Shown here one piece after another: positions 1 through 49,963 of a stretch of DNA of 49,963 nucleotides (within the stretch, counting starts at the first letter, position 1; each line of letters starts with the position of its first letter). A model generated the notes under the pieces. It saw only the letters and a list, made by a program, of their open reading frames with translations, searched no databases and was not told the origin of the DNA. The DNA is taken from assembly GCA_017624835.1 (NCBI GenBank), contig JAGAMG010000045.1:1-49963 (forward strand), in the 5' to 3' direction. Position numbers and translations under genes: made by a program. The DNA is from Lachnospiraceae bacterium. Lineage in GTDB: Bacteria; Bacillota; Clostridia; Lachnospirales; Lachnospiraceae.

Positions 1-193
1 ACGAATTATAGCACTTTTCAGGGTACTTTTGTATAGGGTATCTTCAAAAAAGTTGCTCAAAATCGAAAATACGAGGTCAAATCAGTTTGAACCGGAATTT
101 AGTTTTTCATTTGACCTTCCATCCGTAATATCGTAATGTTAATTTTTTTGATACTTTGACAGAAAAATCACATTTTCAATCAAACAATCTGAC
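1..193. other. Gene-free left edge
   Basis: No coding region with a plausible ribosome binding site is visible here. The only structure I see is a 9-bp inverted repeat, AGGTCAAAT at 74-82 and ATTTGACCT at 109-117, separated by 26 bases. It has no adjacent T-tract, so it is a poor intrinsic terminator. It could be the 3' end of the minus-strand operon that stops at 194, or an operator for a gene outside the window. Confidence 0.4.
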
Positions 194-559
194 TTATTTA
201 GACAATTCCTCCGTCAACGCCAAAATCTGCGGTGCCAGCTTTTCCCGCTGTCTGGCTGTTACCTTACGAAATACAGGGTACGCCAAGCCAATCAGAACCA
301 TGCCAAGTATGCCGATTACAATCCCCGGCACAAGCAGACTATCCGCCCAAATCATGCAAAAGCTCATACCGGTTCCCATAATCAATGCTCCTAAAATACC
401 CAGGGCAATTGAAATGATGGTTCCCGGCACTTCCACACTTTTATCCAATTTTCTTAACTGCTCCATCTTGTTATCTTCCTTGGGAAGATACTTTTTTCGG
501 ATATTCTCAATTTCTGCCTGCTCCTTTGCAGAATAAGTATATTCAAAAGTGTTATCCAT
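194..559 (-). CDS. Small two-helix membrane protein, last gene of a two-component operon
   Basis: I do not recognise a named family. The 121-residue protein has a charged N-terminal 40 residues rich in Lys and Glu, then two strongly hydrophobic segments at roughly residues 46-68 and 73-95, then a basic, amphipathic tail. It is therefore a membrane protein with a cytosolic or coiled N-terminus. Translation starts at the ATG behind AGGAGACAGAAA. Its start overlaps the end of the upstream 308-residue membrane protein by 8 bases, so the two are probably translationally coupled and may act together. Both lie downstream of a response regulator/kinase pair and are candidates for its targets, which is an inference from position only. 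Confidence 0.75.
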   Translation of the reverse strand: MDNTFEYTYSAKEQAEIENIRKKYLPKEDNKMEQLRKLDKSVEVPGTIISIALGILGALIMGTGMSFCMIWADSLLVPGIVIGILGMVLIGLAYPVFRKVTARQREKLAPQILALTEELSK

Positions 560-1478
560 TTTCTGTCTCCTTTTTCTTCAATTCTCTATTGGCTTTTCGC
601 ACCATCCAGACTGCCATTCCCAAAATCCCCAGACATACTGCACTGCCTGTCAGACCATTCATCAGGCGTGCGTAATCTATATCTCCTCCACCAAATTGGG
701 TAAGCATAGCTGTCTGCAATGCAAGAATGGATATCATTGCGCAGGAAGCCGAAAGCATCTTTGCTGCCGAAAGAATAGGTTTATCCAGCTTCCGGTATTT
801 AATCATATTTTTGATGGCAATACCCATACAATAAAAAGCATAGGCTGCCATTGCATAAATCATAAATCCCGGATACTCATAGCTTTTGTTCTGCCAAATC
901 ATCTGCACTACCATTCCCGAAACTGCAATATTCAGTATAAACATTAGTTTTCCTGTAAAGCGATAGCTACGCAATGCAAACCGATACTGCAATTCTTTAT
1001 CCTCATACCGTCCGGTTATCCGCTGTCTGTGTAAAAGCCCGAACCGCATAATACTGAGAATCATATAGTAAATTGCCACTGCCCCCAGCCACAGGGAACG
1101 AAAATAGATTCCCATTCCCAGCTTAAACACTGCATACAGCACATTGATAGCAAACCCTGCATGTAGGGAAATATTTGCCCTTAGCTCCGGCTCCGACAAA
1201 TACCTTGCGGAATAATGGTTTGCATACAAACCTCTCTTAATTCTCTTAAAAATCCCCGGGCACTTTATTACCACCACAGTAAGCGTATATGCTGAAAAAG
1301 CATAGCCAAAATACACAATTATCGGATTTGGTGCTTCTGTACAAAAAGCATATAACAAAAGCAGGGCGGAAAGAATTACAAATAATATAGTCAGCAGCCA
1401 ATGCAGCAAAAAACATCCTTGCGTTATACGCCAAAATTTCCCCCAATCTATCTTTTGTTTCTTCATGGTTTCCAACAT
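552..1478 (-). CDS. Polytopic membrane protein of unknown function
   Basis: A 308-residue integral membrane protein with about eight hydrophobic segments spread along its length and a Lys/Glu-rich tail. No catalytic or ABC-transporter motif is visible. It begins 13 bases after the histidine kinase stop and overlaps the next small membrane gene by 8 bases, so it belongs to a four-gene operon. The start is uncertain. The first ATG has a GAGAGG only two bases upstream, and an in-frame ATG twelve bases later has a weak site, so the protein may be a few residues shorter. It may be a sensor partner or a target of the two-component system. Confidence 0.7.
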   Translation of the reverse strand: MLETMKKQKIDWGKFWRITQGCFLLHWLLTILFVILSALLLLYAFCTEAPNPIIVYFGYAFSAYTLTVVVIKCPGIFKRIKRGLYANHYSARYLSEPELRANISLHAGFAINVLYAVFKLGMGIYFRSLWLGAVAIYYMILSIMRFGLLHRQRITGRYEDKELQYRFALRSYRFTGKLMFILNIAVSGMVVQMIWQNKSYEYPGFMIYAMAAYAFYCMGIAIKNMIKYRKLDKPILSAAKMLSASCAMISILALQTAMLTQFGGGDIDYARLMNGLTGSAVCLGILGMAVWMVRKANRELKKKETENG

Positions 1479-1491
1479 TTCCTCTCTATCT

Positions 1492-2547
1492 CTACAGGCC
1501 GGAACCTATCTTGCCATTCTTTATAGTCACTGTAAAGGTACTGCCTTTTCCCAGCGCACTCTGGACACTGATATCGCCACCCACGATGTCAATCACTCGT
1601 TTTACCAATGCCAGCCCCAAACCATTCCCCTGGGTGGCATGGGAGGTATCCCCCTGATAGAACTTCTCAAAAATATGACTGCCAATCTCCGGGCTGATGC
1701 CGCAGCCTTCATCCTTTACCAGTACCCGGACTTCATCCTGCTCCTTTTTGACCTGTACAAAAACAGTTCCCCCTGCCTCCGTAAACTTAACAGCATTAGA
1801 AAACAGATTATTCCATACCAGACTTAATAACTCAGCATCCTCCGTAATCAGAATATCCTCTTCCAAATCCGTCTCAATTTCAAGTCCTTTTTGTTCCCAT
1901 GCGTTTTCAAAGGCAAGGAGGCATTCACATATCTGTTCCGTCAGATTATACTCCTTCCTGTCAGAATAAATCTGCTGATTTTCCAAGCGGTTTAGCTTTA
2001 AAATATTGGTAATCAGTGCCGACAGCTTTCTGGTCTGTTCCGTAATGGATTTGGCATACTCCAACCTTTGCTCCTCTGAAAGCTCTCTGCTCTGCAGCAT
2101 GGTTCCCAGATTCTGCATTACGGAAAGGGGAGTCTTTAACTCATGGGAAACATTGGACACAAAATCTGTCCGCAGGGTCTCCACACCCGCCAGCTCCTGA
2201 GCCATTTCATTGATACCCTTACTGATAATATCAAATTCATTTAAGCTGTTTTCCCCTACAAAATACGGAATTCTTGCAGAAAAATCTCCATTAATTATCT
2301 TTTGCAGCCCCTCCTGAATCCTCTTAATATGTCTCTCCACCGTCCATTTTCTGCGGATTTCATCCAATACAAAAAACAGAATCGCCATGAAAATCACATT
2401 TTGAAAGGTAACCGGAGCGGCATTTCTTATTTCATCAGGATCCATATGACCAAAATTCAGAAACAACACAAAATTACAGGTAACCACAAAGGCTATCAAG
2501 GTAAACATAATCATTAATTTTATTATCTTATGTACAATCAGTTTCAT
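1492..2547 (-). CDS. Sensor histidine kinase
   Basis: A 351-residue membrane histidine kinase. It has a hydrophobic segment near residues 8-30, a short extracytoplasmic loop, a second segment near 44-60, and a HAMP-like linker around 70-120. The HisKA box SHELKTPLS is near residues 135-143, followed by HATPase motifs: N-box WNNLFSNAVKF, G1 DEGCGIS, and G2 GNGLGLALVK. It autophosphorylates on the box histidine and passes the phosphate to the regulator encoded one base upstream, whose TAG stop almost touches this ATG. The small sensor loop suggests it senses the membrane, or a partner such as the two membrane proteins downstream. The signal is unknown. Confidence 0.93.
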   Translation of the reverse strand: MKLIVHKIIKLMIMFTLIAFVVTCNFVLFLNFGHMDPDEIRNAAPVTFQNVIFMAILFFVLDEIRRKWTVERHIKRIQEGLQKIINGDFSARIPYFVGENSLNEFDIISKGINEMAQELAGVETLRTDFVSNVSHELKTPLSVMQNLGTMLQSRELSEEQRLEYAKSITEQTRKLSALITNILKLNRLENQQIYSDRKEYNLTEQICECLLAFENAWEQKGLEIETDLEEDILITEDAELLSLVWNNLFSNAVKFTEAGGTVFVQVKKEQDEVRVLVKDEGCGISPEIGSHIFEKFYQGDTSHATQGNGLGLALVKRVIDIVGGDISVQSALGKGSTFTVTIKNGKIGSGL

Positions 2548-2548
2548 A

Positions 2549-3220
2549 CTACTTTATTACCGCCTTATACCCCAATCCATGCACTGTCACAATTTCAAAA
2601 TCATCGCATTCCGAAAGCTTATCTCTCAGCTTTGTCATATATACATCCACCGTTCTGGGACCGGATTGAGTATCACTGTCCCAAAATTCATCCATCAATT
2701 GGGAACGGGTAAAGGTCTTTTTAGGATAGGATAAGAGCTTATAAAGCAGATTAAATTCCCGTACTGTCAGGTTGATTTCCTCATCCTCCAAATAAGCGGT
2801 GCACTCATCCGCAGCCAATGTGAGCTTCCCGATTACCAACTGTTTACTAGCGGCAATTTTGGCTCTCCTAAGCAGTGCACCAATGCGGAGCAACAATTCC
2901 TCCAAATCCACAGGCTTTACCATATAATCATCAATCCCCACACGGAAGCCCCTTTGCTTGGATGCAAAATCATCCCGGGCAGTCATAAACAGGATGGGAA
3001 TCTCCTGATTCAATTCTCTCACTGTTTTGGCAAATTCAAAGCCATCTATATCCGGCATCATCACATCGGATATAATTAAATCAAATACATTCTCATACAT
3101 GGCATCATAGGCTTCTTCTGCACCCAGACAACCCACTGCCTCATAGCCGTTCTGATTCAAAAATACGCAGACCGTGCGATTTAATTCCCTGTCATCCTCT
3201 ACTACCAATATTTTAAACAT
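2549..3220 (-). CDS. OmpR-family response regulator
   Basis: The receiver domain (about residues 1-115) has the acidic pair D9/D10, phospho-acceptor D52 in SDVMMP, T80 and K102. A winged-helix DNA-binding domain follows, ending with the typical VDVYMTKLRDKL and VHGLGYK motifs. I chose the ATG at 3220, before FKILVVEDD, because it has GGAGGAAGTCT upstream and fits the family start; the longer frame to 3283 lacks homology. The cognate kinase follows after one base. A hairpin with a T-tract (3234-3267) lies directly before the ribosome binding site. Repeated TGTTAA motifs lie further upstream and could be its own binding site. Confidence 0.93.
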   Translation of the reverse strand: MFKILVVEDDRELNRTVCVFLNQNGYEAVGCLGAEEAYDAMYENVFDLIISDVMMPDIDGFEFAKTVRELNQEIPILFMTARDDFASKQRGFRVGIDDYMVKPVDLEELLLRIGALLRRAKIAASKQLVIGKLTLAADECTAYLEDEEINLTVREFNLLYKLLSYPKKTFTRSQLMDEFWDSDTQSGPRTVDVYMTKLRDKLSECDDFEIVTVHGLGYKAVIK

Positions 3221-3233
3221 AGACTTCCTCCAT

Positions 3234-3267
3234 AAAAAGCCGCGGCATGACATATGCAGCGGCTTTT
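3234..3267 (-). terminator. Hairpin with T-tract before the response regulator
   Basis: AAAAGCCGC at 3235-3243 pairs with GCGGCTTTT at 3259-3267, and part of the loop can pair as well. On the minus strand the stem is followed by five T residues. It is placed to end the arabinofuranosidase transcript, but it ends only a few bases before the ribosome binding site of the response regulator. Any transcript for the regulator starting upstream would therefore run through it, so attenuation is possible. Confidence 0.65.
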
Positions 3268-3292
3268 CCAACACTTCCAGCATAACATCATT

Positions 3293-3319
3293 GTGTTAAG
3301 TGTAACACACAAATGTTAA
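3293..3319. promoter_or_regulatory. Candidate operator, TGTTAA/GTGTTA repeats
   Basis: The direct repeat TGTTAA occurs at 3294-3299 and 3314-3319, 20 bases apart. An inverted pair GTGTTA (3293-3298) and TAACAC (3303-3308) lies between. Direct repeats at helical spacing are typical of OmpR-family sites. Binding by the adjacent regulator is inferred. Confidence 0.35.
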
Positions 3320-3333
3320 AGAAATGTTTCTGA

Positions 3334-5370
3334 TTATAAAAATTTCATCTTATATACACCAAAAGAATTAGGCTGTAAAACTAACGCTTCCTTTTCCCCA
3401 AAACATTTTTCATAAGGCTTTATCCTCTCCGGTTCCGTAATGGTATTCCCCAGCTTTTGATTTTCTCCGGTAAGGATGGTTCCATGAATTTCCACAAAAG
3501 GCATTTCCTGCCCTTCTGCCAGACCGTCCTCTTCTGCCCTCATTAATTCAAGTTCCATCGTCTGATTATTAGTGTTTACTACCTTTAAAATAACAGTACC
3601 TGCATCCTCTCCCTCTGTATAGCAGCTTGCAGAAAGATAGATTCCCTGCTTTACCAATTCTTTTTCCTGCCCCTGTAAATCCAAGGTCATATCTCCCATA
3701 TTTGCTCCGTACATCTGTTGCACATAATAGCTGGGAGTGGCATACGAAATTTCTCCATCAAACCATATCATATCAGGGGACCATTGTGCATAGCCCAGTC
3801 TTGCAAAAAGGGGCGCATAGGAAGCCAGCACTACCACATCTGCATTACGTTCCACTCCGGTCAAGAAAGCTGCTTCTGCCAATGCTCCCTCCAAAGTATT
3901 GGCATCCGGTCTGTTCATGCCACTTATAGGATGGGCAGCATATTCCCCAGAAAAAACCTTGACATCTCTGGGATAATTATCATAAAAATCCGTATGCTCC
4001 AAAAGCCATTCAGGCTTTACATAATAATGTTCGTCCACTGCGTACACAAAGTTTTCCTGCTCCCCATGAGCATGATAAAATTCCCAAGCCTTTGTATACC
4101 TCTCAGAAGTAATATCCGGTCCTGCGGAGCCAATCAGCTTAATGGAAGCATCATATTCATGAATTCGCTGTTCAAACACTGTATATCTCTCAAAAAAATC
4201 CGCTCGCTGAGTTTGCCACTGTTCATTACCCACACCCAGCATTTTCAGATTAAAGGGTGCTTCATGTCCCATTTGGGCTCTTACGGCACCCCATTTGGTA
4301 TCAACACCCCCATTGGCAAATTCAAGTAAATCAATGGATTCCTGTAGAAAAGCTTCAAATTCAGGACTGTCAATTGCCACCTGTTCTGTAGACTGATACT
4401 GACAGGCAAATCCCACATTTACTACCGGCAATGGCTCTGCACCAATCAATTCACAAAGAAGAAAATACTCATAATAGCCCAAGCCCAAGGTCTGATTGTA
4501 ATGACTGTACACACTTTTAAAGCTGTTTTCTTCACAATTTCCATGAACCGCCCAACGATTCCAATTGTTTTTCCTAGCCCAGGGCTCCTTTAAGCTATCC
4601 TTAAAGCAATAGCGATTATCCAGAGTATTTCCCTCCACGATACAACCACCGGGAAAGCGCAAAAATCCCGGCTTTAAAGCTTTAAGCTTTTCAAATAAAT
4701 CCTTACGGAACAGCCCTGCCACTGCATCCTTAGGAAACATGGAAATATAATCAAACTCCACAATCCCGGCAGTGTCCATGCACAACACAAAAGCAGCACC
4801 TGACACGGATGCATCAGCAGTAATCTCCAATTCATATTTACGGAAATAATTATAGGTTTCCGAAACACCGGCAGCTGCTGCAATCTGTCCCTGAGCATAC
4901 CTCTTGCCGTCCTTTTCCACACCAATCACAAAATTTCCGGTAAAATCCACACATCTTGCCCAAAAGGTTATCCCATAACCCATTCCCTGTTTCAGAGAAA
5001 TGCCCTCATATGCCTGATTGCAAAGTCCACACATAGGAGCAGTTGCTTCCACACGCATGTAATGTGGATTGTCCGTAGTATGCGGACTCCCGGTTACCAC
5101 CTGATAATTCATCGGAAGCACAGTTCCTTCTTCTGTGCAGCCTTCCACTTCGCTTTTCTCAGAAATGTATGCCTTCCATGCATAATCTCCATCAAAAACA
5201 GTATAATAATCCCTCGCCTGACCAAAAGCCTCCACAAATTCAAAGGAGCGGTTTTCAATCATCTCCGCATATAAGCCACCGTCTGCGGCATAATTAATGT
5301 CCTCAAAAAATAACCCAATCATTCCCTTTTGAATGGGAACACCCTGTTTTTTGCTAAGCTGTAATTTCAT
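3334..5370 (-). CDS. GH51 alpha-L-arabinofuranosidase
   Basis: A 678-residue enzyme that releases terminal alpha-L-arabinofuranose from arabinan and arabinoxylan oligosaccharides. The N-terminus GLFFEDINYAADGGLYAE and the following NRSFEF are diagnostic of family GH51. The predicted acid/base is E383 in GVGNEQW and the predicted nucleophile is E476 in FSGEYAAH, with the active-site DEHYY at 446-450. No signal peptide is present, so it acts in the cytoplasm on imported oligosaccharides. Translation starts behind AGGAGGAGAACCTAA. It is transcribed alone, from a probable promoter at 5457-5485 to the hairpin at 3234-3267. It complements the GH43 enzyme and the giant pectinase in this window. Confidence 0.95.
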   Translation of the reverse strand: MKLQLSKKQGVPIQKGMIGLFFEDINYAADGGLYAEMIENRSFEFVEAFGQARDYYTVFDGDYAWKAYISEKSEVEGCTEEGTVLPMNYQVVTGSPHTTDNPHYMRVEATAPMCGLCNQAYEGISLKQGMGYGITFWARCVDFTGNFVIGVEKDGKRYAQGQIAAAAGVSETYNYFRKYELEITADASVSGAAFVLCMDTAGIVEFDYISMFPKDAVAGLFRKDLFEKLKALKPGFLRFPGGCIVEGNTLDNRYCFKDSLKEPWARKNNWNRWAVHGNCEENSFKSVYSHYNQTLGLGYYEYFLLCELIGAEPLPVVNVGFACQYQSTEQVAIDSPEFEAFLQESIDLLEFANGGVDTKWGAVRAQMGHEAPFNLKMLGVGNEQWQTQRADFFERYTVFEQRIHEYDASIKLIGSAGPDITSERYTKAWEFYHAHGEQENFVYAVDEHYYVKPEWLLEHTDFYDNYPRDVKVFSGEYAAHPISGMNRPDANTLEGALAEAAFLTGVERNADVVVLASYAPLFARLGYAQWSPDMIWFDGEISYATPSYYVQQMYGANMGDMTLDLQGQEKELVKQGIYLSASCYTEGEDAGTVILKVVNTNNQTMELELMRAEEDGLAEGQEMPFVEIHGTILTGENQKLGNTITEPERIKPYEKCFGEKEALVLQPNSFGVYKMKFL

Positions 5371-5456
5371 TTAGGTTCTCCTCCTTCATACTATCTTTCA
5401 TATATCTCTTGCTCCACGTTTCTTTGGCATTTTCTGCTATCCAAATCCAGATTTAC

Positions 5457-5485
5457 AGTTTATCATGATTTCCTACAATTTCCAA
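5457..5485 (-). promoter_or_regulatory. Probable sigma-A promoter of the GH51 gene
   Basis: Read on the minus strand: -35 TTGGAA (5480-5485), 17-base spacer, -10 TAAACT (5457-5462). It lies about 87 bases upstream of the start codon. The rest of 5371-5685 is AT-rich. It holds a 7-bp inverted repeat TGGCTTG/CAAGCCA (5523-5529, 5560-5566), and I see no convincing promoter for the divergent membrane protein. Confidence 0.5.
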
Positions 5486-5685
5486 CCCCTATATTTTTTA
5501 TCCGCAAAACTTTTCCCGCAACTGGCTTGGTAAAAAAAACTTATTCTGGTACTTTTAAGCAAGCCACTTTTTCTATACACTGTGTTCTATCGTCGTATAA
5601 ACGTAAATCATTCAAAACATAAGAAAAACGCCTGTATCATTTACATAAAAACATACGCAGGCATCAGAAAGGCATGGAGAATATT

Positions 5686-6615
5686 ATGGAAAAGAAAAAA
5701 AGCTATGGCATATTAATTGTAGGAACGGTACTGCTGATTGTCAGCATTATTTTTACCCTATACACCTATCACACCAGCTATCAGGAATCTGTGGCTGTGG
5801 GAGAAAGCTTAAATGCTGTGAAGGAGCAGATAAAAGCAATCGAAGCAGGAACTGCAACGGGAGATTTGGAGGATTTGGCTGCGAAAAAGCTTTTTTATTC
5901 TGCTGAAAAGTTACGCTTGGAGCGTCCCTATTCCTACGGATTGACTGTATTATTTGTAAGCATTATGCTTGCCATCAAGGGACTTTACAATGCTCTGATT
6001 GGTGTTACTATTGCACAGAAGACTAATATCAACCGTCTGGCTCAGGCAGGCTTGCTGGCAGCCCTTTGCTATATCGGTTTTGCTTTCTTTAAAATCGATA
6101 TCCCCGTGGGACCGGAAAAGACTGCGTTCCACTTCGGTAATGTATTCTGTGTATTGGCAGCTCTATTGCTTGGAGGCTATTGGGGTGGTCTGGCAGGTGC
6201 CATAGGTATGACCATCGGTGACTTAACCACCTCCTATGTAACCAGTGCTCCCAAAACCTTTTTGTTAAAGCTTTGTATTGGGCTGATTGTGGGCTTTGTT
6301 GCTCATAAGCTTTTTAAGCTCACCAAGGAACATTCCGCCAAATATGTAACCGGCGTTACCATTGCGGCCTCAGCCTGCGGTATGGCATTCAACATTGTGG
6401 CTGACCCTGTGGTAGGATATTTCTACAAAACCTATCTTTTAGGTGTGCCTCAGAGTGTTTCCTCCATGCTTGCAAAAATGGCAGCTCTGACCACCAGTGT
6501 AAATGCTGTAATAGCGGTCATCGCTGCCTCCCTATTTTATATTGCCTTACGTCCCGCATTGAAAAAATCCGGACTGTTTGTACAATTATGTCCTGATACC
6601 GATAAGGAAGATTAA
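5686..6615 (+). CDS. ECF-transporter S-component-like membrane protein (DUF1393-like)
   Basis: The C-terminal two thirds matches the ECF S-component family of DUF1393/PF07155 type: FHFGNVFCVLAALLLGG, GAIGMTIGDL, and SAPKTFLLK. Such proteins bind a vitamin or small molecule in the membrane and work with a shared EcfAAT energising module, which is not in this window. An unusual N-terminal part of about 100 residues carries one membrane helix (about 7-27), a soluble segment rich in Glu/Ala, and another helix before the conserved core. I use ATG 5686, behind GGAGAATATT, rather than the ATG at 5674, which has no space for a ribosome site. The substrate is unknown. Its stop codon overlaps the stop of the convergent DUF4097 gene. 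Confidence 0.85.
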   Translation: MEKKKSYGILIVGTVLLIVSIIFTLYTYHTSYQESVAVGESLNAVKEQIKAIEAGTATGDLEDLAAKKLFYSAEKLRLERPYSYGLTVLFVSIMLAIKGLYNALIGVTIAQKTNINRLAQAGLLAALCYIGFAFFKIDIPVGPEKTAFHFGNVFCVLAALLLGGYWGGLAGAIGMTIGDLTTSYVTSAPKTFLLKLCIGLIVGFVAHKLFKLTKEHSAKYVTGVTIAASACGMAFNIVADPVVGYFYKTYLLGVPQSVSSMLAKMAALTTSVNAVIAVIAASLFYIALRPALKKSGLFVQLCPDTDKED

Positions 6616-7607
6616 TCCTTAAACTGAATATCAATATTACCTACGGCGCATTCCACATCCATTTTACGGTCTGCGCCGTTACTTATATCTTTTTCTTTGG
6701 CAAGACCGCTGTAGGTATTTCCTCCCACGGTTACATTGCCCATACCACATTCAATGCTGTAATCATAATCTTCCTGTTTACCTGCAAGCTCCAGCTCTAC
6801 ATTACCCATGGCACATTCCACAATCACCTTTTCACTGACATTACCTTTCGCATAGATATTTCCCATACCAACCTCTGCATCAAACTTAGCAACCTGCATA
6901 TCATACATACGGGCTTCACCCATGCCAACCATTACCATCAAATCTTCACAAATAGCCTTATCTGCAATAATTTGTCCTGCTCCAACCTCTAGATCTATTT
7001 TTTTAGCAGACACTTCTCCCAATTCCATTACACCGGCACCAATTTCCATATCCAGCTTTTCAAAATTGAAGCCTGCAGGCACCTTTAGTACTACATTGCC
7101 ATCAATTTTATCACCTACTACGGCTTTTACAGTACCTTTTATAAACAAGCAGTCGCCCTTTACATAGGTTTGGAATTTCTTCATACCTTCCGCTTCCACA
7201 TAAAATCTGTCATCACTTGATTCTTCTATGGTAAAGCTGCAACCGCCAACCTCTACATCCAACTCCTGAATTTCCGTCGCTGCAAACTCTTTTTCCACAT
7301 CTCCTGAAAACAGTTCAAAACCATCATCAAACACCATAGCCTTTTCAATGTCATAGTTTACAGTGTCTTCCCAATCTTCTATTCCGTCCATGACACCATC
7401 CGTCCATTGCTCCGCACCTTCTGCAATATGTATACCCCAATCACCAATACCGTTTAAATTTATCTGTACCTTGCCATTGGTTGCCTCGCTTACTGCATCC
7501 CTGATAGCAGCTGCACCCTCCGTTGTGCCTGCTGCAAAGGCCAATATCAAGCCCACTACAATAAATATTAATGCTGTGATTCCACAGACCTTCATAAATT
7601 TTTTCAT
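6612..7607 (-). CDS. DUF4097-type beta-helix/adhesin-like membrane protein
   Basis: The 331-residue protein starts with a hydrophobic anchor (KVCGITALIFIVVGLILAFAAG). The rest is a repetitive all-beta region with recurring motifs such as VEVGGCSF, MEIGAGVMELG, LEVGAGQI, AEVGMGNIYAKG, ECAMGNVELEL and ECAVGNIDIQF. These are typical of the DUF4097 putative-adhesin family. The ATG at 7607 is preferred over the one at 7631 because GGAAGG lies eight bases before it. It is the third gene of a PadR-DUF1700-DUF4097 operon, a module common in Clostridia and thought to be linked to the cell envelope. The molecular function is unknown. Confidence 0.88.
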   Translation of the reverse strand: MKKFMKVCGITALIFIVVGLILAFAAGTTEGAAAIRDAVSEATNGKVQINLNGIGDWGIHIAEGAEQWTDGVMDGIEDWEDTVNYDIEKAMVFDDGFELFSGDVEKEFAATEIQELDVEVGGCSFTIEESSDDRFYVEAEGMKKFQTYVKGDCLFIKGTVKAVVGDKIDGNVVLKVPAGFNFEKLDMEIGAGVMELGEVSAKKIDLEVGAGQIIADKAICEDLMVMVGMGEARMYDMQVAKFDAEVGMGNIYAKGNVSEKVIVECAMGNVELELAGKQEDYDYSIECGMGNVTVGGNTYSGLAKEKDISNGADRKMDVECAVGNIDIQFKD

Positions 7608-7655
7608 AGAACTTTTCCTTCCTTTATTCATCCTGATTCTTTTATGCTGTTTCTT

Positions 7656-8456
7656 TTATACTCTCTCTTTTCTGCTTTCCTTCTTATCTCTTAATTTATT
7701 AGAAAGCTTTTGAAATAAAGCGATAATCCCTTTACAAATAGCAGGTGTAACAATTCCTGCCATGGCTACAGTCAGCATCATAAATAAAATACCGATACCG
7801 CCACATACCAGGCCGCCACCTATCAATGCAACACCAACCAAAGGCTCCGTAAATAAAACCATGGTTCCCACTGCTGCCAATATTACAAACACAATAAACA
7901 ATGCCACTGCTGCCACACCAAATCCAAATATCACTCCAAACCAGCCTATTATAAGTCCCAATAAGCCTGTCAAAATTCCCACTGCAGCGGATACTATACC
8001 GGCACCTACTGACAGTAAAATGGGAGAAGCAAACAAAACCAAAATAATAATCAGAATAATCATTCCTGTGGACATTTTTTTACCGGAGTTTTTATTTCCA
8101 GCATTGCTTTCCTGTATCTGTGCCTGTGCCACTGCCGGTTCTGTGGTTTCGCAAGCTGCTCCATTATTCGGAGATTCTTCTCCCTTTTGCCCATAAGGTA
8201 TCACTGCCTTATCTTGGGAAACGGACTGGGAATAATCATCATATCCATTTGTTGCATAACCATTTGCATTTAAATCCCGCTTAATATTCTCTGCCACTCT
8301 TGCAGGATTTCCCAATGCCTCTATTACACTCTGCTCATTTTCCGGTCCTGCATCATCAAAATAATCATTATAATATTGCAATGCTTCTTCTCGTTCTGCC
8401 TGGGAGATATTCTGAAGAAGCGCTTCCAATTGCTTCATAAATTCATTTCTGTTCAT
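7656..8456 (-). CDS. DUF1700/HAAS-domain membrane protein
   Basis: The N-terminal 65 residues (NRNEFMKQLEALLQ, EALQYYNDYFDDAG, ALGNPARVAENIK) form the HAAS helical domain that usually accompanies PadR-type regulators. A linker rich in Gln, Ala and Glu follows. The C-terminal half has four hydrophobic segments, and the protein ends in a very basic tail. Two ATGs six bases apart are possible; I use the second (8456), which matches the family start. It sits between the PadR regulator and DUF4097. HAAS domains are thought to interact with PadR proteins, so this protein may connect the envelope to transcription, which is inference. Confidence 0.88.
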   Translation of the reverse strand: MNRNEFMKQLEALLQNISQAEREEALQYYNDYFDDAGPENEQSVIEALGNPARVAENIKRDLNANGYATNGYDDYSQSVSQDKAVIPYGQKGEESPNNGAACETTEPAVAQAQIQESNAGNKNSGKKMSTGMIILIIILVLFASPILLSVGAGIVSAAVGILTGLLGLIIGWFGVIFGFGVAAVALFIVFVILAAVGTMVLFTEPLVGVALIGGGLVCGGIGILFMMLTVAMAGIVTPAICKGIIALFQKLSNKLRDKKESRKERV

Positions 8457-8498
8457 ACACATGCCCTTGCCTTTTCGGCGTTTTTTGCTTCCCTCATA

Positions 8499-8828
8499 TT
8501 ATTTTTTCAAATCGATTTTTCCTTCAAAAAGTGCTGTTATTTTTTGCGAATACTGCCGCCACTCACTTTCATATAAGCCAAGCTGCGCCCAGCCCTGACT
8601 TGTTACCTTATAATAGCGCCTGTTCCGCCCCGCACATTCCATATCATAAACCTCCAGACACTCATCCTTTTGTAATCTGCGAAGTACGGGATATAGTGTG
8701 GACTCCGATATATCAATAATCTGGCGAACCTCCTGGGTAATCTTGTATCCGTAAGTTCCTTCCGGCTCCTTGGACACAATCGCCAGCACTATGGCATCCA
8801 ACAATGCCGCTCCGGTGTTAAATACCAT
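8499..8828 (-). CDS. PadR-family transcriptional regulator
   Basis: A 109-residue winged-helix repressor of the short PadR type: GTYGYKITQEV, SESTLYPVLRRLQKDECLE, GRNRRYYKVTSQG. The last part is the helix used for dimerisation. I start at ATG 8828, with AGGAAGGGG upstream, rather than at the GTG at 8834. It is the first gene of the operon with the DUF1700 and DUF4097 proteins. Its promoter lies inside a perfect 20-bp inverted repeat (8855-8913), which is the expected arrangement for autorepression. The ligand or signal is not known. Confidence 0.95.
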   Translation of the reverse strand: MVFNTGAALLDAIVLAIVSKEPEGTYGYKITQEVRQIIDISESTLYPVLRRLQKDECLEVYDMECAGRNRRYYKVTSQGWAQLGLYESEWRQYSQKITALFEGKIDLKK

Positions 8829-8854
8829 GTACACACCCCTTCCTATATTTTTCT

Positions 8855-8913
8855 ATAATATTATATGCCGTATAATATTGCTTATGGCTATACTATACGG
8901 CATATAATATTAT
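8855..8913. promoter_or_regulatory. Perfect 20-bp inverted repeat, PadR operator candidate
   Basis: The 20 bases at 8855-8874 are the exact reverse complement of those at 8894-8913, separated by 19 bases. The core of each arm is ATATGCCGTATA. One arm covers the -10 box of the promoter described next. Binding by the adjacent PadR protein is inferred. Confidence 0.75.
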
Positions 8914-8920
8914 TTGTCAA
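8892..8920 (-). promoter_or_regulatory. Promoter of the PadR operon
   Basis: Minus strand: consensus -35 TTGACA (8915-8920), 17-base spacer, -10 TATAGT (8892-8897). The -10 and most of the spacer fall within one arm of the inverted repeat, so an occupied operator would block RNA polymerase. Confidence 0.75.
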
Positions 8921-8945
8921 ACATTTTTTATCAGCGCAAAAGGAA

Positions 8946-8985
8946 AGCCTCGCAGAGGCGATTTTGCGAATTGCTCTGAGAGGCT
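8946..8985 (-). terminator. Terminator of the M50 protease gene
   Basis: AGCCTC-x-CAGAG (minus strand) pairs with CTCTG-x-GAGGCT, followed by TTTCCTTTT. It lies just downstream of the protease stop at 8995 and upstream of the PadR promoter. Confidence 0.7.
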
Positions 8986-8994
8986 CTACTACAT

Positions 8995-10146
8995 TTATTT
9001 ACTACATTTATTAACAACAAGCTCCATCAATTCCCGCTCGGCTACAATTTCACTGGGATAGGGATATGTTCCGGCTGTTTTCTCAAATTGTGCCAGCACC
9101 CCTTCTGCCTTCTTTTCATCCTTCTCCACAAACCTTGCATACAAATACTTGGTCCGAAGAACTGTGGGAAATGTTTTCATGGACTTCATAAACTTCTGTA
9201 GCTCCTTGGTATACATTTCCTGTAACTTTTCTTCCCTGCATTCTCCCACAAGCTCACAGTAAATTCTGTCACAAATCATTAAATTCCGATGAATCCCCAC
9301 AATGGAACTATCAATGGTAAGCAAGTGCTCCATTTGTTTATCCGCTTCTTCAAAATGATGCTGATCCATCAAACGATTACAAGCAAAAACTCCTCTTACT
9401 GCCACCATACTGTTTTTCATTTGTTCATCCGAAGGCACAGTAAACCACTCCTCAGGCATATCCTTCAACCGAATTCCCTTAGCAATTTGCTGATTTGCCT
9501 TCATTTGTACCCAGAAGGAATAGAGTGCATCGGAACTTTTCCCTAAGGAAACCGCATTATATCCATCATTATCAACTTCCCCCAATCGAAGAGGCACTCC
9601 GTTTACAATGGCAAAGGCAAAGCCTACAATTGCTGTCATTATAAAAAACAAGCCAAATACAGAAGCTTCACCCAATACAAAATATAACGCCAGAAAGAGA
9701 ATTCCCGTCAGAATATTCATCAAAGAACCACCCATATTATAGAGCACCACCGGCAACTTTCCATCCCTCATGGCAGGCGGCACCATCAGACATTGACCGC
9801 CGGTTCCTGCAATGGTTAACCTTCTAAAAGAAAGCTTGTTTTCCTCCTTTATCCACATAAAGCTTCCAATGCGAAAGGACGAAAATTTGTACCCTGTCAA
9901 CAATCCAAATACCAAATGCCCCGCCTCATGAATAATAATTTGTAAAAAACCTGCTACATAGATTCCCACAAATAACGCTGCCACTACAAAAAGTCTTTCA
10001 ACTATGGATTTATTTTCCATTATCCCACTCATAAATTTTCCTATGTATATACCACACCAATAACCAAAAATCATAAAAATTGCAAAAACGATACCCATTT
10101 GCCAAGGAAACTGTTTCTTTTTCTTCTTATTTTTCTGTCCGCTCAT
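8995..10146 (-). CDS. M50-type (site-2 protease) membrane metallopeptidase
   Basis: The zinc motif HEAGH is at residues 73-77, inside a hydrophobic helix, and the second metal-ligand motif is NDG with D194. Together these define an intramembrane M50 protease of 383 residues. The first half has about five to six membrane segments. The last 170 residues are soluble and alpha-helical with TPR-like character. The N-terminus is extremely Lys-rich. Start chosen behind GGAGAAATGAGAG. It is flanked by its own terminator and is probably monocistronic. M50 proteases usually release membrane-bound anti-sigma factors or clear signal peptides; the target here is unknown. Confidence 0.88.
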   Translation of the reverse strand: MSGQKNKKKKKQFPWQMGIVFAIFMIFGYWCGIYIGKFMSGIMENKSIVERLFVVAALFVGIYVAGFLQIIIHEAGHLVFGLLTGYKFSSFRIGSFMWIKEENKLSFRRLTIAGTGGQCLMVPPAMRDGKLPVVLYNMGGSLMNILTGILFLALYFVLGEASVFGLFFIMTAIVGFAFAIVNGVPLRLGEVDNDGYNAVSLGKSSDALYSFWVQMKANQQIAKGIRLKDMPEEWFTVPSDEQMKNSMVAVRGVFACNRLMDQHHFEEADKQMEHLLTIDSSIVGIHRNLMICDRIYCELVGECREEKLQEMYTKELQKFMKSMKTFPTVLRTKYLYARFVEKDEKKAEGVLAQFEKTAGTYPYPSEIVAERELMELVVNKCSK

Positions 10147-10426
10147 CTCTCATTTCTCCATCTTCTCAAAAATATTTTCTATATATTTCATTGACCAACT
10201 CAGTACTATTGCAATAATTCCTGCAAATATTTTTCCACAGTTCCACAGGAACCATTGTCACTTTTTTTACGGTTTTTCTTGAATAATCCACCAAATCCAC
10301 CGAGTTATCCACATATACACATGTGTCATTTTATCATTTTACACATGTCATTTCCATGTTTTTTGGCGTCGCTTTGTGCATTTCCTAAATTTAACTGTGT
10401 TGGTGTGAGCTATATTACCAAATGCC
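10147..10426. other. Intergenic region of 280 bp
   Basis: No gene is visible. The region contains the presumed promoter of the protease and the 3' end of the helicase gene. It holds two copies of an ACACATG...TCATTT motif about 25 bases apart (around 10316-10355). It also has a single TTATCCACA (10305-10313), which matches the DnaA box but is isolated. Confidence 0.35.
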
Positions 10427-12994
10427 TTACAGCCAGGAATCCCAAAATCTCTCCACCCGCTTTGCTACAGAATCCACACTAACAATCTCATAATTTTCCC
10501 ACTCTCTGGGAAACATTTTCCGATAAGAAAACTGCAAAAATCGTTCATCCAATAATACTACAATTCCCACATCCTCAACTGTACGGATAACTCGTCCGGC
10601 AGCCTGCAGCACCTTATTCATACCGGGATATCGATAGGAATAATCAAATCCATTTTCCCCCTCTTCATCAAAATACTGTTTTAAAATCTCTCGTTCGAAG
10701 CAAACCTGCGGCAAACCGGTTCCCACTATAATGGCTCCGATAAGACTGTCATTCTTTAAATCTATCCCCTCGCCAAAAATACCTCCCAAAACACAGAAAC
10801 CAATTAAGGTCTGTTCCTCTTCCACTTCTATCTCCATGGCAATTTCAGCCTGCAAATTACACTCTTCATTGCCACGAAACCGTGCCAAAAAGGCTTCCCT
10901 ATCCTCCTCAGTCATATAATCCTGTTGGATAATACACTCCTTCTCATCATCAGCAAAGTTTTCCACATAAATATCATATATGGTCTGCAAAAAAGAATAG
11001 GAGGGACAGAAAACCATATAATTTCCATGGCGATTCTTTACCACTTCCTCAATGTAACGGGCAATATTATAATATTCTTCCTGAGAGCGTCTGGTATATT
11101 TGCTGGTCACATCTCCAGCAATGAATAATCCCCGTTTTTCCGGATTAAATATGGATTTGGCATAAACCTCATAATCCTCCTGATTTCCTCCCAAAAGCCC
11201 CTTGTAATACTGTATAGGCAAAAAGGTTGCAGAAAAAAGAATACTGCTTCGCCCTCTTCCCATACACTCCCGCAAATTCACACTAGGGTCTACACAAAAA
11301 AGCTTTAACAAAAAGCTTCCGTCATCCTCTAGCTGAGTATATTTCACATAATGTTCATCCACTCGCTCATAAATATCCAGAAAGTGCCCTACTTCAAAAT
11401 AGAAATCCAATAAGCTATCCCGAATAGATAGCTTCTCTTCCTCCTGCTCTTCCAAATACTCCCCAAGAGTACTGTAAAAACGCATCAGCCTGCGTACAAA
11501 TCCATCTATTTCCTCTACCAGACAATATTGCCGGCACTTCCGTTTTAACCCAAGCATTTCCTTATTGCAGGCTTCCAACTGATGTAGCATTTGCTCTCCA
11601 TAACCCTTTTTCAGTAATATGCTTCTGGCACCTCGATGGTTTAGCTGAAAATGGTTGTCTGATTCTTCCGTCTCTGACTCATCCATCTCTGACACATCTG
11701 TCATTTCCAATGTCAACTGACCTGAAATTTGGCTTTTTTCTGCGCTTTCCGCACTTTCTGACAAAAGTGTCTGTTTTAGTTCACGCTTCAATTCCATGAA
11801 CTGTTCCTTCCACAGGGAAGCACTATACATTTCCCTTCCCCGCTCCAAAAGATTATGCGCCTCATCAATCAAAAATAAATAATTACCATCCGAACCATCA
11901 TTAAAAAAACGTTTCAGATATACATGGGGGTCGAACAGATAATTGTAATCACATATTACACCATCTGCAAAAAGACTCATATCCAGACACATCTCAAAGG
12001 GACATACCTGATGCTTATAAGCATATTCTTCTATCTTCTCTCTGGAAAAGCTCTCCTCATGAGTAAGCATGTCAAATATAGCATCATTAATGCGATCAAA
12101 ATGCCCCTTTGCATAAGAACAATTTTCCGGATTACATTCTGCCTTTTCCATAAAACAGATTTTTTCTTTGGCAGTGAGAATCACACTTTTAAACCGCAAT
12201 CCCCTTTCACGCAGCATGGCAAAGGTATCATCCGCCACTGTTCGCGTAATGGTCTTGGCAGTCAGGTAAAAAAGCTTCTCTCCCATCCCCTTACTCATTG
12301 CTTTTATTGCCGGGAACACAGTGGATATAGTTTTCCCCACTCCTGTAGGAGCCTCCAAAAACAGCTTTTTCTTGTGATAAATGGTCTGATAGACATAGGT
12401 AACCAGCTCCTTTTGTCCTTCCCTGTAAGGAAAGGGAAATTGCAGTTGTTCCATAGAAGCCTGTCGAGTCCGTTTCCATTCCCATGAATAATCCGCCCAT
12501 ATCTTGTAGGCATCAACAAGTGCCTGAAACCATTCTGCCAATTTCTGAAACGAATATTGTTCCACAAAATAACGGGTATCCTCCGTCTCTATATTACAAT
12601 AGGTCATCCGCACTTTTATGGTATCTGTTTCTTTTTTTAAGCCATACATATAGGCATAGCACTTGGCCTGTGCCACATGCACTTCCACCGGCTCACGCAT
12701 ACGCGCCACATCGCGATAGGTTCCTTTGATTTCGTCAATGGTGATTTCTCCATTCACATCAATCACACCGTCCGCTCTTCCCTCTATGACCAACATATAA
12801 TGCTCTGTCTCATGAGCATAACGCAAGGAAACCTCCGCCTGATATTCCGAACCCATACGTTTTTGAATCATTCTGTGAATACGGCTTCCCTCCTGCATGG
12901 CATTTTCAGGCGCCCCCTGTTTCCTATTATCAATATCACCGCTTCGCAGGATAAATTCCACTAAATTACGCACCGAAACACGGATTTCTTCCAC
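10427..12994 (-). CDS. Nuclease-helicase fusion: PD-(D/E)XK domain plus XPD/DinG-like Fe-S helicase
   Basis: An 855-residue DNA-repair type enzyme. Residues 1-130 look like a RecB/Cas4-type nuclease: GRADG with D75, then IDEIKG with D87, E88 and K90, and QAKCY with Q109 and Y113. The helicase follows: Walker A EAPTGVGKT (214-222), a probable Fe-S cluster with C280, C287, C292 and C331, DEAH box at 377-380, and the arginine-finger motif QAAGRVIRT near the C-terminus. It starts with GTG behind GAGAGG-TAATAAAA. The only likely promoter lies in the terminator hairpin of the upstream gene. It would unwind DNA from 5' to 3' and possibly cut it. The biological role is not established. Confidence 0.9.
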   Translation of the reverse strand: MEEIRVSVRNLVEFILRSGDIDNRKQGAPENAMQEGSRIHRMIQKRMGSEYQAEVSLRYAHETEHYMLVIEGRADGVIDVNGEITIDEIKGTYRDVARMREPVEVHVAQAKCYAYMYGLKKETDTIKVRMTYCNIETEDTRYFVEQYSFQKLAEWFQALVDAYKIWADYSWEWKRTRQASMEQLQFPFPYREGQKELVTYVYQTIYHKKKLFLEAPTGVGKTISTVFPAIKAMSKGMGEKLFYLTAKTITRTVADDTFAMLRERGLRFKSVILTAKEKICFMEKAECNPENCSYAKGHFDRINDAIFDMLTHEESFSREKIEEYAYKHQVCPFEMCLDMSLFADGVICDYNYLFDPHVYLKRFFNDGSDGNYLFLIDEAHNLLERGREMYSASLWKEQFMELKRELKQTLLSESAESAEKSQISGQLTLEMTDVSEMDESETEESDNHFQLNHRGARSILLKKGYGEQMLHQLEACNKEMLGLKRKCRQYCLVEEIDGFVRRLMRFYSTLGEYLEEQEEEKLSIRDSLLDFYFEVGHFLDIYERVDEHYVKYTQLEDDGSFLLKLFCVDPSVNLRECMGRGRSSILFSATFLPIQYYKGLLGGNQEDYEVYAKSIFNPEKRGLFIAGDVTSKYTRRSQEEYYNIARYIEEVVKNRHGNYMVFCPSYSFLQTIYDIYVENFADDEKECIIQQDYMTEEDREAFLARFRGNEECNLQAEIAMEIEVEEEQTLIGFCVLGGIFGEGIDLKNDSLIGAIIVGTGLPQVCFEREILKQYFDEEGENGFDYSYRYPGMNKVLQAAGRVIRTVEDVGIVVLLDERFLQFSYRKMFPREWENYEIVSVDSVAKRVERFWDSWL

Positions 12995-13011
12995 TTTTAT
13001 TACCTCTCTTA

Positions 13012-13061
13012 CTAAAAAAAGACTCCCTATGTAGATAGTACTCTATCTGACATAGGGAGTC
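13012..13061 (-). terminator. Terminator of the HPr-like gene
   Basis: A very strong hairpin: 13021-13038 pairs with 13043-13061 over 18 bp with one bulged base and a four-base loop. Seven T residues follow on the minus strand. A promoter-like sequence lies inside the same hairpin (see next entry). Confidence 0.85.
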
Positions 13062-13065
13062 AATT
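13034..13065 (-). promoter_or_regulatory. Promoter candidate embedded in the terminator hairpin
   Basis: Minus strand: TTGACT, 17-base spacer, TACTAT, all inside the hairpin that ends the HPr-like gene. A transcript starting from it would contain only half of the stem, would not be terminated, and would express the helicase behind it. -35 matches 5/6 and -10 matches 4/6 of consensus. Confidence 0.4.
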
Positions 13066-13090
13066 TACTTTCGTAATCTAATGTCGTACC

Positions 13091-13315
13091 TTATGATGCC
13101 ATAGCATGCTGTTTTAACAATTCTTCAAACTCATAATTGTATCCGTCATAGGACACTGTTAAAGGCTTATCAAAATTTAAACCATACACGCCCAAGAATG
13201 ATTTGGCATCTACTACATATCTATTATAGCAAATGTCAATATCAAAATCACATTTACCTGCAACATTCACAAAATGTTGTACGTCAGCGGGTGTCAAACG
13301 AATTGTCTTTAACAT
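13091..13315 (-). CDS. HPr/Crh-like protein lacking the active-site histidine
   Basis: A 74-residue protein that aligns without gaps to HPr across the central region. AKSFLGVYGL corresponds to the HPr segment around regulatory Ser46, with Ser at residue 39 here. The position equivalent to His15 (31 residues before that Ser) is Thr8, and Arg17 is replaced by Ala. It therefore cannot carry out normal PTS phosphotransfer. It resembles Bacillus Crh in principle: histidine absent, serine retained. Translation begins at ATG 13315 behind GGTAGG; the upstream TTG in frame is less likely. A good promoter (13361-13388) and a strong terminator make it a single-gene unit. A role in catabolite control through a CcpA-like protein is inference. 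Confidence 0.8.
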   Translation of the reverse strand: MLKTIRLTPADVQHFVNVAGKCDFDIDICYNRYVVDAKSFLGVYGLNFDKPLTVSYDGYNYEFEELLKQHAMAS

Positions 13316-13360
13316 AAAAAACCTACCTTTCAAAAACCATAAATATTAAAGATATTACTC

Positions 13361-13388
13361 ATTATATCCAAAAAATTCCAAATGTAAA
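13361..13388 (-). promoter_or_regulatory. Promoter of the HPr-like gene
   Basis: Minus strand: -35 TTTACA (13383-13388), 16-base spacer, consensus -10 TATAAT (13361-13366), about 45 bases before the start codon. Confidence 0.65.
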
Positions 13389-13393
13389 GTTTT

Positions 13394-14155
13394 TTATTTG
13401 AATTCTGCCATATATTCACGAAATCTTAATGGAAGCATGCTCCTTTGTAGTTCTAAATTCCTACGCTCCTCTATGACTATTTTCCCACAAAAGTACTTAA
13501 ACAGCTCCTGATACTCCATCTCCCCGTCTGAGACTCTCAGACTGCTTTCCGCAAGCTCCACATCCTCTCCCCGCATCAAATACCAATCCTTCCCTGCCGG
13601 ATGAACTCCATACAGGTTTCTTTTTTCATCATGAATCATAAAATTTTCAATAGGAAAACGATCCGCAAAATGAGGCATCAAAAAAGCCAAAACATCATTC
13701 TTAGGTCCGATTTTTGCATAAAGGATACCACTTTGCAGCTCCGCAAATCTGGTAAATCCCATTAAATGCAAATACTCATTATTGGTGGCTCTTGCCAAAG
13801 AAAAAACCAGATTAACAGAATCATCCGCCAAATCATCCAACAGATGTCCCGGTCTGCATTCCTTTGATAATCCCTTTGCTACCGTTCTATATACCGCCTG
13901 TGCCTTTTCCGGTTCTCTTGACACCAATGCAAAACAAAGCCTCTTATAATCCTCCTCACCAAATCTGCGCTTAATGGTATTAATTACCTTTAACGCCTTA
14001 TCCACATCCGTTTCTACCGGTATATATTCTGCAAACAAAAACAGCTCATCGTTTATGCTGATTCTGGTATCCATTCGATCACAATTATCCTCATAGGTAT
14101 TATAGATTGCAGTAAAAATTCCTTCTAAGGAATCCTCACACTGATATACCCGCAT
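13394..14155 (-). CDS. TIGR03915-type DNA metabolism protein (DUF4130)
   Basis: The 253-residue protein matches the TIGR03915 family, which is almost always encoded next to a TIGR03916 radical-SAM protein, as here. Seen features: N-terminal YQCEDSLEGIFTAIY, the central LLDDLADDSVNLVFSLARATNNEYLH, and HFADRFP...FMIHDEKRN near the middle of the C-terminal half. The domain is often annotated as DUF4130, and a nucleic-acid repair role is presumed from gene pairing. It lacks a signal peptide. Start is well supported by AAGGAGGAGCAGAT. It lies 85 bases downstream of the radical-SAM gene and is probably in the same SOS-controlled transcript. Confidence 0.88.
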   Translation of the reverse strand: MRVYQCEDSLEGIFTAIYNTYEDNCDRMDTRISINDELFLFAEYIPVETDVDKALKVINTIKRRFGEEDYKRLCFALVSREPEKAQAVYRTVAKGLSKECRPGHLLDDLADDSVNLVFSLARATNNEYLHLMGFTRFAELQSGILYAKIGPKNDVLAFLMPHFADRFPIENFMIHDEKRNLYGVHPAGKDWYLMRGEDVELAESSLRVSDGEMEYQELFKYFCGKIVIEERRNLELQRSMLPLRFREYMAEFK

Positions 14156-14240
14156 ATCTGCTCCTCCTTATTGTTAATACTGCTCAATAGCCTTTAAACC
14201 ACCTCTGTGGCACATATTTCCATCCCAAAGCGCATCTGCC

Positions 14241-15593
14241 TTACATCTGCCCCACCGCACTAAGCAGCTTCTCCTGCATGGTTACAGGTCGCTGAAAGCT
14301 GCCATCATCAAACAGGGACATCTGCTTATAGGTCATGCCATCACTGCCAAACTGGATTCTATCCTTCTCTGTGGTAAGATTTCGCACAATATAGTCCTCC
14401 TCCAGCTTGGTGGGATACATCATCCTGCCGCTACAAGTAATAAAATACAGTGCTCTCTTCAATACCACTCCTATTTTCTTCAAATCAGCAAAAGTCAGAT
14501 TCCCACAGCGTCTGGCTGCAATAATTCTCCTTGCGCTCTTTACCCCCACACCGGGTACCCGAAGCAGCATTTCATAGGAAGCCCTGTTTATTTCTACCGG
14601 AAACTTCTCCAAATGTCTTACCGCCCAATCCTCCTTGGGATCCAGCATGACATTAAAATAGGGACGGCTCTCATCCAACAGCTCACTTGCCGCAAATCCA
14701 TAAAACCGTAGCAGCCAATCAGCCTGATATAATCTATGTTCCCGAAGTAACGGCGGTCCTCCCGGTAGGGCCGGAAGATTCTTATCCTCATTGACCTTTA
14801 CAAAAGCAGAATAAAAAACACGCTTTAATTCAAACTTCTGATATAAGCTCTCTGCCACATTGATAATCTGATAATCCGTCTCAGGAGTAGCTCCTATAAT
14901 CATCTGGGTAGCCTGTCCGCCTCCCACAAACCGGGGCGCGTTGCGATACAGCACCAGTTCATTTTTATTCTCGTGAATGCCATTCTGAATCTGCCGCATG
15001 GGAGCAAGAATATTCTTTCTATGCTTATTGGGTGCCAAGGTACGCAACCCTTCCGCTGTAGGGAGCTCCAGATTCACACTCATTCTGTCCACCAGATATC
15101 CCGTCCGCTGAATCAATTCTCCATCTGCTCCGGGAATTGCCTTTACATGCACATATCCATTAAAATGATACTTATTCCGAAGGAGCCAAATCGTGCGGTA
15201 TATCAGTTCCATGGTAAAGGTAGGATTCTGAATAATACCGGAGCTTAAAAAGAGTCCTTCTATATAATTCCTCCGATAAAATTCCATAGTGAGGGTACAG
15301 ACCTCCTCCGGCGTAAAAGTAGCCCGGGGTACATCATTGGAGCAACGATTAATACAATATTTGCAATCGTAGATACATTCGTTACTTAATAGAATCTTTA
15401 AAAGAGAAATACATCTCCCGTCACTGCTGAAGCTGTGACAAATGCCTCCCGACACACAATTACCAATAGAACGCCCGTTGCCCTTACGCTCCACTCCACT
15501 TGAGGTACATGCCACATCGTATTTTGCGGCATCTGTTAAAATACCTAATTTATCCATAAGGGACATTTCCATCCCGGTTGCAAGCCATTCCAT
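14241..15593 (-). CDS. TIGR03916-type radical-SAM DNA modification/repair protein
   Basis: A 450-residue radical-SAM enzyme. The CX3CX2C motif is CIYDCKYC with C73, C77 and C80, which bind the 4Fe-4S cluster that splits S-adenosylmethionine. A helix-hairpin-helix motif, RVPGVGVKSARRI, lies in the C-terminal third and indicates DNA binding. The N-terminal AAKYDVACTSSG segment is typical of the TIGR03916 family. The ATG at 15593 has AGGG eight bases upstream; internal ATGs nearby are less supported. The promoter contains two LexA-type boxes, so the gene pair is likely part of the SOS response. The exact lesion or base that is repaired is unknown. Confidence 0.92.
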   Translation of the reverse strand: MEWLATGMEMSLMDKLGILTDAAKYDVACTSSGVERKGNGRSIGNCVSGGICHSFSSDGRCISLLKILLSNECIYDCKYCINRCSNDVPRATFTPEEVCTLTMEFYRRNYIEGLFLSSGIIQNPTFTMELIYRTIWLLRNKYHFNGYVHVKAIPGADGELIQRTGYLVDRMSVNLELPTAEGLRTLAPNKHRKNILAPMRQIQNGIHENKNELVLYRNAPRFVGGGQATQMIIGATPETDYQIINVAESLYQKFELKRVFYSAFVKVNEDKNLPALPGGPPLLREHRLYQADWLLRFYGFAASELLDESRPYFNVMLDPKEDWAVRHLEKFPVEINRASYEMLLRVPGVGVKSARRIIAARRCGNLTFADLKKIGVVLKRALYFITCSGRMMYPTKLEEDYIVRNLTTEKDRIQFGSDGMTYKQMSLFDDGSFQRPVTMQEKLLSAVGQM

Positions 15594-15632
15594 AGTATCG
15601 TCCCTGCCTTTCCATAGATTTTACGCAAACAA

Positions 15633-15644
15633 GAACATTTGTTC
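15633..15644. promoter_or_regulatory. SOS box 1 (LexA/DinR site)
   Basis: GAACATTTGTTC fits the Gram-positive consensus GAACNNNNGTTC exactly, and the palindrome extends by one base on each side. It sits just downstream of the -10 box of the radical-SAM promoter, near the expected transcription start. Confidence 0.8.
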
Positions 15645-15651
15645 TGTTGTT

Positions 15652-15680
15652 AGTATAGCACGTATGTTCGGCTCCTGCAA
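15652..15680 (-). promoter_or_regulatory. SOS-controlled promoter of the radical-SAM gene, with second SOS box
   Basis: Minus strand: -35 TTGCAG (15675-15680), 17-base spacer, -10 TATACT (15652-15657). The spacer holds a second LexA-type site, GAACATACGTGC (15658-15669), with one mismatch to GAACNNNNGTTC. Confidence 0.75.
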
Positions 15681-15718
15681 GTACTTTTGCATATTTCATC
15701 TTTTCTTATAAAAAACTA

Positions 15719-15748
15719 TTGCAAAAAATACCAAAAAGCAGTTAAATA
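15719..15748 (+). promoter_or_regulatory. asnA: Promoter candidate of asnA
   Basis: TTGCAA (15719-15724) followed, after 18 bases, by TAAATA (15743-15748), about 40 bases before the start codon. The leader is too short for a T-box. Confidence 0.45.
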
Positions 15749-15787
15749 ATAGAGTGAATTAATTTGCAAAAAAGGTAGGAGCATATT

Positions 15788-16798
15788 ATGTCAAAATTTG
15801 AAATTCCCAAGGATTATCAATCCCATTTAAACTTGTACGATACCCAGATTGCTATTAAAACCGTAAAGGATTTCTTTCAGACCTTACTTGCTGAGAGACT
15901 TAACCTGTTACGTGTGTCTGCACCACTTTTTGTTGACCCCGAATCCGGTCTCAATGATAATTTAAATGGTGTTGAGCGTCCTGTTACCTTTGATATTCTG
16001 AATCAAAATGCCAGAGAAGCAGAAATCGTTCAGTCCCTTGCAAAATGGAAACGATATGCTTTAAAGAAATACGGTTTTTCTGCCGGCGAAGGTCTTTATA
16101 CCGATATGAGTGCCATCCGCAGGGATGAAGAAGTGGACAATATCCATTCCATCTATGTGGATCAGTGGGATTGGGAAAAGATTATTACCAAGGAAGAGCG
16201 TACCCTGGACACCTTAAAGGATACTGTAAAAACAGTATACAAGGTACTTCGTAAAACAGAAAAATATTTGTCTATTCATTATGATTACATAGAGGAAATC
16301 CTTCCTCATGATATTTTCTTTGTAACCACAAAGGAATTGGAGGAAATGTTCCCCGACTATACTCCCAAGGAGAGAGAATATTACATTTCCAAGGCAAAGG
16401 GTGCTGTCTGTATTATGCAGATTGGCGATTTGCTGGAATGTGGGGAGCCCCACGACGGCAGAGCTCCTGATTACGATGATTGGGCATTAAATGCTGATAT
16501 TGTAGTATATTATCCCGTTTTGGATATCGCTTTAGAGCTTTCCAGTATGGGAATCCGCGTGGACAAAAAAGCACTGTTGGAGCAGCTTGATAAAGCCGGT
16601 TGTCCCGAAAGAGCAGAGCTTCCCTTCCACAAAGCAGTGATTAACGGCGAGGTTCCCTACACCATTGGCGGTGGTATCGGTCAGTCCCGTATTTGTATGT
16701 TCTTCTTAAGAAAAGCACATATTGGTGAAGTACAATGCTCCCTGTGGCCCGATGAGGTTATGGAGGCAGCTGAAAAGAAAGGCCTGCAGCTTTTATAA
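15788..16798 (+). CDS. asnA: Aspartate-ammonia ligase (asparagine synthetase A)
   Basis: A 336-residue AsnA. It makes asparagine from aspartate, ammonia and ATP through an aminoacyl-adenylate, using a fold related to class II aminoacyl-tRNA synthetases. Conserved segments are visible: RVSAPLFVDPESGLNDNLNG, ERPVTFD, KWKRYALKKYG, LYTDMSAIRRDE, DQWDWEK, and GGGIGQSR at the C-terminus. Length is normal for the family. The start has AGGTAGGAG upstream. The gene stands alone, divergent from the SOS-controlled radical-SAM gene, and ends in a terminator that overlaps its stop codon. Confidence 0.98.
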   Translation: MSKFEIPKDYQSHLNLYDTQIAIKTVKDFFQTLLAERLNLLRVSAPLFVDPESGLNDNLNGVERPVTFDILNQNAREAEIVQSLAKWKRYALKKYGFSAGEGLYTDMSAIRRDEEVDNIHSIYVDQWDWEKIITKEERTLDTLKDTVKTVYKVLRKTEKYLSIHYDYIEEILPHDIFFVTTKELEEMFPDYTPKEREYYISKAKGAVCIMQIGDLLECGEPHDGRAPDYDDWALNADIVVYYPVLDIALELSSMGIRVDKKALLEQLDKAGCPERAELPFHKAVINGEVPYTIGGGIGQSRICMFFLRKAHIGEVQCSLWPDEVMEAAEKKGLQLL

Positions 16799-16813
16799 GC
16801 TGCAAGCCTTTTT
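16781..16813 (+). terminator. Terminator of asnA overlapping the stop codon
   Basis: GGCCTGCAGCTT pairs with AAGCTGCAAGCC (one mismatch), with a four-base loop, followed by five T. The TAA stop (16796-16798) sits at the loop and the start of the second arm, so the last codons form part of the terminator. Confidence 0.85.
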
Positions 16814-16857
16814 GGCATTTATAGTGCAATCTCCGTATCACCATAACTTTCTACATA

Positions 16858-18816
16858 CTACTCATACATGCTAAACTTCTCATTAAAATAGGTTTTCTCA
16901 TATCCGTATTTCTCCATAAACGCCCTTATCAAAACCCATTTCTCATCCTCTGCAATTTTCTGAATCTGCTGCTCATAGAGCCCTAACTTCTCCAAAGCAG
17001 CCTTTCCACCCTCCAGAAATTGCACATATTTATATTCCACAATAATCACAGAACGCTGCGCCTCATCTGCCGCCATGTTCGCTTCCATCTCCTGCATATC
17101 CTGTTCCATGGTTTCCAAGCTGTAGGAACGTAAATCACTCCATGGATTAAAAGCAGAGGGCATTTGCAAATAGTAGGATAATGCAGGCAGTTCTCCATAT
17201 AAAAGCACTTCCCTGCCCTGCAAATTATTTTCCTTCACATAAGCAGTTGCTTCCTCCATCCACTGCGCTCTCTCAGGCTGCATCCTTACACCCTTTAAGA
17301 TTTCATTATTCTCTACCATTGCAGAAGTCTCTAAAATACCTGTGCCTTCCGCAAATACAAACTTTACCCCAAACAAGGCACTTTGGAATAAAAACAGCCC
17401 CAGAAAAGCCGTCAGAATAGTTTTTACCGGAAAGGCACTTGCCACCAGCCGCTTCCAACGCCATTCTTTTACCTTTGTCAAGAATCGCCAGCACTCCCAC
17501 AGGGTATAAGGTGCTGCCACAAAAAGATTATTCATACTGGGATAAACCTTATTATTACTTCCCAATGAAGTCAACAACACTACCAAAAAAAGCAATCCGC
17601 TGATTAATTTTTCTTCCTTGGGACATTTGGGATGAAAAATGCGAATTACCGCAATTCCCATGGTTAACATCAGGAAAGTAACACCGGGCCATAGAATGGC
17701 ACCATAGTGAGTATATTCTGTGGCACAAAAGCCCTTTTCGTAAAGCCACCAAAGCATAACAACAGCAATAATCACTCCACCGGCTTTCAACCCTATTTCT
17801 AAAGCCTTACAAACAACTGACACTATTTTGGACTCATCACGCAACTTACGAATGACTTTATTTTCCAAACATAATCTCCCAAATACAAATAGCAAAATCC
17901 CTACTACCACAAAAAATCCGATGCGAATCACCCAATACAAATTTTCCACATAGGTTCCCACCAACCCCATAATCATGGAAGTTGCCTTATAATCCGTGGC
18001 ATTGTCCGTCATGGCAAAAAGTCGAAGAATTCCATCCACATAATTGTCCAATCCATAACGAATCTGAATATACCCAAACAACACAATCAACGCGGCAAGA
18101 TAACCGCCCAAACACCACAGGGTATTCTGCCATATCTGCTTCCATGCAGACTGCCATACCTTCTTCCAGCCAACTTCCTTCCAATGCCATCTCTGCCATG
18201 CTCCATTGTCTTCCAAGGCTTCTATCACCGCATACGCCCAGACACCTACAATCAACGCCGCCTCCGGCAGATTCGAAAACCGCACCAGCACATTAATTCC
18301 CAGACAAATTCCGGCTCCAAACAAATACCATTTCTTTTTTCTGCTAAGCCCTAGATACAATAAAACCACGCAGGCTAAGAAAAAAACATAAGTCATATAA
18401 TTGTACAATAATGCTGTAGGACACCAACAAAGGCTGATTGCCACCATTTCTCCCACAAACGCTAACCAAACAGGAATCTGCAGCTTTTCCGTACAAAACC
18501 AAAAGCCTGCTACCGCCAGACCGGAGACAAACAAACCCGTATAAAAATTCATTCCTACCAGACTTCCTGCAGCAGGAAGCTTTGATAACAGATTTCCTAC
18601 CACATTTGCCAAATAAGTAGAAAACACCCACATAGAATCCATATGCTCAAATCCCATATATTGGAAATTGGCATAATTATAGCCCGTATCCCAAAAATCG
18701 ATTCCCCAATGAATATGGCGCAAAGGATAAAACACCAATATGACGGAACATAGTAATTTCCAATATAAGCTTCTATTTCCTTCTAAATCCTTTACTCTTT
18801 TCATAGTCTGCTTCAT
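16858..18816 (-). CDS. Large polytopic membrane protein, possibly GT-C glycosyltransferase-like
   Basis: A 652-residue protein with about twelve hydrophobic segments and a C-terminal soluble domain of roughly 120 residues. The first extracellular loop contains HWGIDFWDTGYNYANF, where acidic residues after the first helix resemble the arrangement in GT-C glycosyltransferases. I cannot prove the family. RFSNLPEA in the middle is another conserved-looking loop. ATG 18816 with AGG seven bases upstream is preferred over the TTG at 18819. It follows an acyltransferase gene by 29 bases, so the pair may decorate a surface polysaccharide or lipid. That is inferred from context. Confidence 0.75.
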   Translation of the reverse strand: MKQTMKRVKDLEGNRSLYWKLLCSVILVFYPLRHIHWGIDFWDTGYNYANFQYMGFEHMDSMWVFSTYLANVVGNLLSKLPAAGSLVGMNFYTGLFVSGLAVAGFWFCTEKLQIPVWLAFVGEMVAISLCWCPTALLYNYMTYVFFLACVVLLYLGLSRKKKWYLFGAGICLGINVLVRFSNLPEAALIVGVWAYAVIEALEDNGAWQRWHWKEVGWKKVWQSAWKQIWQNTLWCLGGYLAALIVLFGYIQIRYGLDNYVDGILRLFAMTDNATDYKATSMIMGLVGTYVENLYWVIRIGFFVVVGILLFVFGRLCLENKVIRKLRDESKIVSVVCKALEIGLKAGGVIIAVVMLWWLYEKGFCATEYTHYGAILWPGVTFLMLTMGIAVIRIFHPKCPKEEKLISGLLFLVVLLTSLGSNNKVYPSMNNLFVAAPYTLWECWRFLTKVKEWRWKRLVASAFPVKTILTAFLGLFLFQSALFGVKFVFAEGTGILETSAMVENNEILKGVRMQPERAQWMEEATAYVKENNLQGREVLLYGELPALSYYLQMPSAFNPWSDLRSYSLETMEQDMQEMEANMAADEAQRSVIIVEYKYVQFLEGGKAALEKLGLYEQQIQKIAEDEKWVLIRAFMEKYGYEKTYFNEKFSMYE

Positions 18817-18845
18817 CAATTATCCTATCTCTATTACTTTTTGCT

Positions 18846-19994
18846 TTACAAACTTTTATCTATCCGTTCCACTACAGACACAAGCCTCTGATAAATACCC
18901 ATCTTACTAAATAATACATGCAAGCCTTTCATAATCCGGGCTCTCACCATATCCAAAATAACTCCTGCAACAAACACAATAACTACCGCACATACCGTTG
19001 ACCAAAGAAGTCCGGGAATACTATTCACCTTAGCAGCTCCAAACCAATTCTGCCATGCATATCGCAGGGTCAAATTTTCATGAAGCAGATATACCCCCAA
19101 AGTATAAGGTGCAATTCGATTAATTATCTTACCAAAGCCCTCCGACACCTTTACATGTAAAAAGATACCAAACAACCCTAAGGATGCCAAAAAGGTCAAC
19201 ACATGATTATATTCCAGACTTATCTTTATCATCCTGCCCAGACTGCCCGTATGCAGATAGAACTGATGCAGTCCCATAGTCACACCAAAAATAATCAGAC
19301 AGGAAATCACATATAAACAGGTACTCTTTTTCCAACTGTTTACTATCCCCATTCCAAACCTTCTGATATAAGCAGCCGTCAAAAATACACATAAATACCA
19401 AATACAATCATAGCCCTGTCCATCCATTTCCAATCGAATGGGAAGAATGGATTTTAGAATACAAAAGAAAAATAACAAAAATCCCAATGCCAGCTGCATC
19501 TGCTTTTTACTCATTTTTTGAACCATACCACCTATAAAGGGCAGGAACAGATACATATAAATATAAGCTGTGAGAAACCAATAATGCCCCATGGATACCG
19601 GAAAAATAAGAGTTAATAAATCATGAATTTCCACTTCCGCCAAAGGAAAAATCCCGGTTAGAATCCCCACTGCTCCCACACCTACAGAATATACCCACAG
19701 TTGCAAATACAAGGTTAATAATCTGCTCATTTTAAAGGTGGAGGTACATAAAAAATATCCACTGATAAGCATATAAGCATTTACAGCCACAATGCAAAAA
19801 ACTTCCAATATCCATGCCACAGCCTCATAGCTTCCGGGCATGGGCTCCGTCAATGCGGACAAAATCTTTCCCTTGCCCAAATAATGCAGCACCACTACCA
19901 TCATCATGGCGATACAGCGCAAAAGCTCTAAATTGGACATTCTACTTTGCTTTTCTGATATATGTTTTCTGTTTTCAGGATTTACTTTATTCAT
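18846..19994 (-). CDS. Acyltransferase family 3 membrane protein
   Basis: The N-terminus SNLELLRCIAMMMVVVLHYLG, with the arginine and the membrane-embedded histidine, is typical of acyltransferase_3 (OafA/YiaH-like) proteins. These move acetyl or other acyl groups onto sugars of exopolysaccharide or peptidoglycan. About ten hydrophobic segments cover most of the 382 residues, and the C-terminus is basic. The start codon follows AAGGATTTC. It is the first gene of a two-gene unit with the large membrane protein, and it diverges from the C_GCAxxG_C_C gene. The acceptor is unknown. Confidence 0.92.
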   Translation of the reverse strand: MNKVNPENRKHISEKQSRMSNLELLRCIAMMMVVVLHYLGKGKILSALTEPMPGSYEAVAWILEVFCIVAVNAYMLISGYFLCTSTFKMSRLLTLYLQLWVYSVGVGAVGILTGIFPLAEVEIHDLLTLIFPVSMGHYWFLTAYIYMYLFLPFIGGMVQKMSKKQMQLALGFLLFFFCILKSILPIRLEMDGQGYDCIWYLCVFLTAAYIRRFGMGIVNSWKKSTCLYVISCLIIFGVTMGLHQFYLHTGSLGRMIKISLEYNHVLTFLASLGLFGIFLHVKVSEGFGKIINRIAPYTLGVYLLHENLTLRYAWQNWFGAAKVNSIPGLLWSTVCAVVIVFVAGVILDMVRARIMKGLHVLFSKMGIYQRLVSVVERIDKSL

Positions 19995-20094
19995 TTTTTT
20001 CAGAAATCCTTCCTTATATATTTCTCTGTATTTATAAGTTCTTTGAACATTTTAGCATAATATACTTTCCTTGTCACGCCGTAGCGGGCAAACG

Positions 20095-20123
20095 TTGCAT
20101 TTTCCCTGCAAACATGCTATTCT
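20095..20123 (+). promoter_or_regulatory. Promoter candidate of the C_GCAxxG_C_C gene
   Basis: TTGCAT (20095-20100), 17-base spacer, TATTCT (20118-20123), about 45 bases before the start codon. Confidence 0.45.
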
Positions 20124-20168
20124 TGAGAAAATAAATCATTAACTCTTGTTTCAGAAAGGATTCTACCT

Positions 20169-20573
20169 ATGACAAAAAAAGAATTAGCAATTAATCTCCA
20201 TGATAAGAAATACAATTGTGCACAGTCCGTAGCCTGCGCTTTTGCCGATGAAGCCGGCGTAGATAAGGAAATTTTATTCCGTGCCTGTGAGGGCTTCGGT
20301 CTGGGTATGGGTGGTATGGAAGGTACCTGCGGTGCCATCTCCGGTGCAGTTATGCTGGCAAGCTTTATGACCAGCGATGGCAATCTGGAGGCTCCTGCCA
20401 CCAAACAGAACACTTACGCCCTTGCCAAAACCATTATTGCCAAATTTCAGGAAAAAAACAATGCAACCCGTTGTCGTGATTTAAAGGGAATTGACACAGG
20501 CACAGTACTTCGTTCCTGCCCCGGTTGTATTGAAGATGCTGTTGAAATTGTACAGGAAGTGTTGGGATTATAG
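20169..20573 (+). CDS. C_GCAxxG_C_C family redox-type protein
   Basis: The 134-residue protein shows the family pattern: C17 in NCAQSV, C54 in GTCGAISGA, C102 in TRCRDL, and C117/C120 in SCPGC. The family (TIGR01909) is related to part of split-Soret cytochromes and is thought to bind a metal or a redox cofactor. It is common in anaerobes and its reaction is not known. It is cytoplasmic, with no signal peptide. The start has AAAGGA eight bases upstream. A good hairpin follows (20598-20648). It is alone on its strand between two minus-strand operons. Confidence 0.9.
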   Translation: MTKKELAINLHDKKYNCAQSVACAFADEAGVDKEILFRACEGFGLGMGGMEGTCGAISGAVMLASFMTSDGNLEAPATKQNTYALAKTIIAKFQEKNNATRCRDLKGIDTGTVLRSCPGCIEDAVEIVQEVLGL

Positions 20574-20597
20574 TTTGATGATATAATTAAATTTTGA

Positions 20598-20648
20598 AAA
20601 GACTGTAGGTTTTGGTATGTGAAACATATCCATGTACCTACAGTCTTT
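20598..20648. terminator. Bidirectional terminator
   Basis: AAAGACTGTAGGT (20598-20610) is the exact reverse complement of ACCTACAGTCTTT (20636-20648), with a further GGTATGT/ACATATC pairing in the loop. T-rich sequence lies on both sides. It serves both the C_GCAxxG_C_C gene and the convergent lipoprotein gene. Confidence 0.85.
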
Positions 20649-20670
20649 CTTGCATATTTTTGTCTTATTT

Positions 20671-22461
20671 TTATTGAGTAATTCCCTGTGGTCTCTGACC
20701 GTCAGGCATGCCTTCCGATGGCACTCCCTGTGGCAGTTCTCCATTCGGCATCTGCGGCATTCCTTCCGGCATCTCACCATTCGGCATCTGTGGCATTCCT
20801 TCCGGCATCTCACCATTTGGCAGCGCAGGTGGCTGACCCTCCGGCATCTGTCCTTCGCCACGCATACCGCCTTTTTGACCACCCATGTCGCCCTGCATAT
20901 TACCGGGTCTGCCACCACCCATGCCACCGCGACCACCATTCATTCCGCCGTTACCATAGAGTAACGATGTCATTTCAATTTCCTGGCTTTCCGTTCCGGC
21001 TGACAAAGTATAGGTATTTCCCTGAACAATTTCAGGACAACTTATCACTACACAATTATAGCTTGTTTTAGGTGCAAAGCTCACTAGTTCCTTTCCTGCA
21101 CCATCCAGAAGCTTTACCTCGCTTCCCGCTTCCATGGTTTCAGAGAGATTTACCAGCATGGAACCCTGTGTGGAGCTTTCTCCCAGATTCTGAGTCATCC
21201 CACTATGACCTGCTGCCACCAATATCCCTCCTGTAATTTTTCCTGCACCGGTGTAGTCAATGCTTCCATTCCCGCTATTTTCCGGACCGGAAACATAAAT
21301 TGCACCACCTGTAATTTCCAGCCCACCATTGGAATCAAGTCCATCTCCGTATGCAGTCACCTCTACCGTTCCACCGGAAATACGAATATAAGCATTGGCA
21401 TCTACTTCAAAAGGATTATCATCGGCATCTTCCTCATCCGCATCTTTGGGACTTGTAGCATTAATGCCGTCATCAGAAGCTATCAAAATAAGATTTCCCC
21501 CACGGACATCAACTGTCTGTCCTTCCAACCCCTCCTCACACTTCTGAATGGAAATATTTCCCTCATCAATCACCAATTGAGCTCCTGCATGGATGCCATC
21601 ATCCTTGGCATTTATGATATATTCCCCACCTGCAATATACACAAATCCCAACTCAGAATCATCATCATTTTCCGAATGAATTCCATCTTCCTCTACGTTA
21701 ATCTCAAATTTACCATCCGCAATCCTTACACTGTCTTTACCTTCCAAGCCATGCCCTGCTGCCTGTATTTCAATGATTCCGTCTGTAATTACCAAATCAT
21801 CCTTGGACACAATACCATGCCCTTTAGCTGTGCTAATCTTTAAATTTCCGGTTCCGTTCACAGTCAAATCCGCCTTGGAAAAAATAGCACTGTCAATATT
21901 GTTATCATCAATTTCTGCAAATTCTTTTGTAACCGCCAGACTATTTTCTGTATTTGCTGCCAAGGTAATAAAAACCTTATCCGCTTCTTTCACATAAACA
22001 GCTGCACTTGTTTCACAGGTAATGTCCGCTCCATTTAAGACAATCTGAAGCTTATCCGAATCCTCTGCATCCACCACAATCTGACCATTTTCCAAATTTC
22101 CGGTCAGAATATAAGTTCCTTCATCCGTAATGGTTACTGTGCTGCCCTCAACAACTACCGACTCAGAATTACAGATTGCACTACTTCCTGCCAAGGTAAT
22201 CAAGGTATCCGTTGCCTCATCAAAGCCAATCTCCTTATCCCTGTCACTAAACATATCTTCTATATCCAATAATGCAATTCCTATATTGTCAGTATTTTGT
22301 TCTATAGCTACATTGTCTTTTCCGTTATTAGATTTTCCCGGGGCTTCTGCCAGACTATCCTTTTGTCCTTCTGCACTACCATTACTCTGACCACAGCCTC
22401 CAAGCATCAAAAGCATAGCACATAGCATACTAAATAATTGATATCGTTTCCTTTTTATCAT
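20671..22461 (-). CDS. Cthe_2159-like carbohydrate-binding lipoprotein
   Basis: A 596-residue lipoprotein. The signal peptide ends in the lipobox LGGC with C23, so it is anchored on the outer face of the membrane. The body has repeated short beta-helix motifs such as GKDSVRIADG, AKDDGIHAG, EEGLEGQTVDV, SDDGINAT, YGDGLDSNGG. These fit the PF14262 family, founded by the cellulose- and polygalacturonate-binding protein Cthe_2159 (established for that protein). The tail after residue 500 is Gly/Met/Pro-rich with two identical 12-residue repeats. ATG 22461 is used because the frame upstream lacks a signal. It is the last gene of the VTC-DUF4956 operon and lies close to the giant pectinase. Confidence 0.85.
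   Translation of the reverse strand: MIKRKRYQLFSMLCAMLLMLGGCGQSNGSAEGQKDSLAEAPGKSNNGKDNVAIEQNTDNIGIALLDIEDMFSDRDKEIGFDEATDTLITLAGSSAICNSESVVVEGSTVTITDEGTYILTGNLENGQIVVDAEDSDKLQIVLNGADITCETSAAVYVKEADKVFITLAANTENSLAVTKEFAEIDDNNIDSAIFSKADLTVNGTGNLKISTAKGHGIVSKDDLVITDGIIEIQAAGHGLEGKDSVRIADGKFEINVEEDGIHSENDDDSELGFVYIAGGEYIINAKDDGIHAGAQLVIDEGNISIQKCEEGLEGQTVDVRGGNLILIASDDGINATSPKDADEEDADDNPFEVDANAYIRISGGTVEVTAYGDGLDSNGGLEITGGAIYVSGPENSGNGSIDYTGAGKITGGILVAAGHSGMTQNLGESSTQGSMLVNLSETMEAGSEVKLLDGAGKELVSFAPKTSYNCVVISCPEIVQGNTYTLSAGTESQEIEMTSLLYGNGGMNGGRGGMGGGRPGNMQGDMGGQKGGMRGEGQMPEGQPPALPNGEMPEGMPQMPNGEMPEGMPQMPNGELPQGVPSEGMPDGQRPQGITQ
20747..20818. repeat. Tandem 36-bp repeat in the lipoprotein gene
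   Basis: Two adjacent 36-bp units (20747-20782 and 20783-20818) encode the repeated protein unit GEMPEGMPQMPN with only one or two base differences. Partial copies flank them. Such repeats can vary in number between strains. Confidence 0.85.
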
Positions 22462-22492
22462 ATCCTCTTCCTTTCCGGCTTCGACTGCAAAT

Positions 22493-23188
22493 TTACAACT
22501 CATAGGATGTGGTTTCCTGCATGGACATGGAAATTTCCAGATTTCCGTTTCTGCAACGAAGCTTGTCAATAAACTCCTTCTCCTTTGTCACATCCCTAAG
22601 CACCACCTGATAGGTCAGCTTAAACAAACTACCCATATTGGTAGTCTTTACATTTATCATATCATAGCTTTCCGTATATTTCTTTAAAATACTGTCGAAC
22701 ACATCCGTATAATCCAAATTTTCCGGAATGGTAATGTGTAATGTCTTATATTTATTTCCACAATTACGCTTTCCGATTCCAAAACGGGTATATAAAAGCA
22801 TCATACCACTGAGAATCACAGCAAACAATACCCCATAAGCCAAATATCCCATTCCGGTTACAAGTCCCGCTCCCATGGCAAGAAAAATAGCTCCTATTTC
22901 CTTAGCAGTACCGGGTACGGAGCGAAAACGCACCAGACTAAAGGCTCCCGCAACTGCCACACCGGCTCCCACATTCCCATTTACCATCATAATTACCACA
23001 CAGACTACAGCCGGCAATAGTGCCAATGTAGTTACAAAGCTTTGAGTGTATCTGCTCTTATAAGTATACACCGCTGCCAAAAAAATTCCAATCAAAAGCG
23101 AAACTCCCACACATAAAATAAAATCCCCCACTCCAATCACGGTTGTGGTATTGGTATCAAAAATCCCTGTGAAAATCTGATTAAGCAT
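22493..23188 (-). CDS. DUF4956 membrane protein
   Basis: A 231-residue protein with four N-terminal hydrophobic segments, including the family motif GAGVAVAGAFSLVRFRSVPGTAKEIGAIF, and a cytosolic C-terminal domain of about 80 residues. This is DUF4956, which regularly pairs with VTC-domain proteins. ATG 23188, behind AGGA, is favoured over 23203. The start overlaps the end of the VTC gene by 8 bases, so translation is coupled. The pair is thought to work at the membrane on a polymer, perhaps polyphosphate or a surface polymer. The function is unproven. Confidence 0.9.
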   Translation of the reverse strand: MLNQIFTGIFDTNTTTVIGVGDFILCVGVSLLIGIFLAAVYTYKSRYTQSFVTTLALLPAVVCVVIMMVNGNVGAGVAVAGAFSLVRFRSVPGTAKEIGAIFLAMGAGLVTGMGYLAYGVLFAVILSGMMLLYTRFGIGKRNCGNKYKTLHITIPENLDYTDVFDSILKKYTESYDMINVKTTNMGSLFKLTYQVVLRDVTKEKEFIDKLRCRNGNLEISMSMQETTSYEL

Positions 23189-23900
23189 ATTTTTTTCCTC
23201 CATGATATTGATTCTGAATCATTTGTTTGTAAGCACACCCGTATTTGGAAAAGGATGTTTTGTATATCTGATTTTCTGAAAGCAATCTGCTAAGCCACAG
23301 GGGCATAGCACCTGCAATTTTCACTTCCATAAGCACCATTCCAGGCTCTAGGATAGAAGTTCCATAAACCTCGGAACAAAGAGAAATATCCTCATTTCTC
23401 CACAGGATATTTTCATCAAAGGTAATTCTAAGCTCCCTATCCTCTTTTCCATAAAAGGCTTCTCTTTCATAAGAAAGATACACAGCAGGCTGTAAATTCT
23501 GATACAGCTCCATGGCATAATCAATTTCCTCTGTAATCTGATTCTGTATAGGCATAGGAATCCCCTTACCTAAATAATCCATGGCTTCTTTCTGTGTAGC
23601 ACTGACACGGCGTTTATACACCACAGATTTATATTTTTTCTTTAATTCAACAAATACGGTACTGTTCTCTTTCGCCCGACCATAGCTTCTGACTCTGAGC
23701 TTCTCCTTGTAAATGGGTTTTTCCAAAGAACGTCTGATTAACAGACTATCCGGCGTATCAAAGTAAATATTACATATGGTACTTTTCCCGTACTCGTCCC
23801 CCATCATATAAGCTTCCATAGCATTTTGAATGATTTCCTTCTGTTTCCTTGTCAGCAAATATTTCAGTTCATATCGCTTGAACGTATTTTGATAACTCAT
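23181..23900 (-). CDS. VTC-domain (polyphosphate polymerase-like) protein
   Basis: A 239-residue VTC domain with the tunnel-lining motifs visible: KRYELKYLLT (N-terminus), EKLRVRSYG, VFVELKKKYKSVVYKRR, LEPGMVLMEVKI, and SFSKYGCAY. In yeast the VTC domain makes polyphosphate from ATP. Bacterial proteins of this sort are commonly next to DUF4956 and CotH-type or sugar-binding proteins, as here. Translation starts behind AAGGAG. Two perfect 11-bp direct repeats lie about 85 bases upstream (23983-24004). The polymer made here is not known, so the name describes the fold, not a proven activity. Confidence 0.9.
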   Translation of the reverse strand: MSYQNTFKRYELKYLLTRKQKEIIQNAMEAYMMGDEYGKSTICNIYFDTPDSLLIRRSLEKPIYKEKLRVRSYGRAKENSTVFVELKKKYKSVVYKRRVSATQKEAMDYLGKGIPMPIQNQITEEIDYAMELYQNLQPAVYLSYEREAFYGKEDRELRITFDENILWRNEDISLCSEVYGTSILEPGMVLMEVKIAGAMPLWLSRLLSENQIYKTSFSKYGCAYKQMIQNQYHGGKKYA

Positions 23901-23982
23901 ACATGCTCCTTACTATTTAGATTTCCTTTTTGTTTTGCACTGAAACACATTCTACTGTGGGTTCCTAAAATGAACCTTAAAT

Positions 23983-24004
23983 TTTACTTTAAATTTACTT
24001 TAAA
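23983..24004. promoter_or_regulatory. Tandem 11-bp direct repeat upstream of the VTC operon
   Basis: TTTACTTTAAA occurs twice in direct tandem (23983-23993, 23994-24004), with a degenerate third copy before it. A period of 11 bp (one helix turn) is typical for OmpR-family sites. A response regulator is encoded at 35585-36289, but the link is only suggested. Confidence 0.35.
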
Positions 24005-24043
24005 AAAAGAAGCTGCACACCAATTTCTTGGTGTACAACTTCT
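24002..24043 (-). terminator. Terminator of the giant pectinase gene
   Basis: On the minus strand AGAAGTTGTACACCAA pairs, with two mismatches, with TTGGTGTGCAGCTTCT, with a four-base loop, followed by a T7 tract. It lies 13 bases after the stop codon. Confidence 0.85.
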
Positions 24044-24055
24044 CTTTACTTAATT

Positions 24056-27000
24056 TTATGCTTCTTCTTTTTTCTTTTTGTAAACATAGATTCCGGCTGC
24101 TGCGCCTGCACATATCACAAGAATGATAATCAATGCAATCAGCAATCCATTGTTAGAATCTGCAGCCTCTACGGTAACTGTCTCCACAGGAATTTCCTTC
24201 TCAGGTGCCTTTTCAGGAGCTGCCTGCTCGGTCTTTTCTGTAGGAGTCTCTACCGGCTTATCTGCTGCAATTGCTTCCCATGAAACAATAAAAGGAGATG
24301 CACTCATAATATGAATCTTTAATCCCTCTTCGGTCTTTTCAGGATTGAAATACTCCATATCTCCGGGAATCATTCCGTTACAAGCCATTGTAATTAAATG
24401 TCCAACCATATAGTTATGAGTATCTTTACCGGTTCCTTCGGGATAAGGAATTACCACATCAACACCGGCTTCAGGGAAAGTCTCCTCTGTTGCAGGTACC
24501 CAAGTCTTACCATCATCGTAGCTAATCATGATGGTAATATCCATAACAGAAGTATTATCTACTGTAGCACCGGGTAAAATCTTAGCAGTTAATTCATTAG
24601 TCACAAGCATGGTCTTCATATAGCTGATTAACTCTGCTATGGACTTACATCCGGTTTTTGCCATAATATCCTTGGTTAATATGGCTTCTGGAATAGTACC
24701 CTTCACTTCGCTGGTAAATTTCTTCAGATTATTTACAGCAGGCTTCTTCTCTGTCTTTCCGGGCTTCTTAGGTGTTGCAGTAGGTTCCTGCTTCTCCTCT
24801 TTCGAAGAACCATCATCCGAATCATCATCGTCCGCTTCATCGTTATCTGAATTATCATCCGGAGTAGGTGTCGGTTCAACTTCCGGTGTAGGAGTAGGCT
24901 CGGGCGTAGGAGTGGGGTCAATCGCTTCCTCTCCTGCCACCTTGGGCTGTTCCTTCACGATTGCAGCTATCTTGTAACGATAAGTGGTATTGGACTTCAC
25001 ATTCTCCTTATCAGTATAGGTATAGCCTGATGCATCCTCTGTTGCTTCTAAAGTACTCTTTTCTTCCGCAGATAAAGACTTTACCTGAATGGTGGGTGCG
25101 CCACTGAGAAGAACGGTGTTCTTTACGGTGGTGGTGGAAGCAGAAAGGAGTGATTCTTTTATTACCAAACCATTTAACCAGACTCCATAACCATCCGTAT
25201 CTGTATTAACCAAAATATTTAATGTTCCATCTGTTACTTCTACTGTTGCACTAGTAACATCTGCCTCTAACCGATTTCTATATCTAACACCCTCTTCATT
25301 CTCAATATAAACGAAATTAACACTTGAAGATGATGTCGAATGTATACGCGCTGTAAGCACATCTACATCATATGTTCCTGGGGGCAAATCCACACAAAAT
25401 TCTACAACACCTGCTTTGTTTTCAGAAGTTTTTTTCATAGCCAATATACCATCATCAAACACAGAAGCATAATCAGAAGTATATGTTGTATTTTTATAAG
25501 TGGTTGTATTGCCTGCATAGCATTTAAAAGCAGTTCCTGCATCATTTAAAGTTGCCTGAGTGAAACCATACCCTGTACTGCTGTTTTCATAAGCCACAGT
25601 ATTTTCATTTATTTCCTTAAATCCGGACATTACGCCTACACTACTTGTGGAAAGACCAAAGTCAAACTTATAAGAAATAGTATCACTAGAGGGCTGAACT
25701 ACCTTTCGAATTACCACACCATTTAAAAATCCCGGACGACTACTCTCACTTGTACATGCAACTGTTATAACACCATCCGTTACTTCTAATTCTTTTGATA
25801 ATACTTTTGCTTCATTTTTGTTATTAACTCTACCAAGACTAGTACCATTTACTGATATGTTGCTAGCTGAAGTAGTATTACCTTGATGTGACAACACCTC
25901 TACAACATAGCTTCCGTTATCAACATTTACTTTAAATTCTGCGGTGCTACTATAATTTAACTGAAATGCATCATTAAATATATTTGCATATTTGTTACTG
26001 TATACACTATCTTCACTATAAGTCGATGCCGCAGTAAGTCCTTTAAATGCCCCTACATTAGTTAGCGATGCATCTGTAAATCCATAAAGATTACTTGTCT
26101 CATAGCTTGCAGAGCTGCCATTAATTGCCGTAAATCCAGTCATATCAGAAGTAGCTGCCGTACCAAAGTCAAAAGCATACAATACAGGATATACCACATA
26201 TACTATTGCTTCTGCACTTACATCACTGCCTGCTACAGTTCCGGTTACTGCATATTTTCCGGTAACATTTTTATCCACCTTACTTGTATCCCAAGTAACA
26301 CTCTCTTCCTTTGCTCCGGCAGCATAATATGTAGCACTTACTTTTGCTGGCATTATTACATCACTTCCAATTACCACCTCTACATAAGCTTTCTCTACCG
26401 AAACAATATAATCTTCAATAACCTTAACTGTTATCTTAGGCCTTTCTGTCAAGCCATCAATACTCTGGCTAAGAGTACCTGTTATGGTATAAGTACCAAC
26501 TGTATTGATATCCACGCCAGAGGTATCCCATAATACTCCTACCTCCACGGTGGTTTGATCGGATTTTACCACGGTAACAGTGTTAGGTAATGCAGGATTT
26601 GTTCCTACTACCACTTCCATGTCATTCAAACCTGAATAACCGGGTGCCAACTCAATCTGGCGAACAATAATACCATCCACACGAGAAGTTGCACCAGAAG
26701 TAAAATCAATTGTCAACTGACCATCCGTAACCTTAACAGATTCCCATGTACCAATTGCATAAGTATTTGCTGCATTTCCAATGGATTTAGCAGTTCCTTC
26801 TACAGATGCTTTTACTGTACTCTTATAACCGCTTCCTCCAATGATTTCTACATAGTAAGTACCGTTCGGAACATCTACCACAAACTGCTGTCCATCAGGA
26901 ATTGCAAAATCCTTATAAACTGCTCGAGGAATCAAACCTGCAAAGGTATAATTCTCGTCTCTACCATCACATGCTGCTGCTCCGTTAGCAAATCCATACT

Positions 27001-30000
27001 TTTGGTCTTCTGTATAAGCACTTCCAAGCGTCTCAAATGTCTTAGTACCACTCTTATTATTAACGACTACCGGAATCCAATTAGTCGCAGTATTGCTTGC
27101 ACTACTTTCAATCTTAAAGTCAAAACGATAGATCGCAGGATAAGCCACATACACCGAAGCCTTCGCTTTCGCATCACTTCCGGCAATGGTACCCTCTACT
27201 TCATAAGTACCAGCCTTATCCTTATTTACACCGGATAAATCCCAAGTTACTGCCACGGTTCCAGTATTATCGCTTGCGTAGGTTGCATTCACGCTTGTAG
27301 GCATTGCATCTGCTACATCACCGCCTACTAATGCTTCCACATAAACCATATCCGTTGCGGTAACATAATCCTCCACTACATTTACCGTAATGGTAGGCTG
27401 TGTGTCTAATCCATCAATGATTTCTGCCAATGTACCATTTATGGTGTAAGTACCTACCACTCCGGTATTCACAGCATCCCATGTGACATTTACTACCTTC
27501 AAGTCACCGGTAGCCAATACAACCTGTACATTTGCAGGTAATTGTGCAGTCATTCCCTTTACTACTTCCACCGCATCGGGAGTGACGATTTCAACCTGCG
27601 CAGGTGCCTTCTCAATTTCACGGACAATCAGAGAGTTTACACGCCAGGTTCCGGTGGGGAATACTACGGTCAACTGTCTGTCAGTAACCTCTACCTCTAC
27701 ACCGCCAAGCTTCCATTCATTCTTTCCGGTCTTAACAGCTAAATCCGTTCCTTCAATGGTAGCCTGCGCAGTACTTCCACCGCTGGTACTTCCGCCACCC
27801 ATCTGTACATAGTATTTACCATTAGGCAAATCTACTACAAAGGTATTTCCTCCGGGCAACATGAAGTCCTGATATACACTGGGCTCTAACACACCTTCCA
27901 TGTCAAGGGGCTCTATTCTACCATCCATGGTGGAATCCGTTGTAAAGCCATAGCCCTGAGCCACACTGTAAACACTGCCCAAATCTGAAAGCTTTGTGGA
28001 GCCACCCTTATCATTTACAGTCACTTCAGTCCAACCTGCGGGAGCTTTACCCCTATTAGCTACGGTACCAAAGTCAAAACGATATACTGCAGGATAGATA
28101 ACGGATACGGATGCAATTACATTCATACCCTCTGCGGCACCTGCTACCTCATAGGTACCGATGGTATCGGTCTTCACGCCACTGATATCTCCCCAGGTTA
28201 CATTGACCTTACTGGTCTTTCCGCTTGCCCAGGTAGCAGTTGCAGTGGTAGGCATATTGGCTGCAATGTTGGTTGCATTCAATTCTACTTCATAATATAC
28301 ATTTGCTATGGATACAATGTAATCCGCAATTACAGTTACTGTAATGGAAGGCTTTTCATTCAAACCGGAAACAGCCGTCTGCAAGGTTCCATATACGGTA
28401 TACTGTCCGATGGCATTGGTATCCACCACACTGGTATCCCAGATTACTGCGATTTCCTCAGATGTGGTATTGGTATAGGTTACCGCTACCTTCTCCGGCA
28501 ATCCGGTAAGCTCAGTTCCCACAACCACAGCTACAGCATCCATGGGTGCATAGCCACTTAACTTATTGGGGATAACATTTACTGTCTTCTCAAAAGGCTC
28601 ATCCCAGCCTTCCACCTTTGCAATTACCTTGTAAGTACCTATGGTATTAATATCCACCTCGGATACATCCCAGGTTACAATTGCTTTCTTAGGATTACCA
28701 TCCTGATCTAATACATCCACCTCAGTAGGCAACAAAGCTGCTACCGTCTTACCGGAAGGAACAGGAGTACCTTCTACCAAATCAGGTACGGTAAACTCAG
28801 GCTTCTGAATAATCAATACATCGGTAAGCGCACTCTTTTCCTCAGACATAAAGGATTTTTTACCCTTATTTGCTCCACCGTCAAATCTAAAGGTATCGTG
28901 AAGTTCAAATTCACCATTACCCTCTGCACGATAGATTTCATAACCAAGGATTTCATGTCCATAATGATTACTGTCATTTGCTTTTGCAAAATCAAACTGA
29001 ACATAGTCAGCACCGGTATCCACACTGCCAATCTTTGCGGTAACCAGACCATCTGACAATAAATAGCTTAAGTTGGCAGGCTGGTTATAACCAACGTTTT
29101 CCCAAGCCACACCTTCTCTATATGCCAGATTTTCCAGCAGACAGGGAACTACATAGTCCGTCTGAATGGTAGTACTGTAAATTCTTACTTTATTCTTATC
29201 AGCAGATGCTCTGGTAATGATTTCCTCACGCCAGTCACCCAGAATATCTACAATCAGTCCCACATTACCCTTGGTACCGTTGTTGGACCAAATTTCCTGT
29301 GAGTACAGAAGTTTTTCCTGCTGATCCTTTTCATAATTCCACTTATAAATTACCACACCCGTAGGCATGTAAGCACCACTGTTAAAGGTATGATCCTGAA
29401 TCTCACTGAGCAAATCCCCATCCCAGAAAATGGATGCATTGGATGCAGGAGTAGAATCAGCCAGCTTAATCAGCTTGTCCATGGTAGACCAGGTGGAATA
29501 TACTTCTCCATTAGTGGAATCCCATGCAGGCTCGTCATTGCTTTCATAGGTAGGGCTGGCAATTGACCACCATTCGCCACCTTCCCAAGTAGGATCAATA
29601 TCCGCTGCCACACCACGTCCGGTATCCTTACCTGTATAATAACCCATGATAATCTCACCGGTTTCTGCGTCATGGATTTCTACATGGTATGCTGCATCAT
29701 CATGCTCATGCACCGCCATGATTTCCAATCCGCTATTCCAGGATACCCAATCGGAAACATGCATAGCATCACCATGTCCTAAATTGGTAGAATATTTTAC
29801 GGTACCGTCATGGTCAACAGTCAAACCACCAAAAATGATTTCATCCTTGCTGTCACCATCAATATCATTAATACTGAGACCATGGTTACCCTGTGCTTCG
29901 TACTGGGTACCTGCTTCGTTGGTATCAAATTCCCAATAAACGCCAATGGCATCACCGATACCATCACCGTCCGTATCCTTCATATAATATGCAGTCATAC

Positions 30001-33000
30001 AGGTTCTGGTATAGTAACCTCTGGTAAATACTGCAAAAGGAGTGGAACCATCTAAATAAGCAGTACCGGACAGGAAACGGTCAACACGGTTACCATAAGC
30101 ATCACCCCATGCATCTACAGAGCCTCGCTCCGGCAAATATTCTACATCTTCTGCTGCCTTACTTCCGTCCTCTCCGTTAAAGATGGAGAAATATTCCGGT
30201 CCTTCCAAAACGAAACCATTGGTATTACGATAATCATGCTGTGCACTGACTACACTGGTAGGAAGCGCGTCACTGTTACATGCGCCTACATAACAGGTTT
30301 CCACCAAACCAGCTTCTGTTCCGTCGGTACTTCTATAGGAGGTGGTGCCGTCTGCAGTCTTTACGGCAACCTCTGCCTTACCGTCTCCATCATAATCCCA
30401 TACCTGGAACTGAGTATAATGTGCACCGGAACGGATATTGATACCCATATCCAATCTCCACAGTAAAGTTGCTGCTCCGGTAGAGAAATCTACATCATAA
30501 GCATCTATAAAGGTCTTTCCGGTATAGCCATAACCGGAGTTATCCTTTGCATTGCTGGGATACCACTTAACCAGTAATTCCAAATCTCCATTTCCGTCCA
30601 AATCACCTACGGACATATCGTTTGCTGAGAAATCACAGCTACTGCCATCGGGCATAACTTCATCATCAGGACAATAGAGATTAAACTCCATATACTTATT
30701 TGCCCATACAGCCGTTTCCTTTGCATGTAAACCAATGGAGCTGTCGTTACTACCTACTACCAGATAAGTATCACCTGCGCTACCACCTTCATCCACCAGA
30801 TTGGTAAAGGTAATATCGGAAGCAATCTGTGAACCATTGCGGTATACATCAAAGGTTGTTGTTAAATTGTTGGAGCCGTCAAAGTCAGCCTCAAAGCTTC
30901 TCCAGCTTACATAGACACCGCTTGTCAGCTCATTTCCTTCACTGTCAGTTGCGCTTACATTTACTTCTGCACCATCGCCGCCTGCCAGATTGATTGCTAC
31001 CACAGCTCTGTCAGAGTAATACTCACGACCACCGGGTACCAGGCTACCTACAACAGGTGTTACACAAACCTCAGAAAGTTCACCCACACCGGTTTTGGTC
31101 AATGCTGCAACCTTATAATAATAAGGAACATTTGTAGTAATACCATCTTCATCCGTATAGGTCAGAGACTTGGTCTCCCCTACCTTTTCAAATGCAACAA
31201 AGCCCTTCTCATCCTCTGCTCTGTCAGAACGATAGATAATGTACTTAATTGCACCTTCCACAGCTTCCCACTGTAATTTTACATAGTTCTGAAGCTCAGT
31301 ATCACCTAATGTAGGGCTGAGACATTTCAGATTTTGAGGAGCTGCCGCCTTAGGTCCCTCCTGAATCAGGGACAATTCAATTACGTTACTGGACGCAGAC
31401 TCTGTTCCATCCGCTGTCACACATGTCATATAGTAGCTGTACTGCTCACCGATATCACCTGTCATGGCACGACAAGCCAAATCATCCGCTGCGTACTCAG
31501 CTACAGTAAAACTCTTAACCAAAGAATATTTCTTATCAGAGCTGTTCTTTCCATAAATATTATAGCTTACTGCATCCTCAACAGGATTGAAACCAATCAG
31601 GAAGGTTGCCTTTGCTGTTGCTTCATCCAGTGTCAACTCACTGTATTGGAATCCGGAAGGAGCTAAAAGCAATGCCGTAATGGTAAATCCGTTAAGATAT
31701 CCGCTTCCACCAACGCCAAGATTTAGCTGTCCATCCTCAATACGCACGGTATTGGTACAGCTTCCTAAAGCCTGTTTACAGGAAATACCACCCAGGGACA
31801 AGCCCTCTGCTGTATAGCTGGGCTTAATGGTACTTAAACCAGCCATCAAATCTGCTGCATAAACGGTAACCTCATAATCACCGTTAGGCAAATCTACAGC
31901 AAATTCACCTGCACCCAAGCTGAAGTCGTCCGCCATAGCAGAAGAGTCCTCATTGCCGTTATTTTCTCTGTAACGACCGCCACCGGGCAATTTTGTCCAA
32001 CCATAGCCCAGGGTAGCGTCATAAGCCATGTCATACTCTACGCCTGTCCAGCCTTCCATGGTGGGAGAACCGCCAAAGTTCATATCAAACTTGTAACCGG
32101 CTTCCTTAGTTTTCACTTCAATTTTATTAGAAATTTCTCCCAGACCCTTTTCATTAAAGGCTCTGATTGCATATACATAAGTAGTACCCGCTTCACAGCT
32201 ACTATCCGTATACTTTGCATTGGGAGTTACAGAGTATTTTGCCGCATTGGAAAAATCTACATCATCAATGGTCTTTCCCTCTTCCAAAACCTGACGATAG
32301 ATATAATACAGCTCTGCACCCTCTGCCTCATCCCACTGCATGGACACGCTGGACGCACCAACCTTAGTATTGGTCAGATTGTTAACTATAGCAGGTACGG
32401 TACTGGGAATATTCAATACTACCTTTGACTTTAAATCTGCCAATTCTGCGGAGGTATTTTCCATAATTCCCTCTGCTACACATTGGGCAAACTTGTATGC
32501 TCCATAGTACTGTAAATGTGTGGAGTCCGTTGCACCACCTGCATAAGCGCCTTCCGGATAGTCACCGGCTGCCACATGCAGGAATAATGATTTTGCACCT
32601 TCAATACCAAACTCATTACACAGTTCTACAGAACGAGCAGTCAAATCAACCAGAGGAATATCCTGTTCTGCTGCCATATCCCTCATCACATCACCATAGG
32701 ACTCAAAGTTACCAACGAAGGTATCCAAGGAACCATCCTCCTTGGTGGTATAGCTGTAACGTGCAACAGGGGTTACCAATACAGGAATCGCACCTCTCTG
32801 TCTTGCACCGTCCACATAACACTGAATCCAATTTCCAAAATCAGAAGGGTCTACATATCTGTTAGGTCTTGCAGCAGTAGCATCATTATGTCCCCACTGA
32901 ATAAACAGATAATCTCCGGGCTGAATATCCTCTAAGATATCATCCAGCTTTCCTTCTTCCACATAGGACTTGGAGGAACGTCCGCCCAAAGCACGGTTCT

Positions 33001-33991
33001 CTACAATCACATTTTCTGCTTCGTAGGTCTGTGCCTGGCTGAAATTACAATCCTCACATTCTCTTTCCTCTACTTCACCGCCAAAGAATAAAGCCAAGGT
33101 CTGTCCCCAACCGGTCTGGGGATAATAGTTGGTTTCATAGGTCTGTACCGTGGAGTCAGAGGCAATATAAATTGTTGGCTTCGTTGCCGCTGCTCCGGTT
33201 GCCAATCTGGTTACTACCACCTGAGAAACATAAGCAGTCTGTAGCTGTGCTTCACTCTCACTGGTTGCATTGCTGGCTACCAGGAATTTCAAATCTAAAA
33301 CACCATCCAAGAGTACTGCGGTATAAGTGGTAGTCTTACTTCCGCCTGCTGGCACTTCAATACCGGACGCCTTGGTAATATCCTCAGCCTCAAGATATGC
33401 AGTATAGGCACTGGATGTAGGGTTTACCAGAGTAACAGAAATCTGATAATCCGCAGGGTCTAACAGCATACTAAAAGCAGAGGTATTTTCATAGGTATAA
33501 ACACCATATCCGGTGTCTTCAGTCTCTGTCCACACCTTACTTCCGATAGCTAAATAATCGGAATTATCCGTAATGTACGATACCCCACTCTGCTCGGTTC
33601 CCTCGCGGGGATAGTAAATACCGCCTTCCCAGCCCTTTGCCGCGGTCTTAAACTCTACGTCATGAAAGCCGTAGCCATTTACATCCGTGTAAGGGTTGGC
33701 ACTGGTTACATCCTCACCAAATTTCCATGTGGCAAGGGTTTCATTTTCTGTAAACCGGGTATAGTCTACAGTGTTTGCATTGTACAAAGCAAAAGTAGAT
33801 AGTCTCAGATTTGATGAAGATACTGTGTTATCAAAAGTAACAGCATCGCCACCGGATACCTCTTCGGCCTGTACAACAGACCCGGAAGAAATGCCCATTC
33901 CGCCAGCCAGCAATGCAGTACTTAATACATACGCAATTGCTTTGGAGCCTCTTCTCTTCCACTTCATACCTTTCCTAGATTTGTTAAACAT
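24056..33991 (-). CDS. Giant multimodular cell-surface rhamnogalacturonan acetylesterase/lyase
   Basis: A 3311-residue exported protein. Domains in order: signal peptide (1-42); beta domain (75-262); CE12 SGNH acetylesterase (270-515) with S280 in SDST, block II GG (336-337), N369 in WGHND, and D489/H492 in DSTH; FnIII (533-628); galactose-binding-like (632-775); two FnIII (776-979); PL11 rhamnogalacturonan lyase (988-1660) with Ca-binding-like DLDGNGD, DYDGDGK, DTDGDG, DIDGDS; Ig-like domains in pairs, each pair followed by a galactose-binding-like domain (1815-2765); another such domain (2772-2945); PT/Asp-rich linker (3025-3090); unnamed domain (3091-3240); membrane helix (3283-3304) and KKKKEEA tail. 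It should deacetylate and cleave rhamnogalacturonan I at the cell surface. Start has GGGAGG seven bases upstream. Confidence 0.93.
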   Translation of the reverse strand: MFNKSRKGMKWKRRGSKAIAYVLSTALLAGGMGISSGSVVQAEEVSGGDAVTFDNTVSSSNLRLSTFALYNANTVDYTRFTENETLATWKFGEDVTSANPYTDVNGYGFHDVEFKTAAKGWEGGIYYPREGTEQSGVSYITDNSDYLAIGSKVWTETEDTGYGVYTYENTSAFSMLLDPADYQISVTLVNPTSSAYTAYLEAEDITKASGIEVPAGGSKTTTYTAVLLDGVLDLKFLVASNATSESEAQLQTAYVSQVVVTRLATGAAATKPTIYIASDSTVQTYETNYYPQTGWGQTLALFFGGEVEERECEDCNFSQAQTYEAENVIVENRALGGRSSKSYVEEGKLDDILEDIQPGDYLFIQWGHNDATAARPNRYVDPSDFGNWIQCYVDGARQRGAIPVLVTPVARYSYTTKEDGSLDTFVGNFESYGDVMRDMAAEQDIPLVDLTARSVELCNEFGIEGAKSLFLHVAAGDYPEGAYAGGATDSTHLQYYGAYKFAQCVAEGIMENTSAELADLKSKVVLNIPSTVPAIVNNLTNTKVGASSVSMQWDEAEGAELYYIYRQVLEEGKTIDDVDFSNAAKYSVTPNAKYTDSSCEAGTTYVYAIRAFNEKGLGEISNKIEVKTKEAGYKFDMNFGGSPTMEGWTGVEYDMAYDATLGYGWTKLPGGGRYRENNGNEDSSAMADDFSLGAGEFAVDLPNGDYEVTVYAADLMAGLSTIKPSYTAEGLSLGGISCKQALGSCTNTVRIEDGQLNLGVGGSGYLNGFTITALLLAPSGFQYSELTLDEATAKATFLIGFNPVEDAVSYNIYGKNSSDKKYSLVKSFTVAEYAADDLACRAMTGDIGEQYSYYMTCVTADGTESASSNVIELSLIQEGPKAAAPQNLKCLSPTLGDTELQNYVKLQWEAVEGAIKYIIYRSDRAEDEKGFVAFEKVGETKSLTYTDEDGITTNVPYYYKVAALTKTGVGELSEVCVTPVVGSLVPGGREYYSDRAVVAINLAGGDGAEVNVSATDSEGNELTSGVYVSWRSFEADFDGSNNLTTTFDVYRNGSQIASDITFTNLVDEGGSAGDTYLVVGSNDSSIGLHAKETAVWANKYMEFNLYCPDDEVMPDGSSCDFSANDMSVGDLDGNGDLELLVKWYPSNAKDNSGYGYTGKTFIDAYDVDFSTGAATLLWRLDMGINIRSGAHYTQFQVWDYDGDGKAEVAVKTADGTTSYRSTDGTEAGLVETCYVGACNSDALPTSVVSAQHDYRNTNGFVLEGPEYFSIFNGEDGSKAAEDVEYLPERGSVDAWGDAYGNRVDRFLSGTAYLDGSTPFAVFTRGYYTRTCMTAYYMKDTDGDGIGDAIGVYWEFDTNEAGTQYEAQGNHGLSINDIDGDSKDEIIFGGLTVDHDGTVKYSTNLGHGDAMHVSDWVSWNSGLEIMAVHEHDDAAYHVEIHDAETGEIIMGYYTGKDTGRGVAADIDPTWEGGEWWSIASPTYESNDEPAWDSTNGEVYSTWSTMDKLIKLADSTPASNASIFWDGDLLSEIQDHTFNSGAYMPTGVVIYKWNYEKDQQEKLLYSQEIWSNNGTKGNVGLIVDILGDWREEIITRASADKNKVRIYSTTIQTDYVVPCLLENLAYREGVAWENVGYNQPANLSYLLSDGLVTAKIGSVDTGADYVQFDFAKANDSNHYGHEILGYEIYRAEGNGEFELHDTFRFDGGANKGKKSFMSEEKSALTDVLIIQKPEFTVPDLVEGTPVPSGKTVAALLPTEVDVLDQDGNPKKAIVTWDVSEVDINTIGTYKVIAKVEGWDEPFEKTVNVIPNKLSGYAPMDAVAVVVGTELTGLPEKVAVTYTNTTSEEIAVIWDTSVVDTNAIGQYTVYGTLQTAVSGLNEKPSITVTVIADYIVSIANVYYEVELNATNIAANMPTTATATWASGKTSKVNVTWGDISGVKTDTIGTYEVAGAAEGMNVIASVSVIYPAVYRFDFGTVANRGKAPAGWTEVTVNDKGGSTKLSDLGSVYSVAQGYGFTTDSTMDGRIEPLDMEGVLEPSVYQDFMLPGGNTFVVDLPNGKYYVQMGGGSTSGGSTAQATIEGTDLAVKTGKNEWKLGGVEVEVTDRQLTVVFPTGTWRVNSLIVREIEKAPAQVEIVTPDAVEVVKGMTAQLPANVQVVLATGDLKVVNVTWDAVNTGVVGTYTINGTLAEIIDGLDTQPTITVNVVEDYVTATDMVYVEALVGGDVADAMPTSVNATYASDNTGTVAVTWDLSGVNKDKAGTYEVEGTIAGSDAKAKASVYVAYPAIYRFDFKIESSASNTATNWIPVVVNNKSGTKTFETLGSAYTEDQKYGFANGAAACDGRDENYTFAGLIPRAVYKDFAIPDGQQFVVDVPNGTYYVEIIGGSGYKSTVKASVEGTAKSIGNAANTYAIGTWESVKVTDGQLTIDFTSGATSRVDGIIVRQIELAPGYSGLNDMEVVVGTNPALPNTVTVVKSDQTTVEVGVLWDTSGVDINTVGTYTITGTLSQSIDGLTERPKITVKVIEDYIVSVEKAYVEVVIGSDVIMPAKVSATYYAAGAKEESVTWDTSKVDKNVTGKYAVTGTVAGSDVSAEAIVYVVYPVLYAFDFGTAATSDMTGFTAINGSSASYETSNLYGFTDASLTNVGAFKGLTAASTYSEDSVYSNKYANIFNDAFQLNYSSTAEFKVNVDNGSYVVEVLSHQGNTTSASNISVNGTSLGRVNNKNEAKVLSKELEVTDGVITVACTSESSRPGFLNGVVIRKVVQPSSDTISYKFDFGLSTSSVGVMSGFKEINENTVAYENSSTGYGFTQATLNDAGTAFKCYAGNTTTYKNTTYTSDYASVFDDGILAMKKTSENKAGVVEFCVDLPPGTYDVDVLTARIHSTSSSSVNFVYIENEEGVRYRNRLEADVTSATVEVTDGTLNILVNTDTDGYGVWLNGLVIKESLLSASTTTVKNTVLLSGAPTIQVKSLSAEEKSTLEATEDASGYTYTDKENVKSNTTYRYKIAAIVKEQPKVAGEEAIDPTPTPEPTPTPEVEPTPTPDDNSDNDEADDDDSDDGSSKEEKQEPTATPKKPGKTEKKPAVNNLKKFTSEVKGTIPEAILTKDIMAKTGCKSIAELISYMKTMLVTNELTAKILPGATVDNTSVMDITIMISYDDGKTWVPATEETFPEAGVDVVIPYPEGTGKDTHNYMVGHLITMACNGMIPGDMEYFNPEKTEEGLKIHIMSASPFIVSWEAIAADKPVETPTEKTEQAAPEKAPEKEIPVETVTVEAADSNNGLLIALIIILVICAGAAAGIYVYKKKKEEA

Positions 33992-34228
33992 GTTCTACCT
34001 CCCATTTTTCCAATTTCACATTGGAGATTGCCGCAATGGTCAATTTACCCAATTTGACCACTATCTGATAATATTTTATCAACATTTGTATGTCCGTTTC
34101 CAAGCTTTTTGTCCAAAAAACTGTGCGAATTCAACCATTTATCTATAATCAACCAATGTCCATTGTGCACTTTCAACAAAAGTCTCTAACCTTTTTGTTC
34201 AAAACAGCAATTTGCTCTTGTAACGCAA
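33992..34228. promoter_or_regulatory. Upstream region of the giant pectinase with two palindromes
   Basis: No gene. Two candidate operators lie about 45-90 bases before the start codon. One is a 24-bp near-palindrome TGGTCAA...TTGACCA (34037-34060, one mismatch pair). The other is TGATAATATTTTATCA (34066-34081, palindromic in its outer 6 bp). I could not place a convincing -35/-10 pair. Regulation by substrate is likely for such a gene but is inferred. Confidence 0.4.
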
Positions 34229-34271
34229 AAAAGTCCGGAAGTCACAGAATCACTGTGACTTCCAGACTTTT
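34227..34271 (-). terminator. Terminator overlapping the kinase stop codon
   Basis: 34229-34247 pairs with 34253-34271 over 19 bp with one mismatch and a five-base loop, followed by T6 on the minus strand. The kinase stop codon (34242-34244) lies in the stem. Confidence 0.9.
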
Positions 34272-35588
34272 CCCATCCACGCTCCCCGCCGAGACTTTGC
34301 CTTTATGAAGCTCTGCAATGGATTTGACAATGGACAAACCAATTCCGCTGCCTCCTGTTTCTGAATTTCTGGAGGAATCCAATCGGTAAAATCTTTCAAA
34401 CAAAACATCTAAATTACCCTGTGGAATTTCCTCCACTGTATTCCATACCGTCAGGTAAAAACGTCTGCCTCTTTGCACTAAATCCACTTTAATTTTTCCT
34501 TTTTCAGAAGAATACTTCACTGCATTATCCACCAGAAGGGAAACCATCTGACGGATTTTCTTTTCCTCTCCCCAATAAGTATAATCTCCTGCCACAGTTA
34601 TCTCCAACTGCTTCTTTTGACTATCTGCCAAAGTCTTAAAAAACTCAGCGGTCTCAGATACCGACTCAGAAAGTGAGAACTTTTCCATTACCCGACAGTT
34701 ATCCTCTTCGTCCATTCTGGAAAGTGTTACCATCTGCTCCACTAATGCATTGGTTCGGGACACCTGCTTTCTAATGCTTCTTGTCCATTCATTTTCCTCC
34801 TGCATCATTTCCAATACCTCAACATTGGCAGAAATAATGGTAAGAGGTGTTTTTAACTCATGACTGGCATCGGTTATGAAGCGTTTTTGTTTTTCATAGC
34901 TTGCTGCCACAGGTCGAAAAACTATTTTGGAAAAAAGAACCACTAATATAAAGACCGCTATCAATCCCAATACTGCTACAGATATACTGGTGGTTGCCAG
35001 CGTAAAAAAAGCGGACAACTCCCTGCTGCGATCCATAAATACTATTATATTTTCCTCAGCCTGCTGGGTTACCAAATAGCGATAGGTTCTATAAAAGCCT
35101 TTCTCCCTGCCACTTTCCCAGACTTCTATTGCATAGGCAACTGCATCCTCTGTGGCAACTGCTGCAATTCTTCCGGTATCCACCGATAAAAGACTGCCAT
35201 CACTGTTTAATTTTACCGAGAAAAAACGGGTTTCATAGGGAGTTTCCATAAACATTTCCTGACTCGCAGCATCCATCATTCCACCCATCATACCTTTTTT
35301 CATGTTATCCCTATATTTAGGCTCCGGCTCCTTACCCGAGATTCCTTCTGCTCTGCTCTCCTGCTCTCCATCCCAATTCTCTATGGGCGGCTCCATAGGG
35401 TTCATTCTCTCATTAAACATTTCCGGAAAACGGGCATCATTCTCCGCCAAAAGCATTAATATCTCATCCGCCCTATCCACCATATTGCGATAGCTTACTA
35501 AGTTTAAGGTACCAATAATAATGGTAAGTACCGCCAGTGTAGAACCCATGGTAATCAATATAAAATTTCGGCGCAGCCTTGCTATCAT
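34242..35588 (-). CDS. Sensor histidine kinase with extracytoplasmic domain
   Basis: A 448-residue kinase. First membrane helix near residues 8-30, an extracytoplasmic region of roughly 140 residues rich in Met, Glu and Pro, second helix near 185-207, then the HisKA box (DASHELKTPLTIIS) and HATPase motifs (DNAVKYSSEKG, GGSGIGLSIVK). The start is the ATG at 35588, which overlaps the TGA of the response regulator (ATGA). It signals to the regulator encoded just upstream. It lies beside the giant pectinase and so may control surface genes, but the signal is unknown. The Met-rich sensor region could point to metals. Confidence 0.93.
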   Translation of the reverse strand: MIARLRRNFILITMGSTLAVLTIIIGTLNLVSYRNMVDRADEILMLLAENDARFPEMFNERMNPMEPPIENWDGEQESRAEGISGKEPEPKYRDNMKKGMMGGMMDAASQEMFMETPYETRFFSVKLNSDGSLLSVDTGRIAAVATEDAVAYAIEVWESGREKGFYRTYRYLVTQQAEENIIVFMDRSRELSAFFTLATTSISVAVLGLIAVFILVVLFSKIVFRPVAASYEKQKRFITDASHELKTPLTIISANVEVLEMMQEENEWTRSIRKQVSRTNALVEQMVTLSRMDEEDNCRVMEKFSLSESVSETAEFFKTLADSQKKQLEITVAGDYTYWGEEKKIRQMVSLLVDNAVKYSSEKGKIKVDLVQRGRRFYLTVWNTVEEIPQGNLDVLFERFYRLDSSRNSETGGSGIGLSIVKSIAELHKGKVSAGSVDGKSLEVTVIL

Positions 35589-36289
35589 TTGCGTACCTCC
35601 AGAAAATAACCCTGATTCCTTGCTGCCTTGATTTCCACATTTGCCTGAATACTTGTGAGCTTCTTTCTCAAATAAGAAACATACACCCAAACCACATTCA
35701 TTTCCGTTTCGCTGTCATAGCCCCAAATTTTCTCCATAAATCGTTCCGTGGAAATAATCTGACCGGGATTACTCATAAGCATTTCCAGCATTTGAAATTC
35801 CTTATTTGCCAAACGCAAAACCTCGCTACCTGAGCCCTCTCCACCGCCAGTCATTCCTCCGGCAGTTAATTCAAAAGTTGCCCGATTCAGGGTAATATTT
35901 CCGTACTGTAGCAGATTATCGTTACTTTCGGTAATTTTTCGGGTCATGGCACGAATTCTTGCCAACAGTTCCTTCATGGCAAAAGGCTTTCCCAAATAAT
36001 CATTGGCACCGCTGTCAAGCCCTTCCACCTTATCATCCACCCCTGCTTTAGCAGTCAGCATCAGCACAGGAACCGGATTTCCCTGTGCCCGGATTTTTTT
36101 CAGCACAGTAATGCCATCCACCCTGGGCATCATAATATCCAGGATAGCCCCATCATACTCAGCCGCCTCCAAGAAATCTAGGGCATCCTGTCCGTTATAA
36201 ACTGCATCTACAGAATAATTATTGTGTTTCAGAACTGCCACCAACGCATCCGACAATTCCTTTTCATCCTCAGCTAACAATAGCCTCAT
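35585..36289 (-). CDS. OmpR-family response regulator
   Basis: A 234-residue regulator with receiver domain (E7, D8, phospho-acceptor D51 in LDIMMP, TAK with the conserved Thr and Lys) and a C-terminal winged helix ending in VWVYVSYLRKKL and RNQGYFLEV. An insertion rich in Gly and Glu (GGMTGGGEGSGSE) lies in the linker region before the DNA-binding part. ATG 36289 before RLLLAEDE fits the family. The gene begins inside the last 20 bases of the YkgJ-type gene and ends by overlapping the kinase start, so three proteins are tightly co-translated. Confidence 0.93.
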   Translation of the reverse strand: MRLLLAEDEKELSDALVAVLKHNNYSVDAVYNGQDALDFLEAAEYDGAILDIMMPRVDGITVLKKIRAQGNPVPVLMLTAKAGVDDKVEGLDSGANDYLGKPFAMKELLARIRAMTRKITESNDNLLQYGNITLNRATFELTAGGMTGGGEGSGSEVLRLANKEFQMLEMLMSNPGQIISTERFMEKIWGYDSETEMNVVWVYVSYLRKKLTSIQANVEIKAARNQGYFLEVRK

Positions 36290-36929
36290 ATATTTTGCAC
36301 CTTTCTTCAAACTGCTCATAAAAATCTCTGCTGCCATCATAGGGGGCAAGATAAAAGGTATTTAAAATAAACAAATTCAAATTCTTACGGAACGCATCAT
36401 CCTCACTGGACTGCACCAATTCCTCCGCTTCATTCATCATATAATGCCAACGGTTGGTAAATTCCATGTTTTGGGTAAGATTGGGGGTGTCAATCCATTT
36501 ACTGACCTTCACCTTGCTATGTACCGCCGTACACTCCCCGGTCTGCAAAAAATATTTAAAAGAACCATTTTCATAATATCTGCCCAAAGGAAACAAACGA
36601 CAAATACCCGGACGCAGGGAATGAATACTGCATCGTCCCTGTTCATTTAAGAAAGCACAGCTTTCCTTAGCACCGCTCATTTTTAAATTAGGCAGGATTA
36701 CGCCGTCTACCACATTTAATTCCACTTCCTTTTCCAAAAGCTCCTGCATGGTTTTTTGAAGTCCCGTAGTAAGACGATACACATCATAGGGGTCTAAGAT
36801 AATGGAATTGCCCATTCCCTGACAGCATTTCGAACAGCCCTGACAACCGTGACAGTCTGCCTTTACCATATCATTGGCATTGTATAGGCGTCCATCCGAA
36901 ATTTCTTCCAAAGTTACATTTCGTTTCAT
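36270..36929 (-). CDS. YkgJ-family cysteine cluster protein
   Basis: A 219-residue protein with the YkgJ/CxxCxxCC metal-binding cluster: CHGCQGCSKCC near residues 26-36, then CAFL, GRCSIHSLRPGICRLFP, where the final cysteines are typical ligands for zinc or an Fe-S cluster. The molecular function of the family is not known. It is the first gene of an operon with the response regulator and kinase downstream, overlapping the regulator by 20 bases. The unusual coupling suggests it is part of the same signalling or stress response. Start behind AGGAAATAAAAC. Confidence 0.9.
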   Translation of the reverse strand: MKRNVTLEEISDGRLYNANDMVKADCHGCQGCSKCCQGMGNSIILDPYDVYRLTTGLQKTMQELLEKEVELNVVDGVILPNLKMSGAKESCAFLNEQGRCSIHSLRPGICRLFPLGRYYENGSFKYFLQTGECTAVHSKVKVSKWIDTPNLTQNMEFTNRWHYMMNEAEELVQSSEDDAFRKNLNLFILNTFYLAPYDGSRDFYEQFEERCKIYEAIVS

Positions 36930-36977
36930 GTTTTATTTCCTACTTCCATCTGTATGAGAGTTTTCTCCCTTATGCAT

Positions 36978-37004
36978 TTTTGTAATATCATTTTTCTTAC
37001 AAAA
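36978..37004. repeat. Inverted repeat between the GH43 and YkgJ genes
   Basis: TTTTGTAA (36978-36985) and TTACAAAA (36997-37004), separated by 11 bases. The second arm overlaps the GH43 stop codon. It may be an operator for the YkgJ operon or a weak terminator. Confidence 0.35.
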
Positions 37005-37911
37005 GCTTTGCTAACTCTTGATACTCTTCCTCAGTCACAGGTAAAACGCCGCCATGGCGCTTCTTGTTCACACCCATATCAAATTCCGCATCCTCCAAAA
37101 TGCGAAATTCTCCCGATGACAGATTATTGGTTATTAACGGAAGATATCCCTTGTGGGTTGCAAATCTGTCCACTATCAGGCACCATTCTTCTCTGTCATT
37201 CATTTTATAAATTTCCGGTCCCTCTACCCCAAATAACTCTGACAGGGTAGCAGACTTCACTTCCTTGAAATCCTCCGGCTTTAAAGTCGTGCTGCAGTCC
37301 ACACAAATATTTTTAGTAGTTTCATCCTTGGTATATCTGTAGTAAACACCCTTATCCTCAATAATAGTACTGTCAATTACATGGTTTTCCTTCTCCATAA
37401 AAATAAAAGGCTCCGTAAATTCTTTAAAGTCACGGGTATAGGATGCATAAATCCGCTGTTTCGGTTCTTTATCTCCCTCAAGCTTTACCATGGATGCCCA
37501 GAATAACAAAATAGCATCCTCCTTGGCATCATAAATAGCCTCCGGTGCCCAGACACAACCTGCACCCTCCACACCAATGGTATGCGCCACAGGTTCCTGC
37601 CAATCCACCAGATTATCGGACTCCCATACCAAGATATCCCTGCTGCCCTCATACTGTGCCACCTGCCAGCCCTTTCCGGCTGCAATCTGAAGATCTGTAG
37701 CAATGAGGAAATACTTAGAGCCTTCCTTCCAAGGGGAACGAATCAGAAAGGGGTCTCTGGCACCCTTTTCGCCAATTTCACTGCGAAGGATAATTTCGCC
37801 TTTATTCAAATCCTGCCAATGAAGACCATCCCGGCTTAAGGAAAAGTAAATTTGCTCTCCCTCGCCGCTGTCTCCTATAAAATGTGCAAATAAATAACCT
37901 GTGTATTTCAT
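36997..37911 (-). CDS. GH43-like glycoside hydrolase (arabinosidase type)
   Basis: The 304-residue protein shows the five-blade beta-propeller features of GH43-type enzymes. These are ARDPFLIR, WESDNLVDW, GCVWAPEAIYD with the Trp-Ala-Pro-Glu motif, and GVEGPEIYK with the likely acid residue. No signal peptide is present, so it acts inside the cell, probably on arabino-oligosaccharides. The catalytic aspartate near the N-terminus is not obvious, so the exact family is not certain. Its ATG overlaps the stop of the MtnA gene (ATGA) and has GGAG upstream. It is the last gene of the YbaK-MtnA-GH43 operon. Confidence 0.85.
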   Translation of the reverse strand: MKYTGYLFAHFIGDSGEGEQIYFSLSRDGLHWQDLNKGEIILRSEIGEKGARDPFLIRSPWKEGSKYFLIATDLQIAAGKGWQVAQYEGSRDILVWESDNLVDWQEPVAHTIGVEGAGCVWAPEAIYDAKEDAILLFWASMVKLEGDKEPKQRIYASYTRDFKEFTEPFIFMEKENHVIDSTIIEDKGVYYRYTKDETTKNICVDCSTTLKPEDFKEVKSATLSELFGVEGPEIYKMNDREEWCLIVDRFATHKGYLPLITNNLSSGEFRILEDAEFDMGVNKKRHGGVLPVTEEEYQELAKLL

Positions 37912-38993
37912 GATTTTTTCTCCATAATTTTTCTTAAACTTTCCGTATAAGGTGCTCTGGCAATGCCGTATTCCGTCACGATTCCTGCAATCAATTCATT
38001 GTCCGTCACGTCAAAGGCAGGATTATACACCTTCACGCCCTCCGGTGCCATCCGTTCCTTATACCACATTTCCGTTACTTCCTCTGCCGGACGTTCTTCA
38101 ATATGAATCTCTTTTCCTGTAGGGGTTGCCATATCAATAGTGGAAGTGGGGGCACAGACATATACCGGCACACCATAATATTTTGCCACCATGGCAACCA
38201 CGGAGGTTCCGATTTTATTGGCGGTATCTCCGTTTGCAGCCACCCTGTCGCAGCCTACAAACACAGCCTGCACCAAACCCTTGGACATAACATTGGCTGA
38301 CATATTGTCACAAATTACAGTCACATCCACACCGGAGGAATGTAATTCATAAGCTGTCAGTCGCGCTCCCTGCAAAAGAGGTCTTGTCTCATCCGCAAAG
38401 ACCTTAAAATGGTAGCCCTTCTCCTGTCCCAGATAAATAGGAGCTGTGGCAGTACCATATTTTACCGTAGCCAGCTGTCCCGCATTACAATGAGTTAAAA
38501 TGCCATCTCCGGGCTTTACCAAAGTTAAACCATACTCCCCAATTTTACGGCAAACCTCAATATCCTCTTCTCGGATACGAAGCGCTTCTTTATGCAAGAT
38601 TTCCTTCACTTCCGCCACAGATTTTCCTTCTTCCCTTCCAGCTCGAAGTGCAGTATTTTCCATTCGTTTCAATGCCCAAGAGAGATTGACGGCAGTGGGT
38701 CTTGAAGAATCCAGATATTCTTTCATTTTTACAAATTCTGCATGAAAAGTTGCAAAATCCTCGGTTTCAATCCGATTGGATAACATATAGATTCCCAATG
38801 CTGCTGTCACTCCAATAGCAGGAGCACCGCGCACTTTTAACAAGTAAATTGCATCCCAGATTTCCTGAGCCGTCTTTAAAGCAATCAGCTCCGTTTTTCC
38901 CGGCAGCTTGGTCTGGTCTATAATAATGACTGCATCCTGCTCCTCATCGAATGCTACCGTATCAAAATCCATGATATTTTTCTGCTTTTCCAT
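37908..38993 (-). CDS. mtnA: S-methyl-5-thioribose-1-phosphate isomerase
   Basis: A 361-residue MtnA of the aIF2B/MtnA family. It converts methylthioribose 1-phosphate to the ribulose form in the methionine salvage or 5-deoxyribose disposal pathway. Motifs: VRGAPAIG (54-61), THCNAGQLAT with catalytic C169, and GCDRVAANGD with D249. The ATG at 38993, behind AAGGA, is preferred over 39011. None of the other salvage genes is nearby. Instead it is co-translated with a GH43-like enzyme (4-base overlap) and follows a YbaK gene by 33 bases. The substrate in vivo may therefore differ from the name. Confidence 0.93.
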   Translation of the reverse strand: MEKQKNIMDFDTVAFDEEQDAVIIIDQTKLPGKTELIALKTAQEIWDAIYLLKVRGAPAIGVTAALGIYMLSNRIETEDFATFHAEFVKMKEYLDSSRPTAVNLSWALKRMENTALRAGREEGKSVAEVKEILHKEALRIREEDIEVCRKIGEYGLTLVKPGDGILTHCNAGQLATVKYGTATAPIYLGQEKGYHFKVFADETRPLLQGARLTAYELHSSGVDVTVICDNMSANVMSKGLVQAVFVGCDRVAANGDTANKIGTSVVAMVAKYYGVPVYVCAPTSTIDMATPTGKEIHIEERPAEEVTEMWYKERMAPEGVKVYNPAFDVTDNELIAGIVTEYGIARAPYTESLRKIMEKKS

Positions 38994-39026
38994 AAGTATA
39001 TATCCTTTCATAAGTTATGACTTTCA

Positions 39027-39512
39027 TTATTGCTTTATAATATCTGCAAACTCTCCCTTACTAGCCTTTACCAAATCCTGAGGCATTAGCTCAATTTGGG
39101 AACCAATGCGTCCGCCGCTGACAATCATAGTTGGCAAAGCTTCTGCGCTACTGTCAATTCGAGTAATATATTGCTTTTTCATACCAATAGCAGTACAACC
39201 ACCTCTGATATACCCCGTCACGGCATTGATATCCTTTACCGGAATCATTTCAACACTTTTTTCTCCCACCGCTTTGGCCGCCTTTTTCATATCAAGTTCC
39301 TCTGCCACCGGGATTACAAACACAAAATAGTTTTTACTGTTTCCCTTAGTGACCAAGGTCTTATAAACCTTCTCATAAGGCAGGGAAAGGGTATCCGCTA
39401 TCTGCAAGCCATCCACAAATTCATCACACTCATAGGTATAATGCGTGAAGGGAATCTTTAGGGATTCTAAAATGCGCATGGCGTTGGTTTTTACTTCTTT
39501 TTGCTTTGCCAT
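39027..39512 (-). CDS. ybaK: YbaK/EbsC family Cys-tRNA(Pro)/prolyl-tRNA deacylase
   Basis: A 161-residue YbaK-type protein. It removes wrongly attached amino acids from tRNA(Pro), chiefly Cys. Visible family parts: KTLVTKG, the central FVFVIPVAEELDMKKAAKAVG, YIRGGCTAIGMKK, and MIVSGGRIGSQIEL. The start is backed by TTGGAGCAACGATT. It is the first gene of the operon with MtnA and GH43. The promoter (39595-39623) shares its -35 region with that of the divergent GNAT operon. Confident in family, less in exact substrate. Confidence 0.93.
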   Translation of the reverse strand: MAKQKEVKTNAMRILESLKIPFTHYTYECDEFVDGLQIADTLSLPYEKVYKTLVTKGNSKNYFVFVIPVAEELDMKKAAKAVGEKSVEMIPVKDINAVTGYIRGGCTAIGMKKQYITRIDSSAEALPTMIVSGGRIGSQIELMPQDLVKASKGEFADIIKQ

Positions 39513-39594
39513 AATCGTTGCTCCAATCTATTAAATTCTACTTATTTCTCAATACTCATACGCTCATTGTATCACGCCCCAGTTGCATACGCCA

Positions 39595-39623
39595 TTACAT
39601 TTTTTGAAAAAAATGATTGACAA
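39595..39623 (-). promoter_or_regulatory. Promoter candidate of ybaK
   Basis: Minus strand: -35 TTGTCA (39618-39623), 17-base spacer, -10 TGTAAT (39595-39600). Its -35 overlaps the -35 of the divergent promoter, so the two promoters may compete. Confidence 0.45.
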
Positions 39624-39644
39624 TTCTTTTTTCAGGAGTATAAT
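39617..39644 (+). promoter_or_regulatory. Strong promoter of the GNAT leader
   Basis: Consensus -35 TTGACA (39617-39622), 16-base spacer, consensus -10 TATAAT (39639-39644). Transcription should start near 39651, at a 16-bp perfect palindrome (39656-39671: TTCTTTTG, CAAAAGAA), giving a leader of about 300 bases before the first GNAT start codon. Confidence 0.85.
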
Positions 39645-39708
39645 TACAAACAATATTCTTTTGCAAAAGAAATAATAAATCAAATTATCACGAAAGGAGA
39701 AGTCAAAT

Positions 39709-39855
39709 ATGAAACAGTTACATGCAATGAAACATAATTCATTCCAGAATCAGCCCGCGTTCAATTCCAATTCCAATCTGGCGCTTGGGTTCTTTTGGGT
39801 ATCCAAAAATCAATTGTTTCCTATACAGATTCTCCCTTCACAAATTACCTCATAG
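39709..39855 (+). CDS. 48-codon leader ORF (probable attenuation peptide)
   Basis: ATG at 39709 is preceded by AAAGGAG at a good distance. The frame runs 48 codons to TAG 39853-39855. The product begins MKQLHAMKHNSF and ends FPIQILPSQITS; it is rich in Asn, Gln and Ser and I recognise no family. It is too short for a usual enzyme and has no membrane helix. It lies between a consensus promoter and a transcription terminator that precedes two acetyltransferase genes. Codons near its end (39818-39828) can pair with the terminator loop. I infer a leader peptide whose translation controls termination. Confidence 0.65.
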   Translation: MKQLHAMKHNSFQNQPAFNSNSNLALGFFWVSKNQLFPIQILPSQITS

Positions 39856-39903
39856 CTTAGGTAATAATTTAGCTATATGATGAAGCCGGTGCCTGTATAG
39901 GAA
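39818..39903 (+). promoter_or_regulatory. Candidate antiterminator pairing in the GNAT leader
   Basis: TTCCTATACAG (39818-39828), inside the leader ORF, is the exact 11-base complement of CTGTATAGGAA (39893-39903), in the loop and edge of the terminator. A smaller hairpin, ATAGCT (39852-39857) with AGCTAT (39871-39876), lies between the arms. A ribosome sitting over the ORF end would block the pairing; a ribosome stalled earlier would free it. Confidence 0.55.
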
Positions 39904-39931
39904 TATATGGGTATCGGCTTTTTATTTTATT
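39883..39931 (+). terminator. Intrinsic terminator in front of the GNAT genes
   Basis: 39883-39894 pairs with 39909-39920 over 12 bp, three of them G-U wobbles, followed by TTTATTTTATT. It precedes the GNAT start codon (39955) by about 24 bases and ends no gene other than the leader ORF. Confidence 0.8.
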
Positions 39932-39954
39932 ACACTTATCAAGGAGAAAAACCT

Positions 39955-40989
39955 ATGAAAACACCTATTTTAGAAACCGAAAGATTAATTTTACGCCCCC
40001 TGGCTGTCACAGACGCTGAGGAAATCTTCGCAAACTGGACCAGTGACCCTGAGGTTACAAAATTTATGACTTATACCACTCATGCAAATGTAGAAGTTAC
40101 AAAGGCATGGCTTGCAGATGAAGAAGTTCAAAACTCCACTGACACCCTTTATGATTGGGCATTTATCCGCAAATGCGACAATAAAATAATTGGTAGCGGC
40201 GGTCTTTCATATAAAGAAGAAAAAGGCTGCTTTGAGTTGGGCTACAATATTATGAAGGACTGCTGGCATCAGGGCTATACCACCGAAGCTGCTACAGGTA
40301 TCTTAAAATTTGCTACCGAGACTCTGGGTGAAACCAAATTCTTTGCCCGTCACGAAAAAAGAAATCCCAACTCCGGAAAGGTAATGGAAAAAGTAGGCTT
40401 TCACTACATAGGAGATAGTGAATCCGACAGTCTGGATGGCTCCAAACATTTTGAAAACAGGGAGTATATTTTAGAGATACCCGCACTGTATTTGAAAGAA
40501 GCCAATCTGGAGGATGCAGAACAGGAATATCTTTTCTTTGCTCAATTACCCGCTGACGAGAACGGTTTTACCAACCCCGACTGTGGCGCAAGCAAGGAAG
40601 AATATATGAAAAACGTACTTCCCAAAATGATAAACTATTCCAAGGGCATTGACCTCCCGGAAAACTTTGTCCCTGAAACCTTCTTCTTCCTTTGGAAGGA
40701 TGGGGAAATTATCGGCGAGTTTCGCATCCGCCACGAATTGACAGAAGCTTTGCGAACAGGCTCCGGTCATATCGGATATGGCATCAAAAAGGAATATCGC
40801 GGCAAGGGTTATGCTTCTAAGGGCTTGGCACTTACTATTGAAAAAGCTAAGGAAATCATCAAAGAGGATGAAATCTATATGTCCGTGAATAAAGACAATC
40901 CGGCTTCCCTACAGGTACAGATAAAGAATGGAGCACACATACATCACGAGGATGACAAGAAATATTATACGCGATTGAAAATAAGGTAA
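39955..40989 (+). CDS. Tandem GNAT acetyltransferase (two fused domains)
   Basis: A 344-residue protein with two GNAT domains. The first (about 1-175) is RimJ-like: ETERLILRPL, IIGSGGL, ELGYNIMKDCWHQGYTTEA, and NPNSGKVMEKVGF. The second (about 180-344) has GEFRIRH, GHIGYGIKKEYRGKGYASKG and NKDNPASLQVQ. Both hold the acetyl-CoA-binding Q/R-x-x-G-x-A pattern. ATG 39955 has AAGGAG eight bases upstream, while the longer frame starting at 39907 begins inside the terminator. The substrate is unknown. Targets such as an antibiotic, a ribosomal protein or a small molecule are all possible. The leader with attenuator favours a drug-resistance role (inference). Confidence 0.9.
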   Translation: MKTPILETERLILRPLAVTDAEEIFANWTSDPEVTKFMTYTTHANVEVTKAWLADEEVQNSTDTLYDWAFIRKCDNKIIGSGGLSYKEEKGCFELGYNIMKDCWHQGYTTEAATGILKFATETLGETKFFARHEKRNPNSGKVMEKVGFHYIGDSESDSLDGSKHFENREYILEIPALYLKEANLEDAEQEYLFFAQLPADENGFTNPDCGASKEEYMKNVLPKMINYSKGIDLPENFVPETFFFLWKDGEIIGEFRIRHELTEALRTGSGHIGYGIKKEYRGKGYASKGLALTIEKAKEIIKEDEIYMSVNKDNPASLQVQIKNGAHIHHEDDKKYYTRLKIR

Positions 40990-41038
40990 TTACAAATCAG
41001 GCAATTACACAAATGAAAAGAAAGGAGCCTGCAATTTT

Positions 41039-41569
41039 ATGAAATTTGTTTTTCCCGATTTACAATATAAGGAAAAGGCCATTGAATTTATAAATGAGTT
41101 TTACCAATACCATTCTGAAATCAACGGCAGCGGTGCTTTGGACAGCTATTTGGAAAAAGCCACTTATGAGAATTGGCTCACAAAAGTACATCAAGATATT
41201 GATATTGCCAATGTAAAGCCTCCCAGAGTCCCTGCTCTCACTTATTTTTATGTCCGCAAAGAGGACGACCACATTATAGGTATGGTTAATATCCGATTAG
41301 CTTTAAATGATTTCCTAAGACAAGAGGGCGGACATATCGGGTATTGTATCCGACCAACTGAACGACAAAAGCATTATGCTACCAATATGCTGCAAGATGT
41401 ACTTAAATTTTGCAAGCCAATCGGTCTAAAGGAAGTAATCATATCCTGCGATAAATCCAATATGGCATCTGCAAAGGTTATACAGAATTGTGACGGAGTC
41501 TTGGATGCAGAATTTTACAGCGATACCTTTAAAGAAGTAATTCAGAGGTATATCATCAAGCAGCCATAA
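41039..41569 (+). CDS. GNAT family acetyltransferase
   Basis: A 176-residue GNAT protein. Recognisable parts are YFYVRKEDDHIIGMVNIR, GGHIGYCIRPTERQKHYATNML and CDKSNMASAKVIQN. It resembles the second domain of the preceding protein (same GHIGY and NMASAKVI-type motifs), so the two probably arose by duplication. It is 49 bases downstream of the tandem GNAT gene with an AAAGGAG upstream, and no hairpin lies in between, so both should be under the same leader. Acceptor unknown. Confidence 0.9.
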   Translation: MKFVFPDLQYKEKAIEFINEFYQYHSEINGSGALDSYLEKATYENWLTKVHQDIDIANVKPPRVPALTYFYVRKEDDHIIGMVNIRLALNDFLRQEGGHIGYCIRPTERQKHYATNMLQDVLKFCKPIGLKEVIISCDKSNMASAKVIQNCDGVLDAEFYSDTFKEVIQRYIIKQP

Positions 41570-41598
41570 AATTAAGAAAGAGCAAGCACCTCATCCAA

Positions 41599-41637
41599 AA
41601 GCCACAGCATTTGGAAACTCCTCAAATGCTATGGCTT
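41599..41637 (-). terminator. Hairpin between GNAT and HicB genes
   Basis: AAGCCACAGCATTTG (41599-41613) pairs with CAAATGCTATGGCTT (41623-41637), one mismatch. On the minus strand it is followed by TTTT, so it fits the end of the hicAB transcript. It may also stop the convergent GNAT transcript. Confidence 0.7.
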
Positions 41638-41645
41638 GGTCTATG

Positions 41646-42062
41646 CTAAAGATTCATTTTCTGCATCAATGCTTCCTGCAATACTCGCGATACATTGATA
41701 TGTGCCTTTTCCGCTTCTCGATTTAACCAATTGGGCAAGGTAACATTTCTACGAACAGATCTATTATCTACCTTTCTTCTATATTCTGCAAAATCAATAT
41801 CCACCAACGAAATAAATTGTTTTCCATCTTGGGCAAATTCTGTTTCTGATAAATTAATCACACGCCTATCCCTTGGCTGCGGAACTTCCTTTCCCATATC
41901 TTCAAAGGTAATACCTGCAAGCCCGATGGCATCTCTTGCCATTTCTATAGCATCAGCCATTCCAAAACCTTCTGTATAAATTTCAAAATCCGGTACTTCT
42001 ACCAATACAGTATCTTTATCATCATCTGTTTGTGTAAATATGACAGGATATACTCTTTTCAT
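41646..42062 (-). CDS. hicB: HicB-type antitoxin
   Basis: The 138-residue protein has an N-terminal HicB fold (YPVIFTQTDDDKDTVLVEVPDF, ADAIEMARDAIGLAGI). Its C-terminal ribbon-helix-helix (RRNVTLPNWLNREAEKAHINVSRVLQEALM) should bind the 27-bp palindrome upstream of hicA. ATG 42062, with GGAGG eight bases upstream, is favoured over the earlier ATG at 42077. It neutralises the HicA toxin and represses the pair. Normal gene order hicA-hicB. Confidence 0.93.
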   Translation of the reverse strand: MKRVYPVIFTQTDDDKDTVLVEVPDFEIYTEGFGMADAIEMARDAIGLAGITFEDMGKEVPQPRDRRVINLSETEFAQDGKQFISLVDIDFAEYRRKVDNRSVRRNVTLPNWLNREAEKAHINVSRVLQEALMQKMNL

Positions 42063-42101
42063 TCTTTCAACCTCCATTACGTTGTTAAAACAATTTTCTT
42101 T

Positions 42102-42272
42102 CTATATTCCCCATTTTTTAAGAATCGCTTTAGCAAGTCTTTCATTTATTTCTTTATGCCTTGGTATCTGCTCTATTTCTCCCGCTCTTATGTATATATC
42201 ATGACTTCCGCCATGTCGATAAAATACAAACCCTGCTTCTTCTAGTTTTTTTACCAAATCACGTTGCTTCAT
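42102..42272 (-). CDS. hicA: HicA-type mRNA interferase toxin
   Basis: A 56-residue HicA. Conserved features: KQRDLVKKLEEAGFVFYRHGGSHDIYIR with the catalytic His in the GGSHDIY motif, and IPRHKEINERLAKAILKKWGI. HicA is a small double-stranded-RNA-binding-fold ribonuclease that cleaves mRNA. The length is normal for the family. The start has AAAGGA eight bases upstream. It is encoded 39 bases upstream of hicB and is transcribed from the promoter inside the palindrome. Confidence 0.93.
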   Translation of the reverse strand: MKQRDLVKKLEEAGFVFYRHGGSHDIYIRAGEIEQIPRHKEINERLAKAILKKWGI

Positions 42273-42288
42273 TTGTAGTCCTTTCTCT

Positions 42289-42315
42289 TATTATACACAT
42301 TTAATGTGTATAATA
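42289..42315. promoter_or_regulatory. 27-bp perfect palindrome, hicAB operator
   Basis: Thirteen-base arms, with the half-site TATTATACACATT, around a single central T at 42302. It covers the -10 box and spacer of the hicAB promoter and touches the -35. It is the expected site for the HicB ribbon-helix-helix domain. Confidence 0.85.
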
Positions 42316-42318
42316 CAA
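42290..42318 (-). promoter_or_regulatory. Promoter of hicAB
   Basis: Minus strand: -35 TTGTAT (42313-42318), 17-base spacer, consensus -10 TATAAT (42290-42295), 18 bases from the start codon of hicA. Confidence 0.8.
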
Positions 42319-42490
42319 TATAAAATAAGTACATCACCTGTTTTTATTTTCAACATTTTATAAAAATATTTTCTCGGAAAAAATAGCTGAACAGCCATTT
42401 GATTTTAGAAATTAAGAATTCTTTATTGATTATAATAAAAAACGTTATTAAATTTGTCAATATATCTCACTAAGAAAAAGGCATAAACTA

Positions 42491-42516
42491 AAAGAAGAGC
42501 ATCTCTGCCCTTCTTT
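42491..42516 (-). terminator. Terminator of the 233-residue membrane protein gene
   Basis: On the minus strand AAAGAAGGGCA pairs with TGCTCTTCTTT (one G-U pair) around GAGA, then TTTT. It is 16 bases past the stop. The rest of 42319-42490 is AT-rich and I see no gene in it. Confidence 0.75.
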
Positions 42517-42531
42517 CTCCAACCTATTATT

Positions 42532-43233
42532 TTATCCCTTCTCTGACAGTAAACGTATTTTACCAACAACCTCCCTGGAATAATCATACTCCAAATCCTG
42601 CTCCAACTTCTCCCAATCTTCAACCACCAGAGGTATCCCCCTATCCGCAAATTTCCCAGCCAAATAACACCAAAAATCCTCTATGCCATTGGGGTAATCC
42701 TCTTCCGGGAGGCGTTCCAGAGTGCAAACAATTCCATCAAGAGACATTTCTTTCTGACTCTCCAATACCACAGAAAATTTTAAGGTATTGTCAAATTTTG
42801 TACTGAGGGTATAATAATCCACATCCTCCCATGTATATGTCTTCTTCCAAAAGAAACGACGTACCTCTATTCCATCCTCCAAGAAGCAATTGTACCAAAA
42901 AAGTGGCAGAATTGCAGTGAATATTAAAACTCCAAGGGAAATTCCGGCAATCTTCCGCTTTTCCCTTACCGGAAGATTTGCTTTGATTCCTTCCTCCCAG
43001 GTTCCTATGGTAAACTGTGCGAAAACTCCATGCTTGGAATAAAGCCATACAAAAACCCCAAAGACACATAGCCCTACAACATAATAAATTACATACATGT
43101 CACTACAGAATACAAAAGCTACATCCGTTTCAAAGATAATCTCTAACAAAATATCTTCTGTTATTAATAAAACTCCTATAAAACAAAACAAAAAATAAGC
43201 AATTGCCAACAATACTTTTAATATAGTTTTCAT
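42532..43233 (-). CDS. Membrane protein of unknown function
   Basis: A protein of about 233 residues with two N-terminal hydrophobic segments (roughly 5-27 and 43-62), a soluble segment, a third segment near 92-115, and a C-terminal cytosolic or extracytoplasmic domain of about 120 residues. That domain has a PH-like pattern of short strands (GIEVRRFFWKKTYTWEDVDYYTL) often seen in DUF-type bacterial PH-domain proteins. I start at 43233, since the earlier ATGs lie in or next to the etfA terminator. It is alone between hicAB and etfA. I cannot assign a function. Confidence 0.6.
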   Translation of the reverse strand: MKTILKVLLAIAYFLFCFIGVLLITEDILLEIIFETDVAFVFCSDMYVIYYVVGLCVFGVFVWLYSKHGVFAQFTIGTWEEGIKANLPVREKRKIAGISLGVLIFTAILPLFWYNCFLEDGIEVRRFFWKKTYTWEDVDYYTLSTKFDNTLKFSVVLESQKEMSLDGIVCTLERLPEEDYPNGIEDFWCYLAGKFADRGIPLVVEDWEKLEQDLEYDYSREVVGKIRLLSEKG

Positions 43234-43248
43234 AAGCATCCCAATATA

Positions 43249-43293
43249 AAACATTCCACCGCTAAGTTCGTAACCCTTAGCTAGTGGAATGCT
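43249..43293 (-). terminator. Terminator of the butyrate operon
   Basis: On the minus strand AGCATTCCACTAGCTAAG pairs with CTTAGCGGTGGAATGT (small mismatches) around a nine-base loop, then TTTTAT. It lies 18 bases downstream of etfA. Confidence 0.85.
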
Positions 43294-43311
43294 TTTATCA
43301 TAATCTAAATT

Positions 43312-44355
43312 TTATTTTGCAGCCTTTTCAGCCTTTAACTTCTCTGTCAAAGCAGGAAGAATCTTGTTTAAGTCACCTACGATACCATAATCAGCTACAT
43401 CAAAAATGGGAGCGGTCTCATCCTTGTTGATAGCAATGATGATATCGGACTCTTCCATACCTGCCAAGTGCTGGATTGCACCGGAGATACCTACTGCGAA
43501 GTAGAGGTTAGGACGAACAGTCTTACCTGTCTGACCTACCTGAAGGTCTTTTACCTTCCAGCCTGCATCTACAACTGCACGGGAACAGCTTACGGTACCG
43601 CCAAGTACCTCTGCAAGGTCTTCCAGAAGCTTGAAGTTCTCAGCGCTTCCAACACCACGACCACCGGATACCAGAATCTTTGCATCCATGATGTCCACGG
43701 TATCGGATACAGCCTTAACAACTTCTAGAATCTCAACATACTTGTTGTCAGGAGTAAATCCGGGATTGAATTCTTCTACATTTGCCTTTGCACCTTCTAC
43801 CTTGTCACGCTTCTGCATAACACCGGGACGAACGGTAGCCATCTGAGGACGGAAATCAGGACATGCAATGGTTGCAATAGTATTTCCACCAAAAGCAGGA
43901 CGAGTCATTAACAGCTGATTGTGCTTCTGCTCTTTTCCGGGAATAGGATTGATGGGAAAATCACCAATTTCAAGCTGTGTACAGTCTGCGGTCAAACCGG
44001 TATGGATTCTTGCGGAAACGCGAGGACCAAGGTCACGACCGATAGCAGTTGCACCTACCAGGAAAATTTCAGGTTTGTATTTCTCAATAACAGATGCCAA
44101 TGCATGTGCATAGGGCTCAGTTCTGTACTCTTTCAATTCAGGATCATCTACCACGATAACCTTGTCAGCGCCGTATGCAGCCAGTTCATCAGCCAAGCCC
44201 TTTACGTCGCTACCAACTAATACAGCAGTTACTTCAGTGCCAAGAGCCTCTGCAAGGTCTTTACCTTTGCCGATTAACTCAAAAGCAATACTATTAATAA
44301 CGTTGTCTACCTGCTGAGCGAAGACATATACGCCTTTATATTCTGCTAAGTTCAT
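43312..44355 (-). CDS. etfA: Electron transfer flavoprotein subunit alpha
   Basis: A 347-residue EtfA. N-terminal ETF domain (YVFAQQVDNVINSIAFELIGKG), then the FAD-binding C-terminal domain with GGRGVGSAENF, SRAVVDAGW, QVGQTGKTVRPNLYFAVGISGA and ADYGIVGD. With EtfB and butyryl-CoA dehydrogenase it forms the flavin-based electron-bifurcating complex of butyrate producers, which couples crotonyl-CoA reduction with NADH to reduction of ferredoxin (established for clostridia). The ATG at 44355 has AGGAGG seven bases upstream and replaces a longer frame. Last gene of the operon, followed by a strong terminator. Confidence 0.96.
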   Translation of the reverse strand: MNLAEYKGVYVFAQQVDNVINSIAFELIGKGKDLAEALGTEVTAVLVGSDVKGLADELAAYGADKVIVVDDPELKEYRTEPYAHALASVIEKYKPEIFLVGATAIGRDLGPRVSARIHTGLTADCTQLEIGDFPINPIPGKEQKHNQLLMTRPAFGGNTIATIACPDFRPQMATVRPGVMQKRDKVEGAKANVEEFNPGFTPDNKYVEILEVVKAVSDTVDIMDAKILVSGGRGVGSAENFKLLEDLAEVLGGTVSCSRAVVDAGWKVKDLQVGQTGKTVRPNLYFAVGISGAIQHLAGMEESDIIIAINKDETAPIFDVADYGIVGDLNKILPALTEKLKAEKAAK

Positions 44356-44400
44356 TGTTTTTCCTCCTAAATATTGAGCATGTTCCACACATTTTTTCTA

Positions 44401-45183
44401 TTAAACAATGTGCTTCTCCTTTAATTTGCCAAGAATGTAATCAACGGATTCGGATGCATCCAAAGTAACCTTTTCGCCGGCACCCTTTCTAACCTTATCG
44501 GAAGCCTTAGCAATCTGAGTAGGTGAACCCTTAAGACCTAAGTTGGAATCCTCAACATCCTTCAAATCAGCTCTACCCCATACAGTAATCTCTGCCTTGC
44601 AAGCATCAAAGATTCCGCCGGGAGTCATATAACGAGGCTCGTTTAATTCTGCCAATGCTGTAATCAGACAAGGCATTTTTGCTTTTAATACATGATATCT
44701 GTCATCATACTGACGCTCAACGATTACGCTGTCGCCTTCTACTTCAATCTTCTGTGCATAAGAAATTACAGGAATATTTAAGTGCTCAGAAATCTGAGGT
44801 CCAACCTGTGCGGTATCACCGTCGATAGCCTGACGTCCGGTAATAATCAAATCATATTCCAGATTGCGGATTGCACCTGCAAGTGTCTGAGAGGTAGCCC
44901 AGGTATCAGCACCACCAAGTACTCTGTCAGTAACAAGGATTCCCTTGTCTGCACCCATAGCAATTGCTTCACGAAGAACATCCTCTGCCTTAGGAAGACC
45001 CATGGTAAGTACAGTAACCTCTGCGCCATACTTTTCTTTTAATCTTAATGCTGCTTCCAAACCTGCTTTATCATCAGGGTTCATGATAGTCATCATAGCT
45101 GCTCTGTCAAGAGTACCATCGGGATTAAACTTAACGCCGCCCTTAGTATCAGGAACCTGCTTAATACAAACAACGATTTTCAT
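44401..45183 (-). CDS. etfB: Electron transfer flavoprotein subunit beta
   Basis: A 260-residue EtfB. It has the adenine-binding and ETF domain hallmarks IVVCIKQVPDT, MNPDDKAGLEAALRLK, GRQAIDGDTAQVGPQISEHLNIP, and the recognition loop ALAELNEPRYMTPGG. Partner of EtfA. The ATG is preceded by AAGGAG. It is separated from bcd by a 176-bp spacer with folded elements. This spacer is larger than the other gaps in the operon apart from thl-crt. Confidence 0.96.
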   Translation of the reverse strand: MKIVVCIKQVPDTKGGVKFNPDGTLDRAAMMTIMNPDDKAGLEAALRLKEKYGAEVTVLTMGLPKAEDVLREAIAMGADKGILVTDRVLGGADTWATSQTLAGAIRNLEYDLIITGRQAIDGDTAQVGPQISEHLNIPVISYAQKIEVEGDSVIVERQYDDRYHVLKAKMPCLITALAELNEPRYMTPGGIFDACKAEITVWGRADLKDVEDSNLGLKGSPTQIAKASDKVRKGAGEKVTLDASESVDYILGKLKEKHIV

Positions 45184-45229
45184 TGTATTTTCACTCCTTA
45201 TAATTATTTTGTGTGTTTTATATTGCTCC

Positions 45230-45360
45230 AGACCGGAGCCTCGAAAAACCTTCGTTTTTCCTCGGTCGCGAGATTGCGCTGCAACTCGCGATTACGTCTT
45301 TTGTCTTTGTCATCCCTTCTGCAAGCAGAGGGCTGACCAATCCAAAATCCTATCCGGTCT
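45230..45360 (-). repeat. Structured element between bcd and etfB
   Basis: Outer arms AGACCGGA (45230-45237) and TCCGGTCT (45353-45360) enclose three hairpins. The first is GAAAAAC/GTTTTTC (45243-45260). The second is TCGCGAG-TTGC with GCAA-CTCGCGA (45266-45291). The third is CCCT-CTGC with GCAG-AGGG (45314-45332). The element starts on the stop codon of bcd. The whole could fold as a multi-branch RNA on either strand. Possible meanings are a mobile palindromic repeat or an mRNA-processing/stabilising structure. Confidence 0.7.
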
Positions 45361-46514
45361 TACTTAATGATATTCGCGGAGATGACCATTCTCTGAACCT
45401 CACTGGTTCCCTCGTAAATCTCGGTAATCTTTGCATCACGCATCATACGCTCAACATCGTACTCTCTGGTATAACCATAACCACCGTGAAGCTGAACAGC
45501 CTTGGTGGTAACTTCCATTGCAACCTCTGCAGCATACAGCTTAGCCATAGCAGCCTCTAAGGAGTAAACCTTCTGGTTAGCCTTCGCCATAGCAGCCTTG
45601 TAAACTAACATCTTTGCAGCCTCAACCTTGGTAGCCATGTCAGCAAGCTGGAACTGTGTATTCTGGAATGCAGAAATGGGACGACCAAACTGCTTTCTTT
45701 CCTGAACATAAGCGATGGTGGACTCTAAAGCGCCCTCTGCAATACCAAGTGCCTGTGCAGCGATACCGATACGTCCGCCGTCCAGAGTATGCATTGCAAT
45801 ACCAAAGCCCTTGCCTTCCTTACCAAGCAGATTTTCCTTAGGAATACGGCAATCGGTAAAGATTAATTCATAGGTGGATGAACCACGGATACCCATCTTC
45901 TTTTCCTTGGTACCGAAGGTAAATCCGGGAGTTCCTTTTTCTACGATAAATGCGCTGATATTCTTCTTGCTTCTGCCCTTTGCATCTGTAGTAACGCTAG
46001 TAATAGCAAAGATAATATAAACGTCTGCTTCCTTACCATTGGTAATGAAAATCTTGGAACCGTTTAATACATACTCATCGCCATCCAAAACAGCCTTGGT
46101 CTGCTGACCCTGCGCGTCAGTACCTGCACCGGGCTCGGTAAGACCGAAAGCACCAAGCTTCTCACCTTTTGCAAGGGGAACTAAGTACTTCTGCTTCTGC
46201 TCCTCAGTACCATAGGTCTGGATAGGATCACAGCAAAGAGAGGTGTGTGCGGAAACGATAACGCCTGTGGTACCACATACCTTAGACAGCTCTTCTACAC
46301 ACATTACATATGTCAAAGGATCACAGCCCTGTCCGCCATACTCCTTGGGAACAGGAATACCTAAGAAGCCGTTCTTAGCCATTTTGTCAACTGTGCCTCT
46401 AGGGAAAATTTCAGTTTCATCAACCTCCTGAGCAAGAGGCTTTACTTCTTTTTCAGCAAACTCTTTAAATAAAGAGCGTGCCATTTCATGTTCTTTGCGT
46501 AAAGTAAAATCCAT
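45360..46514 (-). CDS. bcd: Butyryl-CoA dehydrogenase
   Basis: A 384-residue acyl-CoA dehydrogenase that reduces crotonyl-CoA to butyryl-CoA. The conserved FAD-site segments are visible ([86 protein letters not shown]), and the catalytic base is predicted to be E368 in YEGTSE. Length is normal. The start has GGAGG upstream. It works with EtfAB as an electron-bifurcating complex and is placed, as expected, after hbd in the operon. Confidence 0.97.
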
Positions 46515-46553
46515 GATTTTATTTCCTCCGTTAAAATATATATATTTTAGTAA

Positions 46554-47426
46554 TTACTGAGCATCAACAGGGGTCTTGGTTCTGTCTGCATTGTAAATGT
46601 AGAAGCCTTTTCCGCTCTTAGCACCAAGGTTACCGCCACGAACCATCTTACGGATAAGAGGGCATGCACGATACTTGCTGTCACCTGTCTCATTGTAAAG
46701 AACATCCATAATTGCAAGACAAATATCCAAACCAATGAAGTCACCCAACTCCAAGGGACCCATGGGATGATTTGCACCAAGCTTCATAGCAGCATCAATA
46801 CCTGCGATATCGGAAACACCTTCCATCTTGATGAAAGCAGCTTCGTTAATCATAGGAATCAGAACACGGTTTACTACGAAACCTGCTGCTTCATTTACCT
46901 GTACAGGAGTTTTGCCGATTTCCTCAGAAATCTTCTTGATGGTATCTACTACTTCAGCAGGAGTATTTGCACCGGCAATAACCTCAACCAGCTTCATACG
47001 ATCTGCAGGATTGAAGAAGTGCATACCAATCATAGGACGATTTAAGCCATTTCCGATTTCTGTAATGGAAAGACTGGAGGTATTGGATGCAAAAATACAC
47101 TCAGGCTTTGCAATCTTGTCTAACTCACCAAAGGTGGTCTTCTTAACTTCCATATTTTCAAATGCAGCTTCTACGATTAAATCACAATCTGCACAAAGGT
47201 CTTCTTTCAGACCGGGGGTAATTTTTGCAAGGATAGCATCTACTGCTTCCTGAGTCATTTTGCCTTTTTCTACTAACTTAGCATAGCCCTTAGCGATTTT
47301 AGCCTTACCGCCTTCAGCCCACTCCTGCTTAATATCGCAGAGTGCAACCTCATATCCTTCAACCTGAGCAAATGCCTTAGCAATGCCCTGTCCCATAGTA
47401 CCAGCACCAATAATACCTACTTTCAT
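46554..47426 (-). CDS. hbd: 3-hydroxybutyryl-CoA dehydrogenase
   Basis: A 290-residue enzyme that reduces acetoacetyl-CoA to 3-hydroxybutyryl-CoA with NAD(P)H. Rossmann motif GAGTMG at 7-12, ASNTSSLSI, GMHFFNPADRMKLVEV with the active-site His, and GFVVNRVLIPMINEAAF. Downstream part: PMGPLELGDFIGLD and GGNLGAKSGKGFY. Start is backed by AAGGAGG. It lies 62 bases downstream of crt in the operon. Confidence 0.97.
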   Translation of the reverse strand: MKVGIIGAGTMGQGIAKAFAQVEGYEVALCDIKQEWAEGGKAKIAKGYAKLVEKGKMTQEAVDAILAKITPGLKEDLCADCDLIVEAAFENMEVKKTTFGELDKIAKPECIFASNTSSLSITEIGNGLNRPMIGMHFFNPADRMKLVEVIAGANTPAEVVDTIKKISEEIGKTPVQVNEAAGFVVNRVLIPMINEAAFIKMEGVSDIAGIDAAMKLGANHPMGPLELGDFIGLDICLAIMDVLYNETGDSKYRACPLIRKMVRGGNLGAKSGKGFYIYNADRTKTPVDAQ

Positions 47427-47487
47427 TGAAAGTACCTCCTTGATTTTTATATGTTTATGTTATTACTCTCTAAAATCCTTTTGCTTC

Positions 47488-48273
47488 TTAGCAGTTTTTG
47501 AAAGGCTCTTTTACCTTCTCTTTATTCTTGTCTAAGAAGAATGCCATACCATACTTCTGATCCTCTGTCTCAAAGCAGTCACCAAAAAGCTTCTCTTCGA
47601 TAACAAGCGCTGCATCCATATCTACATCCAAACCATCGTTGATAGCCTTCTTGCAGTTGCGAACAGCGATAGGAGCGTTCTTCGCAATACCGGCTGCCAT
47701 CTTCTCTGCTGCGGGAAGAAGCTCTTCCTGAGTATAAACAGCATTTACAAGACCAATTCTGTATGCTTCATCAGCCTTAATATTACGAGCGGTGTAAATC
47801 ATCTGTTTAGCCATACCTGCACCTACCAGACGCGCAAGTCTCTGAGTACCGCCAAATCCGGGAGTAATGCCCAAACCAACCTCGGGCTGACCGAATACTG
47901 CATTGTCAGAGCAGATTCTGATATCACAGCTCATGGAAATTTCACAGCCGCCGCCAAGTGCAAAACCATTTACTGCTGCAATAACAGGAATGGGGAAGGT
48001 TTCCAGCTTACGGAAAACATCATTTCCCTTCTTACCGAATGCTTCGCCCTCAGCCTTGGTTAAAGTGCTCATTTCTCCAATATCTGCACCTGCAACAAAG
48101 GACTTCTGTCCTGCGCCGGTTAAGATAAGGCAACGTACCTCATCCAAATTCACAGCATCCAAAGCAGCATCCAACTCCTCTAACACCTGAGAATTTAATG
48201 CATTTAATGCCTTTTCACGATTAATAGTGATGGTAGCAATGCTACCCTTTTGTTCGTATAATATGTAATCCAT
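47488..48273 (-). CDS. crt: 3-hydroxybutyryl-CoA dehydratase (crotonase)
   Basis: A 261-residue crotonase that removes water from 3-hydroxybutyryl-CoA to give crotonyl-CoA. The oxyanion-hole and catalytic segments are visible: GADIGEMSTL, NGFALGGGCEISMSCDIR, PEVGLGITPGFGGTQRL. The fold and length fit the enoyl-CoA hydratase family, and the butyrate context supports the assignment. A large palindromic element separates it from thl. The start lies behind AAGGAG. Confidence 0.96.
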   Translation of the reverse strand: MDYILYEQKGSIATITINREKALNALNSQVLEELDAALDAVNLDEVRCLILTGAGQKSFVAGADIGEMSTLTKAEGEAFGKKGNDVFRKLETFPIPVIAAVNGFALGGGCEISMSCDIRICSDNAVFGQPEVGLGITPGFGGTQRLARLVGAGMAKQMIYTARNIKADEAYRIGLVNAVYTQEELLPAAEKMAAGIAKNAPIAVRNCKKAINDGLDVDMDAALVIEEKLFGDCFETEDQKYGMAFFLDKNKEKVKEPFKNC

Positions 48274-48320
48274 AGTTTGTTTCTCCTTAACTCAATATTA
48301 TAAAATTGCTATAGTCAAAT

Positions 48321-48484
48321 AACAGCACAAGCGTGCAGATGTGTTCCTTGAAAGACCGTTGAAAAACGTTGGCACTTAGCGAGGTCAGGATGAACAACGT
48401 TCATCCTCGAGCTTAGTGTCCACTACGTTTTTCACCGAGCGCAAGCGTGTCGCTCAAGGAATATATCTGCACGGGTGTGCGTTG
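48321..48484 (-). repeat. Long palindromic element between thl and crt
   Basis: A 164-bp near-palindrome. Paired segments from outside in: CGTGCAGAT/ATCTGCACG (48332-48340, 48465-48473), TTCCTTGA/TCAAGGAA (48344-48351, 48454-48461), TGAAAAACGT/ACGTTTTTCA (48360-48369, 48425-48434), CACTTAGC/GCTTAGTG with one mismatch, and AGGATGAAC/GTTCATCCT (48387-48395, 48399-48407) with a three-base loop. The right side holds an extra small hairpin GAGCG/CGCTC. It begins about 8 bases after the thl stop codon. Confidence 0.85.
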
Positions 48485-48491
48485 CTTTGTC

Positions 48492-49676
48492 TTAGTCCTC
48501 TATTTTTACAATTGTAGAGCAGCCCATACCGCCACCGATACACAGAGTTGCCAAACCGGTCTTAGCACCCTTAGCCTGCATCTCATGAAGCAGAGTTACA
48601 AGGATACGACATCCGGAAGCACCTACAGGGTGACCTAACGCAATTGCACCGCCGTTAGGATTTAACTGCTTATCAACATCAATGCCCAAATCCTTACCTA
48701 CAGCAATGGACTGTGCAGCAAATGCTTCGTTTGCTTCGATGATATCGAAATCTTCAATCTTCATACCTGTTTTCTCCATTACCTTTCTGGTGGAGTAAAC
48801 AGGACCGATACCCATAACCTCAGGACGGCAGCCTGCAAGAGCACCAGCCACGAAGGTAGCCATGGGCTTAACACCAAGCTCTTTTGCCTTCTCTTCACTC
48901 ATCACAACAATTGCTGCTGCACCGTCGTTAATACCGGATGCATTACCGGCGGTAACGAAACCATCCTTATTGATAGGACGAAGCTTAGCAAGACCTTCCA
49001 TGGTAGAGCCGGGACGAGGACCCTCATCAACCTTGAACTCAACCATTTCTTTTTTCTTCTTAACCATTACAGGTACGATTTCTGCATCAAATGCACCATT
49101 TGCCTGCGCTGCTTCTGCCTTCTGCTGGCTCTTTAATGCAAACTCATCCAATTCTTCACGAGTAAGTCCCCACTCGTTGCAGATATTGTCTGCAGTCTGA
49201 ATCATATGATAGTTGTTGAATGCATCCCAAAGAGCATCATTTACCATGGTATCTACTAAAGTACCATTGTTCATTCTATAACCAAAACGAGCCTGAGGCA
49301 TAGCATAAGGAGCCATGGACATATTCTCCATACCACCTGCTACTACGATATCAGCATCACCAGCCATAATCATCTGTGCTGCCTGATTTACACAGTTCAG
49401 ACCGGAACCACATACAACGTTCATGGTAACTGCCGGAACCTCAATAGGAAGTCCTGCCTTGATGGATGCCTGACGAGCTACGTTCTGTCCCTGACCAGCC
49501 TGAATTACACATCCCATGTATACCTGATCCACCTGCTCAGGAGCAACTCCTGCTCTGTTTAAAGCTTCCTTAATAACGATTGCACCAAGCTCTGCTGCGG
49601 AAGTAGTGCTAAGAGAACCACCCATTGTTCCGATTGCGGTACGGCAAGCGCCTGCTAATACAACTTTCTTTGCCAT
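48492..49676 (-). CDS. thl: Acetyl-CoA acetyltransferase (thiolase)
   Basis: A 394-residue thiolase that joins two acetyl-CoA into acetoacetyl-CoA, the first step to butyrate. Active-site C89 in NVVCGSGLN, the His loop [15 protein letters not shown] and the second Cys in CIGGGMG are visible, as is the family start [21 protein letters not shown] 49676 has GGAGG eight bases upstream and replaces a longer frame starting at 49772. It leads the thl-crt-hbd-bcd-etfB-etfA operon with a good promoter and Rex-like boxes upstream. Confidence 0.97.
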
Positions 49677-49732
49677 TTCTTTTTCCTCCATTTGGTTGAA
49701 TAATTTAAAATTTTGAAACAACATAAACAAGA

Positions 49733-49750
49733 TTGTTATTTTTTTATCAT
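49733..49750. promoter_or_regulatory. Second Rex-like box, in the thl leader
   Basis: TTGTTATTTTTTTATCAT compared with the Rex consensus TTGTTAANNNNTTAACAA: the left half-site fits well and the right half is degenerate. It lies just downstream of the predicted transcription start. Confidence 0.3.
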
Positions 49751-49762
49751 TACTACTTTTGC

Positions 49763-49791
49763 ATTGTAACATAGGCAGAAACGATTTGCAA
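49763..49791 (-). promoter_or_regulatory. Promoter of the butyrate operon
   Basis: Minus strand: -35 TTGCAA (49786-49791), 17-base spacer, -10 TACAAT (49763-49768), about 87 bases before the thl start codon. Confidence 0.7.
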
Positions 49792-49797
49792 TGGGTT

Positions 49798-49815
49798 TTG
49801 TCAAAAAAATAACAA
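49798..49815. promoter_or_regulatory. Rex-like operator upstream of the butyrate promoter
   Basis: TTGTCAAAAAAATAACAA fits the Rex consensus TTGTTAANNNNTTAACAA with two mismatches in the fixed positions. It ends next to the -35 box. In Clostridium acetobutylicum Rex represses the thl and crt-type genes when NADH is low (established there). Control here is inferred. Confidence 0.55.
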
Positions 49816-49858
49816 ATTATTACACGGGAGTTTGACAGTTGAATCTTAGAAAAAGTAG

Positions 49859-49887
49859 TTGCAGGTATTGATTTACCTGCATTTTTT
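49859..49887 (+). terminator. Hairpin with T-tract near the right edge
   Basis: TGCAGGTA (49860-49867) pairs with TACCTGCA (49874-49881), followed by six T on the plus strand. No plus-strand gene precedes it within 2 kb, so its purpose is unclear. Confidence 0.55.
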
Positions 49888-49957
49888 GCGTCAAATTTTT
49901 AGTTTTATTTTATAGTATTATATAGCATTATGCGCAAAAGTATGATATACTATTCAT

Positions 49958-49963
49958 AGGAGG
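49958..49963 (+). promoter_or_regulatory. Ribosome binding site at the window edge
   Basis: The last six bases are AGGAGG, preceded by AT-rich sequence with TATACT (49946-49951). A plus-strand gene probably starts just outside the window, divergent from thl. Confidence 0.4.

Follow-up and report, generated by a model that had tools for sequence, protein, structure and literature searches.

Attenuation-regulated chloramphenicol-resistance genes are a known precedent for the type of control considered here. In the bmrB-bmrCD region of Bacillus subtilis, a 53-aa leader governs readthrough in the presence of lincomycin, erythromycin or chloramphenicol through its own translation, according to the available part of the report (PMC4191407). 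For vmlR of the same species, the accessible portion of the published description gives a uORF within an anti-antiterminator stem, a pause hairpin and an intrinsic terminator, with a stalled ribosome permitting the antiterminator to form (PMC9226507).

We analysed a stretch of 49,963 nucleotides of Lachnospiraceae DNA (hereafter the window), in which a region upstream of acetyltransferase genes follows a similar plan. We consider it likely that this region is a ribosome-mediated transcription attenuator that silences an acetyltransferase operon unless translation is disturbed; by analogy with the systems above, the inducer would probably be a translation inhibitor. The locus comprises the following elements:

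39617-39644, + strand: promoter TTGACA-16-TATAAT, matching the consensus at 12/12 bases
39694-39699, + strand: Shine-Dalgarno sequence AAGGAG of the leader ORF
39694-39722, + strand: region 1, the Shine-Dalgarno sequence and first codons, predicted by RNAfold to be the partner of region 2 (anti-antiterminator)
39709-39855, + strand: leader ORF of 48 codons, MKQLHAMKHNSFQNQPAFNSNSNLALGFFWVSKNQLFPIQILPSQITS, recognised as an ORF with a Shine-Dalgarno sequence; 7 other genomes of the genus have related leaders
39818-39828, + strand: region 2, the antiterminator arm TTCCTATACAG at codons 37-40, exact complement of 39893-39903
39844-39865, + strand: hairpin ATTACCTCATAGCTTAGGTAAT, whose loop contains the leader stop codon, a possible pause hairpin
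39882-39921, + strand: intrinsic terminator of 18 pairs with a 4-base loop and a T-rich tail, with equivalents at 12 other loci
39893-39903, + strand: region 3, CTGTATAGGAA, common to terminator and antiterminator
39955-40989, + strand: fused tandem GNAT acetyltransferase of 344 aa (GNAT1, about residues 1-174; GNAT2, about residues 175-344; Pfam PF13302, PF00583)
41039-41569, + strand: GNAT3, a third GNAT gene (PF13302, PF00583)

The window resembles bmrB-bmrCD in the similar size of its leader, its intrinsic terminator, its alternative antiterminator and its predicted anti-antiterminator, whereas the bmrB terminator lies inside the leader ORF and the controlled genes encode an ABC multidrug transporter, as the available text has it (PMC4191407); in the window, the terminator follows the ORF and precedes the GNAT genes. 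The order of predicted elements, including the anti-antiterminator, is that of vmlR, but the vmlR product is an ABC-F factor, and that system is additionally subject to translation attenuation and has a NusG TTNTTT pause motif (PMC9226507). Between leader stop and terminator core, TTNTTT was absent in 12 of the 13 loci that share the plan (the window and 12 relatives described below) and present in the locus L233. Similarly, the accessible account of yxjB (tlrB) of B. subtilis describes an antibiotic-stalled leader ribosome that blocks termination before a resistance gene (PMC6851288), but that leader has 9 aa and an RYR macrolide arrest motif; the motif R/K-X-R/K occurs in 0/13 leaders here, and a macrolide arrest leader was therefore rejected. 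The E. coli topAI-yjhQ uORF toiL senses several classes of ribosome-targeting drugs with one uORF, but acts by translation repression and Rho, as opposed to the predicted intrinsic terminator of the window, judging from the accessible portion of the study (PMC12121999). Among the open PMC matches listed, none concerned, by its title or the start of its abstract, a leader attenuator before GNAT genes in these bacteria. As far as the available portions of those reports describe them, the plan matches bmrB-bmrCD and vmlR, and the best explanation is that a known mechanism is at work and would operate as in these systems, so that the novelty would lie in the leader families and in the class of controlled gene.

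All the sequence elements named in a preliminary description of this DNA, namely a consensus promoter, a 48-codon ORF with a good ribosome site, an intrinsic terminator, an 11-base complement between leader and terminator, and a small hairpin in between, were recovered in silico at the positions listed above. The promoter is the sole 12/12 match among 9 promoter-like sites in a scan of 38500-41500, where shuffled sequence yields 8.7 such sites with at least 9 matches. In a simple scan of the same region, the terminator is the sole terminator-like site while shuffles are expected to give 2.9; the scan alone is thus no evidence, and the case rests on pairing and conservation. The terminator hairpin is long (-25.6 kcal/mol) and conserved in relatives. 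When the leader was dinucleotide-shuffled 2000 times, a perfect 11-base complement to the terminator 5' arm plus loop appeared once; the duplex energy was equalled by 19 of 500 shuffles, which is weaker support than that by length. Leader and terminator together (39655-39930) fold 4.55 sd below shuffles. Rfam 15 gave 0 matches at gathering score across the whole window, and an Rfam riboswitch or T-box was rejected on this ground.

The downstream genes differ from the preliminary description, which had spoken of two acetyltransferase genes. Since Pfam finds two GNAT domains in the single ORF at 39955-40989 and one in the next gene, the arrangement is one fused gene followed by a third GNAT. GNAT3 begins 49 bases past the fused ORF and probably shares its operon; in the simple scans, no terminator-like site turned up between the two or further on to 42500. 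Neither gene reaches any NCBIfam cut-off. GNAT1 and GNAT2 are separate genes in two other loci, L091 and L092. On the other side of the leader, a divergent gene (39027-39512, - strand) encodes a Cys-tRNA(Pro) deacylase YbaK/EbsC above the NCBIfam cut-off; it is kept beside the leader in the related genome G122, and a YbaK homologue is also found in the L091 locus. Two small genes converging on the GNAT operon (41646-42272, - strand) are HicB/HicA toxin-antitoxin-like by sequence appearance.

The preliminary description had proposed that related genomes be compared for a conserved leader ORF and covarying pairs. A leader profile, built from the same eight leaders that it separates, matched exactly 8 of 138 congeneric genomes (E ≤7.5e-16; next best 0.0017); a leader ORF is conserved in these relatives. 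All eight matches carry promoter, ORF and terminator: TTGACA and TATAAT (the promoters having been located by a TTGAC search) and the core CTGTATAGNNNTATA are present in 8/8, as is CTGTATAG, which had itself been used in part of the search for them; the leaders span 47-53 codons, and the distance from stop to core is 35-39 bases in seven loci and 76 in G079. Three relatives (G122, G104, G021) were discovered upstream of GNAT homologues, G079 by leader DNA, and G099, G134 and G135 by the terminator-core pattern; one relative is contig CALWSL010000008.1 (labelled Acetatifactor). The window and G122 represent the same locus, with YbaK (85% identical) and EtfA (95% identical) both in place. At profile level, no leader was detected in the other 130 of the 138 genomes, many of them incomplete, and matches at E ≤7.5e-16 in this enzyme-blind scan of 138 genomes included no convincing leader before other gene types.

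The leader peptides of the genus are 17-27% identical to that of the window and form two groups, one beginning MKQ (window, G122, G079) and another, group B, with the pattern M-R-Q-[FS]-x-G-Y-x-N-S...F-A-Y-S (five genomes). Over codons 1-32 of group B, synonymous exceeds nonsynonymous change (pS 0.37, pN 0.19); in the arm, synonymous change is low (pS 0.19 vs pN 0.29); after the arm, the values are pS 0.17 and pN 0.15. In this group, dN/dS is >1 in 3/10 pairs. The substitution pattern agrees with translation of the leader under weak constraint on its peptide, and falls short of strong proof of coding.

Five more loci share the plan: L093, L233 and, with a second type of peptide, L102, L230 and L234. 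In L093 (labelled Lachnoclostridium), a promoter and a 45-codon leader are accompanied by an arm, AGACACC, that matches GGTGTCT in its own terminator. Set beside the GATACC/GGTATC pair of group B, both sides of the pair have changed. A 7-base match, the longest perfect one in L093, arises in 183/2000 shuffles. L102 (labelled Butyrivibrio), L230 and L234 have a shared leader type, a terminator GCCTCATCAA...TTTGATGGGGC and an arm of the TTTGATGAGG type, whose pairing in L230 includes G-U pairs. Another Asn-rich leader is that of L233, where the arm spans the stop. Comparison of these sequences suggests that the leader switch is a conserved element.

A strict terminator pattern matched 8 of 397 family genomes, the window being the only true case and the other 7 lacking such a leader. 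A looser pattern gave 42 places in 35 of the 138 genus genomes; of the 30 places inspected, 6 had a leader (G079, G099, G104, G122, G134, G135), and two of the other 12 are the window and G021. Matches to the single leader peptide were judged to be noise as a set, and the leader DNA search gave mainly short matches, of which a minority were read; G079 and G122 were true relatives among them. Against 290 family genomes, the leader profile gave 5 matches at E ≤0.01, its own and four (L208, L209, L210, L211) at 0.003-0.01, of which L209 was read and rejected. A first scan of 30 methyltransferase loci, drawn from 101 matching genomes, flagged no complete element set (L185, L198, L200 and L203 were read). 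An automatic scan of 50 GNAT loci flagged L004, L094, L230, L233 and L234; its negatives are weak because it missed two known loci, the window and L102, through its terminator filter.

By tblastn, 13/13 leaders precede GNAT genes, members of one methyltransferase family, or both:

Window: GNAT1-GNAT2 fusion, then GNAT3
G122, G104, G021, L233: GNAT1
G099, G134, G135, L093: methyltransferase, then GNAT1
G079: methyltransferase, then glycosyltransferase
L102, L230, L234: GNAT2, then methyltransferase

The L093 arrangement includes a 460-aa ORF; open frames at the match measure 445 in L230 and 455 in L234 and suggest a GNAT2-methyltransferase fusion in both. The G079 glycosyltransferase (L142 4692-5873) scores 294 against the TIGR01426 macrolide-family model (cut-off 260), but is far under the macrolide-inactivating Mgt model NF033129 (142 vs cut-off 700). 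Eight loci (G122, G104, G021, L093, L102, L230, L233, L234) were found by way of these enzymes, which makes the association a built-in one for them; G079, G099, G134 and G135, by contrast, came to light through leader or terminator DNA. The tandem-GNAT setting, as initially described, holds for the window but is not particular to the plan, which also precedes single GNATs, methyltransferases and GNAT-methyltransferase pairs.

Leaderless relatives of these enzyme loci are common, and the methyltransferase family occurs in 101/397 sampled family genomes at E ≤1e-45. The enzymes do not need the leader, since none was found at profile level in 130/138 genus genomes, many of them incomplete, and no complete element set was flagged before 30 methyltransferase homologues. 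In two such leaderless relatives, L091 and L092, genes resembling translation-protection factors lie nearby. L091 (labelled Spirochaetaceae) has a GTPase resembling Tet-type protection proteins (1848-3731; 399.7 bits vs cut-off 775) just before GNAT1 and GNAT2. In L092 (labelled Roseburia), two ABC-F-like genes (829-2370 and 8293-9054), both under the NCBIfam cut-off and the second cut by the locus end, flank a row of GNAT, GNAT1 and GNAT2.

We compared the duplex between leader and terminator arm with 500 shuffles at each locus. Beside the 19 of the window, the numbers of shuffles as good were 27 (G122), 2 (G104), 1 (G099), 12 (G134) and 7 (G135), and for the more distant loci 30 (L093), 23 (L102), 2 (L230), 10 (L233, where the stretch was lengthened 25 bases beyond the stop) and 10 (L234). 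The low G104 count comes from codons 20-34, not from the arm at 35-38, and the best-energy duplex of L093 is another stretch than its AGACACC arm. Pairing is at shuffle level in G079 (255/500) and weak in G021 (121/500, best duplex outside the arm). By exact length, shuffles as good out of 2000 numbered 407 for G079, 631 for G021, 183 for L093 and 20 for L102 (9 bases). Fisher's method gives 2e-6 for 8 loci, but counts related loci as if they were independent, and we do not rely on this value; when a single locus stands for group B, the result is 0.004. When pairing of regions 1 and 2 (1:2) and of regions 2 and 3 (2:3) was scored jointly, shuffles as good out of 100 were 12 for the window, best-matched at another stretch, 64 for G122, 66 for G079, 55 for G021 and 0-7 for G104, G099, G134, G135, L093 and L102. 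L102 has a textbook 1:2, 2:3, 3:4 set, made up of codons 6-8, codons 29-32 and the terminator arm, which no shuffle equalled (0/100).

To model a moving ribosome, we masked it at every third codon and folded the RNA downstream of it as far as the terminator 5' arm. This covered 10 of the 13 loci, namely the eight of the genus, L093 and L102; a ribosome past the arm is outside this model. In the window, stalls at codons 2-32 gave 9.0 expected 2:3 pairs and stalls from codon 35 none, and naked RNA gave 1.5. In 9/10 modelled loci, stalls upstream of a cut-off at codon 23-35 (from 23 in L102 to 35 in G079) permit 2:3 pairing and later ones do not; L093 shows a gap in 2:3 pairing at codons 14-17, and G104 forms it only near codon 29. 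Several leaders have an aromatic or Gly-Phe stretch (GFFWV, FGYFV, FAYS) shortly before the switch codon, which may be the stall site. An anti-antiterminator is predicted in 6/10 loci, where naked RNA is OFF-like. It is not general, because the other four (G122, G099, G134, G021) favour the antiterminator without a ribosome and are ON-like, G134 even with the full terminator. A hairpin lies at or beside the leader stop in 12/13 loci, as found by a best-of search without shuffle control.

From these elements we infer how translation, stalling, induction and the enzymes would be linked. Transcription would start at the consensus, presumably constitutive, promoter, and a ribosome would translate the 48-codon leader. 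During normal movement, the arm at codons 37-40 would at first be covered and, in this locus, could afterwards pair back to the start region, after which the terminator would form and transcription would stop before the GNAT genes. A stall anywhere up to about codon 32, for example of a drug-bound ribosome, would keep the arm free to pair with the emerging terminator 5' arm, and the genes would be transcribed. The hairpin at the stop codon may keep RNA polymerase and ribosome in step, or may be a pause hairpin as in vmlR, and the enzymes would modify the compound causing the stall or its target. The ON branch, in which a stalled ribosome frees the arm for the antiterminator and readthrough follows, had been foreseen in the preliminary description and is supported by the plan kept in relatives and by the masked-folding model. 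For the OFF branch, translation had been expected to cover the arm and thereby let the terminator form. The arm would indeed be covered first, but covering alone does not explain the OFF state, since a finishing ribosome stops downstream of the arm: judging by footprint size, a ribosome on the stop codon should fall just short of covering 39818-39828. The OFF state therefore needs timing or 1:2 pairing; in RNAfold predictions, the window arm can also pair with the leader's own Shine-Dalgarno and start region.

That the ORF and terminator are no regulatory pair but a small protein gene with a terminator at its end is scarcely plausible. Such a gene would be in keeping with the partial conservation of the peptides, which in group B extends beyond the arm (pS 0.17, pN 0.15), and with the shuffle-level pairing in G079 and weak pairing in G021; against it stand the complementarity of arm and terminator seen in the window and in most relatives, the fact that unrelated leader peptides carry their own matching arms, and the position of the leaders directly before GNAT/methyltransferase genes. 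If the locus is a true attenuator, it might instead answer a general slowdown of translation, with the GNATs acetylating proteins of the ribosome, or further targets in the cell, as part of a stress response. The arm is freed by stalls over a wide range of codons in the masked-folding model, and toiL responds to at least five drug classes, as stated in the accessible part of the study (PMC12121999). GNAT1 falls in PF13302, and a PDB search with its profile placed 3fbu, 2fck (a putative ribosomal-protein-serine acetyltransferase, second of 31 matches) and PA3944 nearest, then bleomycin acetyltransferase, with aminoglycoside acetyltransferases and MccE lower, a ranking that does not decide between drug and protein substrates. 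The downstream group-transfer enzymes vary, including the macrolide-family glycosyltransferase of G079, and their distribution is patchy, which fits accessory defence better than ribosome housekeeping. We regard the stress-response reading as rather unlikely.

The leader could also sense aminoacyl-tRNA: translation would slow at Asn codons when starvation or an aminoacyl-tRNA synthetase inhibitor depletes charged tRNA(Asn), and the GNAT would inactivate such an inhibitor in the manner of MccE, which acts on processed microcin C. Asn makes up 6/48 residues of the window leader (p 0.014), all six upstream of the arm, and 6/38 in L102, 6/38 in L230, 6/35 in L233 and 8/36 in L234 (p 1e-4), compared with 4.2% in six window proteins. 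This enrichment, at p <0.02 in 5/13 leaders, leaves room for an aminoacyl-tRNA signal, but the other 8/13 are unenriched (1 to 4 Asn). MccE is among the PDB matches to the GNAT1 profile, yet 16th of 31 (E 1.8e-4) and below RimL-type, bleomycin and aminoglycoside acetyltransferases, and no amino-acid biosynthesis gene, as expected behind an attenuator of the trp/his type, was recognised directly downstream, where GNAT, methyltransferase and glycosyltransferase genes are found instead. We regard such a sensor as very unlikely.

A stall-responsive leader peptide of the kind we favour, one answering a disturbance of translation, would be a ready-made sensor, and the leaders could be tried in reporters with no need to culture the host. 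More tentatively, as a possibility short of probable, these loci may represent an unrecognised inducible defence in gut Lachnospiraceae, in which at least two fast-evolving leader families (that of the window and the Asn-rich one of L102, L230 and L234) respond to a gut compound that blocks translation and is no classical macrolide, and turn on an inactivating GNAT and methyltransferase cassette, sometimes with a glycosyltransferase; attenuators would then have emerged, or been exchanged, time and again ahead of this enzyme pair. If the leaders do respond to a compound, they would be a lead to an antibiotic or gut metabolite not yet known, and would suggest a function for the widespread GNAT/methyltransferase pair.
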